A stretch of DNA of 64,000 bases from Flavobacterium crocinum (GTDB taxonomy: Bacteria; Bacteroidota; Bacteroidia; Flavobacteriales; Flavobacteriaceae): contig NZ_CP029255.1 in the NCBI RefSeq assembly GCF_003122385.1, positions 5,766,001 through 5,830,000 of the forward strand, given 5' to 3'. Below the pieces are notes generated by a model, which was not told the origin of the DNA, made no database searches, and was given only the letters and a program-made list of their open reading frames with translations. Position 1 is the stretch's first letter. Every line of letters starts with the position of its first letter. Below, one piece after another: positions 1-64,000 of the stretch. Both the position numbers and the translations under genes were made by a program.

Positions 1-12
1 AAAGACACAATC

Positions 13-43
13 TTGTCATTTCGACTGAACGGAGAAATGACAA
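13..43. repeat. Short inverted repeat (hairpin) at window edge
   Basis: A 10-nt arm at 13-22 (ttgtcatttc) is matched by its exact reverse complement at 34-43, with an 11-nt loop. The next 70 bases hold similar degenerate text (gacttcgactt..., then repeated tctaaaatct). It lies just downstream of the minus-strand esterase gene that ends at 117. It resembles the palindromic elements at 7.7-7.9 kb in its gtcatt/aatgac ends. It could fold as a terminator or be an interspersed element; there is no clear T-run. Confidence 0.5.
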
Positions 44-116
44 ACTTAACTTTGCATGACTTCGACTTCGCTCCGTCTGTCAAAAAATCTAAAATCTACA
101 TTCTAAAATCTAAATT

Positions 117-1499
117 TTAAAATTCCGTCGTAAAACAAGAAGCGGGCAAATTCGCTTTATTAAACAAATCCGATTGCGTTGTGTTTCCCCATGCAAATCT
201 CACTTTTGCCGGAGAAGCCACTTTTTTACTTGTCAAAATCACTTCGTTATTTTTAATTGAAGCTTTAGCAGGATAGAAAATTCCATCTGCTCCCGCAACT
301 TCAAACTGATTCGATTTTTTGTCTTTAAAATACAATCCGTCTCCGTAGTCAAAAGAAACGGTTACTTTGTTTTTATCTGTTTTAATGGATTTGAAGAGCG
401 GTCCATTAACTAAATTAGAATTTATTTTATAGGTTTCAGCCAAAGCTAAATTCGCCAAACGAATTCCAACCGATTTCTTATTCTTTGGATGAATATCAAT
501 CGTATCCGAAATATCACTGATAACGACCATTCCCGTTTTCGAAACTTCTTTCAATAACTTTCTCTGCGAATCTCTAACCGTGACATTGGAAAAATTATTA
601 CTTCCTGTTTTAAAAGGTGCAATCTGAACATAATAAAACGGAAAATCGTCTTTCCATTCTTTTCTCCACGAAGTAATTAGTGCTCCTAAAGTTTTATCAT
701 AAACCAAAGAACCTACATTTGATTCTCCCTGATACCAAAGCGTTCCCGCGATTTTAAATCCGATAAGTGGATAAATCATCGCATTGTAAGCACGCCCGGG
801 TTGTCTTGGTCCGTATTCTTGTTCGTTGAGTTTTTTAGCGTTTTCTAATAAAACAGGATCGTTATTAACAACTTCTGATGACATCCAGATTTCTGCAGGA
901 GTTCCGCCCCAGTTGGAAGAAATTAATCCGATGGGAACATTCTTTAAATCCTCGCGAAGACGTTTCGCAAAAAAGTAACCAACTGCACTAAAATATTTCA
1001 TGGTTTCAGGAGTCGATTCCACCCAATTTCCCAGTAAATTATGCTGCGGATTTTCGGCTGTTAATTTCGGAACAGTAAAAAATCGGATATTTGGATTTGT
1101 GGCATTTTTAGCTTCTTCTTCTCCATTATCGATTCCCCAACTTGCTGACATTTCCATATTCGATTGTCCGGAACAAAGCCAAACTTCTCCAATCAAAATG
1201 TTTTTTAAAACCACTTCATTGTAGCCTTTTATAGAAATCGTAAAAGGTCCTCCCGCTTCAGGCGTTTTAATCGTTAATTCCCATTTTGCCTGATTATTGG
1301 CAACCGTTTTATATTCCTGATTATTCCAGCTCGAAACCAGTTTGATTTCTTCTTTTGGATTTGCCCAACCCCAAATTTTCACTTCAGAGTTGCGCTGTAA
1401 AACCATATTATCACTAAAAATATTCGGAAGCGAAACATTTGCCATCATACTACTGGAAATCAATAAAAAGAAAACAAACTTATAGATATTATTTTTCAT
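117..1499 (-). CDS. Sialate O-acetylesterase family protein, secreted
   Basis: This SGNH-type esterase probably removes acetyl groups from sialic acid or other acetylated sugars outside the cytoplasm. A signal peptide covers about residues 1-20. The family's N-terminal beta domain follows (LPNIFSDNMVLQR at 25-37). The nucleophile block GQSNM is at 111-115 with Ser113, the WYQGES block is at 255-260, and DIHPKNK at 335-341 carries the likely catalytic His337. The length of 460 residues fits the family. Its start overlaps the end of the upstream esterase gene by 11 bases, so the two are very likely co-translated. The natural acetylated substrate cannot be told from sequence, and no glycosidase is visible beside it because the window ends here. 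Confidence 0.9.
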   Translation of the reverse strand: MKNNIYKFVFFLLISSSMMANVSLPNIFSDNMVLQRNSEVKIWGWANPKEEIKLVSSWNNQEYKTVANNQAKWELTIKTPEAGGPFTISIKGYNEVVLKNILIGEVWLCSGQSNMEMSASWGIDNGEEEAKNATNPNIRFFTVPKLTAENPQHNLLGNWVESTPETMKYFSAVGYFFAKRLREDLKNVPIGLISSNWGGTPAEIWMSSEVVNNDPVLLENAKKLNEQEYGPRQPGRAYNAMIYPLIGFKIAGTLWYQGESNVGSLVYDKTLGALITSWRKEWKDDFPFYYVQIAPFKTGSNNFSNVTVRDSQRKLLKEVSKTGMVVISDISDTIDIHPKNKKSVGIRLANLALAETYKINSNLVNGPLFKSIKTDKNKVTVSFDYGDGLYFKDKKSNQFEVAGADGIFYPAKASIKNNEVILTSKKVASPAKVRFAWGNTTQSDLFNKANLPASCFTTEF

Positions 1500-2589
1500 T
1501 TAGCAGTTTCTTTAAAAATGGTGCATATTCATTTGCCAAAACCTTATGATCTGCCACATCCGGATGTCCAGAACATCCGTTTGGTGTCATCGGTTTAAAT
1601 TTGAAAATCTGAATTGGTTTATGTGCTATATCATTCGCGAAAGCATTTTTAACTTTATCCAGACAATCTTCAAAAACTAGCGCTCTGTCTCCGCCAACCA
1701 TCGGGCTGTTTGTAATCACAATCTGCACATTTGGATTGTGTTTATAAAGCATTTTTATAAAATCAATATAATTGGAAACATATTTTTCCGGATTAAAAGT
1801 AAGACGTTCTTTTTTACCATCTCCGCCAGAAAAATCATTTGTTCCCAATGCAATGCTGATAATATTCGGCTGAAAAGCAAAATCGTATTTAGGTTTCGAA
1901 TTGTCTTTTGTTAAATATAAATTTGGATAAACATCTGGCATTATGGCTTCATCTTTATGTTCATCATTCCAATTTCTATACATTCCGATTCCGGAAACAC
2001 AGCTCATCAAATAATCAACACCTATTGCTCTTGAAAGTGTTGGCCCATAAGCATAATAACTGTTATGATGATCCATATATTCGCCTTTATCACAAGGAAC
2101 GTCTGACGGATCACTCGCGGCACCACAAGTAATAGAATCGCCTATGAATTCAATTTTCTTTTTCTTTTTAAATGCAATCGGAATCAGTTTTGCAGTTGTT
2201 CCCGCAAATAAAACATTTCCGCTTTGGGCTTCTGTATTTTTATAGATTTCTAATTGATGTTCTTTTTTGTTGGAAGTCACTTTTACTGGAAAAGATTGTA
2301 CAGCTCCTTTTTCAACTTTAATCTTTCCAATATATTTTCCATCCAAAACCAGTTGAACATAATTATGATGTTCATAAGCATCAACGCTTTGAAGTGAAAT
2401 TGAACATTCATTTCCCGTAAAATTAAAAGCAACCGAAGAAGCTGTTCCGATTAAAATGACCTGATCATTCTGAAGTTTATCAACCCTGCCTTGGTATAAG
2501 AAAATTTTAGTAGCATTTTGAGTTTGAGCATTCGAAAAGGCTGAAATCAGCAAAAACAAAATTAAAACGGCTATTTTTTTTGGAAACAT
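1489..2589 (-). CDS. CE2-like SGNH acetylesterase, secreted
   Basis: This two-domain esterase resembles carbohydrate esterase family 2, which deacetylates plant or microbial polysaccharides. Residues 1-21 are a signal peptide. Residues about 30-140 form a beta-rich jelly-roll-like domain, and the SGNH hydrolase domain starts at about 145 with FIGDSITCG (Ser152). A block-III-like stretch, ALGTNDFSGG, follows later, and the C-terminal GHPDVADH holds the likely catalytic His. It is the first gene of a two-gene unit with the sialate O-acetylesterase downstream, so both probably act on the same acetylated glycan. The xylan or sialate specificity is not decided by the sequence. Confidence 0.85.
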   Translation of the reverse strand: MFPKKIAVLILFLLISAFSNAQTQNATKIFLYQGRVDKLQNDQVILIGTASSVAFNFTGNECSISLQSVDAYEHHNYVQLVLDGKYIGKIKVEKGAVQSFPVKVTSNKKEHQLEIYKNTEAQSGNVLFAGTTAKLIPIAFKKKKKIEFIGDSITCGAASDPSDVPCDKGEYMDHHNSYYAYGPTLSRAIGVDYLMSCVSGIGMYRNWNDEHKDEAIMPDVYPNLYLTKDNSKPKYDFAFQPNIISIALGTNDFSGGDGKKERLTFNPEKYVSNYIDFIKMLYKHNPNVQIVITNSPMVGGDRALVFEDCLDKVKNAFANDIAHKPIQIFKFKPMTPNGCSGHPDVADHKVLANEYAPFLKKLLNEK

Positions 2590-2804
2590 AATTTATTTGT
2601 TAAATCTAAATACGATTCACAAATATATTTGAAATGAATTACACCGAAAGATACTAAAATGTCAAAATGCAATAAAAAAACACCACATAAACACATCATT
2701 TGAGGGCTAAATGGTGCACATTCGTACTTTTTAGGGTGTTGTTGTTCTTTTTAAGATAAAATAACGGTTTATCTTTAGCGTTTCAATTTATATAAAACTA
2801 AAAA

Positions 2805-3314
2805 ATGAGATCGCACTTATTATTATTTCTTCTGCCTGTTATTTTACTTTCTTCTTTCTCACCAAAAAAGAAAAAACCTCACCAATTAATTCAAAACACT
2901 AAAATTCAGAGTGAAATAAATCGCGATTCTATTATTGCTTATGCCAAACAATATTTAGGAACTCCTTATCTATATGCGAGCAGTAATCCGAAAAAAGGAT
3001 TTGATTGCTCCGGATTTGTGAGTTATGTTTTCAGTAATTTTGGAGTAACTCTTCCAAGAAGTTCCGGCGGTTATAAAAATTTAGGCACAGCTTTAAAACC
3101 GGAAGAATTTAAAGTCGGCGATGTTTTAGTTTTTTATGGATATAAAAACAGAAATATTGTGGGTCATGTCGGCATCATCTGCGAAGCCAACGGGATGCAG
3201 TCCAAATTTATTCATGCTTCTTCAGGAAAAGCACAGCAAGTTACTATAACAGCACTTGATACAGAACATTATACCAAACGTTTTTATAAATGTGTTGATG
3301 TTTTGTCTAAATAG
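2805..3314 (+). CDS. NlpC/P60 family cell-wall peptidase
   Basis: This is a small exported peptidoglycan peptidase of the NlpC/P60 family, which cleaves D-gamma-glutamyl to diamino acid bonds in stem peptides. A signal peptide (about residues 1-19, ending LLSSFSP) precedes a Lys-rich linker. The catalytic triad is visible as Cys68 in FDCSGFVSYVF, His121 in GHVGI and His137 in FIHASSG. With only 169 residues it has no extra SH3 or LysM wall-binding domain. It converges with an L,D-transpeptidase gene, so the two flank a perfect hairpin; both act on peptidoglycan but are transcribed apart. The family call is secure; the exact bond cut is inferred. Confidence 0.9.
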   Translation: MRSHLLLFLLPVILLSSFSPKKKKPHQLIQNTKIQSEINRDSIIAYAKQYLGTPYLYASSNPKKGFDCSGFVSYVFSNFGVTLPRSSGGYKNLGTALKPEEFKVGDVLVFYGYKNRNIVGHVGIICEANGMQSKFIHASSGKAQQVTITALDTEHYTKRFYKCVDVLSK

Positions 3315-3326
3315 TTTTTTTTGTTA

Positions 3327-3414
3327 GCCACAAATTACACGAATTTCCACGAATTATTTTTTATAGACAATACTTGTAAAAATTTAATTCGTGGAAATTC
3401 GTGTAATTTGTGGC
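3327..3414. repeat. Perfect 30-nt inverted repeat between convergent genes
   Basis: The arms 3327-3356 and 3385-3414 are exact reverse complements over 30 nt, separated by a 28-nt AT-rich spacer. The arm text (gccacaaattacacgaattt...) is not coding. The element fills the gap between the convergent NlpC/P60 and L,D-transpeptidase genes and could end transcription from both sides. The length and perfection suggest a mobile or REP-like intergenic element rather than an ordinary terminator; this is inference. Confidence 0.85.
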
Positions 3415-3426
3415 AACCTTAAACTT

Positions 3427-5004
3427 TTATTCTTCAGTCAATAATTTCAAAAGACTTTCATCTCTTTGGTAAATATCTTTATAGAAATTTAGATTGCCTT
3501 CACGATCTACCCAAGCCGTAAAATAGCCAATATAAACAGGAACTTTTTTTTTCAACGTATACCAGCTTTCTTTTCCGGCATGCATGGCTTTGTCAATTCT
3601 GGCAGAATTCCAAGCCGGATCTGGTTTTAATAATTCGATTGCCAATTCTCTTGGTTTTGCTACACGTACGCAACCATGGCTGAATGCCCTGCTTTCTCTT
3701 TCGAATAAACTTTTTGAAGGCGTATCATGCAGATAAATATTACTTGAATTTGGAAATAAAAACTTAACCAATCCCAATGAATTATTTTTCCCAGGAAGCT
3801 GACGAACTGAACCGTTATTCCATTCTAAGTTTTTCTTTTGCAAATAATTTTTATCTCTGGCCATTCCCGGCTTTATTTCCGATTTTATAATGCTCGGCGG
3901 AACATTCCAATACGGACTAAAAACGATATTACTCATCATCCCACTGAAAACAACTGTTTTTGTCATGGCTTTTCCCACCACAACTGCAGATGTAAAAGCA
4001 ATTTTTCCGTCTTCAATGATATAGAGTTTAAACTCAGGAATATTTACTTCAATGTATTTCTGCCCTTTTTCCAATTCAGGATCAATCCAGCGGCAGCGTT
4101 CCATATTGGCAATAATCGTTTTGATTCTTTCCGAAACCGGAATATTTAAGTCTGTAATATGTTCTTTTAAAATACTATTTTTCGGTGCATAGCCATGACG
4201 CAATTCATAGTTTTTCATGGCTTTCATTAAAACTGTATCGCAAACCGCACTTTTAGTATCTTCCTCAAGATCTTTAGTTACAAAAAGCCTTTCCCTGATT
4301 TGAGCAATCACATTGGATGAATCACCTACTTTCAGACTTTTATAATCTTCTCCGGTTTCAATTGTTTTCCAACCTCCTTTTTTCTCTATTTCACGATATT
4401 CTTTCAGCGCATCACGAAGTTTGTAATACTGGCTGAACATCTTTTTTTTCTTATCGTCCTGAATGGTTGATTTTTTAAAGATAGAATCGGAAAGCACTTG
4501 GTAATTTAGTTTTTTACGAGGCAAAAGCCATTCTAAAGAAACGACTGTTTTTTCGTCAAAACCACCCACTTTTTCGCCGTAATAGTAATACAAATTAGAA
4601 AGCAGTAAATCGGTATCTTCTTTTGAAAGTTTGGTGCTGGCATTATTCTCAAAAACGGAACTCAGCTGTTCATTATAAGGAAAATTAGCTTTTAAACCTT
4701 CCTGATCCAGATTTTTGTATTGATTGAATAAGGTGTTACCAAATTCAACAACACCTTTATTATCCTGCCACAATTGAGTGGATTTATTTTTTTGATACAA
4801 GGAAGTCACATCTGTTTTAAATTTTGCCAGTTTTGGATAACTTTCATAAAACTTTGCAATACGGAGAGCATCAATTGTAAGCTTTAATTCCGGGATCTTT
4901 TCAACTTTATTTATTGCATTTTCTTCTTTCTTATCTGCTTTCGAATTACACGAAAAAACAATTAGAAAAACAACTGCTATTAAAGGCGTATACCAAATTT
5001 TCAT
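3427..5004 (-). CDS. L,D-transpeptidase (YcbB/LdtD-like) lipoprotein
   Basis: It likely makes 3-3 cross-links in peptidoglycan or attaches proteins to it. The N-terminus is a lipoprotein signal with the lipid-accepting Cys19 (LIVFSCNSK). A long alpha-helical region follows, then a peptidoglycan-binding-like segment (about 225-280), then the YkuD catalytic domain with SHGCVRV at 442-448 and nucleophile Cys445. The conserved upstream His is in IYLHDTPSK. The large N-terminal extension and 525-residue length match the YcbB-type subfamily. It is a single gene, bounded by the 30-nt inverted repeat downstream and by a terminator of the next gene upstream. Anchoring in the inner or outer membrane cannot be decided. 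Confidence 0.9.
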   Translation of the reverse strand: MKIWYTPLIAVVFLIVFSCNSKADKKEENAINKVEKIPELKLTIDALRIAKFYESYPKLAKFKTDVTSLYQKNKSTQLWQDNKGVVEFGNTLFNQYKNLDQEGLKANFPYNEQLSSVFENNASTKLSKEDTDLLLSNLYYYYGEKVGGFDEKTVVSLEWLLPRKKLNYQVLSDSIFKKSTIQDDKKKKMFSQYYKLRDALKEYREIEKKGGWKTIETGEDYKSLKVGDSSNVIAQIRERLFVTKDLEEDTKSAVCDTVLMKAMKNYELRHGYAPKNSILKEHITDLNIPVSERIKTIIANMERCRWIDPELEKGQKYIEVNIPEFKLYIIEDGKIAFTSAVVVGKAMTKTVVFSGMMSNIVFSPYWNVPPSIIKSEIKPGMARDKNYLQKKNLEWNNGSVRQLPGKNNSLGLVKFLFPNSSNIYLHDTPSKSLFERESRAFSHGCVRVAKPRELAIELLKPDPAWNSARIDKAMHAGKESWYTLKKKVPVYIGYFTAWVDREGNLNFYKDIYQRDESLLKLLTEE

Positions 5005-5066
5005 AAGTAGGAATTTTTATTAAAAGTAAAAAAAATTCTATTAAATCAAAATCTCATTTTTAGAAA

Positions 5067-5103
5067 CAAAAAAAGCTCCGGACAAATTACTTGCCCGGAG
5101 CTT
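5067..5103 (-). terminator. Rho-independent terminator of the DUF1573 gene
   Basis: A 9-bp stem (aagctccgg at 5073-5081 with ccggagctt at 5095-5103) is followed on the minus strand by a run of T (A-run at 5068-5074 on the plus strand). It lies 25 bases after the DUF1573 stop codon. Confidence 0.85.
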
Positions 5104-5128
5104 ATCCATATAACCAACCTAATAAAAA

Positions 5129-5545
5129 TTAAATAACAGTACCTTTTAAAGTAAGGATTTTTGGAGTCGTTTCAGCACTTGTCGTAACTGTAACAGTTTT
5201 GGAAAAAGTTCCTTTGTTTGCTGCATTATAGGTAGCAGTAATTTTTCCGGATTTACCAGCCTGAATTGGTTCTTTTGTGTAATCTGTTGCAGTACAACCG
5301 CAAGATCCCTGAACATTTGTAATTACTACAGCTGTTTTTCCAGTATTTTTAAATTCGTAAACAATCGCTTTTGGAGTTCCTTGTGGAATTTGTCCAACAT
5401 CAATTGTTTCTGCTTTCCAAACAATTGTAGAAGCTGTAGTTTCTGAAATTGCAGTTTCTGAAACTAAAGATTTTACCGGAGCAATTGCCGAAAAAGACAT
5501 TAGGCCTAAAGCCAAAGCTAACATCGAAATTTTGATCATTTTCAT
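5129..5545 (-). CDS. DUF1573 domain protein, exported
   Basis: This is a small exported Ig-like protein of the DUF1573 family, common in Bacteroidota and of unknown role. A signal peptide covers about residues 1-22. The DUF1573 domain covers about 45-138, with the marker Cys pair Cys82 and Cys84 (QGSCGCTATDY) and the KGTFSKTVTV strand. The domain resembles ASPM/SPD-2/hydin-type Ig folds, so a binding rather than a catalytic role is likely. It is monocistronic, with its own terminator. It stands divergent from the kinase gene at 5710 across 164 bases, so it might be a target of that system, which is only a guess. Confidence 0.85.
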   Translation of the reverse strand: MKMIKISMLALALGLMSFSAIAPVKSLVSETAISETTASTIVWKAETIDVGQIPQGTPKAIVYEFKNTGKTAVVITNVQGSCGCTATDYTKEPIQAGKSGKITATYNAANKGTFSKTVTVTTSAETTPKILTLKGTVI

Positions 5546-5709
5546 AACGGATATATTTAAAATGGTTTATAGTTCATTTTGATATTACAAAGTTAATTCA
5601 GACAAAACCGAATCGCTGTTAACCGCTTTCAAATGTTTGTTAATGACTTGTTAATCGCCTATTTTCAGGCTAAAATTCATTAATATTACACTCTCAAAAT
5701 CCCATATTC

Positions 5710-6975
5710 TTGAAAATTAATAAACTCAACAGCATCATTCTCTTAGGTTTGGTAGCCATCATTAGTATTTTGGTGGCACAATTGCTTTGGACAAAAGAGG
5801 CTTTTACGATTGAACAGAAAAAACTGAGTCAAAAGGCACATATTGCTTTACTGGAGGTGGCTAAAAAATTGTACGAAGGAACCAATCATGAATTACCTGC
5901 TCAGAATCCGGTTCAGAAAATTTCGAATGACTATTATATCGTAAATGTTGATAATGAATTTGAACCCGAAATTTTAGAGTTTTACCTGAAAACGGAATTC
6001 AAAAAAATGAACATCACGACCGATTTCGAATATGCCATGTACAATTGTCAAAGCGATGAAATGATTTATGGCGATTATATTTCGCTTTCGAAGAAAAAAG
6101 CAGAATGCAAAAAGACCGTTTATTTCCCGAAACACAAAAATCTTGTTTATTATTTTGCCGTTCGTTTCCCCAATGAAACTACTTATTTGTTTAGTTCCAT
6201 GCGATTCTGGTTTATTCTCTCTACGGCATTAATCTTAATCTTGCTTATTTATGTTTATTCTATTTTTAAACTTTTACAGCAAAAAAAATATTCCGAATTA
6301 CAGCGTGATTTTATCAATAATATGACGCATGAATTTAAAACGCCTTTGGCTTCCATTCTTATTGCTTCAAAGTATCTGATCGAACAAAAACCAATTAAAG
6401 AAGACAAAAAACTTTTTACCTATACTGATATTATCATCAATCAGGGAAATAAACTGAATAGTCATATCGAAAAGATTTTAAATATTGCCAAATCAGATTA
6501 TACACCTTTGGAACTTAAAAAAGAAAGTATTCTCATTGTTCCAATAATTGAAGAAGCTATCGAAAATATCAAGCTGAAATATCCTGAAGCTTCTCTTTCT
6601 ATTGAAACGGAATCAACACAATATTTAATCGAAACAGATGCTTTTCATTTTGGCAATCTGGTCTATAATTTACTGGACAATGCGGTGAAATATTGCAATG
6701 AAAAACCTGAAATCAAAATTAAAATCACAGAAGAAAACAATTGTTTAAAACTAGAGTTTAATGATAATGGAATTGGGATTAATCCTAAAAAAATATCTTT
6801 TATCTTTGATAAGTTTTACCGGGTTCAGAACGAAAAAAGCAATGAAGTAAACGGATTTGGTCTTGGTTTGTATTATGTAAAAGAGATCTGCAGTCTTCAG
6901 AGCTGGAAAATAAAAGCCGAAAATAATCCTGAGAAGGGTGTTACCATAACTTTATCTATTCCTTATAAAAAATGA
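5710..6975 (+). CDS. Sensor histidine kinase
   Basis: This membrane-bound kinase senses an unknown signal and phosphorylates the response regulator encoded next. It has TM1 at about 8-28, an extracytoplasmic sensor region at 30-160 with no recognised fold (it holds two Cys, at 113 and 133), TM2 at about 165-187, and HisKA with His207 in NNMTHEFKTPLAS. The ATPase domain follows, with NLVYNLLDNAVKY (N box), DNGIGI and GFGLGLYYV (G boxes). The start is TTG at 5710; no ATG sits before TM1, so the call rests on the membrane segment. The layout resembles RprX-type kinases of Bacteroidota. Confidence 0.92.
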   Translation: MKINKLNSIILLGLVAIISILVAQLLWTKEAFTIEQKKLSQKAHIALLEVAKKLYEGTNHELPAQNPVQKISNDYYIVNVDNEFEPEILEFYLKTEFKKMNITTDFEYAMYNCQSDEMIYGDYISLSKKKAECKKTVYFPKHKNLVYYFAVRFPNETTYLFSSMRFWFILSTALILILLIYVYSIFKLLQQKKYSELQRDFINNMTHEFKTPLASILIASKYLIEQKPIKEDKKLFTYTDIIINQGNKLNSHIEKILNIAKSDYTPLELKKESILIVPIIEEAIENIKLKYPEASLSIETESTQYLIETDAFHFGNLVYNLLDNAVKYCNEKPEIKIKITEENNCLKLEFNDNGIGINPKKISFIFDKFYRVQNEKSNEVNGFGLGLYYVKEICSLQSWKIKAENNPEKGVTITLSIPYKK

Positions 6976-7658
6976 GAAACTTCAAAATACTTTATGCCGA
7001 AGACGATGAAACTCTTGCGTTTTTAACCAAAGATAATTTGGAGCAAAACAATTATGATGTAACACATTGTTCTGACGGAAAATCAGCTTTGAAAATTTTT
7101 GAAGAGGAAGAATTTGATATTTGCATTTTTGATATTATGATGCCGAAAATGGACGGTTTTGATTTGGCTGAAGCGGTTCGAAAAATTGATGTTGACGTTC
7201 CTATTATTTTCCTTTCGGCAAAAACTCTGAAAGAAGACCGAATTAAAGGTTTACGTCTTGGAGCCGATGATTATTTGGTAAAACCTTTTAGTATTGAAGA
7301 ATTATTATTGAAAATTGAAATTTTCTTAAAGCGCTCTCAGAAAAATATTCCAGCTGTAAAAACCATCTATGAAGTTGGAAAATATCAGTTTGACACCAAA
7401 AATTTTATTCTTTTTAATGAGGAAGAAAAAGTCGGACTTACACAACGTGAAGCCGAATTATTGAAGTTATTTTTAGATCATAAAAATTCTGTTTTAAAAC
7501 GCGAACAAATCTTAACCTCTTTATGGGGAACAGATGATTATTTTATGGGAAGAAGTCTGGACGTTTTTATTTCGCGTCTACGTAAAATCCTGGCAAATGA
7601 AGATGGAATTTCGATAGAAAACCTGCACGGAATTGGGTTTAGGTTTTCTATTGGGTAA
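6972..7658 (+). CDS. OmpR-family response regulator
   Basis: This is the DNA-binding partner of the kinase just upstream; the ATGA overlap (6972-6975) implies translational coupling. The receiver domain has acidic residues Asp11 and Asp12, phospho-acceptor Asp54 in CIFDIMMPKMDG, the switch Ser/Thr in FLSAK and the conserved Lys in LVKPF. The C-terminal winged helix (about 130-228) includes TQREAELLKLF and SLDVFISRLRKIL. Length and order are standard for the OmpR/PhoB class and resemble RprY. Targets are unknown. No terminator is seen behind it, only palindromic repeats. Confidence 0.94.
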   Translation: MRNFKILYAEDDETLAFLTKDNLEQNNYDVTHCSDGKSALKIFEEEEFDICIFDIMMPKMDGFDLAEAVRKIDVDVPIIFLSAKTLKEDRIKGLRLGADDYLVKPFSIEELLLKIEIFLKRSQKNIPAVKTIYEVGKYQFDTKNFILFNEEEKVGLTQREAELLKLFLDHKNSVLKREQILTSLWGTDDYFMGRSLDVFISRLRKILANEDGISIENLHGIGFRFSIG

Positions 7659-7698
7659 AACATTACAATTAATTCCAGACAAAGTAAGCACAAAGATC

Positions 7699-7797
7699 TG
7701 TCATTCCGACGAACGAGGAATCTCCGCGACAATATTCCAAAGGTATTCCAATCTTTAGCGAGCTACTTATGAAGATTCCTCGTTCCTCGGAATGACA
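7699..7797. repeat. Palindromic interspersed element, copy A
   Basis: About 99 bases begin tgtcattccgacgaacgagg and end with the near-complement cctcgttcctcggaatgaca, so the ends can pair as a long imperfect stem. The middle (tctccgcgacaatattcc...) matches copy B at 7846-7945 over most of its length. The stretch 7659-7989 (331 bases) between the convergent response-regulator and GIY-YIG genes holds only these two copies and AT-rich filler. There is no ORF inside, so it is a non-autonomous repeat (REP or MITE-like) by inference. Confidence 0.8.
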
Positions 7798-7845
7798 TAC
7801 TAGACTTGAGAGACTGTAAATAAACATACAGTAACCACAAAGATT

Positions 7846-7945
7846 TGTCATTCCGACGAAGGAGGAATCTCCGCGACAATATTCCGCAAAGGTATTCCAA
7901 TCTTTGGCGAGTTACTTGCGGAGATTCCTCGTTCCTCGAAATGAC
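7846..7945. repeat. Palindromic interspersed element, copy B
   Basis: This is a second copy of the element at 7699-7797 in the same orientation. It starts tgtcattccgacgaaggagg and ends cctcgttcctcgaaatgaca. Differences include gcggagattcc in place of gaagattcc in the right arm, a change that improves pairing with the left arm (ggaatctccgc). Confidence 0.8.
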
Positions 7946-7989
7946 ATACTAGATTTTTAACGGTTTGTCTTCAATTAATAATCCAAAAA

Positions 7990-8277
7990 TTAATCAGGAT
8001 TCATGGTTTTAATTAAAGCTATTTTCTTTTCTCTTCTCCAACCTTTAATTTCCTTTTCTTTTGCAATTGCTTCCTGAATCCAGGTAAATTTTTCATAATA
8101 TAATAGAAACTCTACATTATATTTTGAAGCAAAAGTTTTATTTCCACCCAAAATATTCTCTTTATGTTTCAATAATCTATTTTTTAAATTATTAGTAACT
8201 CCAACATAAAAAACAGATTTTGCTTTATTTGTCAAAATATAAATGAAATAAGTATGAAAACCTTCTTGTAAATACAT
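7990..8277 (-). CDS. GIY-YIG domain protein (UPF0213-like)
   Basis: This 95-residue single-domain GIY-YIG protein has the motif as YFIYILTNK followed by FYVGVTNNLKNRLLKHK, with the conserved Arg and His of the nuclease fold. Stand-alone members are widespread in Flavobacteria and of unknown role. ATG at 8277 is preferred over an upstream TTG at 8295. It sits alone between the palindromic elements and a divergent hydrolase gene. Such small GIY-YIG genes are often found beside repeats, but no homing function can be inferred because no intron or intein is present. Confidence 0.85.
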   Translation of the reverse strand: MYLQEGFHTYFIYILTNKAKSVFYVGVTNNLKNRLLKHKENILGGNKTFASKYNVEFLLYYEKFTWIQEAIAKEKEIKGWRREKKIALIKTMNPD

Positions 8278-8372
8278 AAATTTAAATAATAACAATTCTG
8301 CTAAAAATAAAGAAAAATCTGTAAATACATTTTCGAAAAACTTTGTATTTTTAATATCTAATTTTCTTGGAT

Positions 8373-9137
8373 ATGAAATTACATCATTTGCGAAATGCCA
8401 CTTTGGTGATTGAAACAGAAAAGCATGTCATTTTAGTTGACCCAATGTTAGGCAAAAGAAAAACAATTCCTCCTTTTACAATTTTCAGATACAAACCCAA
8501 ACGAAATCCGCTCGTGGCACTGCCTAAAAACAGTCGCGATATTTTAAGTCGAGTAACACATTGTTTAATTACGCATTTACATCCCGATCATATTGATAAA
8601 GCAGGTGAAGTATTTTTGAGAAGAAAAAGTGTTCCGGTAATTTGTAGCGCAAAAGATGAAAAAGCACTTGTCCAGCGTGGACTGAGTGTAATTCAAACTC
8701 TAGAATATTGGGAACCACAACTATTTTTGGATGGAAAAATCACTGGAGTTCCCGCCATTCATGGTTATGGTTTTGTGGCAAAACTTATGGGTAATGTAAT
8801 AGGTTTTCATATAGAACTTGCAAATGAAAAATCTATTTATATCAGTTCTGATACCATTTTTACAGAACATGTAGAAAAAGTTTTGACAGAGTTAAAACCC
8901 GATATTGCTATTGTAGCTTGTGGAACTGCAAGATTAGATTTTGGACAGCCTTTATTAATGCGAATGGATGATATTTTAAAATTCACCAAATTAGCTCCTG
9001 GAAAAGTCTTTGCTAATCATTTAGAGGCTTTAAATCATTGTCCAACAACTCGTTTACAATTAAAAAACGCCCTTTCGGATAATGGCCTTTTAGGAAAAAC
9101 TGTTGTTCCAAATGATGGTGAATGTGTTGAATATTAA
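8373..9137 (+). CDS. Metallo-beta-lactamase-fold hydrolase (UlaG-like)
   Basis: This is a cytoplasmic metal-dependent hydrolase of the UlaG/UPF0173-like branch. The metal site HxHxDH is visible as His68, His70, Asp72 and His73 (THLHPDHID), with a later Asp in YISSDT and a His in FANHLEAL. The start is taken at ATG 8373 because it gives the usual MKLHHLRNATLV opening; a TTG two codons earlier is possible. Its stop codon directly abuts the stop of the convergent radical SAM gene, with no spacer. The substrate is unknown; lactonase-like activity on sugar lactones is a family precedent, not evidence here. Confidence 0.85.
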   Translation: MKLHHLRNATLVIETEKHVILVDPMLGKRKTIPPFTIFRYKPKRNPLVALPKNSRDILSRVTHCLITHLHPDHIDKAGEVFLRRKSVPVICSAKDEKALVQRGLSVIQTLEYWEPQLFLDGKITGVPAIHGYGFVAKLMGNVIGFHIELANEKSIYISSDTIFTEHVEKVLTELKPDIAIVACGTARLDFGQPLLMRMDDILKFTKLAPGKVFANHLEALNHCPTTRLQLKNALSDNGLLGKTVVPNDGECVEY

Positions 9138-11369
9138 TTAAAGTACTAATAATCCAAACTCCCGTAAAGTATTTACAGGTTTTGAATACCAAAATAATTC
9201 AAAATCTTCTAAAGAGTCTTGCGCTTCAAAATCATTTTTTACTTCCTGAAAAGTAAAGTTTTTAGCATTTGAAATCGAAATTTTAGAAAGAATCGAAATT
9301 AGCCATTCTCCTTCTGCTTTACTGGTCTGAACATCGAAACTTTCTTTTTTATCATGAAAAGTAAGCGACATCATTTCCCAACTTCTTCCTTTTTTTGATT
9401 TTGTGAAAATTTCTGCAGAAGGTTTTCCGCCAAGCCAGACTACTTTTGCATTTGGTTTTGTATTGAAATCGTTTTGTTCTTCTAAAGCATTAAAGATAAA
9501 ATCAGGATGAATTTTGGTTTTCGGAATTTTAAAATCGAACCATTCCTGCAATTCATAATCGAAACAGATTCCGTGCATGAAATTAAAAAGTGATTTTTTT
9601 AAACCAAAGCTAAATTTATCATGATTGATTCCTGTTGCATCGGTATATTCAATGTCATTATTGGCAAAGGCTCCAATAGCTTCTGTTTTCTTAGTTACAC
9701 CAAATTGTTCCGGATACAATCCAACCGGACTATGTGCAGTCAAAGCAAACTGATGCCAGAATCCAGACTGTAAAACTCCAGCTTCAAACAACTGACGAAC
9801 CATTTCCAGACTATCAACCGTTTCCTGAATGGTTTGCGTAGGATATCCGTACATTAAATAGGCATGAACCATGATTCCGGCTTCGGTGAAATTTCGGGTC
9901 ACTTTTGCGACTTGTTCTACCGTAACTCCTTTATCAATTAATTTCAACAATCGATCTGAAGCTACTTCTAAACCGCCTGAAACGGCAATACAGCCAGAAG
10001 CTTTTAATAACAAACATAAATCTTTAGAAAAACTTTTTTCGAAGCGAATATTTGTCCACCAGGTTACAGCCAGTTTTCTTTTTAGAATTTCTAGCGCCAG
10101 AGCACGCATTAAAGCCGGTGGAGCCGCTTCGTCAACAAAATGGAATCCGTTTTGACCTGTTTTTTCAATTAATTCTTCTATTCGATCGCAAAGCAGACTT
10201 GCCACAACGGGTTCGTAAACTTTTATATAATCTAAAGAAATATCACAAAAAGTACATTTTCCCCAATAACAACCGTGTGCCATAGTGAGTTTGTTCCAAC
10301 GACCATCGCTCCACATTCTGTGCATTGGATTTACAATTTCTATAACCGAAATATATTTATCCAAAGGTAAATCTGAGTAATCCGGAGTACCTACATAAGC
10401 TTGTTTATAATCGTGTTTTAAGGAATTATTTTTATAAACTACTTCTCCATTTTCCAACAGAAAAGTTCTTTTATAAGATTTGTAATCTGTATTTTCTAAA
10501 TTGGCTATTAATTCCTCGATTGGAACTTCGCCATCGTCTAAAGTAATAAAATCAAAAAACTCAAAAACGCGTTTGTCCGAAAGCGAACGTAATTCTGTAT
10601 TCGGGAAACCGCCACCCATTGAAATCTTAATTTCGGGATGATTTTGTTTTACCCATTGCGCAGAACGAAATGCACTATATAAATTTCCTGGAAACGGAAC
10701 AGAAATTAAAAACAAAGTTGGTTTTACAGTTTCAATTTTTGCTTTTAAAAGTGAAATTAAAATCGAATCGATATAAGTTGGTTCTTGTTGAAGTGCTTGA
10801 TATAACTCATCAAAAGAATTAGCGCTTCGACCTAAACGTTCTGCATAACGGCTGAAACCAAAATTCTCATCAACACATTCTACAATAAAATCTGAAATAT
10901 CTTCGAGATATAAAGTTGCCAAATGTTTGGCTTTATCCTGAGTTCCCATTGTTCCAAAAGCCCAATCCAATTCTTCTAACTGTGCAAAACGAGAAGCTTC
11001 CGGAAGAAAATCTTCCTGACAAATCTGGAGAGCCAAAGTTGGATTTTTCCCCTGAAGAAATTGAATTACAGAATCAATTGTTTTAATATATTCGTCCTGT
11101 AAAGCAAAAATACGTTTAGAATTATCCGAGATATCGTTTCCAACAACTTCAAACCTGAAACCTGAAACCTGAAACAAATTTTGAAGCCCATTCTTCGAAA
11201 ACAATTCCAAAATGACATCAATACCCAAATCGGCCTGAACCGATTCGATATTTTTGGTATTCAGAAAACCTTTTATATACGCCGTTGCCGGATACGGTGT
11301 ATTCAGTTGGGTAAATGGCGGTGTAATTACAAAAAGTTTCGTTTTCAAAAGAGAATTATTTTTTTGCAA
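9138..11369 (-). CDS. B12-binding radical SAM protein
   Basis: This is a large (743-residue) radical SAM enzyme with an N-terminal cobalamin-binding-like region (FVITPPFTQLNTPYPA at 13-28, MGGGFPNTEL near 251-260). The radical SAM core holds the iron-sulfur cysteines Cys367, Cys372 and Cys375 (HGCYWGKCTFCD), a CX4CX2C spacing instead of the classic CX3CX2C. Later motifs include SGGLEVASDRLL and MVHAYLMYGYPTQT. The reaction is unknown; relatives methylate or rearrange substrates. The start is uncertain: TTG at 11369 or TTG at 11348, with no ATG nearby. Residues about 67-75 are encoded by a tandem 8-nt repeat (11151-11175) that looks like inserted intergenic sequence. Confidence 0.85.
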   Translation of the reverse strand: MQKNNSLLKTKLFVITPPFTQLNTPYPATAYIKGFLNTKNIESVQADLGIDVILELFSKNGLQNLFQVSGFRFEVVGNDISDNSKRIFALQDEYIKTIDSVIQFLQGKNPTLALQICQEDFLPEASRFAQLEELDWAFGTMGTQDKAKHLATLYLEDISDFIVECVDENFGFSRYAERLGRSANSFDELYQALQQEPTYIDSILISLLKAKIETVKPTLFLISVPFPGNLYSAFRSAQWVKQNHPEIKISMGGGFPNTELRSLSDKRVFEFFDFITLDDGEVPIEELIANLENTDYKSYKRTFLLENGEVVYKNNSLKHDYKQAYVGTPDYSDLPLDKYISVIEIVNPMHRMWSDGRWNKLTMAHGCYWGKCTFCDISLDYIKVYEPVVASLLCDRIEELIEKTGQNGFHFVDEAAPPALMRALALEILKRKLAVTWWTNIRFEKSFSKDLCLLLKASGCIAVSGGLEVASDRLLKLIDKGVTVEQVAKVTRNFTEAGIMVHAYLMYGYPTQTIQETVDSLEMVRQLFEAGVLQSGFWHQFALTAHSPVGLYPEQFGVTKKTEAIGAFANNDIEYTDATGINHDKFSFGLKKSLFNFMHGICFDYELQEWFDFKIPKTKIHPDFIFNALEEQNDFNTKPNAKVVWLGGKPSAEIFTKSKKGRSWEMMSLTFHDKKESFDVQTSKAEGEWLISILSKISISNAKNFTFQEVKNDFEAQDSLEDFELFWYSKPVNTLREFGLLVL

Positions 11370-11412
11370 AAATACGGGTTATTGGGGACTTTTTCGCATT
11401 TCATTTTTTGAT

Positions 11413-11441
11413 TTGAAATTGTAAACATTTAATTACATTTG
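11413..11441 (+). promoter_or_regulatory. Bacteroidota-type promoter of the adhesin gene
   Basis: A TTG at 11413-11415 and a perfect TAnnTTTG box (tacatttg, 11434-11441) are 18 bases apart, matching the known Flavobacterium -33/-7 arrangement. The -7 box lies 20 bases before the ATG at 11462, so the leader is very short. Confidence 0.6.
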
Positions 11442-11461
11442 TCACTATACAAAACAACTCT

Positions 11462-14400
11462 ATGAAGCACAAATTACTTTTTATTTTTTTGTTTTTTTCA
11501 ATATTTTGCTATTCTCAGGAAAATTGTAATAACGGAGTTGATGATGATGGCGACGGCAAAATAGACTTAAATGATGAAGATTGTATTTGTAATAATACTA
11601 CTTCCATTTTACAAAATCATTCTTTTGAAGAAAAAACAAATTGCCCTCAAGGTTTTGATGACATTCCAACTACTACTTATTGGACAAAAGGAACGATCCC
11701 ATCCCCTGATTATTTAAATAAAGACTGCTATCTTCTTAATACCATTTATAACAAGAATCTTCAAAATTTTCCCGATGGTAAAGGAATTTTCAGAGCAGTA
11801 TACAAAAACAATAAAAAAGAATATATTGCTACAAAATTATCAAGTCCATTAAGTACCGGCATAAAATATCAGTTAACGCTGAATATTGCTACATTGATGA
11901 GTATCGAAACAAATAACCTAAGTAAACGTTTTGATTTTAATTTCTTAGAGCCTACTTATGTAACACTTTACGGTTGTACCAATAAAGATAATTTACCATT
12001 ATATACTACCTCAGATCCAAATTCATTTGACTCATCTTGGATTGAAATTGGAAAAGTTTTATACCAACCTCAGACTACCTGGGGAGAAATAACAATTAAT
12101 TTTACTACAAACATTGCTATTAACGCAATAATGTTAGGACCAGAAAAGGTATTACCTCCATCCTTTAACACGGATTATGAACCTTCTTTTTTGTATGATA
12201 ATCTAAGATTAAATACTGCTGAAAATTTTGGTGTTACTATTGTTCAAAGTGGCAGTTTCTGCAATAATGATTTAATATTGACTGCTAACCTGAATAAAAC
12301 CATGAATCCAGCAACAACTTTTCAATGGTATAAAAATGGAATAGCAATAATTGGAGCAACGAATAAAACTTATTCAATTCCTTCAATTAAAACAAATTTA
12401 GGAGAATATGTCGTAAAAGTTACAGATCAAAATGATTGCTTTATAAGTCCAAAATTAACGATAAACAATTCAATTCTTAATCCTTCTGTCACAGTAGTTC
12501 AGCCTACTTGTCAAGATATAAACGGTTACATCAAAGTTAACGAACCTGGAATAGAATACAGTTTTGATAAAGGTTTGCCTTTTCTTTCAGATGACAATTA
12601 TGTTACAAAAGATTTAGTATGGAAAACAGATCCCAACTTTGCTACAAAAGAATATGGTAAATATTATGTTCAGACAAGAACCGCTTCGGGTTGTATTTCT
12701 ACACCTACAATTGTAACAATTAATCCCCCAATATTACTAGACCGTCCTACATTTTCGATTATTCAACCAACTTGCAGTTCTGGTGGAACTATTACTATCA
12801 CAACTCCGGGATCACAATTTAGTTTTGATGATGGTTTGACTTGGGAAAACAGTGCTGTCAAAGCAAATTTACCTACTGGAACTTATTTAATTAAAATAAA
12901 AAACAGTAGCGGATGTGAATCCTATTCTCAAAGCGTCTTGCTTTTTACATCATACATTAATTCTCCTAACTATACTTTAAGTCAACCTACCTGCAATCAG
13001 GGCGGCAGTATTACTATTACCAGCCCCGCATCTGAATACAGTTTTGATAACGGAGAAACATGGACAACTAATTCAACAGCAACTAATCTGCCTTCCGGCT
13101 ATTACAATGTTAGAATTAAAGATGAATTTGGATGTGTGTCGAAACCTTATTTTAATCAAATTTATTTAAATAAATTTTCTAAACCATATCCGGAAGCCAA
13201 AGTTACTCAACCAAATACTTGTAGCAATACCGGAAGTATTATCTTTTCAAAGCTTTCATCTAAATATAGTATTGACAACGGGCAAACATGGCAGGAAACA
13301 CCTGCTTTTAATAATTTACGACCTGGTAATTATGTACTAAAAACTCAAAATGAACTAGGTTGCGAATCCGAAGTTTTTCAGGTTAAAATAAATTTTTATT
13401 TACCTAAACCAACTTATACCACTATAAATCCCGGATGTACGACAAATGGCAGTATTACTATTACCAGCCCGGCATCTGAATATAGTTTTGATAATGGAGA
13501 AACATGGACAACAAATCCAACGGCAGCTAATTTACCTGCGGGTTCTTATAATATTAGAATTAAAAATGAATTAGGCTGTGAATCTGATCTTGTATATGCC
13601 TATTTACCTGCTTTCTATCTTGATGCACCCACATTCAAAATAATAAATCCGAATTGTGAAACGGAATCCAAATGGAGTATATCAATTACAACCCCGGCAT
13701 CTGAATATAGTTTTGATGGTGGTTTTAGTTGGAGTACAAACTCAAGCATTTCTAATTTAGATTATGGAACTTACTTCCTGAAAATAAAAAATGCTTTAGG
13801 CTGTGAATCAAGTTATGCAATTGCCACTATAAATAATGCCTATTATTTGGGACGTCCTGAATTTTCAGTTTCACAACCTACATGTACTACCCCTGGACGT
13901 GTTACCATAACCACTCCTGCGGCATTTTATAGTTTTGATGATGGAGCAACATGGAGTACAGATCCAAATCTTACTAAATATCCTCATGGTAACGTAAGTG
14001 GTTATCTTAGGATTAAAAATAAATCAGGCTGTGTAAGTGAACCTAATTGGTTTAGTCTTAACCATAATTATCTTAATCCTCCAACTTATACAATAGTGCA
14101 ACCAACGATTTGTGACAGTAATGCTACCGGAAGTATTACTATTACGACAGCAGCCGACTTATATAGCTTTGATGGAGGTTTAAGCTGGAGTACTAACCGT
14201 ACAGCTTCAAATCTTCCCATAGGATTTAAATATCAATTAAAAATAAAAAATAAAGAAGGATGTGAATCAGGAAACCTTGTAGTTGAATTCACACCTCTTA
14301 AAATAAAGGAGGTCGATTACAAAGCCACTTATCCTAGCTGCGGTAAAGGAGGTTCTATTACAATTACTACACCGGCACCATTTTACAGTTTTGATGGTGG

Positions 14401-16759
14401 TGAAACTTGGGGCACAAATCCAACTGCTTCAAATTTACCACTTGGTTTTTATTATCCTAAAATAAAAAATGAAGCCGGATGTGTCTCACAAACAAATTAT
14501 TCTGTGAATTTCACTGAAGAATATTTATCTAATTTTAATATTCAGGTAACTCAACCTACTTGTGAATCAAAGAATAAAGGGAGTATTACAATAGATCCAA
14601 TATTTGATCAATATAGCTTTGATGACGGTAGAACCTGGAGTCAATACAACTCTGCCATAAATCTATCTCCTGGTAATTATTACATAGTAGTTAAAAACAA
14701 TTTAGGCTGTCAGTCCTGGTGGAGAACTGTAACACTTTATGATTTTTATCTACCCAGACCAAATTATACCGCAACTCCTCCTGTATGTGGAACTGGAGGA
14801 AGTATTACAATAACTACTCCGGCTGCCTTATACAGTTTTGATGATGGAATAAGTTGGACAACTAACCCAACAGCTGTAAATTTAGATGAAGGGTATTACG
14901 GAATAAAGATAAAAAATGAGTTAGGGTGTGAATCCTATCCTCAAAATATTTATGTTCCAAAATTTTACCTTAATACGCCATCATACTCAATAATACAACC
15001 TAATTGCGAATCTTTAGGCAGTATAACTTTCACTACAGTTGCTTCAGAATATAGTATAGACAATGGTTTAACCTGGCAAGCTAACGCTACTTTTCCTAAT
15101 TTAACTGCTGATAATTATTATTTAAAAATAAAAAACGAATTAGGATGTGAATCGAGTCCAAAATACATTTCTTTATATAATTCGAATCCATCACCTCAAC
15201 AGCCAAATGTTAATGCTCAACAGCCAAGTAGTTGTACAGCTGCTAAAGGGACTATTACAGTGTCAACAAATGCTTATCAATACAGTTTTGATAATGGACT
15301 TACCTGGACTACAAATTCTAAGGCAGTTAATTTAGATCCTGGCACCTATTTTGTTAAAATCAAAAACAGCAGTACAGGCTGTCCTTCACTTGCAACAAAA
15401 GCAATTATCAACACACCGTTAGATGCCATAGTAGCTCCAAATTATACAGTTTCTCATCCTGTAAGCTGTAACAATCCCTTTGGGACAATTACTATTACAA
15501 CCATAGCCTCAAAGTATAGTTTTGACAATGGATTAACATGGAAAACAAATTCAGATTCTGGAAATTTAGCTATAGGGAATTATATGATTAAGATTCAAAA
15601 TGCTGCCGGATGTGAATCTGAAGCTGTTTCGATTAGCATAAATGCACCTACAGATTACCCAACTACCCCAACAAACAATATAACCCAACCTAATTGTAAT
15701 AATAGTCAAGGAAAAATAACCATTCTTACTACAGCATCCGAATATAGTTTTGATAACGGTTTAAACTGGTCTAATAATGCAACATCGACATTTTTAAATC
15801 CAGGTGAATATTATTTAAAAATTAAAAATGCCAATGGATGTGTTTCTGAACCAGTAAAAGCCACTATAATAGCTTTTGTGAATTCAATACCATTGCCTGA
15901 AAATGCAAATCCTAAAATCTTCTGCATTCAGGAAAATGCTACTTTAGATAATATTCAAATGACCGGAAACAACATAAAATGGTATAACGCTCAAACTGGC
16001 GGAACACCTTTGGTCAATACAACATTACTCCAAAATAATGGAGCTTATTTTGCATCACAAACAATAGATGGGTGTGAGAGTTTAAGAGTTCCTATATCCG
16101 TTACGATTCAGAATACATTAACACCAACCGGAAATGCCAATCAGCAATTTTGTACCGGACAAAACCCAACAATTACAAATCTAGAAATAACTGGTACTTC
16201 AATAAAATGGTACGATGCACTAACCAATGGAAATTTATTAGCTGAAACAACTACTCTAATTGATGGAAAGACCTACTATGCATCACAAACAGAAAACAGT
16301 TGCGAAAGTCCAAGATTTGGAGTTAAAGTTTCTATTGTAAATACTCCGTCTGCCCCATCAGGAAATGGAACTCAGGAATTTTGTAAAAATGAAAACCCAA
16401 CGTTGGAAGACATTCAAATGACTGAACAAAATTTAAAATGGTACGATACCAATTTTTCAGCAGCTCCTCTGCCTAATACAACTTTATTAGAAAATGACCG
16501 AACATATTATGCTTCACAAACAATTGGATGTGAAAGCGACAGAACTCCAATTTTGGTAAAAGTCTATAATACACCTTTACCAACTGGAAATAACAATCAA
16601 CAATTTTGTATTAATGAAATTGCCACTTTAGAAAGTTTAAACATCGCTGGAACCGATCTTAAATGGTATGATGCTAAAACCAGCGGAAATATTTTACCGG
16701 AAACCACTTTACTGCAAACCACAGCTTATTATGTCACACAGACTTTAAACGGCTGCTAA
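11462..16759 (+). CDS. Giant repeat adhesin, truncated by an in-frame stop
   Basis: This is a secreted 1765-residue surface protein, probably an adhesin. A signal peptide (about 1-19) leads to an acidic, calcium-loop-like stretch (GVDDDGDGKIDLNDEDC, 25-41). A jelly-roll-like region and one Ig-like unit follow. Then come about 15 repeats of some 75 residues, each with a PxC start, the core YSFDNGxTW and an ending KNxxGCES, reminiscent of SprB-type repeats. The tail has Ig-like repeats of the pattern FCxxxNPTxxxxxxxxxxxKWY. The fourth of these ends TLNGC followed by TAA, where every sister repeat has GCE or SCE, so a GAA codon has become a stop. The sorting domain that type IX secretion needs lies downstream in the same frame. 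No SprF-like partner gene is adjacent. Confidence 0.9.
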   Translation: MKHKLLFIFLFFSIFCYSQENCNNGVDDDGDGKIDLNDEDCICNNTTSILQNHSFEEKTNCPQGFDDIPTTTYWTKGTIPSPDYLNKDCYLLNTIYNKNLQNFPDGKGIFRAVYKNNKKEYIATKLSSPLSTGIKYQLTLNIATLMSIETNNLSKRFDFNFLEPTYVTLYGCTNKDNLPLYTTSDPNSFDSSWIEIGKVLYQPQTTWGEITINFTTNIAINAIMLGPEKVLPPSFNTDYEPSFLYDNLRLNTAENFGVTIVQSGSFCNNDLILTANLNKTMNPATTFQWYKNGIAIIGATNKTYSIPSIKTNLGEYVVKVTDQNDCFISPKLTINNSILNPSVTVVQPTCQDINGYIKVNEPGIEYSFDKGLPFLSDDNYVTKDLVWKTDPNFATKEYGKYYVQTRTASGCISTPTIVTINPPILLDRPTFSIIQPTCSSGGTITITTPGSQFSFDDGLTWENSAVKANLPTGTYLIKIKNSSGCESYSQSVLLFTSYINSPNYTLSQPTCNQGGSITITSPASEYSFDNGETWTTNSTATNLPSGYYNVRIKDEFGCVSKPYFNQIYLNKFSKPYPEAKVTQPNTCSNTGSIIFSKLSSKYSIDNGQTWQETPAFNNLRPGNYVLKTQNELGCESEVFQVKINFYLPKPTYTTINPGCTTNGSITITSPASEYSFDNGETWTTNPTAANLPAGSYNIRIKNELGCESDLVYAYLPAFYLDAPTFKIINPNCETESKWSISITTPASEYSFDGGFSWSTNSSISNLDYGTYFLKIKNALGCESSYAIATINNAYYLGRPEFSVSQPTCTTPGRVTITTPAAFYSFDDGATWSTDPNLTKYPHGNVSGYLRIKNKSGCVSEPNWFSLNHNYLNPPTYTIVQPTICDSNATGSITITTAADLYSFDGGLSWSTNRTASNLPIGFKYQLKIKNKEGCESGNLVVEFTPLKIKEVDYKATYPSCGKGGSITITTPAPFYSFDGGETWGTNPTASNLPLGFYYPKIKNEAGCVSQTNYSVNFTEEYLSNFNIQVTQPTCESKNKGSITIDPIFDQYSFDDGRTWSQYNSAINLSPGNYYIVVKNNLGCQSWWRTVTLYDFYLPRPNYTATPPVCGTGGSITITTPAALYSFDDGISWTTNPTAVNLDEGYYGIKIKNELGCESYPQNIYVPKFYLNTPSYSIIQPNCESLGSITFTTVASEYSIDNGLTWQANATFPNLTADNYYLKIKNELGCESSPKYISLYNSNPSPQQPNVNAQQPSSCTAAKGTITVSTNAYQYSFDNGLTWTTNSKAVNLDPGTYFVKIKNSSTGCPSLATKAIINTPLDAIVAPNYTVSHPVSCNNPFGTITITTIASKYSFDNGLTWKTNSDSGNLAIGNYMIKIQNAAGCESEAVSISINAPTDYPTTPTNNITQPNCNNSQGKITILTTASEYSFDNGLNWSNNATSTFLNPGEYYLKIKNANGCVSEPVKATIIAFVNSIPLPENANPKIFCIQENATLDNIQMTGNNIKWYNAQTGGTPLVNTTLLQNNGAYFASQTIDGCESLRVPISVTIQNTLTPTGNANQQFCTGQNPTITNLEITGTSIKWYDALTNGNLLAETTTLIDGKTYYASQTENSCESPRFGVKVSIVNTPSAPSGNGTQEFCKNENPTLEDIQMTEQNLKWYDTNFSAAPLPNTTLLENDRTYYASQTIGCESDRTPILVKVYNTPLPTGNNNQQFCINEIATLESLNIAGTDLKWYDAKTSGNILPETTLLQTTAYYVTQTLNGC

Positions 16760-17314
16760 AGTAAAAGATTTGCTTTAAGTGTTAAAATCCAGGATACTCA
16801 AATCCCTATTGCAGATTCACCACAAGTTTTCTGCATTCAGAAAAATGCAAAAATTAGTGATATTGGAGTTTTGGGACAGAATATCAAATGGTATGAAAAC
16901 ATTTCTTCAACTATTTCCATTTCAGAATCAACATCTCTTGAAAATGGAATTACTTATTATGCCACTCAAACTATCAGCAATTGCGAAAGTGATAGAATTC
17001 CAGTTACTATAAATATTCAGGAAGCAACAACTGGTGATTGTATCCATTTTGTTGAAGAACTTCCTTTTCCTAAATTCTTTACTCCTAACGGTGACGGATT
17101 TAACGATCTTTGGACAATTGACTCTGCTTATTTAGCTCCAAATAGCAGAATTAAAATCTATGATCGTTACGGAAAACTAATTAAAGAATTGGCACCAAAT
17201 ACTTCCTGGAACGGAACTTATCTTGGTAATCTAGAACCTGCATCCGATTATTGGTTTTCAGCCACACGTTTTAATGGTACAGAATTTAGAGGCCATTTTA
17301 GTTTGAAACGATAA
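16760..17314 (+). pseudogene. Severed C-terminus of the adhesin with type B T9SS sorting domain
   Basis: Reading continues in the same frame after the TAA at 16757-16759: SKRFALSVKIQD completes the broken repeat, a fifth Ig-like repeat follows (FCIQKNAKISD... IKWYENISS), then a gliding-motility type C-terminal domain (FFTPNGDGFNDLW, KIYDRYGKLIKEL, FRGHFSLKR). This domain directs proteins through type IX secretion. The fragment has no signal peptide, and the only nearby initiation codon is a TTG at 16871, so it is unlikely to be made or exported on its own. With one codon restored the full product would be about 1950 residues. A base-calling error remains possible. Confidence 0.85.
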
Positions 17315-17322
17315 CATAAAAG

Positions 17323-17358
17323 AAAAGTCCGCGTCTTAATAAAGATTGCGGACTTTTT
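17323..17358. terminator. Bidirectional terminator
   Basis: A perfect 10-bp stem pairs 17323-17332 (aaaagtccgc) with 17348-17357 (gcggactttt), with a T-rich run to the right and an A-rich run to the left. It lies between the convergent adhesin and alpha/beta-hydrolase genes and can serve both. Confidence 0.85.
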
Positions 17359-17379
17359 ATTAAAATTTCAAGCCTAATT

Positions 17380-18753
17380 TTATTTCGTTTGTACTAAAAG
17401 CCAGTTCGATATTTCTTCTAATGCAATTGGAGAAAAGGTTTGTTCTATTGTTTCATATTCACTTGGAGAACCTGTTTGACATTCTTGAAATAAATGATTC
17501 AAATCAGGCAAAATTTTAGCTGTAACGTTTTTATTTCCTGCTTTCACCAAAGTCTTTTTTATAATTTCCAAATTAGCTTCGGCCGCAACTTGTAAATCTT
17601 TGTTTCCATTTAACGCCAAGACTGGACATTTTACTTTTTCTAGATAAGTAGCAGGATTAATCTTTAAAAAATCGTAACCCCAATTATCTGTAACAAAGGC
17701 TGTATATTGTTTAGTTGTATCAACATTTTCAGCACCTAACTTAGATTCAAAATAAGTTTCAATGCTTTTTTTAAATTTCTCATCATTTACAGAAGAAGCG
17801 ATAACTAAGTCGTAAGCACCTTTTAAAATCTCAAAATCTTTTCGAATTTCCTTTTCAGAAACACCACTTTGTCTTTGTAAATCTTCATTTTGCCTTAACA
17901 GTAATTTATCACCGCGAAGTCCCGGTCCGGCTAATAGTAGAATAAAAGCCACATCTTTAGAGTCTGCAGCAATCATTGGTGCGATTAAACCACCTTCGCT
18001 ATGACCAATTAAACCAATTTTCTTTTTATTTATTTCATTTCTAGTTTTTAAATAAGCAACTCCAGCTCGAATATCATTAACAAAATCTAAGGTAATAGCA
18101 TCTTTAAATTTACCAGTAGATTCACCAAAACCACGATCATCCATTCGTAATACTGCGAATCCTTTTTTTACTAAATAATCAGACAATACTAGAAAAGATT
18201 TATGACCAAGTATTTCCTCATCTCTATTTTGAGCCCCACTTCCCGTAATTAAAATGACTGCAGGAAAACTGCCTTCTTTTTTAGGAAGAGATAAAGTTCC
18301 AGCCAACGTAATTTTGTCTTTTTTATTTTCAACCTTTACCTCTTCAGTATAATACGAAAATGGTGTCTGTGGCTCTTGAGGTCTTGCGTGAACTTCCTTA
18401 TTAACAATTTCTCTCGAAAAATTCAATTCAAAAGATTGTCCATTCTGTGTAAGCTTACCTCTGATAGTGTTGTTACTATTTAATGTTCCTTCATAAGAGC
18501 CTTTGACAGCTTCAATTTCTAGTTTCAAAACACCATCTATAAAAGTAGTTTTTGCAACAGGAATCCCTGTCGCTTTCTGATCTGGACTATCCATCGTTGC
18601 AGTATATCCATTTTCAGTTTTTACTATATGAATAACTACTCTTAATTGAGCACCTGGGACTTTTAAAAGACCATTCCAATCTCCTAGAATTTCATTTCCA
18701 AATATTGCAGAAGAAGTCAGAACAAAAGTTAGAATAAGTATTATTTTTTTCAT
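17380..18753 (-). CDS. Exported alpha/beta hydrolase
   Basis: This serine hydrolase is probably periplasmic. Residues 1-19 are a signal peptide; about 20-115 form a beta-rich lipocalin-like domain. The alpha/beta-hydrolase domain starts near 130, with ITGSGAQNRDE (oxyanion region), the nucleophile elbow GHSEGG, the acid in LALNGNKDLQV and the His in LPDLNHLFQE. It is the last gene of an operon behind SdpR-like and SdpI-like genes (20-base gap). Substrates may be short acyl esters or peptides. The same two-domain arrangement is common in Bacteroidota; the link to the SdpI-like gene is not explained by known biology. Confidence 0.88.
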   Translation of the reverse strand: MKKIILILTFVLTSSAIFGNEILGDWNGLLKVPGAQLRVVIHIVKTENGYTATMDSPDQKATGIPVAKTTFIDGVLKLEIEAVKGSYEGTLNSNNTIRGKLTQNGQSFELNFSREIVNKEVHARPQEPQTPFSYYTEEVKVENKKDKITLAGTLSLPKKEGSFPAVILITGSGAQNRDEEILGHKSFLVLSDYLVKKGFAVLRMDDRGFGESTGKFKDAITLDFVNDIRAGVAYLKTRNEINKKKIGLIGHSEGGLIAPMIAADSKDVAFILLLAGPGLRGDKLLLRQNEDLQRQSGVSEKEIRKDFEILKGAYDLVIASSVNDEKFKKSIETYFESKLGAENVDTTKQYTAFVTDNWGYDFLKINPATYLEKVKCPVLALNGNKDLQVAAEANLEIIKKTLVKAGNKNVTAKILPDLNHLFQECQTGSPSEYETIEQTFSPIALEEISNWLLVQTK

Positions 18754-18773
18754 TTTTAGCAGAATTGGTTTGA

Positions 18774-19436
18774 TTACAGATTATTTTCTTTTTTAGTATG
18801 GCTTTTAAATTTTAAATAGGAATAAGCAATAGGAGCAATTGCAATGGCAAAAACAATTATCATAAATACTTTAGAAAAACCAGCACTTTCAAAAATCAAA
18901 CTTCCTAAAATGATAATTAGACCTGCAACAAACCAAAGTTTCCCAGCAAAAACATGTGTTGTTTTCCAAATTTCTGGATTTTCTAAAGTCCACGGTGTTC
19001 TGATTCCTATAAAATAGTTTGGTTGCATTACTTTAAAATAATTGCCTAAAATCATAAATAAAGCACCAAGCAATACAAAAACAAAACTTGGACTCGAAAT
19101 AGTTTGGCTTTTTGTGCTGTAAATAATAAACAAGGCTAAAATTGACATAAATAGAACTAAAATAAATTTGAGCTGATACAATTTCCCTCCCATTAAAGAC
19201 ATTCTCTTTTTAGGATCAATCTTTGAAATCACAGACAGGATTACATAAGTTAAAACAGGAAGCATGAAAAGCATTCCAATTAAGCTAAGTTTATTTCCCC
19301 AATTATCAATCTCTCCTTTAGAGTTCCAATGAATGGGAACGGTTTCAGGAAGCTCATTCCAGATTGTTGCTAAATAAACAAAAGGCACCAAAATAATTCC
19401 AATAATTGGAAGCTCTTTTTTAAATTCTAAATTCAT
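18774..19436 (-). CDS. SdpI-like membrane protein (DUF1648 plus SdpI domain)
   Basis: This is an integral membrane protein of 220 residues with about six hydrophobic segments. The N-terminal DUF1648 part has the marker PIHWNSKGEIDNWG; the C-terminal SdpI part has NYFIGIRTPWTLENPEIW. In Bacillus, SdpI gives immunity to the SdpC toxin and sequesters the repressor SdpR at the membrane. Here it follows the SdpR-like gene by only 3 bases, so the same signalling is possible, but no sdpC-like toxin gene is present. It could equally be an envelope-stress sensor. Function is inferred from family and order. Confidence 0.85.
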   Translation of the reverse strand: MNLEFKKELPIIGIILVPFVYLATIWNELPETVPIHWNSKGEIDNWGNKLSLIGMLFMLPVLTYVILSVISKIDPKKRMSLMGGKLYQLKFILVLFMSILALFIIYSTKSQTISSPSFVFVLLGALFMILGNYFKVMQPNYFIGIRTPWTLENPEIWKTTHVFAGKLWFVAGLIIILGSLIFESAGFSKVFMIIVFAIAIAPIAYSYLKFKSHTKKENNL

Positions 19437-19439
19437 TTT

Positions 19440-19694
19440 TTATTTTTTAAAGGTTAGTATCCATTGCAAAACATCTTCCATTATGGTGGTATTGATAGAA
19501 TATATGATGAATTGCCCTCTTTTCTCGGATGTAATTAAATCTGCACGCTTTAAAATATCCAAATGATGTGAAATGCTTGGTTTCGAAATATTAAATGCAT
19601 CAGCAATTTCGCCGGCAGACATATCTTTCTGTCTTAAAAGCTCCAAAATTTCTCTTCTGGTTGCATCATTTAATGCTTTAAAAATATCATTCAT
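19440..19694 (-). CDS. ArsR-family repressor, SdpR-like
   Basis: This small winged-helix repressor (84 residues from ATG 19694) has ALNDATRREILELL, the recognition region GEIADAFNISKPSISHHLDIL and the wing region SEKRGQFIIYSINT. It lacks the metal-binding Cys motif of ArsR/SmtB sensors, which fits the SdpR branch. An upstream TTG at 19715 was rejected because it lies within the promoter and operator. The gene heads the operon repressor / SdpI-like / hydrolase. A perfect inverted repeat over the promoter suggests it represses its own operon. Confidence 0.88.
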   Translation of the reverse strand: MNDIFKALNDATRREILELLRQKDMSAGEIADAFNISKPSISHHLDILKRADLITSEKRGQFIIYSINTTIMEDVLQWILTFKK

Positions 19695-19704
19695 TTCATT
19701 TATA

Positions 19705-19742
19705 TATTTAGACAAATATCTAAATACTTTTTAAACTAACAA
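19705..19742 (-). promoter_or_regulatory. Promoter with overlapping inverted-repeat operator of the SdpR-like operon
   Basis: The arms tatttaga (19705-19712) and tctaaata (19719-19726) are exact reverse complements around 6 bases. On the minus strand a TTG at 19742-19740 and a near-consensus -7 box gatatttg at 19720-19713 are 19 bases apart, and the box sits inside the palindrome. The ATG at 19694 is about 10 bases further on. This arrangement is what an autorepressor operator would look like. Confidence 0.65.
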
Positions 19743-19745
19743 AAA

Positions 19746-19774
19746 AAAGCAGTAATTTTTTACATTACTGCTTT
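19746..19774 (-). terminator. Rho-independent terminator of the MFS transporter gene
   Basis: A 10-bp stem pairs 19746-19755 (aaagcagtaa) with 19765-19774 (ttactgcttt), followed on the minus strand by eight T (A-run 19741-19748). It lies 20 bases after the transporter stop codon and shares its T-run with the -33 region of the next operon. Confidence 0.88.
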
Positions 19775-19794
19775 CAAATATTTTCATGAACCTG

Positions 19795-21072
19795 TTAAAA
19801 CTTATGTTCGTCTTTACTAATTACCAAAAATGAAATTAAGGATATCAGTGCTGCAATAACTAAATAAAAGCCTACATAACTCACATCATATGTCTTAGCT
19901 AGCCAAATTGCAATCATCGGCGCAAAAGCAGCTCCAAGAATTCCTGCCATATTAAATGTTAATGACGCTCCGGAATAACGAACATTGGTTGGAAATAACT
20001 CTGATAAAAAAGTTCCTAACGGACCATAAGTAAATCCCATTAAAGACATTCCGATACAAGCAAAAGTAGTAACTAAAACAATGTTTCCGGAACTTAAGAA
20101 ATAAGCAAAGAAAAATCCGAAAACAGCAATCGCTGCCGTAGCTAAAATAAGCATCTTACGGCGACCAATTTTGTCTGCCACTACAGCAGAAATTGGAATA
20201 AAAAGAGCAAAAAACAACACAGAAAACAATTGAATTAATAATCCGTCTCTTTTTACAATCCCTAAGTCTGATGTTGCCCAGCTCAGGGTAAAAACTGTCA
20301 TTAAATAAAAAACCAGGAATGTTGTAATAGCTGCAAACGTTCCAAAAATCAATTGGTTTTTATATGATTTCACTAATTCTAAAAACGGTACTTTAACTTC
20401 TTCCTGCTCTTTTTTAGAATTTTCGAAAGAAGGTGTTTCAGTAATTTTTGTTCTAATATAAAAACCAACAATTACCAGAAGTGCACTGGCAATAAATGGA
20501 ATTCTCCATCCATAATCCATAAAATCTTCATTGCTCATAGAGTCGGTTAATAACAGGAAAGTTCCTCCTGAAAGTAATAATCCGATTGGAGCTCCCAATT
20601 GTGGAAACATTCCGTACCAGGCACGTTTATTTGGTGGTGCGTTTTCGATAGCCAACAAAACAGCTCCTCCCCACTCGCCTCCTAAACCTACACCTTGTCC
20701 AAAACGGCAAAGCATCAGTAATAACGGAGCAGCAACACCAATACTGGCATAACTTGGCAAAAATCCAATTGTAACTGTCGAAATACCCATTGTTAATAAA
20801 GCAGCAACCAAAGTAAATTTACGTCCAATCTTATCTCCGTAATGTCCGAAAAATGCAGATCCTAATGGCCTGGATAAAAAGGCTATCGAAAAAGTGGCTA
20901 AAGATTCCAATGTCGCCATTGTCGAATCTGAACCAGGGAAAAATAACTGAGGAAAAACCAATACTGCGGCATTGGCATAAATATAAAAATCAAAAAATTC
21001 GATTGTCGTGCCAATAAGGCTTCCAAAAAGAACATGTTTTAAAGAGTTCTTTTGAGTTGGGTTCGTTTTCAT
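19795..21072 (-). CDS. MFS transporter, metabolite:H+ symporter family
   Basis: This is a 12-segment inner-membrane secondary transporter. The start of TM1 (IEFFDFYIYANAA), the loop 2-3 motif GHYGDKIGRK and the mid-protein loop ADKIGRRKM mark the MHS branch of the major facilitator superfamily, which includes ProP, ShiA and dicarboxylate carriers. The length of 425 residues is normal. It is a single gene with its own terminator, and its neighbours give no hint of the substrate. An organic acid or osmolyte taken up with protons is likely by family. Confidence 0.88.
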   Translation of the reverse strand: MKTNPTQKNSLKHVLFGSLIGTTIEFFDFYIYANAAVLVFPQLFFPGSDSTMATLESLATFSIAFLSRPLGSAFFGHYGDKIGRKFTLVAALLTMGISTVTIGFLPSYASIGVAAPLLLMLCRFGQGVGLGGEWGGAVLLAIENAPPNKRAWYGMFPQLGAPIGLLLSGGTFLLLTDSMSNEDFMDYGWRIPFIASALLVIVGFYIRTKITETPSFENSKKEQEEVKVPFLELVKSYKNQLIFGTFAAITTFLVFYLMTVFTLSWATSDLGIVKRDGLLIQLFSVLFFALFIPISAVVADKIGRRKMLILATAAIAVFGFFFAYFLSSGNIVLVTTFACIGMSLMGFTYGPLGTFLSELFPTNVRYSGASLTFNMAGILGAAFAPMIAIWLAKTYDVSYVGFYLVIAALISLISFLVISKDEHKF

Positions 21073-21345
21073 GTAAAATTGATATAACTTTTTCTTTGAT
21101 TACAAAAATATAGTTTCATTATTAATAATTCAGCTTTAAGAGAATTAGTTTTAAAACACTTTTAGTTTTTTAACAAAAACCATGAGTTTTATATTTTAAA
21201 AAATCATTCTTTTATCAATTCTCAAAAACCTGATTATGGGAATTTTAAAACAAAATTGAAAAATCAAATCTTAAGCAATCGTTAAAAACGTTTTTAACTG
21301 TATATTTTCATTAAATTTACAGCTGTCAAAAATAAATTTTCAATT

Positions 21346-22935
21346 ATGCCTACCGACTGTATCAGCTTTCAATCTTCTGGTTATTTTTCTAAACTAATGC
21401 AGGATTACTTAGATCAAAAAGCAGAATTAAAAACGCTGTACAATAATTTTCCAACCCTAGAAAATTTTGAAAAACAGATTACTGAAAAAGCAGCTAATTT
21501 TGATCAGAATAACCGAATCCCATTGGTTGAGACTTTACAAAAACAATATCAAAATATTGAGATTTCGGAGTCAACCCAGCATAATATTACGCTTTTAAAA
21601 CTGGAAAATACATTTACGATTACAACAGGACATCAGTTAAATTTGTTTAGCGGACCTTTGTATTTCTTATATAAAATCATTTCCACGATTAATCTGACCA
21701 AAGAATTAAAATCGAAATATCCTTCTTATAATTTTGTCCCTGTTTACTGGATGGCAACAGAAGACCATGATTTTGAAGAAATTAATTATTTTAATTTTAA
21801 AGGAAAAAAAATACGCTGGAATGCCGAAAGCACAGGACCTGTCGGCAGATTATCCACTGACGGATTAGAAGATTTATTTGAAATCTATTCTAAAGAATTA
21901 GGTTCAAGCACAAATGCAAACACACTGAAAAAACTATTTGAAGATGCGTATTTAAAACATGAAAATCTGGCTGATGCGACACGTTTTCTTGCCAACGCTC
22001 TTTTTTCAACTTATGGTTTAGTGATTATTGATGCTGATGATACTAAACTGAAACGAGCCTTTATTCCTTTTGTAAAAGAAGAATTAGAAAATCAAACTTC
22101 GTTTAAAACGGTACAAAAATCAATTGAAAAACTTTCAGATTATACTGTTCAGGTAAATCCGAGAGAAATCAATTTATTTTATATTGAAGACAAACTTCGT
22201 GAAAGAATCATTTTTGAAAATGATAAGTACATTGTCAACAATACCAAAATCTCATTCTCTAAAGAAGAAATTCTGAAATTACTGGAAAATAATCCGGAAA
22301 AATTTAGCCCGAATGTAATTATGCGTCCCTTATATCAGGAAATTATCCTGCCTAATCTTTGTTATATTGGCGGAGGCGGAGAAATTGCTTATTGGCTGGA
22401 ATTAAAATCGTTTTTCGAAGCTGTAAATATTACTTTCCCAATTTTACTGGTTCGAAATTCAGTTCTTTTGGCTACTGAAAAACAAGCTAAAAAAGCAGAC
22501 AATTTAAACTTAACCTGGAAAGATTTATTTAGTAAATCTGAAATTCTGATCAATACAATTACACATAAACTTTCTCCTTTTCCAATTGATTTGACAGAGC
22601 AAAAACAAGCTCTTGAAAAACAATTCGCTTATCTATTTGAATTAGCAGAAAAGACCGATAAATCTTTTTCAGGTGCCGTAAAAGCACAAGAAGTAAAACA
22701 GAAAAAAGGTTTAGAAAATCTGGAAAAACGTTTATTAAAAGCGCAAAAAAGAAAATTACAGGATGAATTGCAACGTGTAACAGATTTACAATGCGAATTG
22801 TTTCCAAATTATAGTCTTCAGGAACGTCAGGCTAACTTTTCCGAATTTTATTTAGAAAACGGCGAACAGTTGATTCCGCTTTTAATTCAAAAATTAAAAC
22901 CCTTAGAACATAATTTTAATATCATAATCACCTAA
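21346..22935 (+). CDS. bshC: Bacillithiol biosynthesis cysteine-adding enzyme BshC
   Basis: BshC adds cysteine to glucosaminyl-malate in the last step of bacillithiol synthesis, the low-molecular-weight thiol of many Firmicutes and Bacteroidota. The 529 residues align in plan with the family: FQSSGYFSKLMQDYL at the start, ITTGHQLNLFSGPLYF for the Rossmann-like nucleotide region, YWMATEDHDFEEI, and the MRPLYQEIILPNLCYIGGGG block. A C-terminal coiled coil lies at about 430-480 (KGLENLEKRLLKAQKRKLQ). The other bsh genes are not in this window, as is usual in Bacteroidota. It is followed by a membrane acyltransferase gene after 123 bases. Confidence 0.93.
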   Translation: MPTDCISFQSSGYFSKLMQDYLDQKAELKTLYNNFPTLENFEKQITEKAANFDQNNRIPLVETLQKQYQNIEISESTQHNITLLKLENTFTITTGHQLNLFSGPLYFLYKIISTINLTKELKSKYPSYNFVPVYWMATEDHDFEEINYFNFKGKKIRWNAESTGPVGRLSTDGLEDLFEIYSKELGSSTNANTLKKLFEDAYLKHENLADATRFLANALFSTYGLVIIDADDTKLKRAFIPFVKEELENQTSFKTVQKSIEKLSDYTVQVNPREINLFYIEDKLRERIIFENDKYIVNNTKISFSKEEILKLLENNPEKFSPNVIMRPLYQEIILPNLCYIGGGGEIAYWLELKSFFEAVNITFPILLVRNSVLLATEKQAKKADNLNLTWKDLFSKSEILINTITHKLSPFPIDLTEQKQALEKQFAYLFELAEKTDKSFSGAVKAQEVKQKKGLENLEKRLLKAQKRKLQDELQRVTDLQCELFPNYSLQERQANFSEFYLENGEQLIPLLIQKLKPLEHNFNIIIT

Positions 22936-23058
22936 AATAATTATCTTTAAAAATTCAAAGTAATTATTTCGGAAACAAATAACCAGCTCATCTCCGAAAT
23001 TATTGCTCTCTCAAACCAAATAGAATTATATTTTATAACCTATTAACGAACTAACCAA

Positions 23059-24330
23059 ATGGTAAGAGAACGCCTAATTTCGCTTGATGTCTTTCGCGGA
23101 CTGACTATTTTATTGATGACAATTGTAAACAATCCGGGAGACTGGGGTAATGTTTATCCGCCACTTTTACACGCACACTGGAACGGTTGCACGCCAACCG
23201 ATCTTGTTTTTCCTTTTTTTGTTTATATAATGGGAGTTGCGGTTCCGCTGGCAATGCCGGACAAAGTTTACGATGAGACAACATTCAATAAAATCCTGAT
23301 TCGTTCGTTAAGAATGCTCTGTCTTGGAATATTCTTTAATTTCTTTGGAAAAATTCAGTTGTTTGGCCTGGAAGGTATTCCGCTACTTATTGCCCGATTA
23401 GCTGTAACTATTGCCGTTGGATATGCTTTAATGGGAAACTTTAGCACTAAATTAAAAAACATTTTTGCTTTTGGTATATTGGCAATATATCTCATTTTAG
23501 CTTATGGAGGTTTTGAAAATTATCAGGACGTAAGACTACCGGGGGTTTTACAACGTATTGCCGTAGTTTATTTTGTTGTTTCTCTTTTGTATTTAAAAAC
23601 ATCCCGAAAAATACAATTAATTACAGGAATCGTTTTGCTTTTAGGCTACTGGGCAGTTATGACCTTAATCCCTGTTCCCGGAGTTGGGGAAGCTAATCTG
23701 GAAAGAGGAACCAATTTAGCCGCCTGGGTTGACAGCGTTATTCTAAAAGGACATATGTACCACGAAACCAAAACCTGGGATCCGGAAGGAATATTAAGCA
23801 CTTTACCATCAATTGTAAACGGAATAATTGGTTTATTCATCGGGCAGATTTTACTTCTAAGCGTAACTAAAATCCAGAAGGCACAAAGAATGGGAATGAT
23901 TGGTACTGGACTTATTTTCTTCGGATTAATTTGGGATTTGGTTTTTCCAATAAATAAATCAATTTGGACAAGCAGTTACGTTTTATACACAACCGGATTA
24001 GCAACTGTATGTCTAACAGCATTGTATTATATTATTGACATAGCAGAATATAAAAAGGGATTCAAACTGTTTGTAATTTGGGGAGTAAACCCTATGATTG
24101 TATTTTTTGCTTCGCAGATTATTCCGCAGGCATTAACCATGATCCGATTCCAAAATCCGCACAATCCTGAAGAACAAACCAATCTTTTAAATTATTTATA
24201 TCATTTCGGAATTGCACCCTTTTTCAGCAATCCAATGTCCGCTTCTTTAGCGGGCGCGTTGACCTATGTAGCGATCTGGACATTTATTCTTTGGATTTTC
24301 TATAGAAACAAATTAATATTCAAAGTTTAA
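23059..24330 (+). CDS. Membrane acyltransferase-like protein (DUF5009 / HGSNAT family)
   Basis: This polytopic membrane protein belongs to the group that includes heparan-alpha-glucosaminide N-acetyltransferase and NagX. Marker text is RLISLDVFRGLTI at 5-17, then HWNGCTPTDLVFPFF at 40-54 with the His often treated as catalytic, and about ten to eleven hydrophobic segments. It probably moves acetyl groups across the membrane onto a sugar. A second relative is at 37393-38583. The neighbourhood (bshC, ndk) does not indicate a substrate. A long hairpin repeat follows the stop codon. Confidence 0.82.
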   Translation: MVRERLISLDVFRGLTILLMTIVNNPGDWGNVYPPLLHAHWNGCTPTDLVFPFFVYIMGVAVPLAMPDKVYDETTFNKILIRSLRMLCLGIFFNFFGKIQLFGLEGIPLLIARLAVTIAVGYALMGNFSTKLKNIFAFGILAIYLILAYGGFENYQDVRLPGVLQRIAVVYFVVSLLYLKTSRKIQLITGIVLLLGYWAVMTLIPVPGVGEANLERGTNLAAWVDSVILKGHMYHETKTWDPEGILSTLPSIVNGIIGLFIGQILLLSVTKIQKAQRMGMIGTGLIFFGLIWDLVFPINKSIWTSSYVLYTTGLATVCLTALYYIIDIAEYKKGFKLFVIWGVNPMIVFFASQIIPQALTMIRFQNPHNPEEQTNLLNYLYHFGIAPFFSNPMSASLAGALTYVAIWTFILWIFYRNKLIFKV

Positions 24331-24338
24331 TTTTTTTC

Positions 24339-24434
24339 ACCATATAAGTGATATAAGTTCATTTAAAAGCTTCGCGAAGAAACACCAAATAAATTTTAAC
24401 GCGTTCTAAAATGAACTTATATTCCTTATATGGT
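24339..24434. repeat. Imperfect inverted repeat behind the acyltransferase gene
   Basis: The arms 24339-24364 (accatataagtgatataagt...) and 24409-24434 (ending cttatatggt) pair over 26 bases with two mismatches around a 44-base loop. It could end transcription of the upstream gene; the size suggests an interspersed element. The rest of the 221-base gap is AT-rich and carries the ndk promoter. Confidence 0.75.
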
Positions 24435-24520
24435 TTCCATGAAAAACATTTCTTGCCCAAAACATCGTTTCTAATGACTTTTAATTATGAATTTATTAAA
24501 ATCAATTGATAAAAAAAGTA

Positions 24521-24528
24521 TACTTTTG
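24521..24528 (+). promoter_or_regulatory. -7 box of the ndk promoter
   Basis: A perfect TAnnTTTG box (tacttttg) lies 23 bases before the ndk ATG. No TTG is found at the usual upstream distance, so only the -7 element is supported. Confidence 0.5.
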
Positions 24529-24551
24529 CACAAAATTTAATAAAATACAAA

Positions 24552-24971
24552 ATGGCAACAAATAGAACTTTTACAATGATTAAACCAGATGCTGTTGCAA
24601 ACGGACACATCGGGAACATCTTAGCAATGATTACTAATGGTGGTTTCAAAATCGTTTCATTAAAATTAACTCAATTAACTGTAGCTGATGCTAAAGCATT
24701 CTACGCAGTTCACGCAGAAAGACCTTTCTACGGAGAATTAGTTGAATTTATGTCTCGCGGACCAATTGTTGCTGCTATTTTAGAAAAAGATAACGCAGTA
24801 GAAGATTTCAGAACTTTAATTGGAGCTACAAACCCGGCTGAAGCTGCTGAAGGAACTATTCGTAAAGCATACGCTACTTCAATTGGAGAAAATGCAGTTC
24901 ACGGATCTGACAGCGACGAAAACGCTGCTATCGAAAGTGCATTCCACTTTGCAGGAAGAGAGCAATTCTAG
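24552..24971 (+). CDS. ndk: Nucleoside diphosphate kinase
   Basis: Ndk balances cytoplasmic nucleoside triphosphate pools by transferring the gamma phosphate through a phosphohistidine. The 139-residue protein has FTMIKPDAV (Lys11), the GxVxA-like segment [30 protein letters not shown] and the active-site His117 in [10 protein letters not shown]. Length and all key residues are normal. It is a single gene with a perfect -7 box and a strong terminator behind it. Codon use is markedly even and A-rich, as in highly expressed Flavobacterium genes. Confidence 0.97.
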
Positions 24972-25088
24972 TATTCAGTGTTCAGTTTTTTAGCTGGCAG
25001 ATAAAATAAAAAATCCCGATTTTCAAAAATCGGGATTTTTTATCTTAACCATAACTGAACACTAAAAAAAACTGAACACTGAACACTA
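24971..25088. repeat. Inverted repeats of the agtgttcagt family around a terminator
   Basis: The left part (gtattcagtgttcagttttt, from 24971) and the right part (25053-25088, with ctgaacact three times over) are complementary. They flank the 14-bp terminator stem at 25009-25040. The same family recurs at 31608-31688. The right end even supplies the TAG stop codon of the DUF721 gene (25086-25088). Confidence 0.7.
25009..25040. terminator. Strong bidirectional terminator
   Basis: A perfect 14-bp stem pairs 25009-25022 with 25027-25040 (core atcccgat / atcgggat) around a 4-base loop, with A-run and T-run on the two sides. It serves the convergent ndk and DUF721 genes. Confidence 0.92.
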
Positions 25089-25382
25089 TCTCAGAACTAC
25101 ATCCTTCACGACATCACGTCTCAATTCTTCATTGATCATTTTAACGATTTTGGATTTTCCGTGGCTTAATTCTTCACGCAAAACTGCAGAGCCTAATTCT
25201 ACATACAAAGTACTGCCTTTTAGAATAACATTCTTTGTATAAGTATTTACTCCGCTTCCCATAAGATTTTTCCATGCCTCGCGAACATCAATTTGATCCA
25301 TTCCTGCCTGTAACTTATTCACTTCAATAATCTGCTGCAAAACAGCACTAATTGTAGATTCGCTATTTAGTCTTTTCGCCAT
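25086..25382 (-). CDS. DUF721 (DciA-like) protein
   Basis: This small cytoplasmic protein of the DUF721 family, related to the helicase-loader DciA, opens with LNSESTISAVLQQIIEVNKL. It keeps the AWKNLMG segment and the KH-like strand region LKGSTLYVELGSAVLREEL. In Bacteroidota these 95-100-residue forms are near universal and may help load DnaB, which is inferred from the family. Its start overlaps the end of the lipoprotein gene upstream by 20 bases, so the two are co-translated. The final stop codon falls inside an intergenic repeat. Confidence 0.85.
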   Translation of the reverse strand: MAKRLNSESTISAVLQQIIEVNKLQAGMDQIDVREAWKNLMGSGVNTYTKNVILKGSTLYVELGSAVLREELSHGKSKIVKMINEELRRDVVKDVVLR

Positions 25383-25803
25383 CGTTTAAGAGATTTATTG
25401 GTGCTGCTTTTTTATAATGATATTCTATTTTTTGTGGATTTTTAACCACTAATTCTTTATCCGAAAGCGAAATGATTTCTTCACTCCATTTCGTATAATC
25501 TGTTTTATAATCCAGGAAAACATGTTCTCCCGCAAAACGAACCGACACATTCTCAAAAGTATCTGTCGTTAAAAATGTGCCATCAAACTGAGGCATCACT
25601 TTAGTTCGAACTCCTTTATTATCTTTAATTTGAAAAAAATCAAAAGTTTCATTCATCTTATAGTCTTTCTCTTCTCCTTTGTCAAAAACTACTTTTTCAA
25701 TTTCCCAATAACCGTTTAATTTAGCAATATCTTCAGGCTTTACTTCTTGTTTGCAGCTTACAAACAAAAGCGATAAAACCAAAATCATAAAAGTGTTTTT
25801 CAT
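25363..25803 (-). CDS. Small lipoprotein, lipocalin-like
   Basis: I do not recognise a named family. From ATG 25803 the protein has 146 residues, starting MKNTFMILVLSLLFVSC, a lipoprotein signal with Cys17 followed by KQEVKPED. The rest is beta-rich (GYWEIEKVVFDKGE, VSVRFAGEHVFLDYK), like lipocalin-type lipoproteins of Bacteroidota. A longer reading that starts further upstream would run into the structured element before the gene and was rejected. It is co-transcribed with DUF721. A leader with a strong hairpin precedes it. Confidence 0.75.
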   Translation of the reverse strand: MKNTFMILVLSLLFVSCKQEVKPEDIAKLNGYWEIEKVVFDKGEEKDYKMNETFDFFQIKDNKGVRTKVMPQFDGTFLTTDTFENVSVRFAGEHVFLDYKTDYTKWSEEIISLSDKELVVKNPQKIEYHYKKAAPINLLNDGEKTK

Positions 25804-25823
25804 AAGTACTTGAATTTTTATAA

Positions 25824-25903
25824 GGAGCTGAAACCTGCTGTCCACTATATCTTTTGTGCCGAACCCCGGCACAAAAGGATGCCGCTTCCATCAGGGCTAG
25901 GGC
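25824..25903 (-). ncRNA. Structured leader-like RNA element (Flavo-1-like candidate)
   Basis: On the minus strand this region reads gccctagccctgatggaagc, then a perfect 11-bp hairpin (arms 25851-25861 and 25867-25877, gtgcc/ggcac core, 5-base loop), then tatagtggacagcaggtttc. It ends 20 bases before the ATG of the lipoprotein gene, so it would be part of that 5' leader. Its G+C is clearly above that of its surroundings and it has no coding signal. From memory, similar text recurs in Flavobacterium genomes, and the Flavo-1 motif is a candidate identity; neither was checked. Confidence 0.5.
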
Positions 25904-25997
25904 ATCAGTTTTCAAAAGATTTTTCTCGAACTACAAAGGTAAGCTTATAATCATCAAAAGAAACAAAAAATCACAAAACCCATTAAACTATTTTGCA

Positions 25998-26005
25998 TAT
26001 TTTTG
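25998..26005 (+). promoter_or_regulatory. -7 box before the serine hydrolase gene
   Basis: A TAnnTTTG match (tatttttg) lies 30 bases before the ATG at 26036. No clear TTG is seen at the expected distance upstream. Confidence 0.4.
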
Positions 26006-26035
26006 GTCAAACCCCAAAACCAAAAACAAAAAGAC

Positions 26036-27100
26036 ATGACCAAAACTATTTACGGATTATTGACAGCCTTATTATTTATAAGCTGCAGTAAAGATTCAAC
26101 AGAACCTGATACAACTCCTTCAGAAAACATGTATTTCCCTCCTCTTACAGGAACAACCTGGGAAACAAAATCAATTGCAGATCTAAAATGGAATCAAAGT
26201 GCCGTACAGCCACTTTTAGATTATCTCGAACTCAAACATTCAAAATCCTTTATCATTTTAGTAAACGGAAGAATAGTTCTCGAAAATTACTTTAATAACC
26301 ATACCGCTACTACAAATTGGTACTGGGCTAGCGCAGGAAAAACGTTAACCTCAACCGTTACAGGAATTGCACAACAAGAAGGCCTTTTAAACATCAACAA
26401 CAAAGTTTCTGATTATATTGGAACAGGATGGACAAGCGAAACAGCTGCAAAAGAAAATCTCATAACCTGTAAACATCTTTTAACCATGACATCAGGACTT
26501 GATGATTCTACAGATGATGTCGATCCGGAAGATTTAATCTACAAAGCCGATGCCGGAGCACGATGGGCTTACCATAACGTTTATGTAAAACTGCAAGATG
26601 TAGTTGCCAAAGCCAGCGGACAAACCTGGGAAAACTATTTCAACACTAAATTAAGAGACAAAATCGGAATGAACGGAACATGGGTTCAGCTTGGCGTAAA
26701 TAGTGTTTATACAAGCACAACAAGAAGCATGGCGCGTTTTGGACTTTTAATGCTCAATAAAGGAAAATGGGAAAACAATGTAATTCTTAACGAAGCTTTT
26801 TTTAACGAAGCAACAAACACTTCTCAAAATATTAATTTAGGCTACGGTTATTTATGGTGGCTAAATGGAAAAAGTTCTTACCACTTACCACAATCTCAGT
26901 TAACATTTCAGGGAAGTGTAATTCCAACCGGGCCAACTGATATGTTTATGGCTTTAGGAAAGAATGACCAAAAAATTTACGTGATTCCAAGCAAAAATAT
27001 GGTAGTTATCAGAATGGGAGATGCAGCAGACAATGTAAATCTCGCTTTATCTGATTTTGACAAAACGTTGTGGGAGAAAATTAATGCTTTATATCAATAA
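26036..27100 (+). CDS. Serine hydrolase lipoprotein, class C beta-lactamase family
   Basis: This envelope lipoprotein is related to class C beta-lactamases and DD-peptidases. ATG 26036 gives a lipoprotein signal (LTALLFISCSKDS). The catalytic SxxK motif is SAGK in WYWASAGKTLTS, the YxN-like motif is YHNVYVKLQDV, and the third motif lies in the C-terminal half, where a KTG-type triad is not obvious. It may be an esterase or peptidase rather than an antibiotic-resistance enzyme. It is a single gene, closed by a 19-bp hairpin. An upstream in-frame start at 26003 lies inside the promoter and was rejected. Confidence 0.85.
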   Translation: MTKTIYGLLTALLFISCSKDSTEPDTTPSENMYFPPLTGTTWETKSIADLKWNQSAVQPLLDYLELKHSKSFIILVNGRIVLENYFNNHTATTNWYWASAGKTLTSTVTGIAQQEGLLNINNKVSDYIGTGWTSETAAKENLITCKHLLTMTSGLDDSTDDVDPEDLIYKADAGARWAYHNVYVKLQDVVAKASGQTWENYFNTKLRDKIGMNGTWVQLGVNSVYTSTTRSMARFGLLMLNKGKWENNVILNEAFFNEATNTSQNINLGYGYLWWLNGKSSYHLPQSQLTFQGSVIPTGPTDMFMALGKNDQKIYVIPSKNMVVIRMGDAADNVNLALSDFDKTLWEKINALYQ

Positions 27101-27104
27101 AAAA

Positions 27105-27152
27105 AGTTTTGAAAAACTAAAGCTTACACTATCGCTTTAGTTTTTCAAAACT
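27105..27152. terminator. Long perfect hairpin terminator
   Basis: A 19-bp perfect stem pairs 27105-27123 (agttttgaaaaactaaagc) with 27134-27152 around a 10-base loop. On the minus strand it is followed directly by a T-run, and on the plus strand by a T-run after five bases. It separates the serine hydrolase gene from the convergent ftsY transcript. Confidence 0.88.
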
Positions 27153-27178
27153 CTCGTTTTTTTAAAACTGATACTTAT

Positions 27179-27343
27179 TTACTTATTAGCTTTTATTCTT
27201 TTAAGCACTCCCAGAAAGAACAAAACAATCCCTAAAACCAGTAAAACATAGTATACAGAAAGATTTTTATCTTTTAAAACATTTGCCAGAACAAAAGATA
27301 ATACACTAGCAAAATAGAATGTTAAAGCCGATATATTTTTCAT
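27179..27343 (-). CDS. Small membrane protein behind ftsY (54 residues)
   Basis: This short gene starts at ATG 27343, only 6 bases after the ftsY stop codon, and ends with TAA at 27179. The product begins MKNISALTFYFASVLSFVLA and has two hydrophobic segments (about 5-22 and 29-45) joined by a short polar loop with Lys and Asp, then a basic tail (LKRIKANK). The pattern of two membrane helices with a clean charge distribution supports a real protein. No family is recognised. Being last in the ftsY unit it may act in membrane protein insertion, but that is only by position. Confidence 0.65.
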   Translation of the reverse strand: MKNISALTFYFASVLSFVLANVLKDKNLSVYYVLLVLGIVLFFLGVLKRIKANK

Positions 27344-27349
27344 TATAAA

Positions 27350-28303
27350 TTATTTAAAGAAACTGTCAACGAATTCATATTTATTAAAGACTTGTAAATC
27401 TTCAATTCCTTCACCAACACCAATATATTTTACCGGAATTTGAAACTGGTCCGAAATACCAATTACAACACCACCTTTTGCTGTTCCGTCCAATTTAGTA
27501 ACAGCCAATGAAGTTACTTCTGTTGCAGCTGTAAATTGTTTCGCCTGTTCAAAAGCATTCTGCCCTGTAGAACCGTCTAAAACCAAAAGTACATCGTGAG
27601 GTGCATCTTCAACAACTTTCTGCATTACACGCTTAACTTTTGAAAGCTCATTCATCAAATTGATTTTATTATGAAGACGCCCGGCAGTATCAATAATAAC
27701 AACATCTGCATTTTGAGCTACAGCTGACTGTAAGGTATCAAAAGCGACAGAAGCCGGATCGCTTCCCATATTTTGTCTTACGATGGATACTCCAACACGA
27801 TCTGCCCAAACTTGTAACTGATCGATTGCTGCAGCACGAAAAGTATCTGCCGCACCCAAAACTACTTTGTGTCCTGCTTTTTTAAACTGATAAGCCAATT
27901 TTCCAATTGTGGTTGTCTTACCTACTCCATTCACTCCAACAACCATTAAAACGTAAGGTTTTTTATCTTTTGGAACTTCAAATTCTGTTGCTTCTCCCGT
28001 ATTTGTTTCAGACAATAAAGCACCAATTTCATCTCTTAGAATTTGGTTTAACTCTTCTGTTCCTAAATATTTATCTTCAGCAACGCGTTTTTCAATTCTT
28101 TCAATGATTTTTAATGTGGTATTTACTCCCACATCAGAACCTACCAAAACTTCCTCAAGATTATCCAAAACATCGTCATCGACTTTAGATTTTCCTGCAA
28201 CAGCTTTGCTTAACTTCGAGAAAAAAGTAGTTTTTGTTTTTTCAAGACCTTTGTCTAAAGTCTCTTTTTTTTCGGTAGAGAATAATTTTTTAAAAAAACT
28301 CAT
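27350..28303 (-). CDS. ftsY: Signal recognition particle receptor FtsY
   Basis: FtsY is the membrane-associated SRP receptor GTPase for co-translational targeting of membrane proteins. The 317-residue protein has a short basic N-terminus instead of the long acidic A domain of E. coli. It has the N domain at about 20-100 and the GTPase motifs GVNGVGKTT (123-131), ADTFRAAA, DTAGR and TKLDGTAKGG, and ends in the GIGE-type GVGEGIEDL. All G motifs are intact. It follows the rpmB-rpmG-DUF4295 unit after a terminator and precedes the small membrane protein gene. Confidence 0.97.
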   Translation of the reverse strand: MSFFKKLFSTEKKETLDKGLEKTKTTFFSKLSKAVAGKSKVDDDVLDNLEEVLVGSDVGVNTTLKIIERIEKRVAEDKYLGTEELNQILRDEIGALLSETNTGEATEFEVPKDKKPYVLMVVGVNGVGKTTTIGKLAYQFKKAGHKVVLGAADTFRAAAIDQLQVWADRVGVSIVRQNMGSDPASVAFDTLQSAVAQNADVVIIDTAGRLHNKINLMNELSKVKRVMQKVVEDAPHDVLLVLDGSTGQNAFEQAKQFTAATEVTSLAVTKLDGTAKGGVVIGISDQFQIPVKYIGVGEGIEDLQVFNKYEFVDSFFK

Positions 28304-28442
28304 TTTTTTGTAGATTATTAGATTTACTAGATTTCTCGATTATCAGACAAGAAATCCAAATCTTTAAAGAAAGTGCAATTGTTTTTCAAAAAGAGGCCAA
28401 TTGTTACGATTCTTTAAATTTTTAGACAAATATAGGTAATAA

Positions 28443-28472
28443 AAAAGCTACTTCCGAAAGAAAGTAGCTTTT
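28443..28472 (-). terminator. Rho-independent terminator of the rpmB-rpmG-DUF4295 unit
   Basis: An 11-bp stem (aaaagctactt at 28443-28453 with aagtagctttt at 28462-28472) is followed on the minus strand by six T. It lies 20 bases after the DUF4295 stop. Confidence 0.9.
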
Positions 28473-28491
28473 CTATATAATGTAAATGTAA

Positions 28492-28644
28492 TTATTTCTT
28501 TTTCAAGAATTCATCAACTTCTTCAGGAGCCATAATAGATTCTACGAATGTATATGCACCAGTTTTAGGAGATTTTACCATTTTGATGGCTTTTGATAAT
28601 CTCTTAGAAGATGTTTGTAACGATGCTACGGTTTTCTTTGCCAT
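28492..28644 (-). CDS. DUF4295 family small protein
   Basis: This 50-residue basic protein starts MAKKTVASLQTSSKRLSKAI and ends VDEFLKKK. It matches the short DUF4295 proteins that in Flavobacteriia sit directly behind rpmG. The high Lys content and the ribosomal neighbourhood suggest a ribosome-associated protein; structures of Flavobacterium ribosomes have shown extra small proteins, but that link is from general knowledge. The start ATG at 28644 lies 73 bases after the rpmG stop codon. Confidence 0.85.
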   Translation of the reverse strand: MAKKTVASLQTSSKRLSKAIKMVKSPKTGAYTFVESIMAPEEVDEFLKKK

Positions 28645-28717
28645 GATTCAAATGTTTTGGAATTCAATAAATCTTCAAATGAAAAACCATTTGAGATTTT
28701 ATCAAAATCTCTAATTA

Positions 28718-28900
28718 TTACTTAATTTCTTTGTGAACAGTTACTCTTTTTAAGATTGGATTAAATTTTTTAATCTCTAATCTGTCCGGAGTATTTTTTT
28801 TGTTCTTAGTTGTAATATATCTAGAAGTTCCTGGAACACCAGAAGTCTTGTGCTCAGTACATTCTAAAATTACTTGGATTCTATTACCTTTCTTTGCCAT
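28718..28900 (-). CDS. rpmG: 50S ribosomal protein L33
   Basis: L33 is a small protein of the large ribosomal subunit. The 60 residues run [36 protein letters not shown], then [21 protein letters not shown]. It has no CxxC zinc pairs, so it is the zinc-free type. It lies 27 bases behind rpmB and is surely co-transcribed with it. Confidence 0.97.
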
Positions 28901-28927
28901 CTTGCTATATATTTATTTAGGAAAAGA

Positions 28928-29164
28928 TTATTTGATAAATCCTTCTGACTGTGCTTTTTTCAAAACAGCAGTGATTCCATTTTTATTAATTGTTTTTATC
29001 GTAGATGCTGCTACTCTAAGAGTAATCCATCTATCTTCTTCTGGAAGATAAAAACGCTTTTTAACTAAGTTTACAGAAAACTTTCTCTTAGTTTTGTTCA
29101 TAGCGTGAGAAACGTTATTTCCTACCATCGCTCTTTTACCTGTAAGGTCACAAACTCTTGACAT
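28928..29164 (-). CDS. rpmB: 50S ribosomal protein L28
   Basis: L28 of the large ribosomal subunit has 78 residues. It starts [20 protein letters not shown], keeps the N-terminal CDLTGK motif and [16 protein letters not shown], and ends in the usual Lys-rich segment. It is the first gene of the L28-L33-DUF4295 unit. A TTTCTTTG box on the minus strand about 45 bases upstream of the start is close to the -7 consensus, so it may have its own promoter besides cinA. Confidence 0.97.
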
Positions 29165-29235
29165 TATACTTATCTTTTATCGTTATTCAAAATCAGGGTG
29201 CAAAGAAAAGAAAAATAAACCATTGTAGCAAAAAA

Positions 29236-30489
29236 TTATTGCACAATTTTTAAAATTTCTTTCTGCAATATTTCTAAACTCTTAACTGTTGCCCTATCTA
29301 CCACTTTTTCACGAGGTTGTCCGAAGTTAAATTCTTCCACAATTACCTCTGTTGGGGTTGCCAAAGCGATAAAAACAGTGCCAATTTCTGCATCAGAATC
29401 ACCTTTCGATGGACCTGCATTGCCCGTCGTTGCTATTCCATAATCTGTTTGCAGTAACTTTTTCACATTCAAAGCCATAGACGACGCTACTTCAGCACTT
29501 ACAACTGAAAATTTATCTACTAATTCCTCCGGAACTCCGAGCACATTTATTTTTGCTTCGGTTGCATAAGAAACAACACTTCCTTTAAAACAGCCTGATG
29601 CGCCAGGAACAGAAGATAATAACGAAGCTACTCTCCCACCTGTAAAACTTTCTGCTGTTGAAACTGTCTTACCATGTTTGGTCAACATTTTACTAACCAC
29701 AGATTCTAATGTTTCGTTTTCTTCATACCCCACAATAATGTCATGAATTATCAAATCCAACGAACGTACCTTTTCTTCAATAGCCGCTTCCAGAACTTCT
29801 TTATCCGTTCCTCTTGCCGTTAATCTTAAACGAACACGGCCCGGATTTGGCAGATAAGCCAATTTTATAAAGTTCGGCAGGTTATTTTCCCATTGTTCAA
29901 TGCGTTCCGCCACTAAACTTTCTCCCTGACCATAAGTCAGAATGGTTTTATGAATAATGTACGGACGTTTATATTCTTTTACTATTTTGGGAATAATTTC
30001 TTCTTCAACCAAATATTTCATTTCATAAGGAACTCCCGGAAGCGAAATAAAAACCGTATTTTCTTTCTTCATCCACATTCCCGGCGCTGTTCCAACTTTA
30101 TTTGGAAGCACTGTACAAGTTGATGGCACCAAAGCCTGATCTTTATTAAGTTGTGAAATGGGTCTTTTGTAAAAACCTTCAATTAGTTCCGTAACATGCG
30201 CCAAAACTTCCGGATTTACAACCAATTCATCATCAAAGTATTTGCAGAACGTTTTTTTAGTCACATCATCTTTAGTTGGACCAAGTCCGCCTGTAACTAT
30301 TACAACATCTACTTTGTTTTGTAACTGAGTAAAAGTATCTAAAATATGTTTTTTATCATCGCTTATAGACAGCATTTCTGCTACCTCAACTCCAATTCTA
30401 TCTAATGATTTAGCAATAAAAGCTGAATTTGTATCGACGATTTGACCAATTAGAATTTCATCTCCAATTGTTATGATTGCTGCTTTCAT
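29236..30489 (-). CDS. cinA: CinA family nicotinamide-nucleotide amidase
   Basis: This two-domain protein has an N-terminal MoaB/MogA-like domain (about 1-170; [31 protein letters not shown]), which in homologues is an ADP-ribose pyrophosphatase. The C-terminal PncC domain (about 255-417; [27 protein letters not shown]) deamidates nicotinamide mononucleotide in NAD recycling. The 417-residue length is standard. It lies 71 bases upstream of rpmB, an arrangement conserved in Flavobacteria. There is no late competence gene nearby to support the old competence name. Confidence 0.94.
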
Positions 30490-30600
30490 ATTTATTTAAG
30501 GAAAGTTTTACCTGATTCAAACAGGTTTATTATAAGGAAGAAAATTCAGCACTTGAATCTCATTTACAGAAACAGTAGTTTTTCAAAATTAGAAAACAAA

Positions 30601-30631
30601 ACCCAATTCTTTTTCAATACAAGAATTGGGT
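30601..30631 (-). terminator. Terminator of the FAH-Hpt operon
   Basis: A 10-bp stem (acccaattct at 30601-30610 with agaattgggt at 30622-30631) is followed on the minus strand by a T-rich run (ttttgtttt). It lies 14 bases after the Hpt stop codon. Confidence 0.85.
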
Positions 30632-30644
30632 TCTGATTATATTT

Positions 30645-30989
30645 TTACAAATCAAAATCTTTTTTAATCTCTTTGATTGCTTCTTTAACCTGCACTTTAA
30701 TACTTTTAAAAGTTTCAATAATATCTTTTTTCTTGCCTTCCGCTTTTGTCCAGGCTTCCACTTGAAGAATCTCTTCAAAGGCTACATTCAATCCCATTAG
30801 ATCCAAAGTAGGCTTTATTTTGTGCGCATAGGAATAGGCATATTTATGATCCTTTTTCTTAATTCCTTCTTTTATTTGTTTTAAATCTTCCGGAACTTCT
30901 GTAACAAACAAAGTTAAAATCTGATTTACAAATTCAGGATCGTTATCTGAAAGCGCATACACTTTCGAAAGGTTGTACTTTAAAGCCAT
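30645..30989 (-). CDS. Hpt domain phosphotransfer protein
   Basis: This stand-alone histidine phosphotransfer protein of 114 residues is almost all helix. The phospho-accepting His56 lies in YSYAHKIKPTLDLMGL, which fits the HxxKxxxxxxG pattern of Hpt domains. It would relay phosphate between a hybrid sensor kinase and a response regulator; neither is adjacent. Its ATG overlaps the stop codon of the upstream FAH-family gene by one base (TAATG), so the two are translationally coupled, an unexpected pairing of signalling and catabolism. Confidence 0.85.
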   Translation of the reverse strand: MALKYNLSKVYALSDNDPEFVNQILTLFVTEVPEDLKQIKEGIKKKDHKYAYSYAHKIKPTLDLMGLNVAFEEILQVEAWTKAEGKKKDIIETFKSIKVQVKEAIKEIKKDFDL

Positions 30990-31600
30990 TATTTTACTTG
31001 TATTCTGAATAATTTTTTATCTTCTAAAAAGCCTTCTAAAACATCATTTGGTTTTACAGCCGAAACACCAGCAGGCGTTCCCGTAAAAATAATATCTCCA
31101 ATTTTTAATGTGAAAAATTGAGACACATGCGAAATTAATTCATCAATCTTCCAAAGCATCATGCCTGAATTTCCTTTTTGAACCGTTTCTCCATTTGTTT
31201 TCAATTCAAAATTAAGGTTTTCCATAGAAACAAAATCAGTTTTTGGCAAAAAATCACCAATAACTGCCGAGCCGTCAAATGCTTTGGCTTTTTCCCACGG
31301 AAGTCCTTTTTCTTTTAATTTACTCTGTAAATCTCTTGCTGTAAAATCGATTCCGACACTAATATCATCATAATATTTATGAGCAAATTTAGGCTCAATA
31401 TATTTCCCCACTTTATTAATCTTTACAATGATTTCTACTTCATGATGAACATCTTCGGAAAACTCCGGAATCACAAACGGATGTTGTTTCAGCAAAACCG
31501 CAGAGTCGGGTTTCATAAAAACAACCGGTTCACTCGGACGTTCGTTCTTTAATTCTTCTATATGATTGGCATAATTCCTGCCGACACAGATAATCTTCAT
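30989..31600 (-). CDS. Fumarylacetoacetate hydrolase family protein
   Basis: This metal-dependent hydrolase or decarboxylase has the FAH fold. The 203-residue protein starts MKIICVGRNYANHIEEL. It has the metal ligands in HHEVEIIVKI (Glu-x-Glu) and the later Asp in GIDFTARDLQ, then KAFDGSAVIGDF and the C-terminal IIFTGTPAGVS. Small one-domain members include oxaloacetate decarboxylases and acylpyruvases, and either is possible here. It is the first gene of a unit with the Hpt protein. Repeats of the agtgttcagt family lie just upstream. Confidence 0.9.
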   Translation of the reverse strand: MKIICVGRNYANHIEELKNERPSEPVVFMKPDSAVLLKQHPFVIPEFSEDVHHEVEIIVKINKVGKYIEPKFAHKYYDDISVGIDFTARDLQSKLKEKGLPWEKAKAFDGSAVIGDFLPKTDFVSMENLNFELKTNGETVQKGNSGMMLWKIDELISHVSQFFTLKIGDIIFTGTPAGVSAVKPNDVLEGFLEDKKLFRIQVK

Positions 31601-31607
31601 TATTATT

Positions 31608-31688
31608 TAGTGTTCAGTTTTCAGTTTTTAGTATTCAGCAAGACCTATAGCATTCAGAGACTGAACACTAAAAACTGAACACTGCATA
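31608..31688. repeat. Inverted repeats of the agtgttcagt family, second site
   Basis: The left part 31608-31638 (tagtgttcagttttcagttt...) and the right part 31661-31688 (ctgaacactaaaaactgaac...) are complementary over most of their length. The unit is the same as at 24971-25088. It fills almost all of the gap between the exonuclease and FAH-family genes and begins 8 bases upstream of the FAH start codon. Confidence 0.75.
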
Positions 31689-31690
31689 CT

Positions 31691-32461
31691 TTACTTTGTG
31701 TTTAATTTTCTCAATTTAATTGCTGTCAAAACTTTTTTGGTATATAAAGGAAAATCAGCATTTTGAATCCAGCTGAAATATCCAGGCTCTGACTCTAAAA
31801 CTTTCTCCACTTTTGCTCCTTTATGTTTTCCAAAAGTAAAAATTTCTTCGTCATCTTTATCAAAAGCAATCATTCCGGCAAAATCAGCTATTTTTTTACG
31901 AGTTGTAAATTCAGATAAAGCTTTCATATCATTCTCCAATTCAGGATAACGGTCTAACTGGGCTTTCAGAATTTCATAGGTCGCCATCGTATCAGCCTCA
32001 GCTGAATGGGCATTATCTAAACTTTTTCCACAATAAAATTTCAAGGCAGCACTTAAAGTACGCTCTTCCATTTTATGAAAAATAGTCTGCACATCAACAG
32101 AAACCTTATTCTTCATATCAAAATCTACTCCTGCGCGAAGCAATTCTTCTGCTAAAAGCGGAATATCAAAACGATCTGAGTTAAATCCGCCCAAATCACT
32201 GTCTTTAATCATATTGTGGATATGCGGAGCCAATTCTGCAAACGTAGGTTCGTTAGCTACTTTTTCATCTGTAATACCGTGAACAGCGGTAGTTTGTGGA
32301 GGGATTGGAATTGTTGGATTAACCAACCAGGTTTTACTTTCTTTGTTTCCGTTAGGAAAAACTTTGAATATTGAAATTTCTACGATTCTATCTTTACCGA
32401 TATCAATTCCCGTTGTTTCGAGATCAAAAAAGCAAATTGGCTTGTTAAGTTTTAATTCCAT
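31691..32461 (-). CDS. 3'-5' exonuclease, DnaQ/ExoX-like
   Basis: This DEDDh exonuclease has 256 residues. Exo I is CFFDLETTGIDIGKDRIVEI, Exo II is GGFNSDRFDIPLL and Exo III is NAHSAEADTMATYEIL, with the His and Asp in place. The C-terminal extension (about 195-256, TFGKHKGAKVEKVL... GYFSWIQNADFP) is the small domain found in exodeoxyribonuclease X-type proteins, so it is probably a DNA repair or proofreading-like enzyme and not the replicative epsilon subunit. It is transcribed as a single gene between an intergenic repeat and the E2 gene. Confidence 0.9.
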   Translation of the reverse strand: MELKLNKPICFFDLETTGIDIGKDRIVEISIFKVFPNGNKESKTWLVNPTIPIPPQTTAVHGITDEKVANEPTFAELAPHIHNMIKDSDLGGFNSDRFDIPLLAEELLRAGVDFDMKNKVSVDVQTIFHKMEERTLSAALKFYCGKSLDNAHSAEADTMATYEILKAQLDRYPELENDMKALSEFTTRKKIADFAGMIAFDKDDEEIFTFGKHKGAKVEKVLESEPGYFSWIQNADFPLYTKKVLTAIKLRKLNTK

Positions 32462-32630
32462 TTCTAATTTTTATAAGTTTACAAATGTAATTTTTAAAGC
32501 CGAATATCCTCCTTTATTCTCGTTTTTTTTGTCGAAAAAAGCTTTCATTTAACGATTTTAACTTTTAAAAAATACATCAATAACAAGTTAAAGCATTACC
32601 CCCTAACGCTTTTCTTACAAAATACAAAAA

Positions 32631-32661
32631 AAATCCGATTAGTCATAAACTAATCGGATTT
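32631..32661 (-). terminator. Rho-independent terminator of the E2 gene
   Basis: A 12-bp stem (aaatccgattag at 32631-32642 with ctaatcggattt at 32650-32661) is followed on the minus strand by a T-run. It lies 21 bases after the E2 stop codon. Confidence 0.9.
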
Positions 32662-32682
32662 GAAATATTTTTCTAATTGACT

Positions 32683-34035
32683 TTAGAAATCTCTATCCAC
32701 ATCAAAAGCTTCTAAATATTCTGCTACTCTTTTCACAAAACTTCCTCCCAATGCTCCATCTACCACTCTATGATCATAAGAATGAGACAAGAACATTTTC
32801 TGACGAATTCCAATAAAATCTCCTTCCGGAGTTTCAATAACTGCAGGAACTTTACGAATTGCTCCAAGAGCTAAAATCCCAACCTGAGGCTGATTGATAA
32901 TTGGCGTTCCGAAAACACTTCCAAAAGTTCCAACGTTCGTCACCGTGTAAGTTCCGCCTTGTGTATCGTCTGGTTTTAGTTTTCCAGCTTTTGCACGGTT
33001 TCCTAAATCGTTAACCGCTTTTGCCATTCCAACCAAATTCAACTGATCTGCATTTTTAATTACAGGAACAATTAAATTTCCGTTTGGCAATGCCGCCGCC
33101 ATTCCTAAATTGATATTTTTCTTTTTGATGATATAATCGCCATCAACAGAAATATTCATTCCAGGGAAATCTTTCAACGCTTTTGCAACTGCTTCCATCA
33201 TAATCGGCGTAAAAGTCAATTTTTCGCCTTCTCTTTTTTCGAAAGCTGTTTTCACTTTATCTCTCCATTTTACAATGTTTGTCACATCAACTTCAATAAA
33301 AGACTGGACATGAGCAGAAGTCTGAACTGAAGCTGTCATGTAACCTGAAATCAGTTTACGCATTCTGTCCATCTCTACAATTTCGTCGCCTCCGTTTACA
33401 GAAACAGGAACTACCTGCTGGCTTTTCTGTACAACCGGTTCCGGAGCCTGAACTGCCTTTGGAGTTTCAACAACCACTTTCGGAGCTTCTTCAACCACTT
33501 TTGGCGCCTGTACAATTCCCGATTTACGATCTTCTATATACTTTAAAATATCTTCTTTTGTTACTCTGCCGTCCTTTCCTGAACCTGGCATATTTTCAAG
33601 CTCATTTAGAGAAATACCTTCTTCTTTTGCAATATTTTTTACTAATGGAGAAAAGAATTTTTCTGAACCTGAAAAATCTTCTGCAGTTGTTACAGTTTCT
33701 TTAACTGCTTCAATTGTTTTTTCAATTTCTGCAGCTGCTTCAGGAACAACGGTCTCTTCTACCGTAGTTGCTTCTGTAATCACCGCTTCACCGCCTTCAG
33801 TTTCAATAATGGCAATCGTCTGCCCTACTTGTACTAAATCATCTTTTCCAAACAACTGCTCAACTAAAATCCCTGATACTTCACTAGGCACTTCACTATC
33901 AACTTTATCGGTTGCAATTTCGAGCACAGCTTCATCAGCTTCAATTTTGTCTCCAACTTCTTTCAACCAGTTTGTAATGGTTGCTTCAGCGACACTTTCT
34001 CCCATTTTCGGAAGCTTTAATTCAAATCTTGCCAT
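32683..34035 (-). CDS. 2-oxoacid dehydrogenase complex E2 (acyltransferase)
   Basis: This is the core acyltransferase of a 2-oxoacid dehydrogenase complex. It has one lipoyl domain at 1-76 with Lys44 in EIATDKVDSE, an Ala/Pro/Glu-rich linker, an E1/E3-binding domain at about 130-168 (SPLVKNIAKEEGISLNEL) and a second linker. The catalytic domain runs from about 215, with His422 and Asp426 in SYDHRVVDGALGG. One lipoyl domain and the sequence style fit a branched-chain or 2-oxoglutarate type rather than pyruvate; that choice is not certain. The E1 and E3 genes are not adjacent. Its own terminator marks it as monocistronic. Confidence 0.9.
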   Translation of the reverse strand: MARFELKLPKMGESVAEATITNWLKEVGDKIEADEAVLEIATDKVDSEVPSEVSGILVEQLFGKDDLVQVGQTIAIIETEGGEAVITEATTVEETVVPEAAAEIEKTIEAVKETVTTAEDFSGSEKFFSPLVKNIAKEEGISLNELENMPGSGKDGRVTKEDILKYIEDRKSGIVQAPKVVEEAPKVVVETPKAVQAPEPVVQKSQQVVPVSVNGGDEIVEMDRMRKLISGYMTASVQTSAHVQSFIEVDVTNIVKWRDKVKTAFEKREGEKLTFTPIMMEAVAKALKDFPGMNISVDGDYIIKKKNINLGMAAALPNGNLIVPVIKNADQLNLVGMAKAVNDLGNRAKAGKLKPDDTQGGTYTVTNVGTFGSVFGTPIINQPQVGILALGAIRKVPAVIETPEGDFIGIRQKMFLSHSYDHRVVDGALGGSFVKRVAEYLEAFDVDRDF

Positions 34036-34119
34036 ATTGTTAATCTAAAAGATGTTTTTGATTTTCAGATTGCGAAATTAACGAATATTTTAAACATAAA
34101 TTACACTTAATATAATTTT

Positions 34120-35283
34120 TTACTCAATTTTTATAATTTGCCCTCTGTCATTTCTGGAGTTACTTCCAATAATAAAACCCGTTTTTTTAGGAAATATTTT
34201 AAAAGTAACCTTCTTATCTTTAAGAGTTTCTATGATTTCGATACATTTTTTGAATGAAACATAGTGATTATCCAAAATGATCTCAGCTCTTTTACCCTTT
34301 AAAATCAGGCACGAATTTACCATTTTTTCCTCTTTGAAATCTAAAAAACCAACTTTATTTTGCAAAATCGAAGCCAGTTTTTCAGTGAAATTCTCATTTT
34401 CGGAGCATAAAAAATAACTTTCCGGCAATGGGTTCTCTTTTTGTTTTCCCTGAAACATTTTAGCTATTGAAAATAAAAAAGCACCAATTTTAATAAAGAT
34501 ACTAAAGAACCACGATTTCCTGAAATGTTTTTGATAAAAGAAATTCATCGATTCCTGAAATCGTTTCATGTACTTTTCATCTTTTACTGTGCTTTCTCCT
34601 TTATAATGCAGAACTGCTGTTTCATGAAAATAAAAATTAGTCTTTTCCAACAGCAAAGCGCGATATGACAAATCGATATCATCTGCATACATAAAACAAT
34701 TTTCGTCGAAACCTTTTAACTCTTCGTACAGTTTTTTTTCTAAAAACATAAAAGCTCCAACGAGAATATCAACTTTTCCTGTCTCGTTCTCATTCAAATG
34801 CTGGGCATAGTATTGATTAAAAAGTTTGGTTCCAGGAAAGATTTTATAAAGACTAAAAATCTTCGTAAAGGCAACCCAGGGTGTCGGAATTCCTCTTTTA
34901 CTTTCAGGCAAAAACGCTCCTGTTCCATCAATCAGTTTACAACCGATAATTCCTAGATTATTTTGCTTTTCGGCGAAAGCCAGAATCTTCAAGAATGTAT
35001 CTTCTCCCACAACGGTATCTGGATTCAAAATACAGATGTACTTTCCTTTCGCCTGACGAAAACCAATATTATTTCCCTTCGGAAAACCAAAATTTTCCTT
35101 GTTTTCAATCAATTTTACTTCTGGAAATTTTTCTTTCATCATCAAAACACTTTCGTCTGATGAATTATTATCTACAACAATAATTTCAGCATCGATTGCC
35201 GTGATTGCCTCCTGAACACTTAAAACGCATTGTTCCAGAAAGTAACGCACATTATAATTGAGAATAATAACCGATAACTGCAT
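34120..35283 (-). CDS. Glycosyltransferase family 2
   Basis: This inverting GT-A glycosyltransferase has the family opening MQLSVIILNYNVRYFLEQCV, the nucleotide-binding IIVVDNNSSDES, ENFGFPKGNNIGF and the metal-site variant ILNPDTVV. The C-terminal part (about 250-387) has a hydrophobic patch and a mixed domain without a known motif. Rhamnosyl- or other hexosyl-transfer to a surface glycan is likely by family. It lies 32 bases behind the BamA-like gene, so they are probably co-transcribed. It is outside the polysaccharide locus that starts 3.4 kb away. Confidence 0.88.
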   Translation of the reverse strand: MQLSVIILNYNVRYFLEQCVLSVQEAITAIDAEIIVVDNNSSDESVLMMKEKFPEVKLIENKENFGFPKGNNIGFRQAKGKYICILNPDTVVGEDTFLKILAFAEKQNNLGIIGCKLIDGTGAFLPESKRGIPTPWVAFTKIFSLYKIFPGTKLFNQYYAQHLNENETGKVDILVGAFMFLEKKLYEELKGFDENCFMYADDIDLSYRALLLEKTNFYFHETAVLHYKGESTVKDEKYMKRFQESMNFFYQKHFRKSWFFSIFIKIGAFLFSIAKMFQGKQKENPLPESYFLCSENENFTEKLASILQNKVGFLDFKEEKMVNSCLILKGKRAEIILDNHYVSFKKCIEIIETLKDKKVTFKIFPKKTGFIIGSNSRNDRGQIIKIE

Positions 35284-35315
35284 GCAAAATTGATCTTGTA
35301 GATTTTGGCCGAAAG

Positions 35316-36500
35316 TTAGAAATTTTCTGATAACCCCAAACGAAGCGACCAGTCGTTTTTACTAATTCCGTAATCTAAAGCCAAATTACTTCCGTTTCGT
35401 TTGTTCCATTTGATGCGGATTCCTGTTCCAACAGCGGGATTCCACTTTTTAAATTCGTAAGTATCCAATTTGGAAACAGAAGAAATATTGGTAAAAAATA
35501 CCGCACCAAAAAAACCATTTCGGCTGATGTCTGTTCGATATTCGGTTTCAAAGTAAATTAAGGCATTGCTTCGATATCTGTTTTTGGTAAAACCTCTTCC
35601 CGTTTTTCCATCCCGATCCCAGCCAATACTTGGCAAATCCAGATAATGAGGCTTTCCGCCAAATGTTGACCAGTAAAAAGCTCTTGAAGCCCAGACTCTG
35701 TGTTTGGTTTTGCTGAAAGAATGGTATTTACGGGCATCAATATATAAGGATTGCCATTTATCTCCGTCAACTCCGCTGGTATTGATACGTAAATCGGCTT
35801 CAACATATAATCCTTGCTTTGGATTAATGATGTTTTCCCGAGAATCATATAAACCCTGAATCGCAAATCCAAACGAAGTCTCGTCTGAGAAATCGCCATT
35901 CATATATTGGTAATAATCGGTTTCACCATCTATATAAGATTCTTCAGAAATATTCTGATAATTATCAAAAAGAAAACCGGTACCTAAACGATAATTTCCC
36001 ACGATCTTTCGGGTAATGAATTGATAAAATCGCCATTGCTGATAATCGAGTGTTGACATTTTATCCTTTGAATCGTGTTCGCCCAAACCGTAAGTATCCT
36101 GAGGATAAATCATATACCGGTAATCACCGATAAAATTCCATTTATTTTCACTAGTGTAAACGTAAGACTGAACCGGAAAAACATATTGTTTGGTAAAACT
36201 AAAATAAGGCGAAAAAGTAACCTGCGACATTTTGGTTTTTTCATGGTCTTCGCCCAAATAAAAAGTAGTTAAAAAAGAAACAACAAGACCTGTACTGGAA
36301 TTTACATCGACAGGAACAGGAAGTAAAGAGAAAGCCAGTTTTTTTTGATGGTCCGTTTTAATGGAATCATTTTTATCAAAAATTTTATGAATAACATCCA
36401 ATATATCCCGATTTCCCACACTCAAGCTGTCGTTTTGTGCATTACAAAACAAACTTATCCAGCAGAAACAGAAGACATATACAATTTTTAAATTATTCAT
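35316..36500 (-). CDS. BamA/TamA-family outer membrane protein
   Basis: This outer-membrane barrel of the Omp85 superfamily has a signal peptide at about 1-21 (ending FCNAQ) and no POTRA domains. A 16-strand-type barrel region follows, with alternating aromatic strands (YGLGEHDS, GLYDSRENIINPKQGLY) and an end in the typical strand WSLRLGLSENF with a terminal Phe. The G-(x)-R-D-like IGWDRDGKTGRGF segment may equal the strand-lock VRGF motif. At 394 residues it is like the short BamA-like proteins of Bacteroidota. It may transport or anchor a surface protein; its substrate is unknown. Confidence 0.85.
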   Translation of the reverse strand: MNNLKIVYVFCFCWISLFCNAQNDSLSVGNRDILDVIHKIFDKNDSIKTDHQKKLAFSLLPVPVDVNSSTGLVVSFLTTFYLGEDHEKTKMSQVTFSPYFSFTKQYVFPVQSYVYTSENKWNFIGDYRYMIYPQDTYGLGEHDSKDKMSTLDYQQWRFYQFITRKIVGNYRLGTGFLFDNYQNISEESYIDGETDYYQYMNGDFSDETSFGFAIQGLYDSRENIINPKQGLYVEADLRINTSGVDGDKWQSLYIDARKYHSFSKTKHRVWASRAFYWSTFGGKPHYLDLPSIGWDRDGKTGRGFTKNRYRSNALIYFETEYRTDISRNGFFGAVFFTNISSVSKLDTYEFKKWNPAVGTGIRIKWNKRNGSNLALDYGISKNDWSLRLGLSENF

Positions 36501-36646
36501 TTACAATATTTTAAAAACCACTTCTTACAAATTTATAATTTTATTAAGAATAATAACCAATATTTATATTGGAATAAAAAAGATTTTTAAGTGACTCAAA
36601 AAAAGCTACATTTGAGTTTCTGATTATCTGATTTTTAAAAAGTCTT

Positions 36647-37198
36647 ATGCGTCAATTATTAATCTGTCTTTTAGTTTTTGGTTTTTCTGCGAAAGCACAA
36701 GAAAAAAGAAAAAATCTTATAAAATCTAACAAATGGTTTATTGCCGGGCCTTCTAAAGAAAGTGAAGAAAAGATAAACGATCTTCGACTGAAAAAAGGAA
36801 TAATTGTGGTAACCGCAAAAGAAAATCCGAAAGGAGAAATTGAACTGAATGTCATGATTAATCCATCTGAAACAAATGATGGAATTCCGATCAATCTTTC
36901 AAGCGAATCAAAATATGTAGAAATTACATACCAATCTTCCCAAATTATAAAATTGCAGGCAAGAGAAGGAAATTCAGAAGGAACTGGTTGTGTACATGGA
37001 GGTTCTCATCCAAGAGTTAGTATGCCGGCTTCTCCCAATCGATTTAAAACTATAAAAATTCTCTGGTCCGATTTTAAACAGGACGAACTTTCTGACGGAA
37101 AACTCTTGAATATTCACAACTTATGCAAATTCAACTTTGTGAATTATAATCCTGTTTCCGGATCGGTTTTGAAAATAAAGTCGGTTGTTATAAATTAG
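36647..37198 (+). CDS. Exported protein of unknown function
   Basis: I do not recognise a family. A signal peptide at about 1-17 (LLVFGFSAKAQ) is followed by a beta-rich domain of 165 residues. Segments such as VEITYQSSQIIKLQAREGN, the Gly/His-rich GTGCVHGGSHPRVSMPASPN and FKTIKILWSDFKQ look like a carbohydrate-binding or galactose-binding type jelly roll. The pair Cys114 and Cys151 could form a disulfide. It is transcribed alone, divergent from the BamA-like gene, and ends before a hairpin terminator. Confidence 0.6.
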   Translation: MRQLLICLLVFGFSAKAQEKRKNLIKSNKWFIAGPSKESEEKINDLRLKKGIIVVTAKENPKGEIELNVMINPSETNDGIPINLSSESKYVEITYQSSQIIKLQAREGNSEGTGCVHGGSHPRVSMPASPNRFKTIKILWSDFKQDELSDGKLLNIHNLCKFNFVNYNPVSGSVLKIKSVVIN

Positions 37199-37272
37199 TT
37201 TCGAATACGACCAAATTATTTACCGCGAAAGAGTGCTACGTTTTTTAAGCAAATAACACTTTATATAAAAGT

Positions 37273-37302
37273 AAAAGGTTCGCAAAACTTTGCGAACCTT
37301 TT
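37273..37302 (+). terminator. Hairpin terminator of the exported protein gene
   Basis: The arms 37273-37286 (aaaaggttcgcaaa) and 37289-37302 (tttgcgaacctttt) are exact complements; with the loop opened the stem is about 13 bp. A T-rich stretch follows. The remaining gap to 37392 holds scraps of similar text (cgcaaaaattctttgcaaac), perhaps decayed copies of the same element. Confidence 0.75.
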
Positions 37303-37392
37303 TATATTTTTGAAACATTCATCGCAAAAATTCTTTGCAAACTTTGCGAAAATCCTTAGTGCACTTCGCGCTAAAAAACCGCTTTGATAAAA

Positions 37393-38583
37393 CTACAAAT
37401 GCAATTGAATTTTATATTTATTCAGTATTTTCATTACGAAAAGCATAATTGTAGAAAATACTAAAGACCAGATAATTCCCGGAACACCTTCTCTGAAATA
37501 TCCCGGAATAATATGAATGTTAAATGCTTTACAGAAATAATAAATCACTCCCGGAAGTATATAAATTAAAAGCGGATTTGCTGCTGCGGGCATAAAAAAA
37601 GCACTCCATTTGGTTTGTTTTTTAATTTCCATCAACCAATATAAAAAGTAAAACAATACAGTACAGATTCCCGCTGAGATCATTGTCCAGGATGGAGTTC
37701 CTTTTATTTTTGAGATTCCGAATAAAGGTCTTAAAGCAAATCCAACTGAAAAAAACAAAATGATAAAAGCAACTACAGGCCAATTGATTTTATTTTCAAT
37801 TTTTCGATCAAAAAATAGTAATGAGATTACGACTCCAGCAGAGACGAGTGCACCATGCGTAAGATGTCCCGCTATAAAACTCAACCAGAAAGTATTGTGA
37901 ACAAATGAATTTTCGGTAAGATTTAGAGAGTTCATCACTACACTAAAAATCAGAAATCCGATCATGGCCCACAAATTTCCTGAAACCAGCCAGTAATAGA
38001 CAACGGTTAAAAGGTATGCCCAACCAATTAAACCGAGAATTCCCCACCATTTTGGAGTCATTCCACGTTCGCCGGTATCCTGAATGTATAAAAAGTATAG
38101 TGTAATAAGAACTAAAATACCTCCATATTGCAATACATTTTTGAGCCAAAGCGGAAAATCTTTCGGATATTTATTCCAAATCGGAATTGGCATTATGTAG
38201 GCTAAAAGTCCCCAAAAGACTGGCGAAATAATCATTTTAGAAGCATCGTAACCATATTCGGCATTTACCATAAAAACTCCAATAATAATAAGTGCCAAAG
38301 CTCTCTTAAGAGTATGTGTCCAAATTGTTTTGGCACTGTCTCCTTTTATTATTCTGGTGTTAAAAGCAAAAGGAACAGACATTCCGACAATAAATAAAAA
38401 AGCGGGAAAAACTAAATCAACAAAAGTCATGGCATCTGCATCTGCAGGCATATGTTTCATCCATTGTGGCACATTTTGAACACTAGCCAGTTCATTTACA
38501 AAAATCATTACAAAAATGGTAATTCCACGTAAAGCATCAATAGAAATAATTCTTTGATTGAATAAATTCTCTTTTATTTTCAT
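37393..38583 (-). CDS. Membrane acyltransferase-like protein (HGSNAT/YeiB type)
   Basis: This polytopic membrane protein starts with the family signature RIISIDALRGITIFVMIF (residues 11-28). It has FVDLVFPAFLFIVGMSVPFAF and about ten further hydrophobic stretches over 396 residues. It is a distant paralogue of the protein at 23059-24330, sharing SxDxxRG and DLVFPxF, but the catalytic-type His before the DLVFP segment is replaced by a KHMPADADAMTF context, so the active centre may differ. It probably acetylates sugars at the membrane. It is divergent from the phosphatase gene of the polysaccharide locus, so a link to that locus is possible. Confidence 0.8.
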   Translation of the reverse strand: MKIKENLFNQRIISIDALRGITIFVMIFVNELASVQNVPQWMKHMPADADAMTFVDLVFPAFLFIVGMSVPFAFNTRIIKGDSAKTIWTHTLKRALALIIIGVFMVNAEYGYDASKMIISPVFWGLLAYIMPIPIWNKYPKDFPLWLKNVLQYGGILVLITLYFLYIQDTGERGMTPKWWGILGLIGWAYLLTVVYYWLVSGNLWAMIGFLIFSVVMNSLNLTENSFVHNTFWLSFIAGHLTHGALVSAGVVISLLFFDRKIENKINWPVVAFIILFFSVGFALRPLFGISKIKGTPSWTMISAGICTVLFYFLYWLMEIKKQTKWSAFFMPAAANPLLIYILPGVIYYFCKAFNIHIIPGYFREGVPGIIWSLVFSTIMLFVMKILNKYKIQLHL

Positions 38584-38695
38584 AAATTTTTACTTTTTTA
38601 CTAAAAATCAAATATAGTGTAATTCTAAAATGCGTTATTAGAAATTCTACATTAATTTTACAATTTATAAATTTTGAGTTACACGTTTTTACCCC

Positions 38696-39433
38696 ATGTT
38701 TACATTCTTTAAATCGAGACCTTTTTTGAAAGACCTTTTAGGAGGCGATTATGTCGATATCCATTCGCATCTCCTGCCTGGAATAGATGATGGCGCAAAA
38801 GACATTGAAAAAACAAAAAAACTTACAAAAGGATTTCAGGAACTGGGAATCTCCCAGTTTATTACGACTCCACATATAAGTCATTATATCTGGAATAACT
38901 CCGAACAGAAGATTATCGAAAAATATGATGAAACCCAATCTTTATTAAAAGGAGAAAACCTCAATCCTTCGTTTAAAACTGCTGCTGAATATTTTATGGA
39001 TGACTGGTTTGGAAATCATCTCAAAACAGAAAAACTCCTTACTCTAAAAGATAATTATGTACTGGTAGAAATGTCGTATATAAATGCTCCTGTACAGTTG
39101 TACAAAATAATATTCGACCTACAAGTTGCAGGATATATTCCCGTTTTAGCACATCCGGAAAGATATCTGTTTTATAGTAAAAATTTAAAGGAATACGATA
39201 AAATTAAAAATGCTGGTTGTAAATTTCAACTTAACTTATTGTCAATGGTAGGATACTATGGAAAAGACATCACTCAGACAGCAGAACATCTCTTAAAAAA
39301 AGGACTTTATGATTTTGTTGGGACAGATGTTCATCATGGTAAACATATTGCATGTTTTGAACAAAAAGTAAAAACGGACCAAATATCTAATTTAAAGGAA
39401 ATTATAAAAAACAATCAATTCTTTAGGTTTTAA
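38696..39433 (+). CDS. CpsB/YwqE-type tyrosine-protein phosphatase
   Basis: This PHP-fold, metal-dependent phosphotyrosine phosphatase acts on BY-kinases of capsule loci. The metal motif DIHSHLLPGIDDG lies at 21-33 with His23, His25 and Asp31; TTPHISH, LAHPERY and GTDVHH supply the other ligands. The length of 245 residues is normal. It probably dephosphorylates the Tyr tail of the Wzc-like kinase encoded at 41050-43419. Unusually it is on the opposite strand to the rest of the locus and ends 10 bases from the convergent initiating transferase gene, so its expression must be separate. Confidence 0.92.
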   Translation: MFTFFKSRPFLKDLLGGDYVDIHSHLLPGIDDGAKDIEKTKKLTKGFQELGISQFITTPHISHYIWNNSEQKIIEKYDETQSLLKGENLNPSFKTAAEYFMDDWFGNHLKTEKLLTLKDNYVLVEMSYINAPVQLYKIIFDLQVAGYIPVLAHPERYLFYSKNLKEYDKIKNAGCKFQLNLLSMVGYYGKDITQTAEHLLKKGLYDFVGTDVHHGKHIACFEQKVKTDQISNLKEIIKNNQFFRF

Positions 39434-39443
39434 AAAAGATTTG

Positions 39444-40865
39444 CTAATAGGCATTTTCTTCCCCCTTAACAATATTCATAATTGTTCTAATAATAATTTT
39501 TATATCCAGCAAAAGACTCCAATTTTCGATATACCAAATATCACAATCGACCCTGTTTTCCATATCTTCAAGTTTTTTGGTCTCGCCACGATAACCGTTA
39601 ACTTGTGCCCAACCTGTAATTCCTGGTTTAGCATAATGACGGACTGAATAATTATCGATTAATTCACCATATTCTTTTGCAAGATTGATCATGTGAGGTC
39701 TAGGCCCAACAACAGACATATTACCAAAAAGTACATTAAAAAACTGAGGTAGCTCATCTATACTCGTTTTACGCATAAAAGCCCCAAATTTAGTTATACG
39801 ACTATCTCCTTTTCCAGCCTGTTTGTCATGGGCCAGATCATTAACAAACATGCTTCTAAATTTCAGACAAGTAAAAGGCCTGTTATCACGTCCTGAACGT
39901 TTTTGTTTAAAAAAAACAGGGCCTGGTGATTCTATTTTGATCACTAAAGTCACTAATGGAAAAAGCCATGGAAAAATCGTTAAAATGACTAATGAAGAAA
40001 AACAAACATCAAATATTTTTTTCAGCAATCTATTGATTGCCAACTCCAAAGGCTCTTGTCGAAGCATTAATACTGGAGTGTTTTCATAGAATGAAACCTC
40101 AACTTTGTTCGATTTTGTATACAATTGGAAATCAGGAATAAATTTTATCCTAACCATATTTTGCTCACATATTTTTATTAATTTATTTATTGTTTCAACA
40201 TTGTCAATATGAAGGGCGACATAAAGTTCATCTACTTTTTCTTTGACAAGAAACTCCTGAACCTTGTCAAAACCTCCTAAAAATGGACTATACGTTTCTT
40301 TTAGACTGTCGTTCTTTTCATCAAAAAAACCTAAAAATTTATATCCGTAAGTCAAATTTTTGGCCAATATCTTACGCATTTTTTCGCCTGTTTCATTAGC
40401 GCCAACAACAACAAACTTTTTAAAATTATATCCTTTTGCCCTTATTTCTTTTAAAAGCTTCATGGAGATATAACGAGAAATAAGTAAGATTCCAAAAAAG
40501 AATAAATAAAAGTACAGTAATCGAACTCTTGAAATATCTGAAAAGTTTAAAAAGACAACAAAGACAGCTATTAGAGAGGCATGAATGAGAAGTTTTCGAA
40601 TTGTACGACTAATAATAGATTCAATACGTTCAATACGGACCATTCTGTAGGAATCTTTATTAAGAAGTAATCCAATCCATATTAAATTAGCAACTAAAGA
40701 AACCGTTTTTTCTTCTTTTAGAAATATTTCCTCAACCCTGCCATATCTTGCTAAAGCAGAAAGAAGTATTGATGCATTTAATAAAATTATATCCCAGCAG
40801 ACAAACAAAAGTTTGAAATAACGAGACATTCGGATATGTGATAATTCTTCTAAAATTTTCATCAT
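39444..40865 (-). CDS. Initiating glycosyl-1-phosphate transferase, second copy
   Basis: This polyprenyl-phosphate sugar-phosphate transferase of the WbaP/WcaJ type starts a glycan repeat on undecaprenyl phosphate. Four to five membrane helices (about 15-130) lead to a CoA-binding-like Rossmann region (VVVGANETGEK), a last helix, then the catalytic domain. That domain has FKQKRSGRDNRPFTCLKFRSM, GDSRITKFGAFMRKTS and DELPQFFNVLFGNMSVVGPR. Start ATG 40865 (a second ATG is next to it) is preferred over a TTG at 40892. It is closely similar to the copy at 44306-45715. It lies beyond the terminator that closes the wzc transcript. Confidence 0.9.
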   Translation of the reverse strand: MMKILEELSHIRMSRYFKLLFVCWDIILLNASILLSALARYGRVEEIFLKEEKTVSLVANLIWIGLLLNKDSYRMVRIERIESIISRTIRKLLIHASLIAVFVVFLNFSDISRVRLLYFYLFFFGILLISRYISMKLLKEIRAKGYNFKKFVVVGANETGEKMRKILAKNLTYGYKFLGFFDEKNDSLKETYSPFLGGFDKVQEFLVKEKVDELYVALHIDNVETINKLIKICEQNMVRIKFIPDFQLYTKSNKVEVSFYENTPVLMLRQEPLELAINRLLKKIFDVCFSSLVILTIFPWLFPLVTLVIKIESPGPVFFKQKRSGRDNRPFTCLKFRSMFVNDLAHDKQAGKGDSRITKFGAFMRKTSIDELPQFFNVLFGNMSVVGPRPHMINLAKEYGELIDNYSVRHYAKPGITGWAQVNGYRGETKKLEDMENRVDCDIWYIENWSLLLDIKIIIRTIMNIVKGEENAY

Positions 40866-41003
40866 TAACTTTTCAAAGCAAAAGCTTAGCAAAATATTTA
40901 CAACGAAAATAGTCTTTTAATTATTCTTAAGTAACACTTTTAAATCAATTATTCTTTATTTTTTAAAACAAGGCAATAGTAACATAAACCTACCACATAA
41001 AAA

Positions 41004-41025
41004 AAGGCTCAAAATCTTGAGCCTT
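41004..41025 (-). terminator. Rho-independent terminator closing the polysaccharide operon
   Basis: A 9-bp stem (aaggctcaa at 41004-41012 with ttgagcctt at 41017-41025) has a 4-base loop and is followed on the minus strand by a T-run. It lies 24 bases after the wzc-like stop codon. Confidence 0.88.
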
Positions 41026-41049
41026 ATAGAAAAATTATAAGTTTAAATA

Positions 41050-43419
41050 TCAAAAAAATCGTTTGTACCAAGGTTTATTCAAAACTGTTCCATAACCATA
41101 TCCATAACCATAACCTTTTGTAGAATCTGTGTCGTTAAGTACAATACACATATTTGGAAGTTTATTTTCTTTATAAAGTGTATTTGCAATTGACAGCATA
41201 TGTTTCTCTAATACATTTGCTCTCATAACATAAACGAAAGTATCAGCATTTTTAGCTATCAATAAAGTATCTGTAACCAAACTAACTGGCGCTGTATCAA
41301 CAATTATATAATCATATTCTTTTTTTAGCTGTTCAAACAGTTCATCTACTTTTTTTCCCATTAGTAATTCAGCGGGATTGGGAGGAATTATACCAGAAGG
41401 AAGAATATAAAAATTTTCAAACTTCTTATGTTTTATGATATAGTCCTGAATATTCTTATCTGAAGATGACAAATAGTTTGTTAGACCCAAATTAGGAACA
41501 TCAATATATTCTGAAAACTTAGGATTTCTAATATCCATACCTGCAAGCAAAACTTTTTTTCCTGATAATGCAAAAGTCCCTGCAAGATTTGCAGAAATAA
41601 ATGTTTTTCCTTCTGAAGAAAAAGTAGAGGTTACGAAAATAGTTTTAGCAACTCCATTTGGTACTTTGTTGAGCATAAACTCCAAATTGGTTCGCACAAT
41701 TCGTATTGCTTCAGCAGAACTTGACCGGCTTTCTGTTTTTATCAATTCCTTTGTATCATGAGAAGTGGGAACATCACCAATAAAAGGAATTGGCGTTTTT
41801 CCTTCCAAATCTAGCTTACTCTTAATTTTTGTATCTAATAAATTATTGGTATAAATAATGCCAAAAGGAACACATATGCCCAGCAGTAAACCAGCCAGAT
41901 ATATAATTTTCTTCTTAGGACTTATTGGTTTTTTATCAGCTCTAGCGGCATCAATTACACGAGCATTTGGCTCTGTAGCTGCCAAAGAAATTGCAGTTTC
42001 TTCTCTTTTCTGTAATAAGTACAGATACAATTCTTCTTTGACCTTTTGCTGTCTGGCAATAACTCTGAATTGACGTTCCTGAACTGGAATCTTGCCAATT
42101 TTACTTTTCAAAATTCCTTCCTGCCCCTTAAAATCTCTATTTTGAATTTGAAGATTAGATTGTAAACGTTTGATGCTTTCCACAACACTTACTTTTAAAG
42201 AACTGATCTGCTGATCAAGTTTTATTACTGATGGATTTTCAGTAGTAGCCGACTTTAAAATTCGATTTCTATCGAGAACTAGTTGATTATAGGAATTAAT
42301 TAATGCACCTGCATCCCCTTTATCAGAGATCATATTTGTTGGTAATAAATCTGAATTATTGCTTTTTTTAATAAAATCTAATAATGAAGAGGCAACGTTC
42401 AACTGAATTTCTGTTTCGATCCCTTTTTTATCATATTCTGCTGCATCTTCAATAAAAAGTTTTGCTTCAGAATCAATATCTGTCAGTCTATTTGTTTTTT
42501 TAAAAGATTCTACATCCTGCTCAACTCCATCCAACTCTTTGGCAATTAAACTTAAACGACCAGCAATAAATTTAGACGTGTTCTCTGAAATATAATTTTT
42601 ATCCTCGGCCGCATCATTATTATAAATCTGAATCATATTATCTAAAAAATCTTCTGCTTTTTTCCCAACTGGATCTGAAATAGAAATATTTACTACACTG
42701 CTGGTTTTGCTTACAGACTCGACTTTTAATTTTTCCCTAAAGTTTTCTGTTACTTCATCAAGCGGGCTTATCACTATATTAATAGATTTAAGATCGTCCG
42801 TTTCTTTCATTGAAAAAAAAGAAGTTTTGTCAATAATCAGTGTACCGATTTTTGTTTGGATTTTTTCTCCGAATTTAAATTCCTTTTTATTTTTTATAAT
42901 AAAAGTTTCCTGGTTTTCTGTTTCATTTTCTAATGAAAAAGTATTCAGGTCCAACAAATCACATTTCAAAATAGCCTCCGCTTCATTAAATGCAACTGAT
43001 TTATTTATAAAATTGATCCTGATTGGTGCTTGTGCATAAATATCACGGTCAATAACTTTTCCCTCAACAAATAATCCTGTAGTAAGATTTAGTTTTTTTA
43101 TGGTATTTTCAACTAATGTCCTGGATTTTAAAACTTCTATTTCATTATCAACATTATTCTTCATATTACCACCTAATCCTAAATCCGAAAAAGCAGATAA
43201 TTCAGAAAGCATACCTCCTTTCTTTTCATCTTTTACCAAAATACTGGTTACGGCTTCATAATTGGGTGTTGTATATCGCAGGTATAAAAAAGCCAATATT
43301 ATACAAACTATAATACTCCCTAAAAACCAACGCCAATGAACTAAATATTTATATAACTGTTCCTTAACATCAACATCTTCAGCCTCATTGTCAATTATAT
43401 CATTATAAAAATCTTTCAT
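41050..43419 (-). CDS. Wzc-like polysaccharide co-polymerase with BY-kinase domain
   Basis: This inner-membrane protein sets chain length and carries a bacterial tyrosine kinase. TM1 is near residue 35-50 (FLGSIIVCIILAFLYL), followed by a Wzz domain and a long periplasmic coiled coil (about 250-450). TM2 is near 500 (KKKIIYLAGLLLGICVPFG). The cytoplasmic kinase has Walker A STFSSEGKTF, Walker A' VLLAGMDIRNP and Walker B YIIVDTAPVSLV. The C-terminal tail (769-789) holds a Gly-Tyr alternation with Tyr770, 772, 774 and 776, the likely autophosphorylation cluster. It lies 19 bases behind the Wza-like gene and works with it in export. Confidence 0.93.
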   Translation of the reverse strand: MKDFYNDIIDNEAEDVDVKEQLYKYLVHWRWFLGSIIVCIILAFLYLRYTTPNYEAVTSILVKDEKKGGMLSELSAFSDLGLGGNMKNNVDNEIEVLKSRTLVENTIKKLNLTTGLFVEGKVIDRDIYAQAPIRINFINKSVAFNEAEAILKCDLLDLNTFSLENETENQETFIIKNKKEFKFGEKIQTKIGTLIIDKTSFFSMKETDDLKSINIVISPLDEVTENFREKLKVESVSKTSSVVNISISDPVGKKAEDFLDNMIQIYNNDAAEDKNYISENTSKFIAGRLSLIAKELDGVEQDVESFKKTNRLTDIDSEAKLFIEDAAEYDKKGIETEIQLNVASSLLDFIKKSNNSDLLPTNMISDKGDAGALINSYNQLVLDRNRILKSATTENPSVIKLDQQISSLKVSVVESIKRLQSNLQIQNRDFKGQEGILKSKIGKIPVQERQFRVIARQQKVKEELYLYLLQKREETAISLAATEPNARVIDAARADKKPISPKKKIIYLAGLLLGICVPFGIIYTNNLLDTKIKSKLDLEGKTPIPFIGDVPTSHDTKELIKTESRSSSAEAIRIVRTNLEFMLNKVPNGVAKTIFVTSTFSSEGKTFISANLAGTFALSGKKVLLAGMDIRNPKFSEYIDVPNLGLTNYLSSSDKNIQDYIIKHKKFENFYILPSGIIPPNPAELLMGKKVDELFEQLKKEYDYIIVDTAPVSLVTDTLLIAKNADTFVYVMRANVLEKHMLSIANTLYKENKLPNMCIVLNDTDSTKGYGYGYGYGTVLNKPWYKRFF

Positions 43420-43438
43420 TTATTTATATTTTGTTTAC

Positions 43439-44227
43439 TTATTTAAAAATTAATACGGCGAGCGATACTAAAATAGAGACGGCCGATATTATTACCGAAG
43501 TATTTGGCCCCACTGCCGAAGAATTTACTCTTGTTCTATTAGGTTCAACATACACTACATCATTTTGGTTTAAATAATAAAAAGGAGAATTTATAAAATC
43601 TGATTTCGTAATATCTACTCGATTATATGACTTTACCCCATTATTTTCCCTAATAATGAGAATATTATTTCTTTTACCATAAATAGTCAAATCCTTCGCC
43701 ATGCTTAAAGCTTCAATAAGCGTGATTCGTTCTGAATTTATTGGATATGTTCCTGGTAAATTAACTTCTCCCTGCAATGAAATTTTGAAATTCGTGATGC
43801 GGACATTCACAATTGGATTTTTAATATAATTCTCAATTTTATTCTGCAAAAATTGCAATACTTCAGTACGACTTAAACCTCCTACGTGAATTTTACCTAA
43901 TACAGGAAATTCAATGTTTCCGTTATTATCAACCAAATAAAGCTGAACAGTTTCCTGACTACGTGCTAAATCCTGCCTATTATTTCCAGACACACTGACT
44001 GTTTTTAAATTAAATGGTATTGCCGCTTCAGGATCATCTGCAGACACAATAATCATTAATAAATCATCTGGCTGGATTTTAACTTCATAAGAAGATGTAT
44101 GCTCTGTTTTCAAAGAATCAACATCCTGATAATAGAGAATGTTTTTTTTTGAAGCACAAGAAAAAAACAGAAATAAGAGAGATAAAAAACTAATCGTTTT
44201 TACCTGAAGAAGAAATTGAGATTTCAT
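43439..44227 (-). CDS. Wza-like polysaccharide export lipoprotein
   Basis: This outer-membrane export protein of the Poly_export family forms the exit channel of Wzy-type systems. ATG 44227 gives a lipoprotein signal (LSLLFLFFSCASKK). The Poly_export domain (about 45-140) has IQPDDLLMIIVS and EFPVLGKIHVGGLSRTEV; one SLBB domain follows (LQGEVNLPGTYPINSERITL). A C-terminal hydrophobic stretch (ISAVSILVSLAVLIFK) takes the place of the Wza amphipathic helix. An upstream in-frame start was not used because it would spoil the signal peptide. Its neighbour is the Wzc-like gene, the usual partner. Confidence 0.93.
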   Translation of the reverse strand: MKSQFLLQVKTISFLSLLFLFFSCASKKNILYYQDVDSLKTEHTSSYEVKIQPDDLLMIIVSADDPEAAIPFNLKTVSVSGNNRQDLARSQETVQLYLVDNNGNIEFPVLGKIHVGGLSRTEVLQFLQNKIENYIKNPIVNVRITNFKISLQGEVNLPGTYPINSERITLIEALSMAKDLTIYGKRNNILIIRENNGVKSYNRVDITKSDFINSPFYYLNQNDVVYVEPNRTRVNSSAVGPNTSVIISAVSILVSLAVLIFK

Positions 44228-44305
44228 TAAATTGAATTTAAAATAAAGGGAATAAAGCAAAAGAGAATCTGCTTTAAAGGATTTTTTTATAAAATTGGAG
44301 ATTAA

Positions 44306-45715
44306 TTAGTAGGCATTTTTTTCTCCTTGAAAAATATTCAAGACCGTTTTTACGATAATTTTTAAATCTAAGAGTAAACTCCAGTTTTCTATATACCAGA
44401 TATCAAATTCTACTCTATTTTCCATGTCAATAAGTTTTTTAGTCTCACCACGGTAACCATTAATCTGCGCCCAGCCAGTAATTCCAGGTTTTGCGTATTG
44501 ACGCACCAGATAATTATTGATTAACTCGCTATATTCCTGTGTATGGAACAACATGTGTGGCCTAGGCCCAACAACAGACATATTACCTATAAAAACATTA
44601 AAAAATTGTGGCAGTTCATCAATACTTGTTTTTCTCATAAAAGCACCGAATTTAGTGATACGGCTGTCACCTTTTTGAGCCTGCACATTATCCGAAATCT
44701 TATTGAGACGCATGCTTCGAAATTTTAAGCATGAAAATGATTTATTATCTCTTCCTGATCTATCTTGTTTAAAAAAAACTGGCCCAGGAGATTCAATTTT
44801 AATCATTATCATTACTATTGGAAATAACCAGGGAAATATTAAAATGATAACCAAAAAAGAAAAACAAACATCAAATACTTTTTTGATCAGTCTATTAATA
44901 GTACTCTCCAAAGGTTCAGGACGTGACATTAAAACGGGCATGTTTTCATAAAAAGAAATCTCAACCCGGCTTGATTTAGTATACAATTGAAAATCTGGAA
45001 TAAACTTAATTCGCACCATGTGATGTTCACAAATCTGAATAAGTTTATTTATAACATCAATGTCATCTATATGAAGAGCGACATACATTTCATCCACTTG
45101 TTCTTTTGTTATAAAACTTTCAATTTCATCAAATCCGCCTAAAATATTGGATATCGTTTCATTTTGACTTTGATCAAAAAAACCTAAAAAACGGTAACCA
45201 TATGTTAAGTTTTTTGACAATATTTTTAGCACTCTTTTACCGGTATCGTTTGCTCCTACAATAATTATATTTCTAAAATTATAACCTTTGTATCGAATGT
45301 ATTTTAAAGTCTTCATGGAGAAAACTCTTGATAACATTAAAAAAGAAAAGAAAAAAACGTAAAAATAAAGAAGTTGAAATCTGCTTATACCATCATAATC
45401 CAATGACACCACAAAAATGGATACTATTGCGGCATGAATGATAATTTTTTTTATAGTTCTTGATAAGATCGATTCTATTGTTTCTACTCTAATGATTCGA
45501 TAAGAATCTTTATACAACAAAAGACCAATCCAGATTAAATTAGCTAATAAAGATATCGTTTGGGTTTCTTTCAGATATAATTGATCAATATTTTCCAGTT
45601 TGACAATTCCAGAGATGAGTATTGCTAAATTTAACAGTACAATATCCCAAGAAATAAAAAGCAATTGAAAATATCTGGAAAAACGATATTTCGCTAGTTT
45701 TTGTAAAAAATTCAT
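44306..45715 (-). CDS. Initiating glycosyl-1-phosphate transferase, first copy
   Basis: This WbaP/WcaJ-type enzyme lies inside the operon and has the same plan as the copy at 39444-40865: four to five N-terminal helices, VGANDTGKR, then FKQDRSGRDNKSFSCLKFRSM, GDSRITKFGAFMRKTS and DELPQFFNVFIGNMSVVGPR. It transfers a sugar phosphate, often glucose or galactose phosphate, to undecaprenyl phosphate. ATG 45715 is preferred to a TTG at 45724. It stands 12 bases behind the glycosyltransferase gene upstream and 78 bases before the Wza-like gene. Having two such closely similar enzymes in one locus is unusual. Confidence 0.92.
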   Translation of the reverse strand: MNFLQKLAKYRFSRYFQLLFISWDIVLLNLAILISGIVKLENIDQLYLKETQTISLLANLIWIGLLLYKDSYRIIRVETIESILSRTIKKIIIHAAIVSIFVVSLDYDGISRFQLLYFYVFFFSFLMLSRVFSMKTLKYIRYKGYNFRNIIIVGANDTGKRVLKILSKNLTYGYRFLGFFDQSQNETISNILGGFDEIESFITKEQVDEMYVALHIDDIDVINKLIQICEHHMVRIKFIPDFQLYTKSSRVEISFYENMPVLMSRPEPLESTINRLIKKVFDVCFSFLVIILIFPWLFPIVMIMIKIESPGPVFFKQDRSGRDNKSFSCLKFRSMRLNKISDNVQAQKGDSRITKFGAFMRKTSIDELPQFFNVFIGNMSVVGPRPHMLFHTQEYSELINNYLVRQYAKPGITGWAQINGYRGETKKLIDMENRVEFDIWYIENWSLLLDLKIIVKTVLNIFQGEKNAY

Positions 45716-45727
45716 TTCAAACAACTT

Positions 45728-46825
45728 CTATCTATTATAAATCTCAATAAAATGGTTCATATATTGATTGATGATAATTTCCCAGTCATACATATACCTG
45801 ATCTTCATCTTATTATTGGCTAACATTGTTTGAAATTTTTCATCTTCATATTTTACATTATCCAAATATTGAGAAACATCTAAAGAATTTTTAAAATAAA
45901 CAGCATCTTCTCGTAAAATATAGCGATTGAATTCGTTATCATTTGCACAAATCAAACTATTAGAAGCCATTGCTTCTAATAATGAAGGATTTGTGCCTCC
46001 AACAGTATGACCATGAAAATAAATATTTGAATAATACCTTAAATTATTTAAAATTTCAATATCGTATATACCATCTAAAAATTTAATTTGACTGCATTGA
46101 GAATATTTTTCTTTTAAATAGTTTCCATAAGATGTATTATGGTTTCCTATTACTAAAAATGATCTATTTAACTTCGCGCCAATTACACCATCTAAAATTA
46201 TCTCAATACTATTTTCTGGCTCCAATCTGGCAATGAGCATATCATATTCATAAGGACACAAATTATAACGTTCTAAAGCTATCACATCATTATTAAAAAA
46301 GGTTTTCGCTCCATAAGCTATATAAGTTGATGAAACTTTATATTTTTCAAGAAGATAATTTTGAATACCTATGGAATCCGAAATAAGATAATCACTATAC
46401 TTTACTCCCAGTGATTCAGCATACTGAAGAAATCTTTTGATCACCCTTTTATACTTCGTTCTTTTCCATTCTAAACCATCCATATTAGTAGTTATGATGG
46501 CTTTTTTAGGTAATAGCCATCCCCAAACTGAACTACTTGTATAGCCTAATTGTAGAATTATATCGCAATCTCGTTTTCTTACATCTCGTATACAATTAAA
46601 ATCATAGATAAATTGTCCGACAGTTCCTAATTTGTCCTCTGGATCATAACAATGAACAATTTGAACACCGTTCCACTCGTTTTGTTGATAAGGATGATTA
46701 TGAGAATTGTACACAATAACTTCAAAACCCCTCTTTACTAATCCTAAAGCAAGGTATTCTGCGCATTGTTCAAAACCTCCATAGTGATTAGGAATACCTC
46801 TTGTTCCTATTATTGAGATTTTCAT
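45728..46825 (-). CDS. Glycosyltransferase with DUF1972 domain (GT4-like)
   Basis: This GT-B fold glycosyltransferase opens with MKISIIGTRGIPNHYGGFEQ, the signature of the DUF1972 domain (about 1-185), followed by a GT4/GT1-like nucleotide-sugar domain (LIARLEPENSIEIILDG, GHTVGGTNPSLLEAMASNSL, the Glu of the EAMA segment being a typical donor-site residue). Such enzymes usually add rhamnose or glucose early in a repeat unit. It lies between a GT2 gene (10-base gap) and the initiating transferase, so it may add the second sugar. The order of action is inferred from place only. Confidence 0.88.
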   Translation of the reverse strand: MKISIIGTRGIPNHYGGFEQCAEYLALGLVKRGFEVIVYNSHNHPYQQNEWNGVQIVHCYDPEDKLGTVGQFIYDFNCIRDVRKRDCDIILQLGYTSSSVWGWLLPKKAIITTNMDGLEWKRTKYKRVIKRFLQYAESLGVKYSDYLISDSIGIQNYLLEKYKVSSTYIAYGAKTFFNNDVIALERYNLCPYEYDMLIARLEPENSIEIILDGVIGAKLNRSFLVIGNHNTSYGNYLKEKYSQCSQIKFLDGIYDIEILNNLRYYSNIYFHGHTVGGTNPSLLEAMASNSLICANDNEFNRYILREDAVYFKNSLDVSQYLDNVKYEDEKFQTMLANNKMKIRYMYDWEIIINQYMNHFIEIYNR

Positions 46826-46835
46826 TAATAATCAA

Positions 46836-47774
46836 TTATTTAGACTTGATGAAATAATTTATTTTTATTTTTCTCAAAATGATCTTAATAGGAATAAATA
46901 AACTTAAACTACATACTATCCAATAAGATCTTTTTGAAAAATAAACTTGTATATTCTTTTTAAACGCATCTGAAGAAAAAGTTTCTCGCCTTGCAATCTT
47001 CACATTAAAATAAAGTAATGGTAAATAATTATATAAAACATCTTTAAAAATCTTTTTTTTGGTTTCTAAACTAATTTGTTTATTATCATAAGAACTTTGA
47101 ATTAATGATGGATATTCTATACTAAATGCCTGAAACTTATTATGTCCCCCTCTTTTTTTAACAAACTGTGTTTTAAACAAAGGCTCATCATTTATGACAA
47201 ATGCTTTCTTGTTATATTGTGTCAAAAATAGAGACGTATGGGGAAACAAAGTATTCATTTTAGTTTTTCCTTTAATCATATCAAAATCTTCTCTCCAAAT
47301 TCCAAAACCATTGCTCCACGAAGACCAATAAGATAAATTGCTCATAAAATCATCAAATCGATCATAATTTATTATTCTGCCATTGCCTAAAAATCCACTT
47401 GTAAAAAATATGCTAGGTCTTGATTTATTAAATGTCTTTATAAATCCTATCATATTTAATAATGACCCTTTCTGAAATATTTCCTGACTATTATGCAATT
47501 TTAAAAATTCTCCTTTGCCATAGGCCAAAACAAAATATGAATTTAAAAAGCCGTCACATTGAGTATTAAAATAAAAAAAATTTTCAAATGGAAATTCAAT
47601 TAACAGGCATTCTATCTCTCGATTTGGGTCATTATCTGATAAAATTACTTCAAAGTCATCTAAGGAAACTTTAGAATAATTCGCGTCACTATAAATGCTT
47701 TCCAAGGTTTTTCTTACATAATCAATTCTACCATTGACAGGAATACATAATGATATAAGAGGATAATCTTGCAA
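46836..47774 (-). CDS. Glycosyltransferase family 2, atypical
   Basis: This 312-residue GT-A protein has the opening PLISLCIPVNGRIDYVRKTL and EVILSDNDPN as nucleotide-binding parts. Where most relatives have a DxD metal motif, it reads GEFLKLHNSQEIF, so the metal site is missing or different. The C-terminal end has a hydrophobic segment and a basic tail (FIPIKIILRKIKIN), which may hold it to the membrane. It is in the operon between an acetyltransferase and the DUF1972 enzyme. It may use a divergent chemistry, or add a sugar with the ligand supplied otherwise. Confidence 0.8.
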   Translation of the reverse strand: MQDYPLISLCIPVNGRIDYVRKTLESIYSDANYSKVSLDDFEVILSDNDPNREIECLLIEFPFENFFYFNTQCDGFLNSYFVLAYGKGEFLKLHNSQEIFQKGSLLNMIGFIKTFNKSRPSIFFTSGFLGNGRIINYDRFDDFMSNLSYWSSWSNGFGIWREDFDMIKGKTKMNTLFPHTSLFLTQYNKKAFVINDEPLFKTQFVKKRGGHNKFQAFSIEYPSLIQSSYDNKQISLETKKKIFKDVLYNYLPLLYFNVKIARRETFSSDAFKKNIQVYFSKRSYWIVCSLSLFIPIKIILRKIKINYFIKSK

Positions 47775-47787
47775 ATTTTTTTACAAT

Positions 47788-48480
47788 TTATAATGCAGTT
47801 CTATATTTTAAAATTTTGGCTGGAACACCTCCTATAATAACATTATCAGGAAATTTATCTTTTACTACCGCGCCAGCTGCCACGACACAGCCATTACCAA
47901 TTTCTGCACCATCTAGAAAAGTAGCTTTGGTTCCAATCCAACAATTTTCGCCTATAATTATTCCTTTGCCAGAAACACCTTGTAATCTTATTGGCACTGT
48001 TAAATCTGAAAAATTATGGTTTTCGGGATGAAAACTAACATAATTACCAATAATTGTATCATCACCAATCTCTAAACCTCCAACTCCACTTCCATAGTGA
48101 CCATGAGATCCTAGACCAACATTATTTCCAATTTTAATACCTTTTGCAAGATTTTTAAGGCTTCCTGTTAAATCTATATGAGTATGAAATCCCATAGATA
48201 CATTATCTCCACAAATCAAACCCTCTTCCGAAAGTGCATTAACATAACAATTCCTACCCACTAAAAAATTTTCTCCAAATTTGATCTTAGAGCTACAAAC
48301 GACTGTGGAGGAAGGGTGTATAAAAACTTTTTTAAATTTTCTAGTTACACCAACACCATATAGCAAAGAAAAAAACTTGATTGTGAAAAAGTGAAACAAA
48401 TAAGAAAGTGGTATTTTAGGATCTAACTGAAATTCCTCACCTTTTAAATTTGATACAACTTTATTAATAATCTTTCGCAT
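47788..48480 (-). CDS. Hexapeptide-repeat acetyltransferase
   Basis: This left-handed beta-helix acyltransferase of 230 residues has repeats such as IKFGENFLVGRNCYV and IGDDTIIGNYVSFHPENHNF, where the His would be the catalytic base. IIIGENCWIGTKATFLDGAEI and GNGCVVAAGAVVKDKFPDN follow; the last block, IIGGVPAKILKYR, is the common end of sugar O-acetyltransferases. The N-terminal 60 residues include a membrane-leaning segment. It probably O-acetylates a sugar of the polysaccharide from acetyl-CoA. It sits 25 bases behind a GT2 gene. Confidence 0.88.
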   Translation of the reverse strand: MRKIINKVVSNLKGEEFQLDPKIPLSYLFHFFTIKFFSLLYGVGVTRKFKKVFIHPSSTVVCSSKIKFGENFLVGRNCYVNALSEEGLICGDNVSMGFHTHIDLTGSLKNLAKGIKIGNNVGLGSHGHYGSGVGGLEIGDDTIIGNYVSFHPENHNFSDLTVPIRLQGVSGKGIIIGENCWIGTKATFLDGAEIGNGCVVAAGAVVKDKFPDNVIIGGVPAKILKYRTAL

Positions 48481-48505
48481 ACATGTATTAATTTAAAAAA
48501 AGCTT

Positions 48506-49423
48506 TTAACGTCTTATGGTTTTTATACCAATAAATAAGAGAACTAATTGCATTTTTTGAGTTATTGTACCCATAGTGGAAAAAGTTGTAGGGAGATAAC
48601 CTAAATTCAGTAAACGCCAAACAAAGTATTTCAAAAACGAGTCTCTCTTTTTAAAATATAAAAACATACCCTCAAAAAATATATATCGATGAATTGTCGT
48701 ATACCTCTTTTTTTTTCTTTCTTTTAAACTTGGTTCTAGATGAATTATTTCTGGGCCAGGCACAAGTTGCGACTTGTATCGCGATTTGTTGTAACGTAAT
48801 TGCAATTCTGTTTCCTCAAAATACATAAAAAAATCTGGGCAAAATAAACCACATTCATCAATAACATTTCTCCTGATAAATAAATCTGCACCTGTTATAT
48901 AATCTACATCAATTGGTGATGCTACTTTTTGAGTTCCTGGTTCAATAATTGATTTATTTAGTAATTTTCCAATATAAAGATTAAATAATGCTTTAAAAAT
49001 ATCCTTAAACTCTGGGAATTTTCCATAAGAAGTTGTAATTGTTTTTTTGTCTGCAGCTACTAATGGTGCACCAATACAGGCAACATTTTTAGGCAGACAT
49101 TCCATAGTTTCATAAAATATTTTCACAGCATTGTTAAGTAAAACAGTATCTGAATTTAATAAGAAAACGTACTTCCCACTTGATACTTCATAACCTAAAT
49201 TATTCGCCTTGCCAAAACCTAGATTTTTACCAGATTTAATGAAAATTATTCCATTATAATTTTCAAAATATTCTGCACTGCCGTCTGTAGAACCATTGTC
49301 TACTAATACTATCTCATATTTAACATCCTGAGTGACCTTAAAAATAGATTGTATGCAATCATTTGTTAATTTCTTTGTATTGTAGTTTACAATTATTATT
49401 GAAACATTTGTAGAATTACTCAT
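48506..49423 (-). CDS. Glycosyltransferase family 2 (WbbL-like)
   Basis: This GT-A protein of 305 residues has VSIIIVNYNTKKLTNDCIQS, IVLVDNGSTDGS, KNLGFGKANNLGYE and the metal motif LLNSDTVL. DYITGADLFIRRNV and FFMYFEETELQLRY form the acceptor-side blocks shared with rhamnosyltransferases such as WbbL. A C-terminal amphipathic region may bind the membrane. It is preceded by the GT92 gene with only 8 bases between, so both probably act on neighbouring positions of the repeat unit. Rhamnose as donor is an inference from family resemblance. Confidence 0.88.
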   Translation of the reverse strand: MSNSTNVSIIIVNYNTKKLTNDCIQSIFKVTQDVKYEIVLVDNGSTDGSAEYFENYNGIIFIKSGKNLGFGKANNLGYEVSSGKYVFLLNSDTVLLNNAVKIFYETMECLPKNVACIGAPLVAADKKTITTSYGKFPEFKDIFKALFNLYIGKLLNKSIIEPGTQKVASPIDVDYITGADLFIRRNVIDECGLFCPDFFMYFEETELQLRYNKSRYKSQLVPGPEIIHLEPSLKERKKKRYTTIHRYIFFEGMFLYFKKRDSFLKYFVWRLLNLGYLPTTFSTMGTITQKMQLVLLFIGIKTIRR

Positions 49424-49431
49424 CTATTTTT

Positions 49432-50475
49432 TTATTTGGATGTATATCCCATACTTATTTTAAGTTCATTGATAAAACGATAAATCTTGTAGTCTACAGA
49501 AGTACATTGATTTTGGAAATAAAAAAACACTTCATCAGATTTCAAATTTTTAGCATCATCACCAACAAGAGCGACATCTCCACGAGCCTTTTTTTTGTCC
49601 ATATATTCGATATAAGATTTCGAATAATAATGATTTAATTGAATTGAAAAGTTTTTATTAAATAATCCACTTCTATTAATCTCAAATAAAACAAATTTCT
49701 TAAACTCATTTATTGGCGGCATAGGAATTCTGTAATTAAAAATCTTAACCGATCCAAACATTGTGTGTGTGTATTTTTTATCAAATTCAAGTACCTCAAA
49801 TTGTGTATTAATAATCGACTTACCAATATCGTAATATTTGTCCCAACACGAAATATATTGTTCGATTATAAGCTTCTCTTTATTATGCTCGATAATTCCA
49901 GATGTACCAAACATTTTCCAATAAATATAAACAGATGGATAATTACTGAATTTTCCGATCCATTTTTTAATATCTGTTTCGTAAAAAGGGCAAATGAATT
50001 CATCTAAATCAATATACGCCAGCCATTTTGTCTCATTTTTAAACCTATCAAAACAATCGCTATAGGCAGGCATTTGTTGCTCTTGAGCGAGAGGCCAACT
50101 TATCAAAGTGACAATATCATTTTTAACATACGGCTCTAATATTAATTCAAAGCTATCAGTAGAATTATTATTATATAAATAAAAATGCTCAACCCCAATA
50201 TTAAGGTGATACTCAATCCACTCTTTTAATGATAAATCTTCATTTTTAAAAATAGCACATACCGAAAATGTATATTTTGGCTCTGATAATCTAACTCTCT
50301 TTTTGCCAACACGTAACAAAATGTATAGTAAAGGGCTTAAAAACTGAACAAGAACATTGAATAAAAATCTGACTAAATTTGGCATATAATAATCATAGAA
50401 AAATAGACCACTAGCCTGCACTTGTCTCTTTCTATTTGATTTTTCAATTTTTAATATTTTCTTTATTCTATTCAT
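49432..50475 (-). CDS. Glycosyltransferase family 92 protein
   Basis: The protein belongs to family 92 (formerly DUF23), named from galactosyltransferases in animals and also found in bacterial glycan loci. Motifs are SVCAIFKNEDLSLKEWIEYH, VEHFYLYNNNSTDSF, the metal site WLAYIDLDEFICP, and the late WKMFGTSG. It has a membrane-leaning stretch near the N-terminus (YMPNLVRFLFNVLVQFL). ATG 50475 gives 347 residues and a 13-base gap to the gene before; a GTG start at 50520 would overlap that gene by 32 bases and is less likely. It probably adds galactose. Confidence 0.85.
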   Translation of the reverse strand: MNRIKKILKIEKSNRKRQVQASGLFFYDYYMPNLVRFLFNVLVQFLSPLLYILLRVGKKRVRLSEPKYTFSVCAIFKNEDLSLKEWIEYHLNIGVEHFYLYNNNSTDSFELILEPYVKNDIVTLISWPLAQEQQMPAYSDCFDRFKNETKWLAYIDLDEFICPFYETDIKKWIGKFSNYPSVYIYWKMFGTSGIIEHNKEKLIIEQYISCWDKYYDIGKSIINTQFEVLEFDKKYTHTMFGSVKIFNYRIPMPPINEFKKFVLFEINRSGLFNKNFSIQLNHYYSKSYIEYMDKKKARGDVALVGDDAKNLKSDEVFFYFQNQCTSVDYKIYRFINELKISMGYTSK

Positions 50476-50488
50476 TCTAACATTAATT

Positions 50489-51643
50489 TTATTGTATAAA
50501 AAAGATTCTTTCAAGTTCACTTTTTAATTTCAGTACCTCACTGGAAGGGCTTAAATTCTCCTTAACTACTTTGTAGTCTATTTCCTCAATATTTAAATTT
50601 TCAAGATTATTTAGAAATTCTACAATCTCTTTCACATTATGAAAAAGAGTTCCAAACTTAGTTCTATGCATTAGCGAATCAAAACAATCATTATGTAAAG
50701 CTAAAACATATTTTTCGGCATTAATCGCATCAAAAATTGCTCCGCTAGCAGTCATTTTAAAACTTTCTTCTGGATAAAGAAATACAACAAAATCAAGTTT
50801 CGAAAGCTCAAACTTTATCATTTCAGAAGAAATGAATTCTTTTTCAGCTTCCTTTATAAATCGAATATTGTTCTTATTCAATAATTCAGGGTTACAGAAA
50901 ACACGGCCAATTGCAGTAATATCAAATTTACTCAATGGCAAATTATTCCGTAAATAAAAAATACTGTCCAGCCACTTTTCTTCACTTATTGATCCTACAA
51001 AACCAACCTGAATTTTTTCCTTGTTCAAATCTTTATTCTCAACTTGTCTATCAAAAATCCATGTATGCTCAAAAGAAATCAATTTATTCCACGCTAAATT
51101 GCTTAATACATTTTTAGCATTTTTTTTGACATGCTCTCCTAAACAAGAGAAGTATAAGGAATTAGACCATTTATAATCTGAAGATTTAAATAATTTTAAA
51201 GTCTTGATCGAAAACCTATTTAAATTTCTAAAATTATTGTCAGCTAAAAAATCCAGCTCACAATGACATGTAATCAATATTTTGCGATGCAATAATTTTG
51301 ATAATTTATTAACAACAGGTATTGCAATTAAAGGAGCATAATTAAAATAAATTACCTTCTTTTTACTGCCCAACAAAACTATACTTATTGAAAAAAACAA
51401 CTGTAATAAATGATGCAGCATTTTTTCAAATTTATTTTTAGGCTCATTTACCCAAATTCTTCGATATGTTACATTCTTAGGAAATTTGCCACCAAGATTA
51501 TGTTTAACAATATTTACTGAACTTGGAGTCGCATAATAAATTACATGATCATAAATCTCAGCAAACATGCTAAGTGAACTGGTGTTAAATCCTAAATGAA
51601 AAACACCGTAAGAATTAGTATCTGCATAAATTAGTGTTTTCAT
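50489..51643 (-). CDS. Putative glycosyltransferase (GT-B like)
   Basis: This 384-residue protein has the character of a GT-B enzyme. The N-terminal half (MKTLIYADTNSYGVFHLGFN) has Rossmann-like strands and a hydrophobic stretch (HHLLQLFFSISIVLLG). The C-terminal half has VGFVGSISEEKWLDSIFYL and KLDFVVFLYPEESFKMTAS, followed by GAIFDAINAEKYVLAL, which look like the donor-binding domain. The usual EAMA-type Glu block is replaced by this GAIFDA segment, so the family is not certain. Its place between the polymerase and the GT92 gene supports glycan assembly. Confidence 0.7.
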   Translation of the reverse strand: MKTLIYADTNSYGVFHLGFNTSSLSMFAEIYDHVIYYATPSSVNIVKHNLGGKFPKNVTYRRIWVNEPKNKFEKMLHHLLQLFFSISIVLLGSKKKVIYFNYAPLIAIPVVNKLSKLLHRKILITCHCELDFLADNNFRNLNRFSIKTLKLFKSSDYKWSNSLYFSCLGEHVKKNAKNVLSNLAWNKLISFEHTWIFDRQVENKDLNKEKIQVGFVGSISEEKWLDSIFYLRNNLPLSKFDITAIGRVFCNPELLNKNNIRFIKEAEKEFISSEMIKFELSKLDFVVFLYPEESFKMTASGAIFDAINAEKYVLALHNDCFDSLMHRTKFGTLFHNVKEIVEFLNNLENLNIEEIDYKVVKENLSPSSEVLKLKSELERIFFIQ

Positions 51644-51655
51644 ATCAATTTCCTA

Positions 51656-52852
51656 TCAACATGCATTTTTTTTATGAAAGAGAATCAGATATGCCACGAC
51701 ACTAATTGAAATTCCACAGATTGACATAGTTTGTGACGCAATATTTGTAAACAATATATAAACTAAATAAAACTTGCACCAGAGATAATTATCGAAGACA
51801 GGGTATTTTAACAATTTATAAAATACTAGCAAAAAAAGAAGTAAGCCCATAATACCGCTATATAAAAAAATATGCACGTAACCAACATCGTTAGAATATA
51901 GCGCCTTGTTTTCTGATTGATATATCATTTTTTTTCCATATTCGCTGTAAGCATGAGGTAACCCGTTACCAAAAATCATGGGAGTGACTGTTTCATTAAA
52001 ATCTTTTACAAAATATTCAGCTGCTACTAAGCGTATATCTTTTTCACTGTCATTATTATTTTCGTATTGATCTTGAGAAATCGCTACCAAATCTTTTACA
52101 ACGGGTAATTGAGTTTTTAAAATCAGATCAGGCAAAATGTATAAAAAAACACCTGTAATAAGTATTAAAATAAATTTATATCGTGAAGATTTAAAGACAA
52201 ATATAACGCCTAAAATGGCGGAGTAAAAAATATATTGACGTGTTAATGTCAATAAAATAGCTAGATAAGCTAAAACAATAAATATTAAATCTTTCCATTT
52301 TTTTTTTATAACAAATCCATTTAAATGCATGAAAAATGCCAAAACAGCAAATTCTACTCCTTCAATTCTTGGACGAATAAATCCACGGTTATCATCTTCA
52401 ATAATATTCGAAAATCCAAAATAACCTACCAACGAAAATTTAATATATGCAATTTTAAGCAGTAAATGGATTATAAAATAAAAATCAATAAATTTTACAA
52501 TTTTCTTCTCAGATATTGCAATTTTCAGCAACAAAAACAAAAAAATGTATCTATATAATTCTACTGATATTCTAAAATTTAAAAATATATTTTGGCCCCA
52601 AAAAAGCAAAGGGCAAAATAGAGTACATATAAAAATCCAAATGGTTAAATTCTTATACTTTTTTAAAGTTTTATTTTTAAATTCAGCAAAAAACAATTCT
52701 TCTTTGCAATATAAAATGCTAAAAATTAAAAATAGAATAACGACAACGAGACCAATTTCCTTTTCAAAACCAGTATATTGAAAAAATTGATACCCTATCA
52801 GAGGGAATAACCAAAATAAATAATTCCCAATCGTGTTCCGTGTTTGGTACAT
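51656..52852 (-). CDS. Wzy-like O-antigen/polysaccharide polymerase
   Basis: This integral membrane protein of 398 residues has about ten to twelve hydrophobic segments and a larger outer loop (about 230-300, LILKTQLPVVKDLVAISQDQ) before the last helices. It has little sequence conservation, as is usual for Wzy proteins. Short cues are LTLTRQYIFYSAILG (an Arg-containing loop) and FGNGLPHAYSEYGKK. It stands between the flippase side and the transferase genes, which supports polymerase over ligase. It would join lipid-linked repeat units on the periplasmic face. The call rests on topology and context. Confidence 0.75.
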   Translation of the reverse strand: MYQTRNTIGNYLFWLFPLIGYQFFQYTGFEKEIGLVVVILFLIFSILYCKEELFFAEFKNKTLKKYKNLTIWIFICTLFCPLLFWGQNIFLNFRISVELYRYIFLFLLLKIAISEKKIVKFIDFYFIIHLLLKIAYIKFSLVGYFGFSNIIEDDNRGFIRPRIEGVEFAVLAFFMHLNGFVIKKKWKDLIFIVLAYLAILLTLTRQYIFYSAILGVIFVFKSSRYKFILILITGVFLYILPDLILKTQLPVVKDLVAISQDQYENNNDSEKDIRLVAAEYFVKDFNETVTPMIFGNGLPHAYSEYGKKMIYQSENKALYSNDVGYVHIFLYSGIMGLLLFLLVFYKLLKYPVFDNYLWCKFYLVYILFTNIASQTMSICGISISVVAYLILFHKKNAC

Positions 52853-52891
52853 CTATGTATTCTTTTTTAATAAAATAAAGAAGTGAATATA

Positions 52892-53698
52892 CTATAAATG
52901 ATTTGGCGAACAAAAATCCTCAAAACTACTTTCAGTTTTTAAAACAAACGTTTCTTGGGTCATTGAAAAATGTTTATCTAAAATTTGCTCAGATTTGTCA
53001 TTATTTATACGTCTAAGCCCTTCAGCAATTAGTTTCGCCGGAGAACCACCTATGCATGAATATTCAGATATAATCTTTGTGTAATCTTTTGAAAGCATTG
53101 AAAATGGACCTGCTACAATTGTATAATTAGGAGTTTTTGTATTCTTTTTAATTATCGAGTGTGCTCCAATCCAGTTTCCTATCCCAATCTCAATTGCTCC
53201 TGTGTTGGTTTCAATTTTGTGCGTTGATTTGTTAATCATATAATGAAAATCAGTATCTAAGAAATCTACATTATTTCCTACCCTGGTTTTTTCTCCAATT
53301 TCAATTTTACATTTTGAAGTAATTGAACAATTGTCGCTTATAAATACGTCATTTCTTAGTATTAAAGATCCATTTTTTTCAATATTTAAATGGATACCTC
53401 TTCTTAAAACAACATTATCCCCTATTGTGAGTTTGCCACTTAAACTGATATATGATTTTGAAAATGCACTGCGAGATGGATCTGAAGTTCCAATTTTTAA
53501 CATACCCTTTTTTATAGGTGCAGACAATTCGACACTGCCATCTAATACTCGAAATCTACATTTTCCATATATAAAAATTGGAAAATGTATTGCCTTACTA
53601 ATTGGAAAAAGCATAAAATTAATTAACAATGTTTTAAATAAATTTATTCTATTTCTGAAACTAATTACAAAAATTTTATTTATCATTTTTTTTTTCAA
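52892..53698 (-). CDS. Hexapeptide-repeat acyltransferase
   Basis: This left-handed beta-helix protein of 268 residues has repeats such as LTIGDNVVLRRGIHLNIEKN and LILRNDVFISDNCSI, then IEIGEKTRVGNNVDFLDTDF followed by a His-containing segment. IEIGIGNWIGAHSIIKKNTK and YSCIGGSPAKLIAEGL form the end blocks typical of LbH acetyltransferases. The N-terminal part is longer and more basic than in the second such protein of the locus. It likely modifies a sugar hydroxyl. It follows the flippase after 68 bases and precedes the polymerase by 39 bases. Confidence 0.85.
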   Translation of the reverse strand: MKKKMINKIFVISFRNRINLFKTLLINFMLFPISKAIHFPIFIYGKCRFRVLDGSVELSAPIKKGMLKIGTSDPSRSAFSKSYISLSGKLTIGDNVVLRRGIHLNIEKNGSLILRNDVFISDNCSITSKCKIEIGEKTRVGNNVDFLDTDFHYMINKSTHKIETNTGAIEIGIGNWIGAHSIIKKNTKTPNYTIVAGPFSMLSKDYTKIISEYSCIGGSPAKLIAEGLRRINNDKSEQILDKHFSMTQETFVLKTESSFEDFCSPNHL

Positions 53699-53766
53699 TT
53701 TTCCATTATTTATATAAAGAACAATATTGATATCGTTAAATGACTCAAAAACTTTTTTTAAATATT

Positions 53767-55332
53767 TTAACTTTTACTTCTTTTCAAAAGCTTGCTTGCT
53801 ACAATCGTATTTAAAAAGCCTCTATCTCTTTTTGACAGACCTGTAAAATATATAATGACAAGAGAAAATATAGAGCTTACAAAAACAATAGATATTAAAT
53901 TAATAATAGTTCGATCTAAAACAAATTGCAGGTATAGTGCGAGACTATATGCCAGCAAAGATGATAGCAAAATTCTTAGTAATACATCGCAAACATATTT
54001 CATTACATCAAAATACAACATTTTTTTCAACAACGATAATCTTATGAATAAACTAAAAAAAGACATGACTATTGCAACATACATTGTTGTTTGCGGAGGA
54101 TAACCTATAGACAACAAAAAGAAACAAATTGGCAAATTCAATAGTTTAAAACCTCCAATAATTATTTGATAATATTTAATTTCACCTGTTGCCAAAGCTG
54201 AAGTTATGAGTGGCCCTGACAAAGAATCTATTAATACCATAATTATTACCAATCGTGTAAATAAAACAACATATTCTGGTATAACTTTTAACCAAAGAGA
54301 CAAAATTAGATCTGTTTCAAGTAAGACCGGCATAGTTAATACAAATAATAGAAAGTACGAAAATTTAGAACTTTGAAAAACCAAAATTTGCATTTTCTCT
54401 CTTTCATTTTGTGCATAGTATTTTATAATCTGTGGGTTTACTGCCGTTGAAAAATTAGATACGAAAAGATTTATTGTGTTACTAATTTGAAAAGCAATAC
54501 CTCTAGCAGCATTTATCACGGGATTAAAGAAAACATTTAACAACATATTAATCCCTTGATCATTAAAAACTCCTGCAAGTGATCCGAATAGATTCCATCC
54601 TGAATATCCAGCTATTTCCTTAAATAATTTTTTATCCCAAAAAAAAGAATAGTGACACTCATCAAATTTTTTCTGACAATAGGTTCTATAAATTAGAGTA
54701 ATTATAGTGGTAACTCCAAAAATCAATATTGCATACAATTTCAATTTATCCATTGGAACAATCAACAACAAATAAACAATAAGGAGCTTCAACGACACTT
54801 CAATCATACTAACATAAGCATAGACGTTCATGCGTTCATATGCAATAATCACTGCATCATAAGGAATGGTGAACATTGTCATCATAAACGATAGAATTGA
54901 AAACTGATAAATCCAGTTTGCTGTGTCTATACGTCCAGATGGTATTGTCATTTTTGTATTTAAAAACCATAATCCCAAAGTTTCAGCAAGTAACAAGATT
55001 ATTATTGCAACCATGATATAAATTGTCATGGTCATACTAAATGTCTTTTTTAACTGTTCATAATTTTGCCTGCCTAATTCAAACGAAAAAAAACGTTGGG
55101 TCGCGGTTGCTAAAGTTACGCTTAAAAAAGAAAATGTAGTAACAATGCCAGCAACTACATTAAAAATACCATAATCAATTACACCTAATGTATTTAATAC
55201 AACTCTTACTGTATATAAAGATACTGTCATTGTCAATATCATTCTAAAATAAAGTAATAATGTGTTTTTTGCTATGCGTTTACTGTTGTCAGAATCAGTT
55301 ATCAAGTTATTTGCGGGGTTATTGTGTTTCAA
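53767..55332 (-). CDS. Wzx-like polysaccharide flippase
   Basis: This 521-residue membrane protein of the MOP superfamily has about twelve to fourteen helices. The opening RIAKNTLLLYFRMILTMTVS and the first helix pair VRVVLNTLGVIDYGIFNVVA match the Wzx/RfbX type, and AGYSGWNLFGSLAGVFNDQG in the middle is a typical second-half start. It would flip lipid-linked repeat units to the periplasm. Its gene is the third in transcription order, behind the SGNH lipoprotein across a 123-base gap, where a further promoter could lie, although none is clear. Confidence 0.9.
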   Translation of the reverse strand: MKHNNPANNLITDSDNSKRIAKNTLLLYFRMILTMTVSLYTVRVVLNTLGVIDYGIFNVVAGIVTTFSFLSVTLATATQRFFSFELGRQNYEQLKKTFSMTMTIYIMVAIIILLLAETLGLWFLNTKMTIPSGRIDTANWIYQFSILSFMMTMFTIPYDAVIIAYERMNVYAYVSMIEVSLKLLIVYLLLIVPMDKLKLYAILIFGVTTIITLIYRTYCQKKFDECHYSFFWDKKLFKEIAGYSGWNLFGSLAGVFNDQGINMLLNVFFNPVINAARGIAFQISNTINLFVSNFSTAVNPQIIKYYAQNEREKMQILVFQSSKFSYFLLFVLTMPVLLETDLILSLWLKVIPEYVVLFTRLVIIMVLIDSLSGPLITSALATGEIKYYQIIIGGFKLLNLPICFFLLSIGYPPQTTMYVAIVMSFFSLFIRLSLLKKMLYFDVMKYVCDVLLRILLSSLLAYSLALYLQFVLDRTIINLISIVFVSSIFSLVIIYFTGLSKRDRGFLNTIVASKLLKRSKS

Positions 55333-55455
55333 GTAAAAAATTTCGGATTTAGACTATCTATCTGTTACCTCTTCAATAAAATCAAAACCATAAAAGATAT
55401 TTAAATTGATACTTTTTGACCACCAATCAGAAGTTAATTATTTTTTACACTTATA

Positions 55456-56199
55456 TCAATTTTCCAATATTTTACTTTTTACTTTTAGATAAACCGGTAA
55501 AAAATCATTAAAAATTACTTTGTGTCCGGCATCATTGGGATGTAAAGCATCTCCGGCATCATAAATACTTTTAATTTTATAAGTTTCAGGATCAGTCAAT
55601 TCATTATAATAATTAACGAATCTATCTCCATATGCTGCCTCAAGCATAGTATTGACTTCAATCAGAGCTTTATTTTTTTTCATATCAAGCAATCTAGGAC
55701 TAGTTGATCCAATCAAAAATGACACATTATTATTTTCACATAAATCAGTCATTATTTTCATATTTGATATGTATTGATCAACAGTATAGCCGTTTGCTAT
55801 ATCGTTTGTTGTAAGCGAAAAAATAATCAAATTAGGATTCAACTTTAAGCTAGCAGTAATGTTTCTTTTTTCATCAGTCTCTATCCCGAGCTTATTTGGA
55901 ATTGTTTCTGGTAAAAAATGCAATGTAAGATATCCACCTTTCGCATTATTAATAATACTATCATTTGACTCAGCTTCTAAAAGACCAGCCCATGAATTTG
56001 AATAATTACTGGCTCCTTGACCACTTGCAATTGAAGATCCTATAATTACAACTGTTATTTTTTCTTTTTTTTTGAAATGTTGAAACTGTGAAGAATCATC
56101 AGACTCTGTACAACTAACAAATAATGATGATAAAAGTAAAAACAAGAAACATTTATTTCTATTTTTCCTATTCCTAAATGCACTTCTTTTTTTTAGCAT
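55456..56199 (-). CDS. SGNH/GDSL-type hydrolase lipoprotein
   Basis: This 247-residue lipoprotein has the signal LLLSSLFVSCTESDDSS; the acidic residues after Cys resemble a surface export signal of Bacteroidota. The hydrolase has VVIIGSSIASGQGAS (GSS in place of the common GDS, with the nucleophile probably the second Ser), IFSLTTNDIANG and DALHPNDAGHKV, which holds the Asp and His. It may deacetylate the polysaccharide at the surface, balancing the acyltransferases of the same locus. It is the second gene of the unit, 18 bases behind the cytidylyltransferase. Confidence 0.83.
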   Translation of the reverse strand: MLKKRSAFRNRKNRNKCFLFLLLSSLFVSCTESDDSSQFQHFKKKEKITVVIIGSSIASGQGASNYSNSWAGLLEAESNDSIINNAKGGYLTLHFLPETIPNKLGIETDEKRNITASLKLNPNLIIFSLTTNDIANGYTVDQYISNMKIMTDLCENNNVSFLIGSTSPRLLDMKKNKALIEVNTMLEAAYGDRFVNYYNELTDPETYKIKSIYDAGDALHPNDAGHKVIFNDFLPVYLKVKSKILEN

Positions 56200-56217
56200 A
56201 TTACTTAGAATAAATTA

Positions 56218-56643
56218 TCACTGCACCTTAGCCAACTCCCTAACCGCAACTTCCTTCCTAAGTCCACTACTAGAAAAACGATGATCACGTGTATTAAAAT
56301 AAAGTTCGATTCCTTTTTCTTCACAGTAAGATCTTCCTGTAAAATTTTGATCTTTGTATTCATCACCTAGTATACGAATATCTATTTTAAAGGATCGAAG
56401 AATATCATCAAGGTCTTGTTCTGTTGAGTAGGGAACAATTTCATCTACAAACTTGCATCCTTTAAGCTGAATATATCTCTCCACTACAGTTTGAGTTGGG
56501 CTATTTTTCTCCGGACGGTCTAACGTTGGATCAATTTGCAGGCCTGCAATTAAATAATCACATTGACTTTTAGCTTCTTCTAACATTTTTATATGACCGG
56601 CATGCAGTAAATCAAAGGTGCTAAATGTTATTCCTATTTTCAT
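56218..56643 (-). CDS. Cytidylyltransferase family protein (TagD-like)
   Basis: This small nucleotidyltransferase has 141 residues. The signature HxGH is HAGH in TFDLLHAGHIKMLEEAK; PTQTVVERYIQLKGCKFVDE and the late RFSSSGLRKEV (the SSSxLRK segment) fit glycerol-3-phosphate cytidylyltransferases and related sugar-phosphate enzymes. It would make a CDP-activated alditol or another NDP-linked precursor. It is the first gene of the polysaccharide operon. No CDP-glycerol transferase of the TagB/TagF type is seen downstream, so the real product may be different. Confidence 0.85.
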   Translation of the reverse strand: MKIGITFSTFDLLHAGHIKMLEEAKSQCDYLIAGLQIDPTLDRPEKNSPTQTVVERYIQLKGCKFVDEIVPYSTEQDLDDILRSFKIDIRILGDEYKDQNFTGRSYCEEKGIELYFNTRDHRFSSSGLRKEVAVRELAKVQ

Positions 56644-56670
56644 ATTATAAATTATTATCTTGCAAGAAGT

Positions 56671-56806
56671 AGGACATTAAGTCCTGATATAGCTTCGCTT
56701 CTCCAAGTCACATATTAGAGCTTAGAGAATGCTATTAAAAAACTAAAAATCAAACCAATACAAAACAAAAGCTGTGATTTGCTTTTTTAATTATTGCGCA
56801 AAAGTA
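56671..56806 (-). promoter_or_regulatory. Promoter and long leader of the polysaccharide operon
   Basis: On the minus strand a perfect -7 box (tacttttg) lies at 56806-56799, with no clear TTG upstream. The leader of about 150 bases before the ATG at 56643 holds a 9-bp hairpin (56721-56729 with 56699-56707, one G-U pair, 13-base loop) and a smaller one (56671-56675 with 56681-56685). The rest of 56644-56920 is AT-rich and unremarkable. A leader of this length is long for this genome and could host attenuation. Confidence 0.45.
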
Positions 56807-56920
56807 AATCATCGAATTACCTAAAAAAAGCTAAAAAGAAAGAAATGTCTTATTTTATTACAAAAAAAACTTATAGGTTTTACTACAATTATGAGGTTGT
56901 AATTTTAAATTTGTGAAATA

Positions 56921-57886
56921 ATGAAGGTGTTTAGAATTATTTTTATATTGATAATCAATCAACTACACAGTCAAGTTTCTGGCTGTACAGATGCCTTAGC
57001 CAAAAATTACAATCCAAAAGCGATCAAAAATGACGGAAGTTGTTTTTATCAAAACCTAAAAATAAAATCTCAATATTCTAAAAAATTGAGTGATTCTATT
57101 AAAGAAACTTCAGGATTAATTGATTTTAGTAATCTAATTTGGACGCACAATGATGATCATGATAAAACTGTTTATGGCCTAGATTCTTTAGGCATAATTA
57201 AAAAGAAAATTATACTTAAGAACGTTATTAATCATGACTGGGAAGAAATTTCACAAGACAGTTCGTATCTTTATATTGGAGATTTTGGAAATAACTATTC
57301 CGGAAACCGAACAGATCTGCAAATTCTCAAAATAGAAAAGAAATCATTTTTAGAAGAAAAACCTAAAATAGAAATTATCTCTTTTAGCTATTCCGATCAA
57401 ACTGATTTTGCTCCTGCCAAACCAAACAAAACCAATTTTGACTGCGAGGCTTTTATAGTTTCCAAAGACAGCATTTTTTTGTTTACCAAACAATGGAATA
57501 CTTCTAAAACTTCTATTTATTCATTACCAAATCAGGCAGGAACACAAGTCGCAAAATACAAATCAACTCTTGATACAAAAGGTTTAGTAACGGGAGCAAC
57601 TTATCTGGAAAATAAAAATTTGATTGTTTTATGTGGTTACACTAAACTTGGAAAACCTTTTTTATACCTCCTTTACGATTTCAAAAATCAGGAATTCCTG
57701 TCTGGGAATAAAAGACGAATCGCTTTAAAACTACCTTTCCATCAAATTGAAGGTATTGCGACAAAAGATGGTTTACATTATTTTTTGACTAATGAAGCTC
57801 TCGTACGCAAACCTCTCATAAATGTCAAACAGCAGATTCATTATTTTGATCTAAGTGCCGTACTGGCTTTGTATCTCCATAAATAA
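56921..57886 (+). CDS. Secreted protein with GCTD...DGSC module, function unknown
   Basis: A signal peptide at about 1-18 precedes GCTDALAKNYNPKAIKNDGS (residues 21-40), a short module with two Cys, found as a repeat in many secreted proteins of Bacteroidota. The remaining 280 residues are beta-strand rich and look like a propeller: ETSGLIDFSNLIWTHNDD, DWEEISQDSSYLYIGDFGNN, FDCEAFIVSKDSIFLFTKQW and IEGIATKDGLHYFLTNE. No type IX sorting domain is present at the C-terminus. It stands alone, divergent from the polysaccharide operon. The module's role is unknown. Confidence 0.7.
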   Translation: MKVFRIIFILIINQLHSQVSGCTDALAKNYNPKAIKNDGSCFYQNLKIKSQYSKKLSDSIKETSGLIDFSNLIWTHNDDHDKTVYGLDSLGIIKKKIILKNVINHDWEEISQDSSYLYIGDFGNNYSGNRTDLQILKIEKKSFLEEKPKIEIISFSYSDQTDFAPAKPNKTNFDCEAFIVSKDSIFLFTKQWNTSKTSIYSLPNQAGTQVAKYKSTLDTKGLVTGATYLENKNLIVLCGYTKLGKPFLYLLYDFKNQEFLSGNKRRIALKLPFHQIEGIATKDGLHYFLTNEALVRKPLINVKQQIHYFDLSAVLALYLHK

Positions 57887-57910
57887 TTCGCAAATCGTAA
57901 GATAATAGTT

Positions 57911-57918
57911 TACTTTTG
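57911..57918 (+). promoter_or_regulatory. -7 box before the ABC-F gene
   Basis: A perfect TAnnTTTG match (tacttttg) lies 17 bases before the GTG start at 57936, in a 49-base intergenic gap. A TTC (57887-57889) at 21 bases upstream may serve as a weak -33 element. Confidence 0.45.
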
Positions 57919-57935
57919 CAAAAAATTTTATTCTT

Positions 57936-59798
57936 GTGAATTACTTATCTGTAGAAAATATATCAAAGTCATTTGGCGAAAGAGTCCTTTTTGACAACAT
58001 TTCTTTTGGAATTAATAAAGACCAAAAAATCGCTTTTATTGCAAAAAATGGTTCCGGAAAAACAACCATTATGAGCATCATCAATGGCCTGGATGAACCT
58101 GACACTGGACAAGTCGTATTAAGAAAAGGCATTAGAATGGCATTTCTTTCACAAGAAAACAATCTTCAGGATGAACTTACAATTGAGGAAAGTATTTTTG
58201 CCTCAGACAATGAAACACTTAAGATAATTGAAGCTTACGAAAAGGCTTTAGAGAATCCTTCTGACGAAGAGGCTTACCAAAAAGCTTTTGATGGAATGGA
58301 CCAACATAATGCCTGGGATTTTGAAACGCAGTACAAACAGATTCTATTCAAATTAAAACTGGAAGATTTCAAACTTAAAGTAAAAAATCTTTCCGGAGGA
58401 CAAAAAAAACGTCTTTCACTGGCAATAATATTAATCAACCGTCCAGATTTATTGATTTTAGATGAGCCAACCAACCACTTAGATCTCGAAATGATTGAAT
58501 GGCTGGAAAGTTATTTCGCCAAAGAAAACATTACATTGTTTATGGTAACACACGACCGTTTCTTTTTGGAGCGTGTTTGTAACGAGATTATTGAATTAGA
58601 CAACGGAAAATTATATCAATACAAAGGAAATTATTCTTATTACTTAGAGAAAAAAGAAGAAAGAATTACTTCTGAAAATGCCAGTATTGACAAAGCAAAA
58701 AATCTTTTTGTAAAAGAATTAGAATGGATGCGTCGTCAGCCAAAAGCGAGAACAACCAAATCTAAATCCCGTCAGGACGATTTTTATATTATTAAAGAAA
58801 AAGCACAGAGCCGACGAAAAGAAAACAAAGTCGAGCTTGAAATTAATATGGAAAGAATGGGAAGCAAAATTATTGAGCTTCATAAACTTTCTAAAAAATT
58901 CAAGGATAAAGTTATTCTGGATAATTTCAGTTTTGACTTTCAGCGTGGCGAACGTATTGGAATTATCGGTAAAAATGGAACCGGAAAATCTACTTTCTTA
59001 AATTTATTGACAGGTACAATTCCACCGGACAGTGGACGTGTTGTAAAAGGTGATACTATAAAAGTGGGTTATTACACACAATCCGGGATCAATCCAAAAC
59101 CGGGACAGCGTGTCATCGATATCATTAAAGAATACGGGGAGTACATTCCGTTGGCAAAAGGAAAAATCATTTCGGCTTCACAATTATTGGAGCGCTTTCT
59201 TTTTGATGCTAAAAAACAATACGATTATGTCGAAAAATTAAGTGGTGGAGAATTAAAACGCTTGTATTTATGTACCGTTTTAATTCAGAATCCGAACTTT
59301 TTGATTCTTGATGAGCCAACCAATGATTTGGATATTGTGACTTTGAATGTTTTAGAAAGTTTCCTACTGGATTATCCCGGTTGTTTATTGGTAGTTTCTC
59401 ATGATCGTTATTTTATGGATAAAATTGTGGATCATTTATTTGTATTCAGAGGAGAAGGCGAAATTGAAAATTTCCCTGGAAACTATTCTGACTTCAGAGC
59501 TTATGAAGACAGCGCAGATGTTGCTCAAAAAGAAGAAAACAAAGCCGAAAAAAAAGACTGGAAACAAAATAATCCAACCGGCAACTTAAGTTTTAACGAA
59601 CAGAAAGAATACCAAAAAATCGAAAGAGAAATAAAAGATTTAGAAATCGAAAAAACGAAAATCGAACAATTATTCTCTGATGGAAAAGTAGCTGATTCTG
59701 ACATTGAGAAAAAAGCAAATGAATTACAAAATATAATTAAGAAAATTGATGCAAAAGAAGAACGTTGGTTTGAGCTTTCTGCCAAACTTGAAGGATAA
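57936..59798 (+). CDS. ABC-F family ATPase (Uup-like)
   Basis: This cytoplasmic protein has two ABC ATPase domains and no membrane part. Domain 1 has Walker A AKNGSGKTTIMS, signature LSGGQKKRLSLA and Walker B LLILDEPTNHLD; domain 2 has GKNGTGKSTFLN, LSGGELKRLYLC and FLILDEPTNDLD. The linker between them is basic (RRQPKARTTKSKSRQDDFY), as in ribosome-binding ABC-F proteins. A C-terminal coiled coil (about 555-620) places it near Uup, which acts on ribosomes and DNA. The start is GTG 57936; no ATG is near. It is likely a translation factor and not an exporter. Confidence 0.92.
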   Translation: MNYLSVENISKSFGERVLFDNISFGINKDQKIAFIAKNGSGKTTIMSIINGLDEPDTGQVVLRKGIRMAFLSQENNLQDELTIEESIFASDNETLKIIEAYEKALENPSDEEAYQKAFDGMDQHNAWDFETQYKQILFKLKLEDFKLKVKNLSGGQKKRLSLAIILINRPDLLILDEPTNHLDLEMIEWLESYFAKENITLFMVTHDRFFLERVCNEIIELDNGKLYQYKGNYSYYLEKKEERITSENASIDKAKNLFVKELEWMRRQPKARTTKSKSRQDDFYIIKEKAQSRRKENKVELEINMERMGSKIIELHKLSKKFKDKVILDNFSFDFQRGERIGIIGKNGTGKSTFLNLLTGTIPPDSGRVVKGDTIKVGYYTQSGINPKPGQRVIDIIKEYGEYIPLAKGKIISASQLLERFLFDAKKQYDYVEKLSGGELKRLYLCTVLIQNPNFLILDEPTNDLDIVTLNVLESFLLDYPGCLLVVSHDRYFMDKIVDHLFVFRGEGEIENFPGNYSDFRAYEDSADVAQKEENKAEKKDWKQNNPTGNLSFNEQKEYQKIEREIKDLEIEKTKIEQLFSDGKVADSDIEKKANELQNIIKKIDAKEERWFELSAKLEG

Positions 59799-59912
59799 TT
59801 TTTTCGCTTAGCTTTCAGTTTCAGCCTTTTCGATGAATGTTAATGTCTAAAAAACTGTTACTGTCATAAAAACTAATTTATATATTTACGGCCTTAAAAA
59901 AACAAATACCAT

Positions 59913-60389
59913 ATGAAAAAATTATTAGTAGCATTTTCAATCCTGACATTTTTTATTTCTTGTACAAGTGATTCAGGATTAGAGAGAATTCCTGAAAAAA
60001 TAGACTACAGTGCTGAAAATGAAAAAGAAATTACTGAGTATTTAGCTAAAAATAATTTAACTGCTCAAAAATCAAACACAGGTCTGCACTACATTATCAA
60101 AGAAGCAGGAACCGGTAAACAGCCTACCTTACAATCAAATGTAACAGTAACCTATAAAGGTACTCTTACCAACGGAACTGTTTTTGATCAAACTACCACC
60201 GCTGCAGGAGTAACATTCCCATTAAATAAATTAATATTAGGATGGCAGGAAGGATTGCCGCTTTTAAAAGAAGGTGGAAGTGCTTCTTTGTTTATTCCGG
60301 CACATTTAGGATATGGCAGTAGTAAGGCTGGAAACATTCCTGCAGGTTCTGTTTTAATTTTTGAGATTAAGCTAATCGCAACAAATTAA
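59913..60389 (+). CDS. FKBP-type peptidyl-prolyl isomerase lipoprotein
   Basis: This envelope folding helper has 158 residues. The signal LVAFSILTFFISCTSDSG shows a lipoprotein. A short spacer precedes the FKBP domain (about 65-158), with VTVTYKGTLTNGTVFDQTT, the active-site region WQEGLPLLKEGGSASLFIPA, LGYGSSKAGNIPAGSVLIFE and a last strand. The Tyr, Phe, Asp and Trp of the FKBP pocket are kept. It is followed by a methyltransferase gene after 26 bases. Gliding-motility FKBP lipoproteins (GldI-like) look similar, but that assignment would need a search. Confidence 0.9.
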   Translation: MKKLLVAFSILTFFISCTSDSGLERIPEKIDYSAENEKEITEYLAKNNLTAQKSNTGLHYIIKEAGTGKQPTLQSNVTVTYKGTLTNGTVFDQTTTAAGVTFPLNKLILGWQEGLPLLKEGGSASLFIPAHLGYGSSKAGNIPAGSVLIFEIKLIATN

Positions 60390-60415
60390 TTTCAGTAAAC
60401 AGAATAGTACAAAGA

Positions 60416-61195
60416 ATGCTGTTTCAAATAAAATCTTATCTGAAATTTTTATGGAATTCTAAAAACGAACATGCGGTTCATTCGCCGTTCGTTTTTAGTT
60501 TACTGACAAAATGTTTTTACGATAAGAAAACCAAACCTGAATATGCAATTCTAAAAAAATACAGAAAATCGCTTTTAGAAAATAAAAATTTCATTGAAGT
60601 AACTGATTTTGGCGCTGGATCAAAAGTCTTTAAATCCAATAGAAGACAGATTTCTAAAATTGCTCAAACAGCAGGAATTTCAGTAAAAAGAGCCGAATTA
60701 TTATTTCGCGTAACCCGATATTTTCAGCCTGAAACTATTCTAGAAATAGGAACATCATTAGGATTAGCAACATCAGCTTTGGCTTTAGGAAATCCAAAAG
60801 CAAAAGTAACTACAATAGAAGGCTGTCCTAATACGGCCAATGTTGCGCAAAATCAGCTGAATCAATTGAATTGTAAAAATGTAGAAAATGTTATTTCTGA
60901 ATTTCAATCATTTCTAATTTCAGAAAACCTAAATTCCAAAATCTACAATCTAATTTATTTTGATGGCAATCATTCCAAAAAAGCAACGCTTGCCTATTTT
61001 GAACTTTTATTATCGACAACAGACAACGATTCTGTCTGGATTTTTGACGATATTCATTGGTCAGAAGAAATGGAAGAAGCATGGAGAATTATAAAAGATC
61101 ATCCTAAAGTAAAAGTCACAATTGATACTTTTCAATGGGGATTTGTATTTTTTAGAAGAGAACAACAAAAAGAACACTTTATAATAAGAGCATAA
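60416..61195 (+). CDS. SAM-dependent methyltransferase (class I)
   Basis: This Rossmann-fold methyltransferase has 259 residues. The SAM-binding motif I is ILEIGTSLGLATSALALG and motif II is KVTTIEGCPNTANVAQ; the later IYFDGNHSKKATLAYF and WIFDDIHWSEEMEEAW resemble the O-methyltransferase group that includes CmcI-like and catechol-type enzymes. The N-terminal HSPFVFSLLTKCFYD is typical for a Bacteroidota-specific form. The substrate is unknown. It probably shares a transcript with the FKBP gene and ends at a GNRA-loop terminator. Confidence 0.85.
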   Translation: MLFQIKSYLKFLWNSKNEHAVHSPFVFSLLTKCFYDKKTKPEYAILKKYRKSLLENKNFIEVTDFGAGSKVFKSNRRQISKIAQTAGISVKRAELLFRVTRYFQPETILEIGTSLGLATSALALGNPKAKVTTIEGCPNTANVAQNQLNQLNCKNVENVISEFQSFLISENLNSKIYNLIYFDGNHSKKATLAYFELLLSTTDNDSVWIFDDIHWSEEMEEAWRIIKDHPKVKVTIDTFQWGFVFFRREQQKEHFIIRA

Positions 61196-61227
61196 AAAAA
61201 GACAATCAGAAATGATTGTCTTTTTTT
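61194..61227. terminator. Bidirectional terminator with gaaa tetraloop
   Basis: The stem gacaatca (61201-61208) with tgattgtc (61213-61220) has the loop gaaa, a stable GNRA tetraloop. It is extended by A and T runs of seven to eight bases on both sides. It lies between the convergent methyltransferase and lipoprotein genes. Confidence 0.93.
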
Positions 61228-61248
61228 TACTAATTCAAAATTTAAAGC

Positions 61249-61908
61249 TTACTTTTTAGCCTCTTTATTCTCTTCTGCTTTTGCTCCCATTCTATTTACG
61301 GTATACATAGGTGCAAACTTAATTTTCAAACCTGCAATTTTTCTATTGTCTTCAGCTGTTAGGCCTTCTTTTTCAACAGTATTTTTTCTACTGTCTAATG
61401 CTTCATACAATACTTTAATTTCATCCCAGTCTTCTCTTGAATATTTGTCTTTATTATTTTCTACTGTATGAACAAACTGTTGGTAAACACTGTGAATATT
61501 CTGAGCATTTACCCAAGCAAAGCTCATATCGTCTCCAATTTTTCCTTCACCAAACAAGGCATTTCTTAATTGTTGTTTAGGGCTTGGAGCCGGAGGGGCA
61601 AGAAGGGTGGTCATTTCTTTTTTGAAATCCTCATATTTTGCTTTACTTGTGTTTATTTTTTCAGTTTGAGCAGCATTATCTTTAATATCTGCTAAAGCAG
61701 CATCAGCTTCTGCAGCTCTTCTGTCATATTCTGATTCTACAGCATTCCAATTCTCTTTTAAATCTTCGGCTTTTACATTTTTAACCGAGTCTACGTAGGT
61801 TACATAAGAATCAATTGTATGCTGTGCTTTTTCTTGTTTTTCATCTTTACATGAAGTAAAGCTTAATCCTAATAATGCAATTACTGCAGCTATTTTTATA
61901 TTTTTCAT
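61249..61908 (-). CDS. Helical lipoprotein of unknown function
   Basis: I do not recognise a named function. The signal AAVIALLGLSFTSCKDEK marks a lipoprotein, and the KDEK after Cys resembles the surface export signal of Bacteroidota lipoproteins. The mature protein is almost all helix and highly charged (EYDRRAAEADAALADIKDN), with a proline break (LAPPAPSPKQQL), a conserved-looking FAWVNAQNIHSVYQQFVHTV segment and a Lys/Glu tail. It is transcribed alone. The 300 bases upstream hold no other gene. Confidence 0.75.
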   Translation of the reverse strand: MKNIKIAAVIALLGLSFTSCKDEKQEKAQHTIDSYVTYVDSVKNVKAEDLKENWNAVESEYDRRAAEADAALADIKDNAAQTEKINTSKAKYEDFKKEMTTLLAPPAPSPKQQLRNALFGEGKIGDDMSFAWVNAQNIHSVYQQFVHTVENNKDKYSREDWDEIKVLYEALDSRKNTVEKEGLTAEDNRKIAGLKIKFAPMYTVNRMGAKAEENKEAKK

Positions 61909-62208
61909 AATCTTGATTGTTTAATTAATACATGTCAAATTTACCTAAAACTAAATAGCATAAATTACATTATTATCACTTTTTACAGATTAAAAACATC
62001 TTAAAACTATAAAAACAACTAAAAAATATTAATTATGTAAAATTAATTCAAAATAACACAACATCATTTCGTAAAAAAAATATATTTTAAAATTATAACG
62101 ATTCTATTTAGAAGAAAAGAGATTTTTGTAACAAAAACCAATTCTGAACTACTTATGTTTTTTATTGAAAAGTGTTTTGTACTTTTAAATCCAAAATTGT
62201 AAACCAAA
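61909..62208. other. Intergenic region, AT-rich, no gene seen
   Basis: This 300-base gap separates the divergent lipoprotein and LolD-type genes and should hold both promoters. A TACTTTTA at 62180-62187, close to the -7 consensus, precedes the plus-strand gene by 21 bases. A reading frame on the minus strand (to 62264) overlaps the LolD-type start and has a composition without protein character. I see no hairpin of note. Confidence 0.5.
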
Positions 62209-62901
62209 ATGGCTGAACCATTAATTAAAATAACTGATATCAGACGAAATTTCGTTTTAGGCAATGAAATTGTGTATGTTTTAAAAGGAATTGATTTAGA
62301 AATAAAAAAAGGGGAATACGTGGCCTTAATGGGGCCTTCGGGATCTGGAAAATCTACTTTAATGAATTTGCTAGGCTGTTTAGATACTCCAACTTCGGGA
62401 CGTTATGTTTTAAATGGAAAAGATGTCAGCCAAATGAGAGACGATGAATTGGCCGAAATCAGGAACAAAGAAATTGGTTTCGTATTTCAGACTTTTAATT
62501 TATTACCAAGAACTACTGCATTAGATAATGTTGCACTTCCAATGATTTATGCAGGTTACGGAAAATCGGATCGAATTGCACGTGCAACTGAAGTTCTAAA
62601 ACAAGTAAATCTTGCGGACAGAATGGATCACCAGCCCAATCAGCTGTCAGGAGGTCAGCGCCAGCGTGTTGCTGTCGCGAGAGCATTAGTAAACAAACCT
62701 TCTATTATTTTAGCCGATGAGCCAACAGGAAACTTAGACAGTAAAACTTCTGTCGAAATCATGAAGCTTTTTGGAGATATTCATGCACAAGGAAATACTG
62801 TAATTCTGGTAACTCACGAAGAAGATATTGCGGCGTATGCACATAGAGTTATTCGTTTGCGAGACGGTTTAATTGAAAGCGACACGAGAAAATCTGTTTA
62901 A
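62209..62901 (+). CDS. ABC transporter ATPase, LolD/MacB type
   Basis: This 230-residue ATPase has Walker [14 protein letters not shown] loop [14 protein letters not shown], signature [15 protein letters not shown], Walker [13 protein letters not shown] and the H-loop VTHEEDIAA. The segment [20 protein letters not shown] marks the MacB/LolD branch that drives lipoprotein release or macrolide/peptide efflux with FtsX-type permeases. No permease gene is adjacent, so its partner lies elsewhere; this is common in Flavobacteria. It stands alone, followed by a non-coding gap of 150 bases. Confidence 0.92.
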
Positions 62902-63012
62902 ACGTTTATTTGGTTAATCGTTTAATCGGAAAAAGAAAAACTTATAATCTCATTTCAATCCAGACAATTTCTAGGGATAGAATCTAGAAAAATAAGCTCA
63001 AAGAAGAGAAAA

Positions 63013-63048
63013 CTTAGCATCTCAGAATCTCAGAACCTTAGCATCTTT
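63013..63048 (+). repeat. Short direct repeats in the leader of the adenosyltransferase gene
   Basis: The unit cttagcatct occurs at 63013-63022 and 63037-63046, and tctcagaa occurs twice in tandem at 63020-63035. The block ends 3 bases before the ATG at 63052, so it forms the ribosome-binding region of that gene. It looks like simple-sequence expansion. Confidence 0.65.
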
Positions 63049-63051
63049 AAA

Positions 63052-63621
63052 ATGAAAGTATATACCAAAACAGGCGATAAAGGTACAACAGCTCTTTTTG
63101 GAGGAACGCGCGTACCAAAAGACCATATCAGAATTGACAGTTACGGAACTGTTGATGAACTGAATTCCTATATCGGACTAATTCGTGATCAGGAAATAGA
63201 CTCGCATTATAAGACTATTTTAATAGAAATTCAGGATCGTCTTTTTACGGTTGGTGCCATTTTGGCAACGCCACAAGAGAAAGAAGTTTTGAAAAATGGT
63301 GAACTTCGTTTAAAAAATCTTGGAATAATCGATTCAGATATCGAATTACTCGAAAACGAAATAGATAAAATGGACGAAAGCCTTCCACCAATGACTCATT
63401 TTGTTTTACCCGGAGGACATCCAACCGTGTCACATTGTCATATAGCACGTTGTATTTGCCGTCGGGCAGAACGTTTGGCAGTGCATTTAAGCCATAATGA
63501 ACACGTTCCTGAAATAGCAATCCAGTACTTAAACCGACTTTCTGACTACCTTTTTGTCTTGGCACGGAAGTTGTCGTCTGACTTAAAAGCGGAGGAAGTG
63601 AAATGGATTCCAAGAAAGTAA
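63052..63621 (+). CDS. Cob(I)alamin adenosyltransferase, PduO type
   Basis: This cytoplasmic enzyme transfers the adenosyl group of ATP to cob(I)alamin to make coenzyme B12. The 189-residue protein has the N-terminal ATP-binding signature YTKTGDKGTTALFGG, the subunit-interface IDSYGTVDELNSYIGL and the C-terminal CHIARCICRRAERLAVHL and LNRLSDYLFVLAR, which hold the conserved Arg, Glu and Asn. Length and motifs match PduO/MMAB proteins. It shows that the cell uses adenosylcobalamin, for example for methylmalonyl-CoA mutase. No cobalamin synthesis gene is near. Confidence 0.94.
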   Translation: MKVYTKTGDKGTTALFGGTRVPKDHIRIDSYGTVDELNSYIGLIRDQEIDSHYKTILIEIQDRLFTVGAILATPQEKEVLKNGELRLKNLGIIDSDIELLENEIDKMDESLPPMTHFVLPGGHPTVSHCHIARCICRRAERLAVHLSHNEHVPEIAIQYLNRLSDYLFVLARKLSSDLKAEEVKWIPRK

Positions 63622-63649
63622 AAAACTTTCTTAAAATTTCAATTTTTTA

Positions 63650-63752
63650 AAATTCCAAATTCCAAGAAAAATTAAAAATTCTTTGAATTTAAATTTGACA
63701 TAAAAGCTTTAAAACAGGAGGATTTAAGCTCCTTTTTTGGAATTTGAAATTT
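63650..63752. repeat. AT-rich inverted repeat
   Basis: The arms 63650-63665 (aaattccaaattccaa) and 63737-63752 (ttggaatttgaaattt) pair at 15 of 16 positions over a 71-base AT-rich loop. It lies between the adenosyltransferase and DUF2795 genes. Degenerate text of the same composition surrounds it. Confidence 0.55.
63716..63738 (+). terminator. Possible weak terminator of the adenosyltransferase gene
   Basis: A 5-bp stem (aggag at 63716-63720 with ctcct at 63729-63733) is followed by a short T-run. The stem is short, so it is only a weak candidate; it lies in the loop of the AT-rich inverted repeat. Confidence 0.35.
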
Positions 63753-63811
63753 AAAAATTGGGATTTAAAAAGAGACGTTCTTAAATTTTATTAAAATAAA
63801 TCAAAATTTAC

Positions 63812-63841
63812 TTGTCTTTTTCAGTAAAAAATTTATTTTTG
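63812..63841 (+). promoter_or_regulatory. Bacteroidota-type promoter of the DUF2795 gene
   Basis: TTG at 63812-63814 and a perfect TAnnTTTG box (tatttttg, 63834-63841) are 19 bases apart, which is the best promoter match in the window. The ATG follows 21 bases later. Confidence 0.7.
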
Positions 63842-63862
63842 CACAAACTAAACAGATAACAG

Positions 63863-64000
63863 ATGTATTGGACATTAGAATTAGCATCTTATTTAAGTGA
63901 TGCGCCATGGCCTGCTAACAAAGACGAACTTATTGACTACGCTATTAGAGCTGGCGCTCCATTAGAAGTAGTAGAAAACCTTCAATCAATCGAAGATGAA
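63863..64000 (+). CDS. DUF2795 family protein, cut by the window end
   Basis: The first 46 codons read MYWTLELASYLSDAPWPANK, then DELIDYAIRAGAPLEVVENL and QSIEDE at the edge. This matches the small DUF2795 proteins of Bacteroidota, acidic helical proteins of about 70-75 residues with no known function. The gene has a strong promoter, so it is probably well expressed. The remainder lies beyond the window. Confidence 0.8.
   Translation, partial: MYWTLELASYLSDAPWPANKDELIDYAIRAGAPLEVVENLQSIEDE

Follow-up and report, generated by a model that had tools for sequence, protein, structure and literature searches.

At one conserved chromosomal site in Flavobacterium, the front end of a giant gene appears to be exchanged among lineages, and the C-terminal module and the neighboring genes stay. 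The Flavobacterium crocinum copy carries a private in-frame stop codon, best explained as a recent loss-of-function (null) allele (probability of about 0.6). We analyzed this copy in a window of 64,000 nucleotides, positions 5,766,001-5,830,000 of a one-contig genome (5.88 Mb, 99.97% complete). The gene product is predicted to be a type IX secretion system (T9SS) type B surface protein, and we call it an adhesin by resemblance.

Head classes at a conserved site

The adhesin gene lies between a radical-SAM gene on its left (9138..11369, reverse strand, PF04055) and an MFS transporter gene on its right (19795..21072, reverse strand, PF07690), on the strand opposite to both. This arrangement was found in 78 of the 78 loci with both flanks and the tail, drawn from 86 with duplicates and the window counted. 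The genes that separate the tail from the MFS gene differ among loci. In the window, a hydrolase, an SdpI/DUF1648 gene and a small regulator-like open reading frame (ORF) occupy 17380-19715; the hydrolase occurs in 17/73 loci and SdpI/DUF1648 in 28/73, so this stretch is variable too.

The N-terminal ends of these proteins fall into six classes, which were defined on the first 400 residues only. Among 93 sequences, 88 were distinct: 42 in class A, 15 in B, 13 in C (including the window), 12 in D, 5 in E and 1 in F. Four genes cut by contig ends were omitted from this set, and the fronts of the window gene, L150 and L152 were added. Class A heads carry DUF7948 and SBBP. All six classes share a C-terminal module (15800..17311 in the window, forward strand, left edge approximate), and class representatives align to class A there over 396-554 residues with 65-71% identity. 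The classes are also related behind the head: the repeat regions of B and C are 50% identical over 1622 residues, and the E-F, E-B and E-D alignments span 506-627 residues. In searches of the F. crocinum genome for heads stored elsewhere, a class A query had no match (with no positive control there), a class B query matched only from residue 449 onward, in its repeat part, and the class C head had one distant paralogue. Two records named F. anhuiense differ in head class at this site (A in L054, D in L075).

Mapped onto a tree built from the two flanking genes, head class has no phylogenetic signal. This tree covers 73 of the 86 loci, with 16 of its 70 inner branches unresolved. Dropped from it were five duplicates, four loci without a radical-SAM match (L042, L090, L094, L096), three without an MFS match (L083, L100, L150) and one with a short MFS match (L072). 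L156 was removed as a duplicate of L042, although L042 has no radical-SAM match itself, and a B+A tandem locus is therefore absent from the tree. On the 65 single-copy loci, head class required 32 changes compared with 32.0 ± 1.6 when shuffled, and 1146 of 2000 shuffles did as well (1129/2000 in another run). Trees of two approximate alignment halves, split at guessed columns, gave 30 changes versus 32.1 (152/1000) and 33 versus 32.0 (808/1000). On the same flank tree, signal was present for the hydrolase gene (12 changes versus 15.5 shuffled, 22/2000), the DUF1648 gene (15 versus 22.6, 1/2000) and the tandem state (4 versus 7.8, 0/2000).

Tails follow flanks, not heads. Tail identity was 71.3% within head classes and 71.9% between them, and across the 64 loci used for comparison with flanks (the single-copy loci without L152) it correlated with flank DNA identity (rho = 0.67, 2016 pairs). 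Within classes, the correlation of head with flank was 0.53 for A, 0.67 for B, 0.23 for C and -0.02 for D; the A and B values count against head exchange. Heads were more alike than their flanks in 35/36 pairs of class B and 14/55 of class C, so recent transfer is well supported for B and for part of C.

We infer that recombination, rather than the sorting of old copies, made the head pattern. With no recent exchange, an old multi-head tandem array, from which different copies survived in different lineages, might also yield such a pattern, an account that we think somewhat unlikely. Tandem pairs with two head classes do exist, at 8 of the 73 flank-tree loci and at L042/L156 outside the tree, and in most class A and class D pairs the heads are less similar than the flanks (heads exceed flanks in 10/435 and 0/45 pairs, respectively). 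Against an old array stand the B and C heads that exceed flank identity, and also the tails, which go with flanks rather than heads, yet were clearly homogenized in only two of nine tandem pairs (L155, L156; not in L165 or L166). The A and D heads may stem either from older exchange or from the sorting of an old tandem array. Under recombination, the two-class tandem pairs could be an intermediate of exchange.

The window gene itself is a mosaic at this site with exchangeable front ends. Its nearest flank relatives are G361, F. phragmitis and F. quisquiliarum (89-90% DNA identity), which have heads A, A and B. By eye, its leader resembles those of G361 and F. phragmitis until shortly 5' of the start codon. 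Its head is class C, and identity to the F. nitrogenifigens allele (L043) is 85-94% at 11569-14768, 66-79% at 14769-15568 and 87-96% at 15569-16568. The last of these tracts runs on the forward strand through 15569..16608, with a divergent patch at 16234-16285. Differences from F. nitrogenifigens are densely packed from 16609 on, roughly 150 bases 5' of the stop. In each of the 12 steps of 60 bases that follow 16592, F. nitrogenifigens is no closer to the window gene than the best of the three flank relatives. Between the window gene and F. nitrogenifigens, dS rises from 0.44 on the 5' side of the stop to 1.37 on the 3' side.

The interrupted reading frame

An in-frame TAA (16757..16759, forward strand) divides the window gene. 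The truncated front (11462..16759, forward strand, 1765 aa, ATG start) comprises a signal-peptide-like start, the class C head, YSFD repeats and Ig_7 domains, and ends in this TAA. Its putative signal peptide, with the hydrophobic start MKHKLLFIFLFFSIFCYSQ, was assessed by eye only. Upstream is a promoter-like site, TTG-18 bases-TACATTTG (11413..11441, forward strand), which we take to resemble the Bacteroidota consensus; the box looks alike in several species by eye. As a sequence-only reading had claimed, the frame is open on both sides of the stop. It continues for 184 codons and a terminal stop (16760..17314, forward strand), leaving a stranded tail with one Ig_7-like domain (about 16805-17017) and a type B sorting domain (17066-17311).

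Other details of that reading also held. Pfam Ig_7 matched on each side of the TAA (E = 4.4e-33 before; 4.8e-05 after, at 24.0 bits, below the cut-off of 27.3). CHU_C (1.3e-12) and TIGR04131 (1.5e-29) matched solely 3' of it, and so the stop does separate the front from its type B C-terminal domain (CTD). The ORF listed within the open frame downstream starts at TTG 16871, and this part has no evident signal peptide. A Glu had been noted at the matching place of the other Ig-like repeats; by eye, Cys-Glu-Ser is present in 4/4 readable ones (three before the TAA, one after), and the broken repeat reads Cys-stop-Ser. No further stop was found in either part of the gene at 11462..17314, and the lesion is the single codon that had been proposed.

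The stop is private to the window. We searched 398 genus genomes, one per species, and the tail was present at E <= 1e-50 in 77 (own genome included), with no internal stop in any match listed. At the aligned site, a sense codon for an acidic residue stands in 90/90 other distinct tails. Four secondary matches of low identity (31-37%) carry different sense codons at this position; not being tail orthologues, they were left out of this count. The lesion is thus missing from intact orthologues, a mark by which a null allele is judged. The sequence-only reading had allowed that close relatives might have two separate genes here. We rule out such a two-gene reading of front and tail because the frame of relatives runs through this position with a sense codon; where they have second genes, these are complete tandem genes with their own tail.

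The type B CTD (TIGR04131/PF13585) lies outside the 1765-aa ORF, 3' of the TAA in the frame that remains open, and intact relatives have it in-frame. SprA and GldM, the two T9SS components searched for, were both found in the organism without stops, and 13 other type B domains of the genome are in frames of at least 425 aa; the T9SS is thus probably in use. No PorP/SprF-like gene adjoins the adhesin gene (ten PF11751 matches lie elsewhere in the genome), which makes the export route of the intact gene putative. According to one review, a PorP/SprF protein is required for type B export, and secretion of GFP with type B signals needed more than 200 C-terminal residues (PMC10202324). SprB binds SprF via its last 368 residues, according to a second source (PMC9143113). 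Given these requirements, a product that ends 184 residues early should lack surface display altogether. The 1765-residue front would presumably still be made and moved by Sec. It would then have no signal for crossing the outer membrane and would be retained or degraded, an outcome that would be null for surface display. Outside the window, at G000:C1:2644965-2648339, lies an intact paralogue of 1136 aa. Its head is class C-like (40% identity), it ends in a type B domain of its own frame, and it could be redundant with the broken gene.

Origin of the stop

A fresh null allele was one of the options in the sequence-only reading, and it is the one that fits best: the stop is private, and dN/dS is as in relatives. 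For the tail, mean dN/dS between the window and nine relatives was 0.115, compared with 0.125 among the nine (range 0.08-0.16). For the front, it was 0.19-0.23 for the window and 0.12-0.28 for relatives among themselves. Neither front nor tail shows relaxed selection by this comparison with relatives, as expected if the lesion is young; values like those of relatives mean that it is young, or an error. Note that such intact-looking purifying selection is equally expected of an intact gene.

Accordingly, the stop may be a wrong base in the assembly, with the gene intact in the organism, which we consider unlikely. The lesion is single, and front and tail both look as though they are under selection. 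Furthermore, a conserved gene of the same genome also has a lone nonsense codon. This gene (G000:C1:5612118-5612847, outside the window), which we take to be YggS-like, has a single in-frame stop, and its remainder is 93% identical to G361. Counting against an error are the assembly, which is one contig and 99.97% complete, and a background comparison. We compared 511 ORFs of G361, the genome with the nearest tail in the genus search, with the window's own genome (G000) in two blocks of about 400 kb. Across 175,397 codons there were 0 frameshift-like breaks and 1 credible nonsense codon: of 11 internal stops listed, 1 was credible (the YggS-like gene), 8 lay before a later Met (start choice) and 2 were in a 23S rRNA gene. 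A looser first pass listed 3 breaks/256, 2 of them weak small ORFs, and the reverse comparison, of 510 ORFs from G000 against G361, gave 12 stops and 3 frameshift-like entries as raw rows.

A regulatory stop, in an on/off or readthrough gene, had also been suggested and is very improbable: the frame does stay open past the TAA and an apparent frameshift in the G350 copy means that off-alleles recur, but the TAA is not conserved (sense in 90/90 other distinct tails), the remaining type B genes of the genome have no such stop, and neither a tandem repeat nor an invertible segment able to switch it was found, with none of the 13 imperfect inverted pairs in 11000-19800 bracketing the TAA as a switch would.

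The apparent G350 frameshift is in the head of L152 (about 7938-7970, reverse strand, in a region of a one-contig record). Two short frames were rejected as further truncations: L150 (G158) is interrupted by runs of N, and L070 has a TTG start. Other short frames among the tail matches include some at contig ends (G031, G101, G107) and one at a second place (G056).

Known systems and biological meaning

Proteins in which one end is constant and the other is exchanged, such as polymorphic toxins, are already known. There, as here, one end and the neighbors are constant and the opposite end is exchanged between lineages. However, it is the N-terminal end that varies at the Flavobacterium site, with a constant C-terminal export module, and no toxin or immunity gene was identified. 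The end of GhpA, the grappling hook protein of Aureispira (PDB 9flp), weakly matches the final 85 residues here (E = 0.0048), but the match is confined to the sorting domain and offers no evidence for hooks. Intact relatives of the window gene share giant size, repeats and a type B CTD with SprB of F. johnsoniae, a type B gliding adhesin exported with SprF (PMC9143113, PMC10202324). Unlike SprB, the window gene has no adjoining PorP/SprF gene and its CTD is cut off, and the gene at this site comes with six front-end classes; any role in gliding would be putative.

In a limited search, without supplements or subscription papers, we found no description of this locus. Nor did that search show an account of a single site that combines a constant type B export module with front ends open to exchange. 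We tentatively suggest, at less than even odds, that the site is a diversity locus for the whole genus. Its promoter region and T9SS export module would be fixed, front ends with different binding specificities would be recombined between species, and pressure from phages, predators, hosts or neighbors would favor rare types. Broken alleles, such as those of the window and G350, would then represent turnover.

Taken alone, the stop is nothing unusual, either a recent nonsense codon of an ordinary kind or a wrong base. The site, by comparison, is a natural experiment, in which the front ends of close relatives differ and the export tail and its place are constant. The binding targets of the heads, the forces behind their exchange and the length of tail required for type B export could all be tested in a laboratory Flavobacterium.
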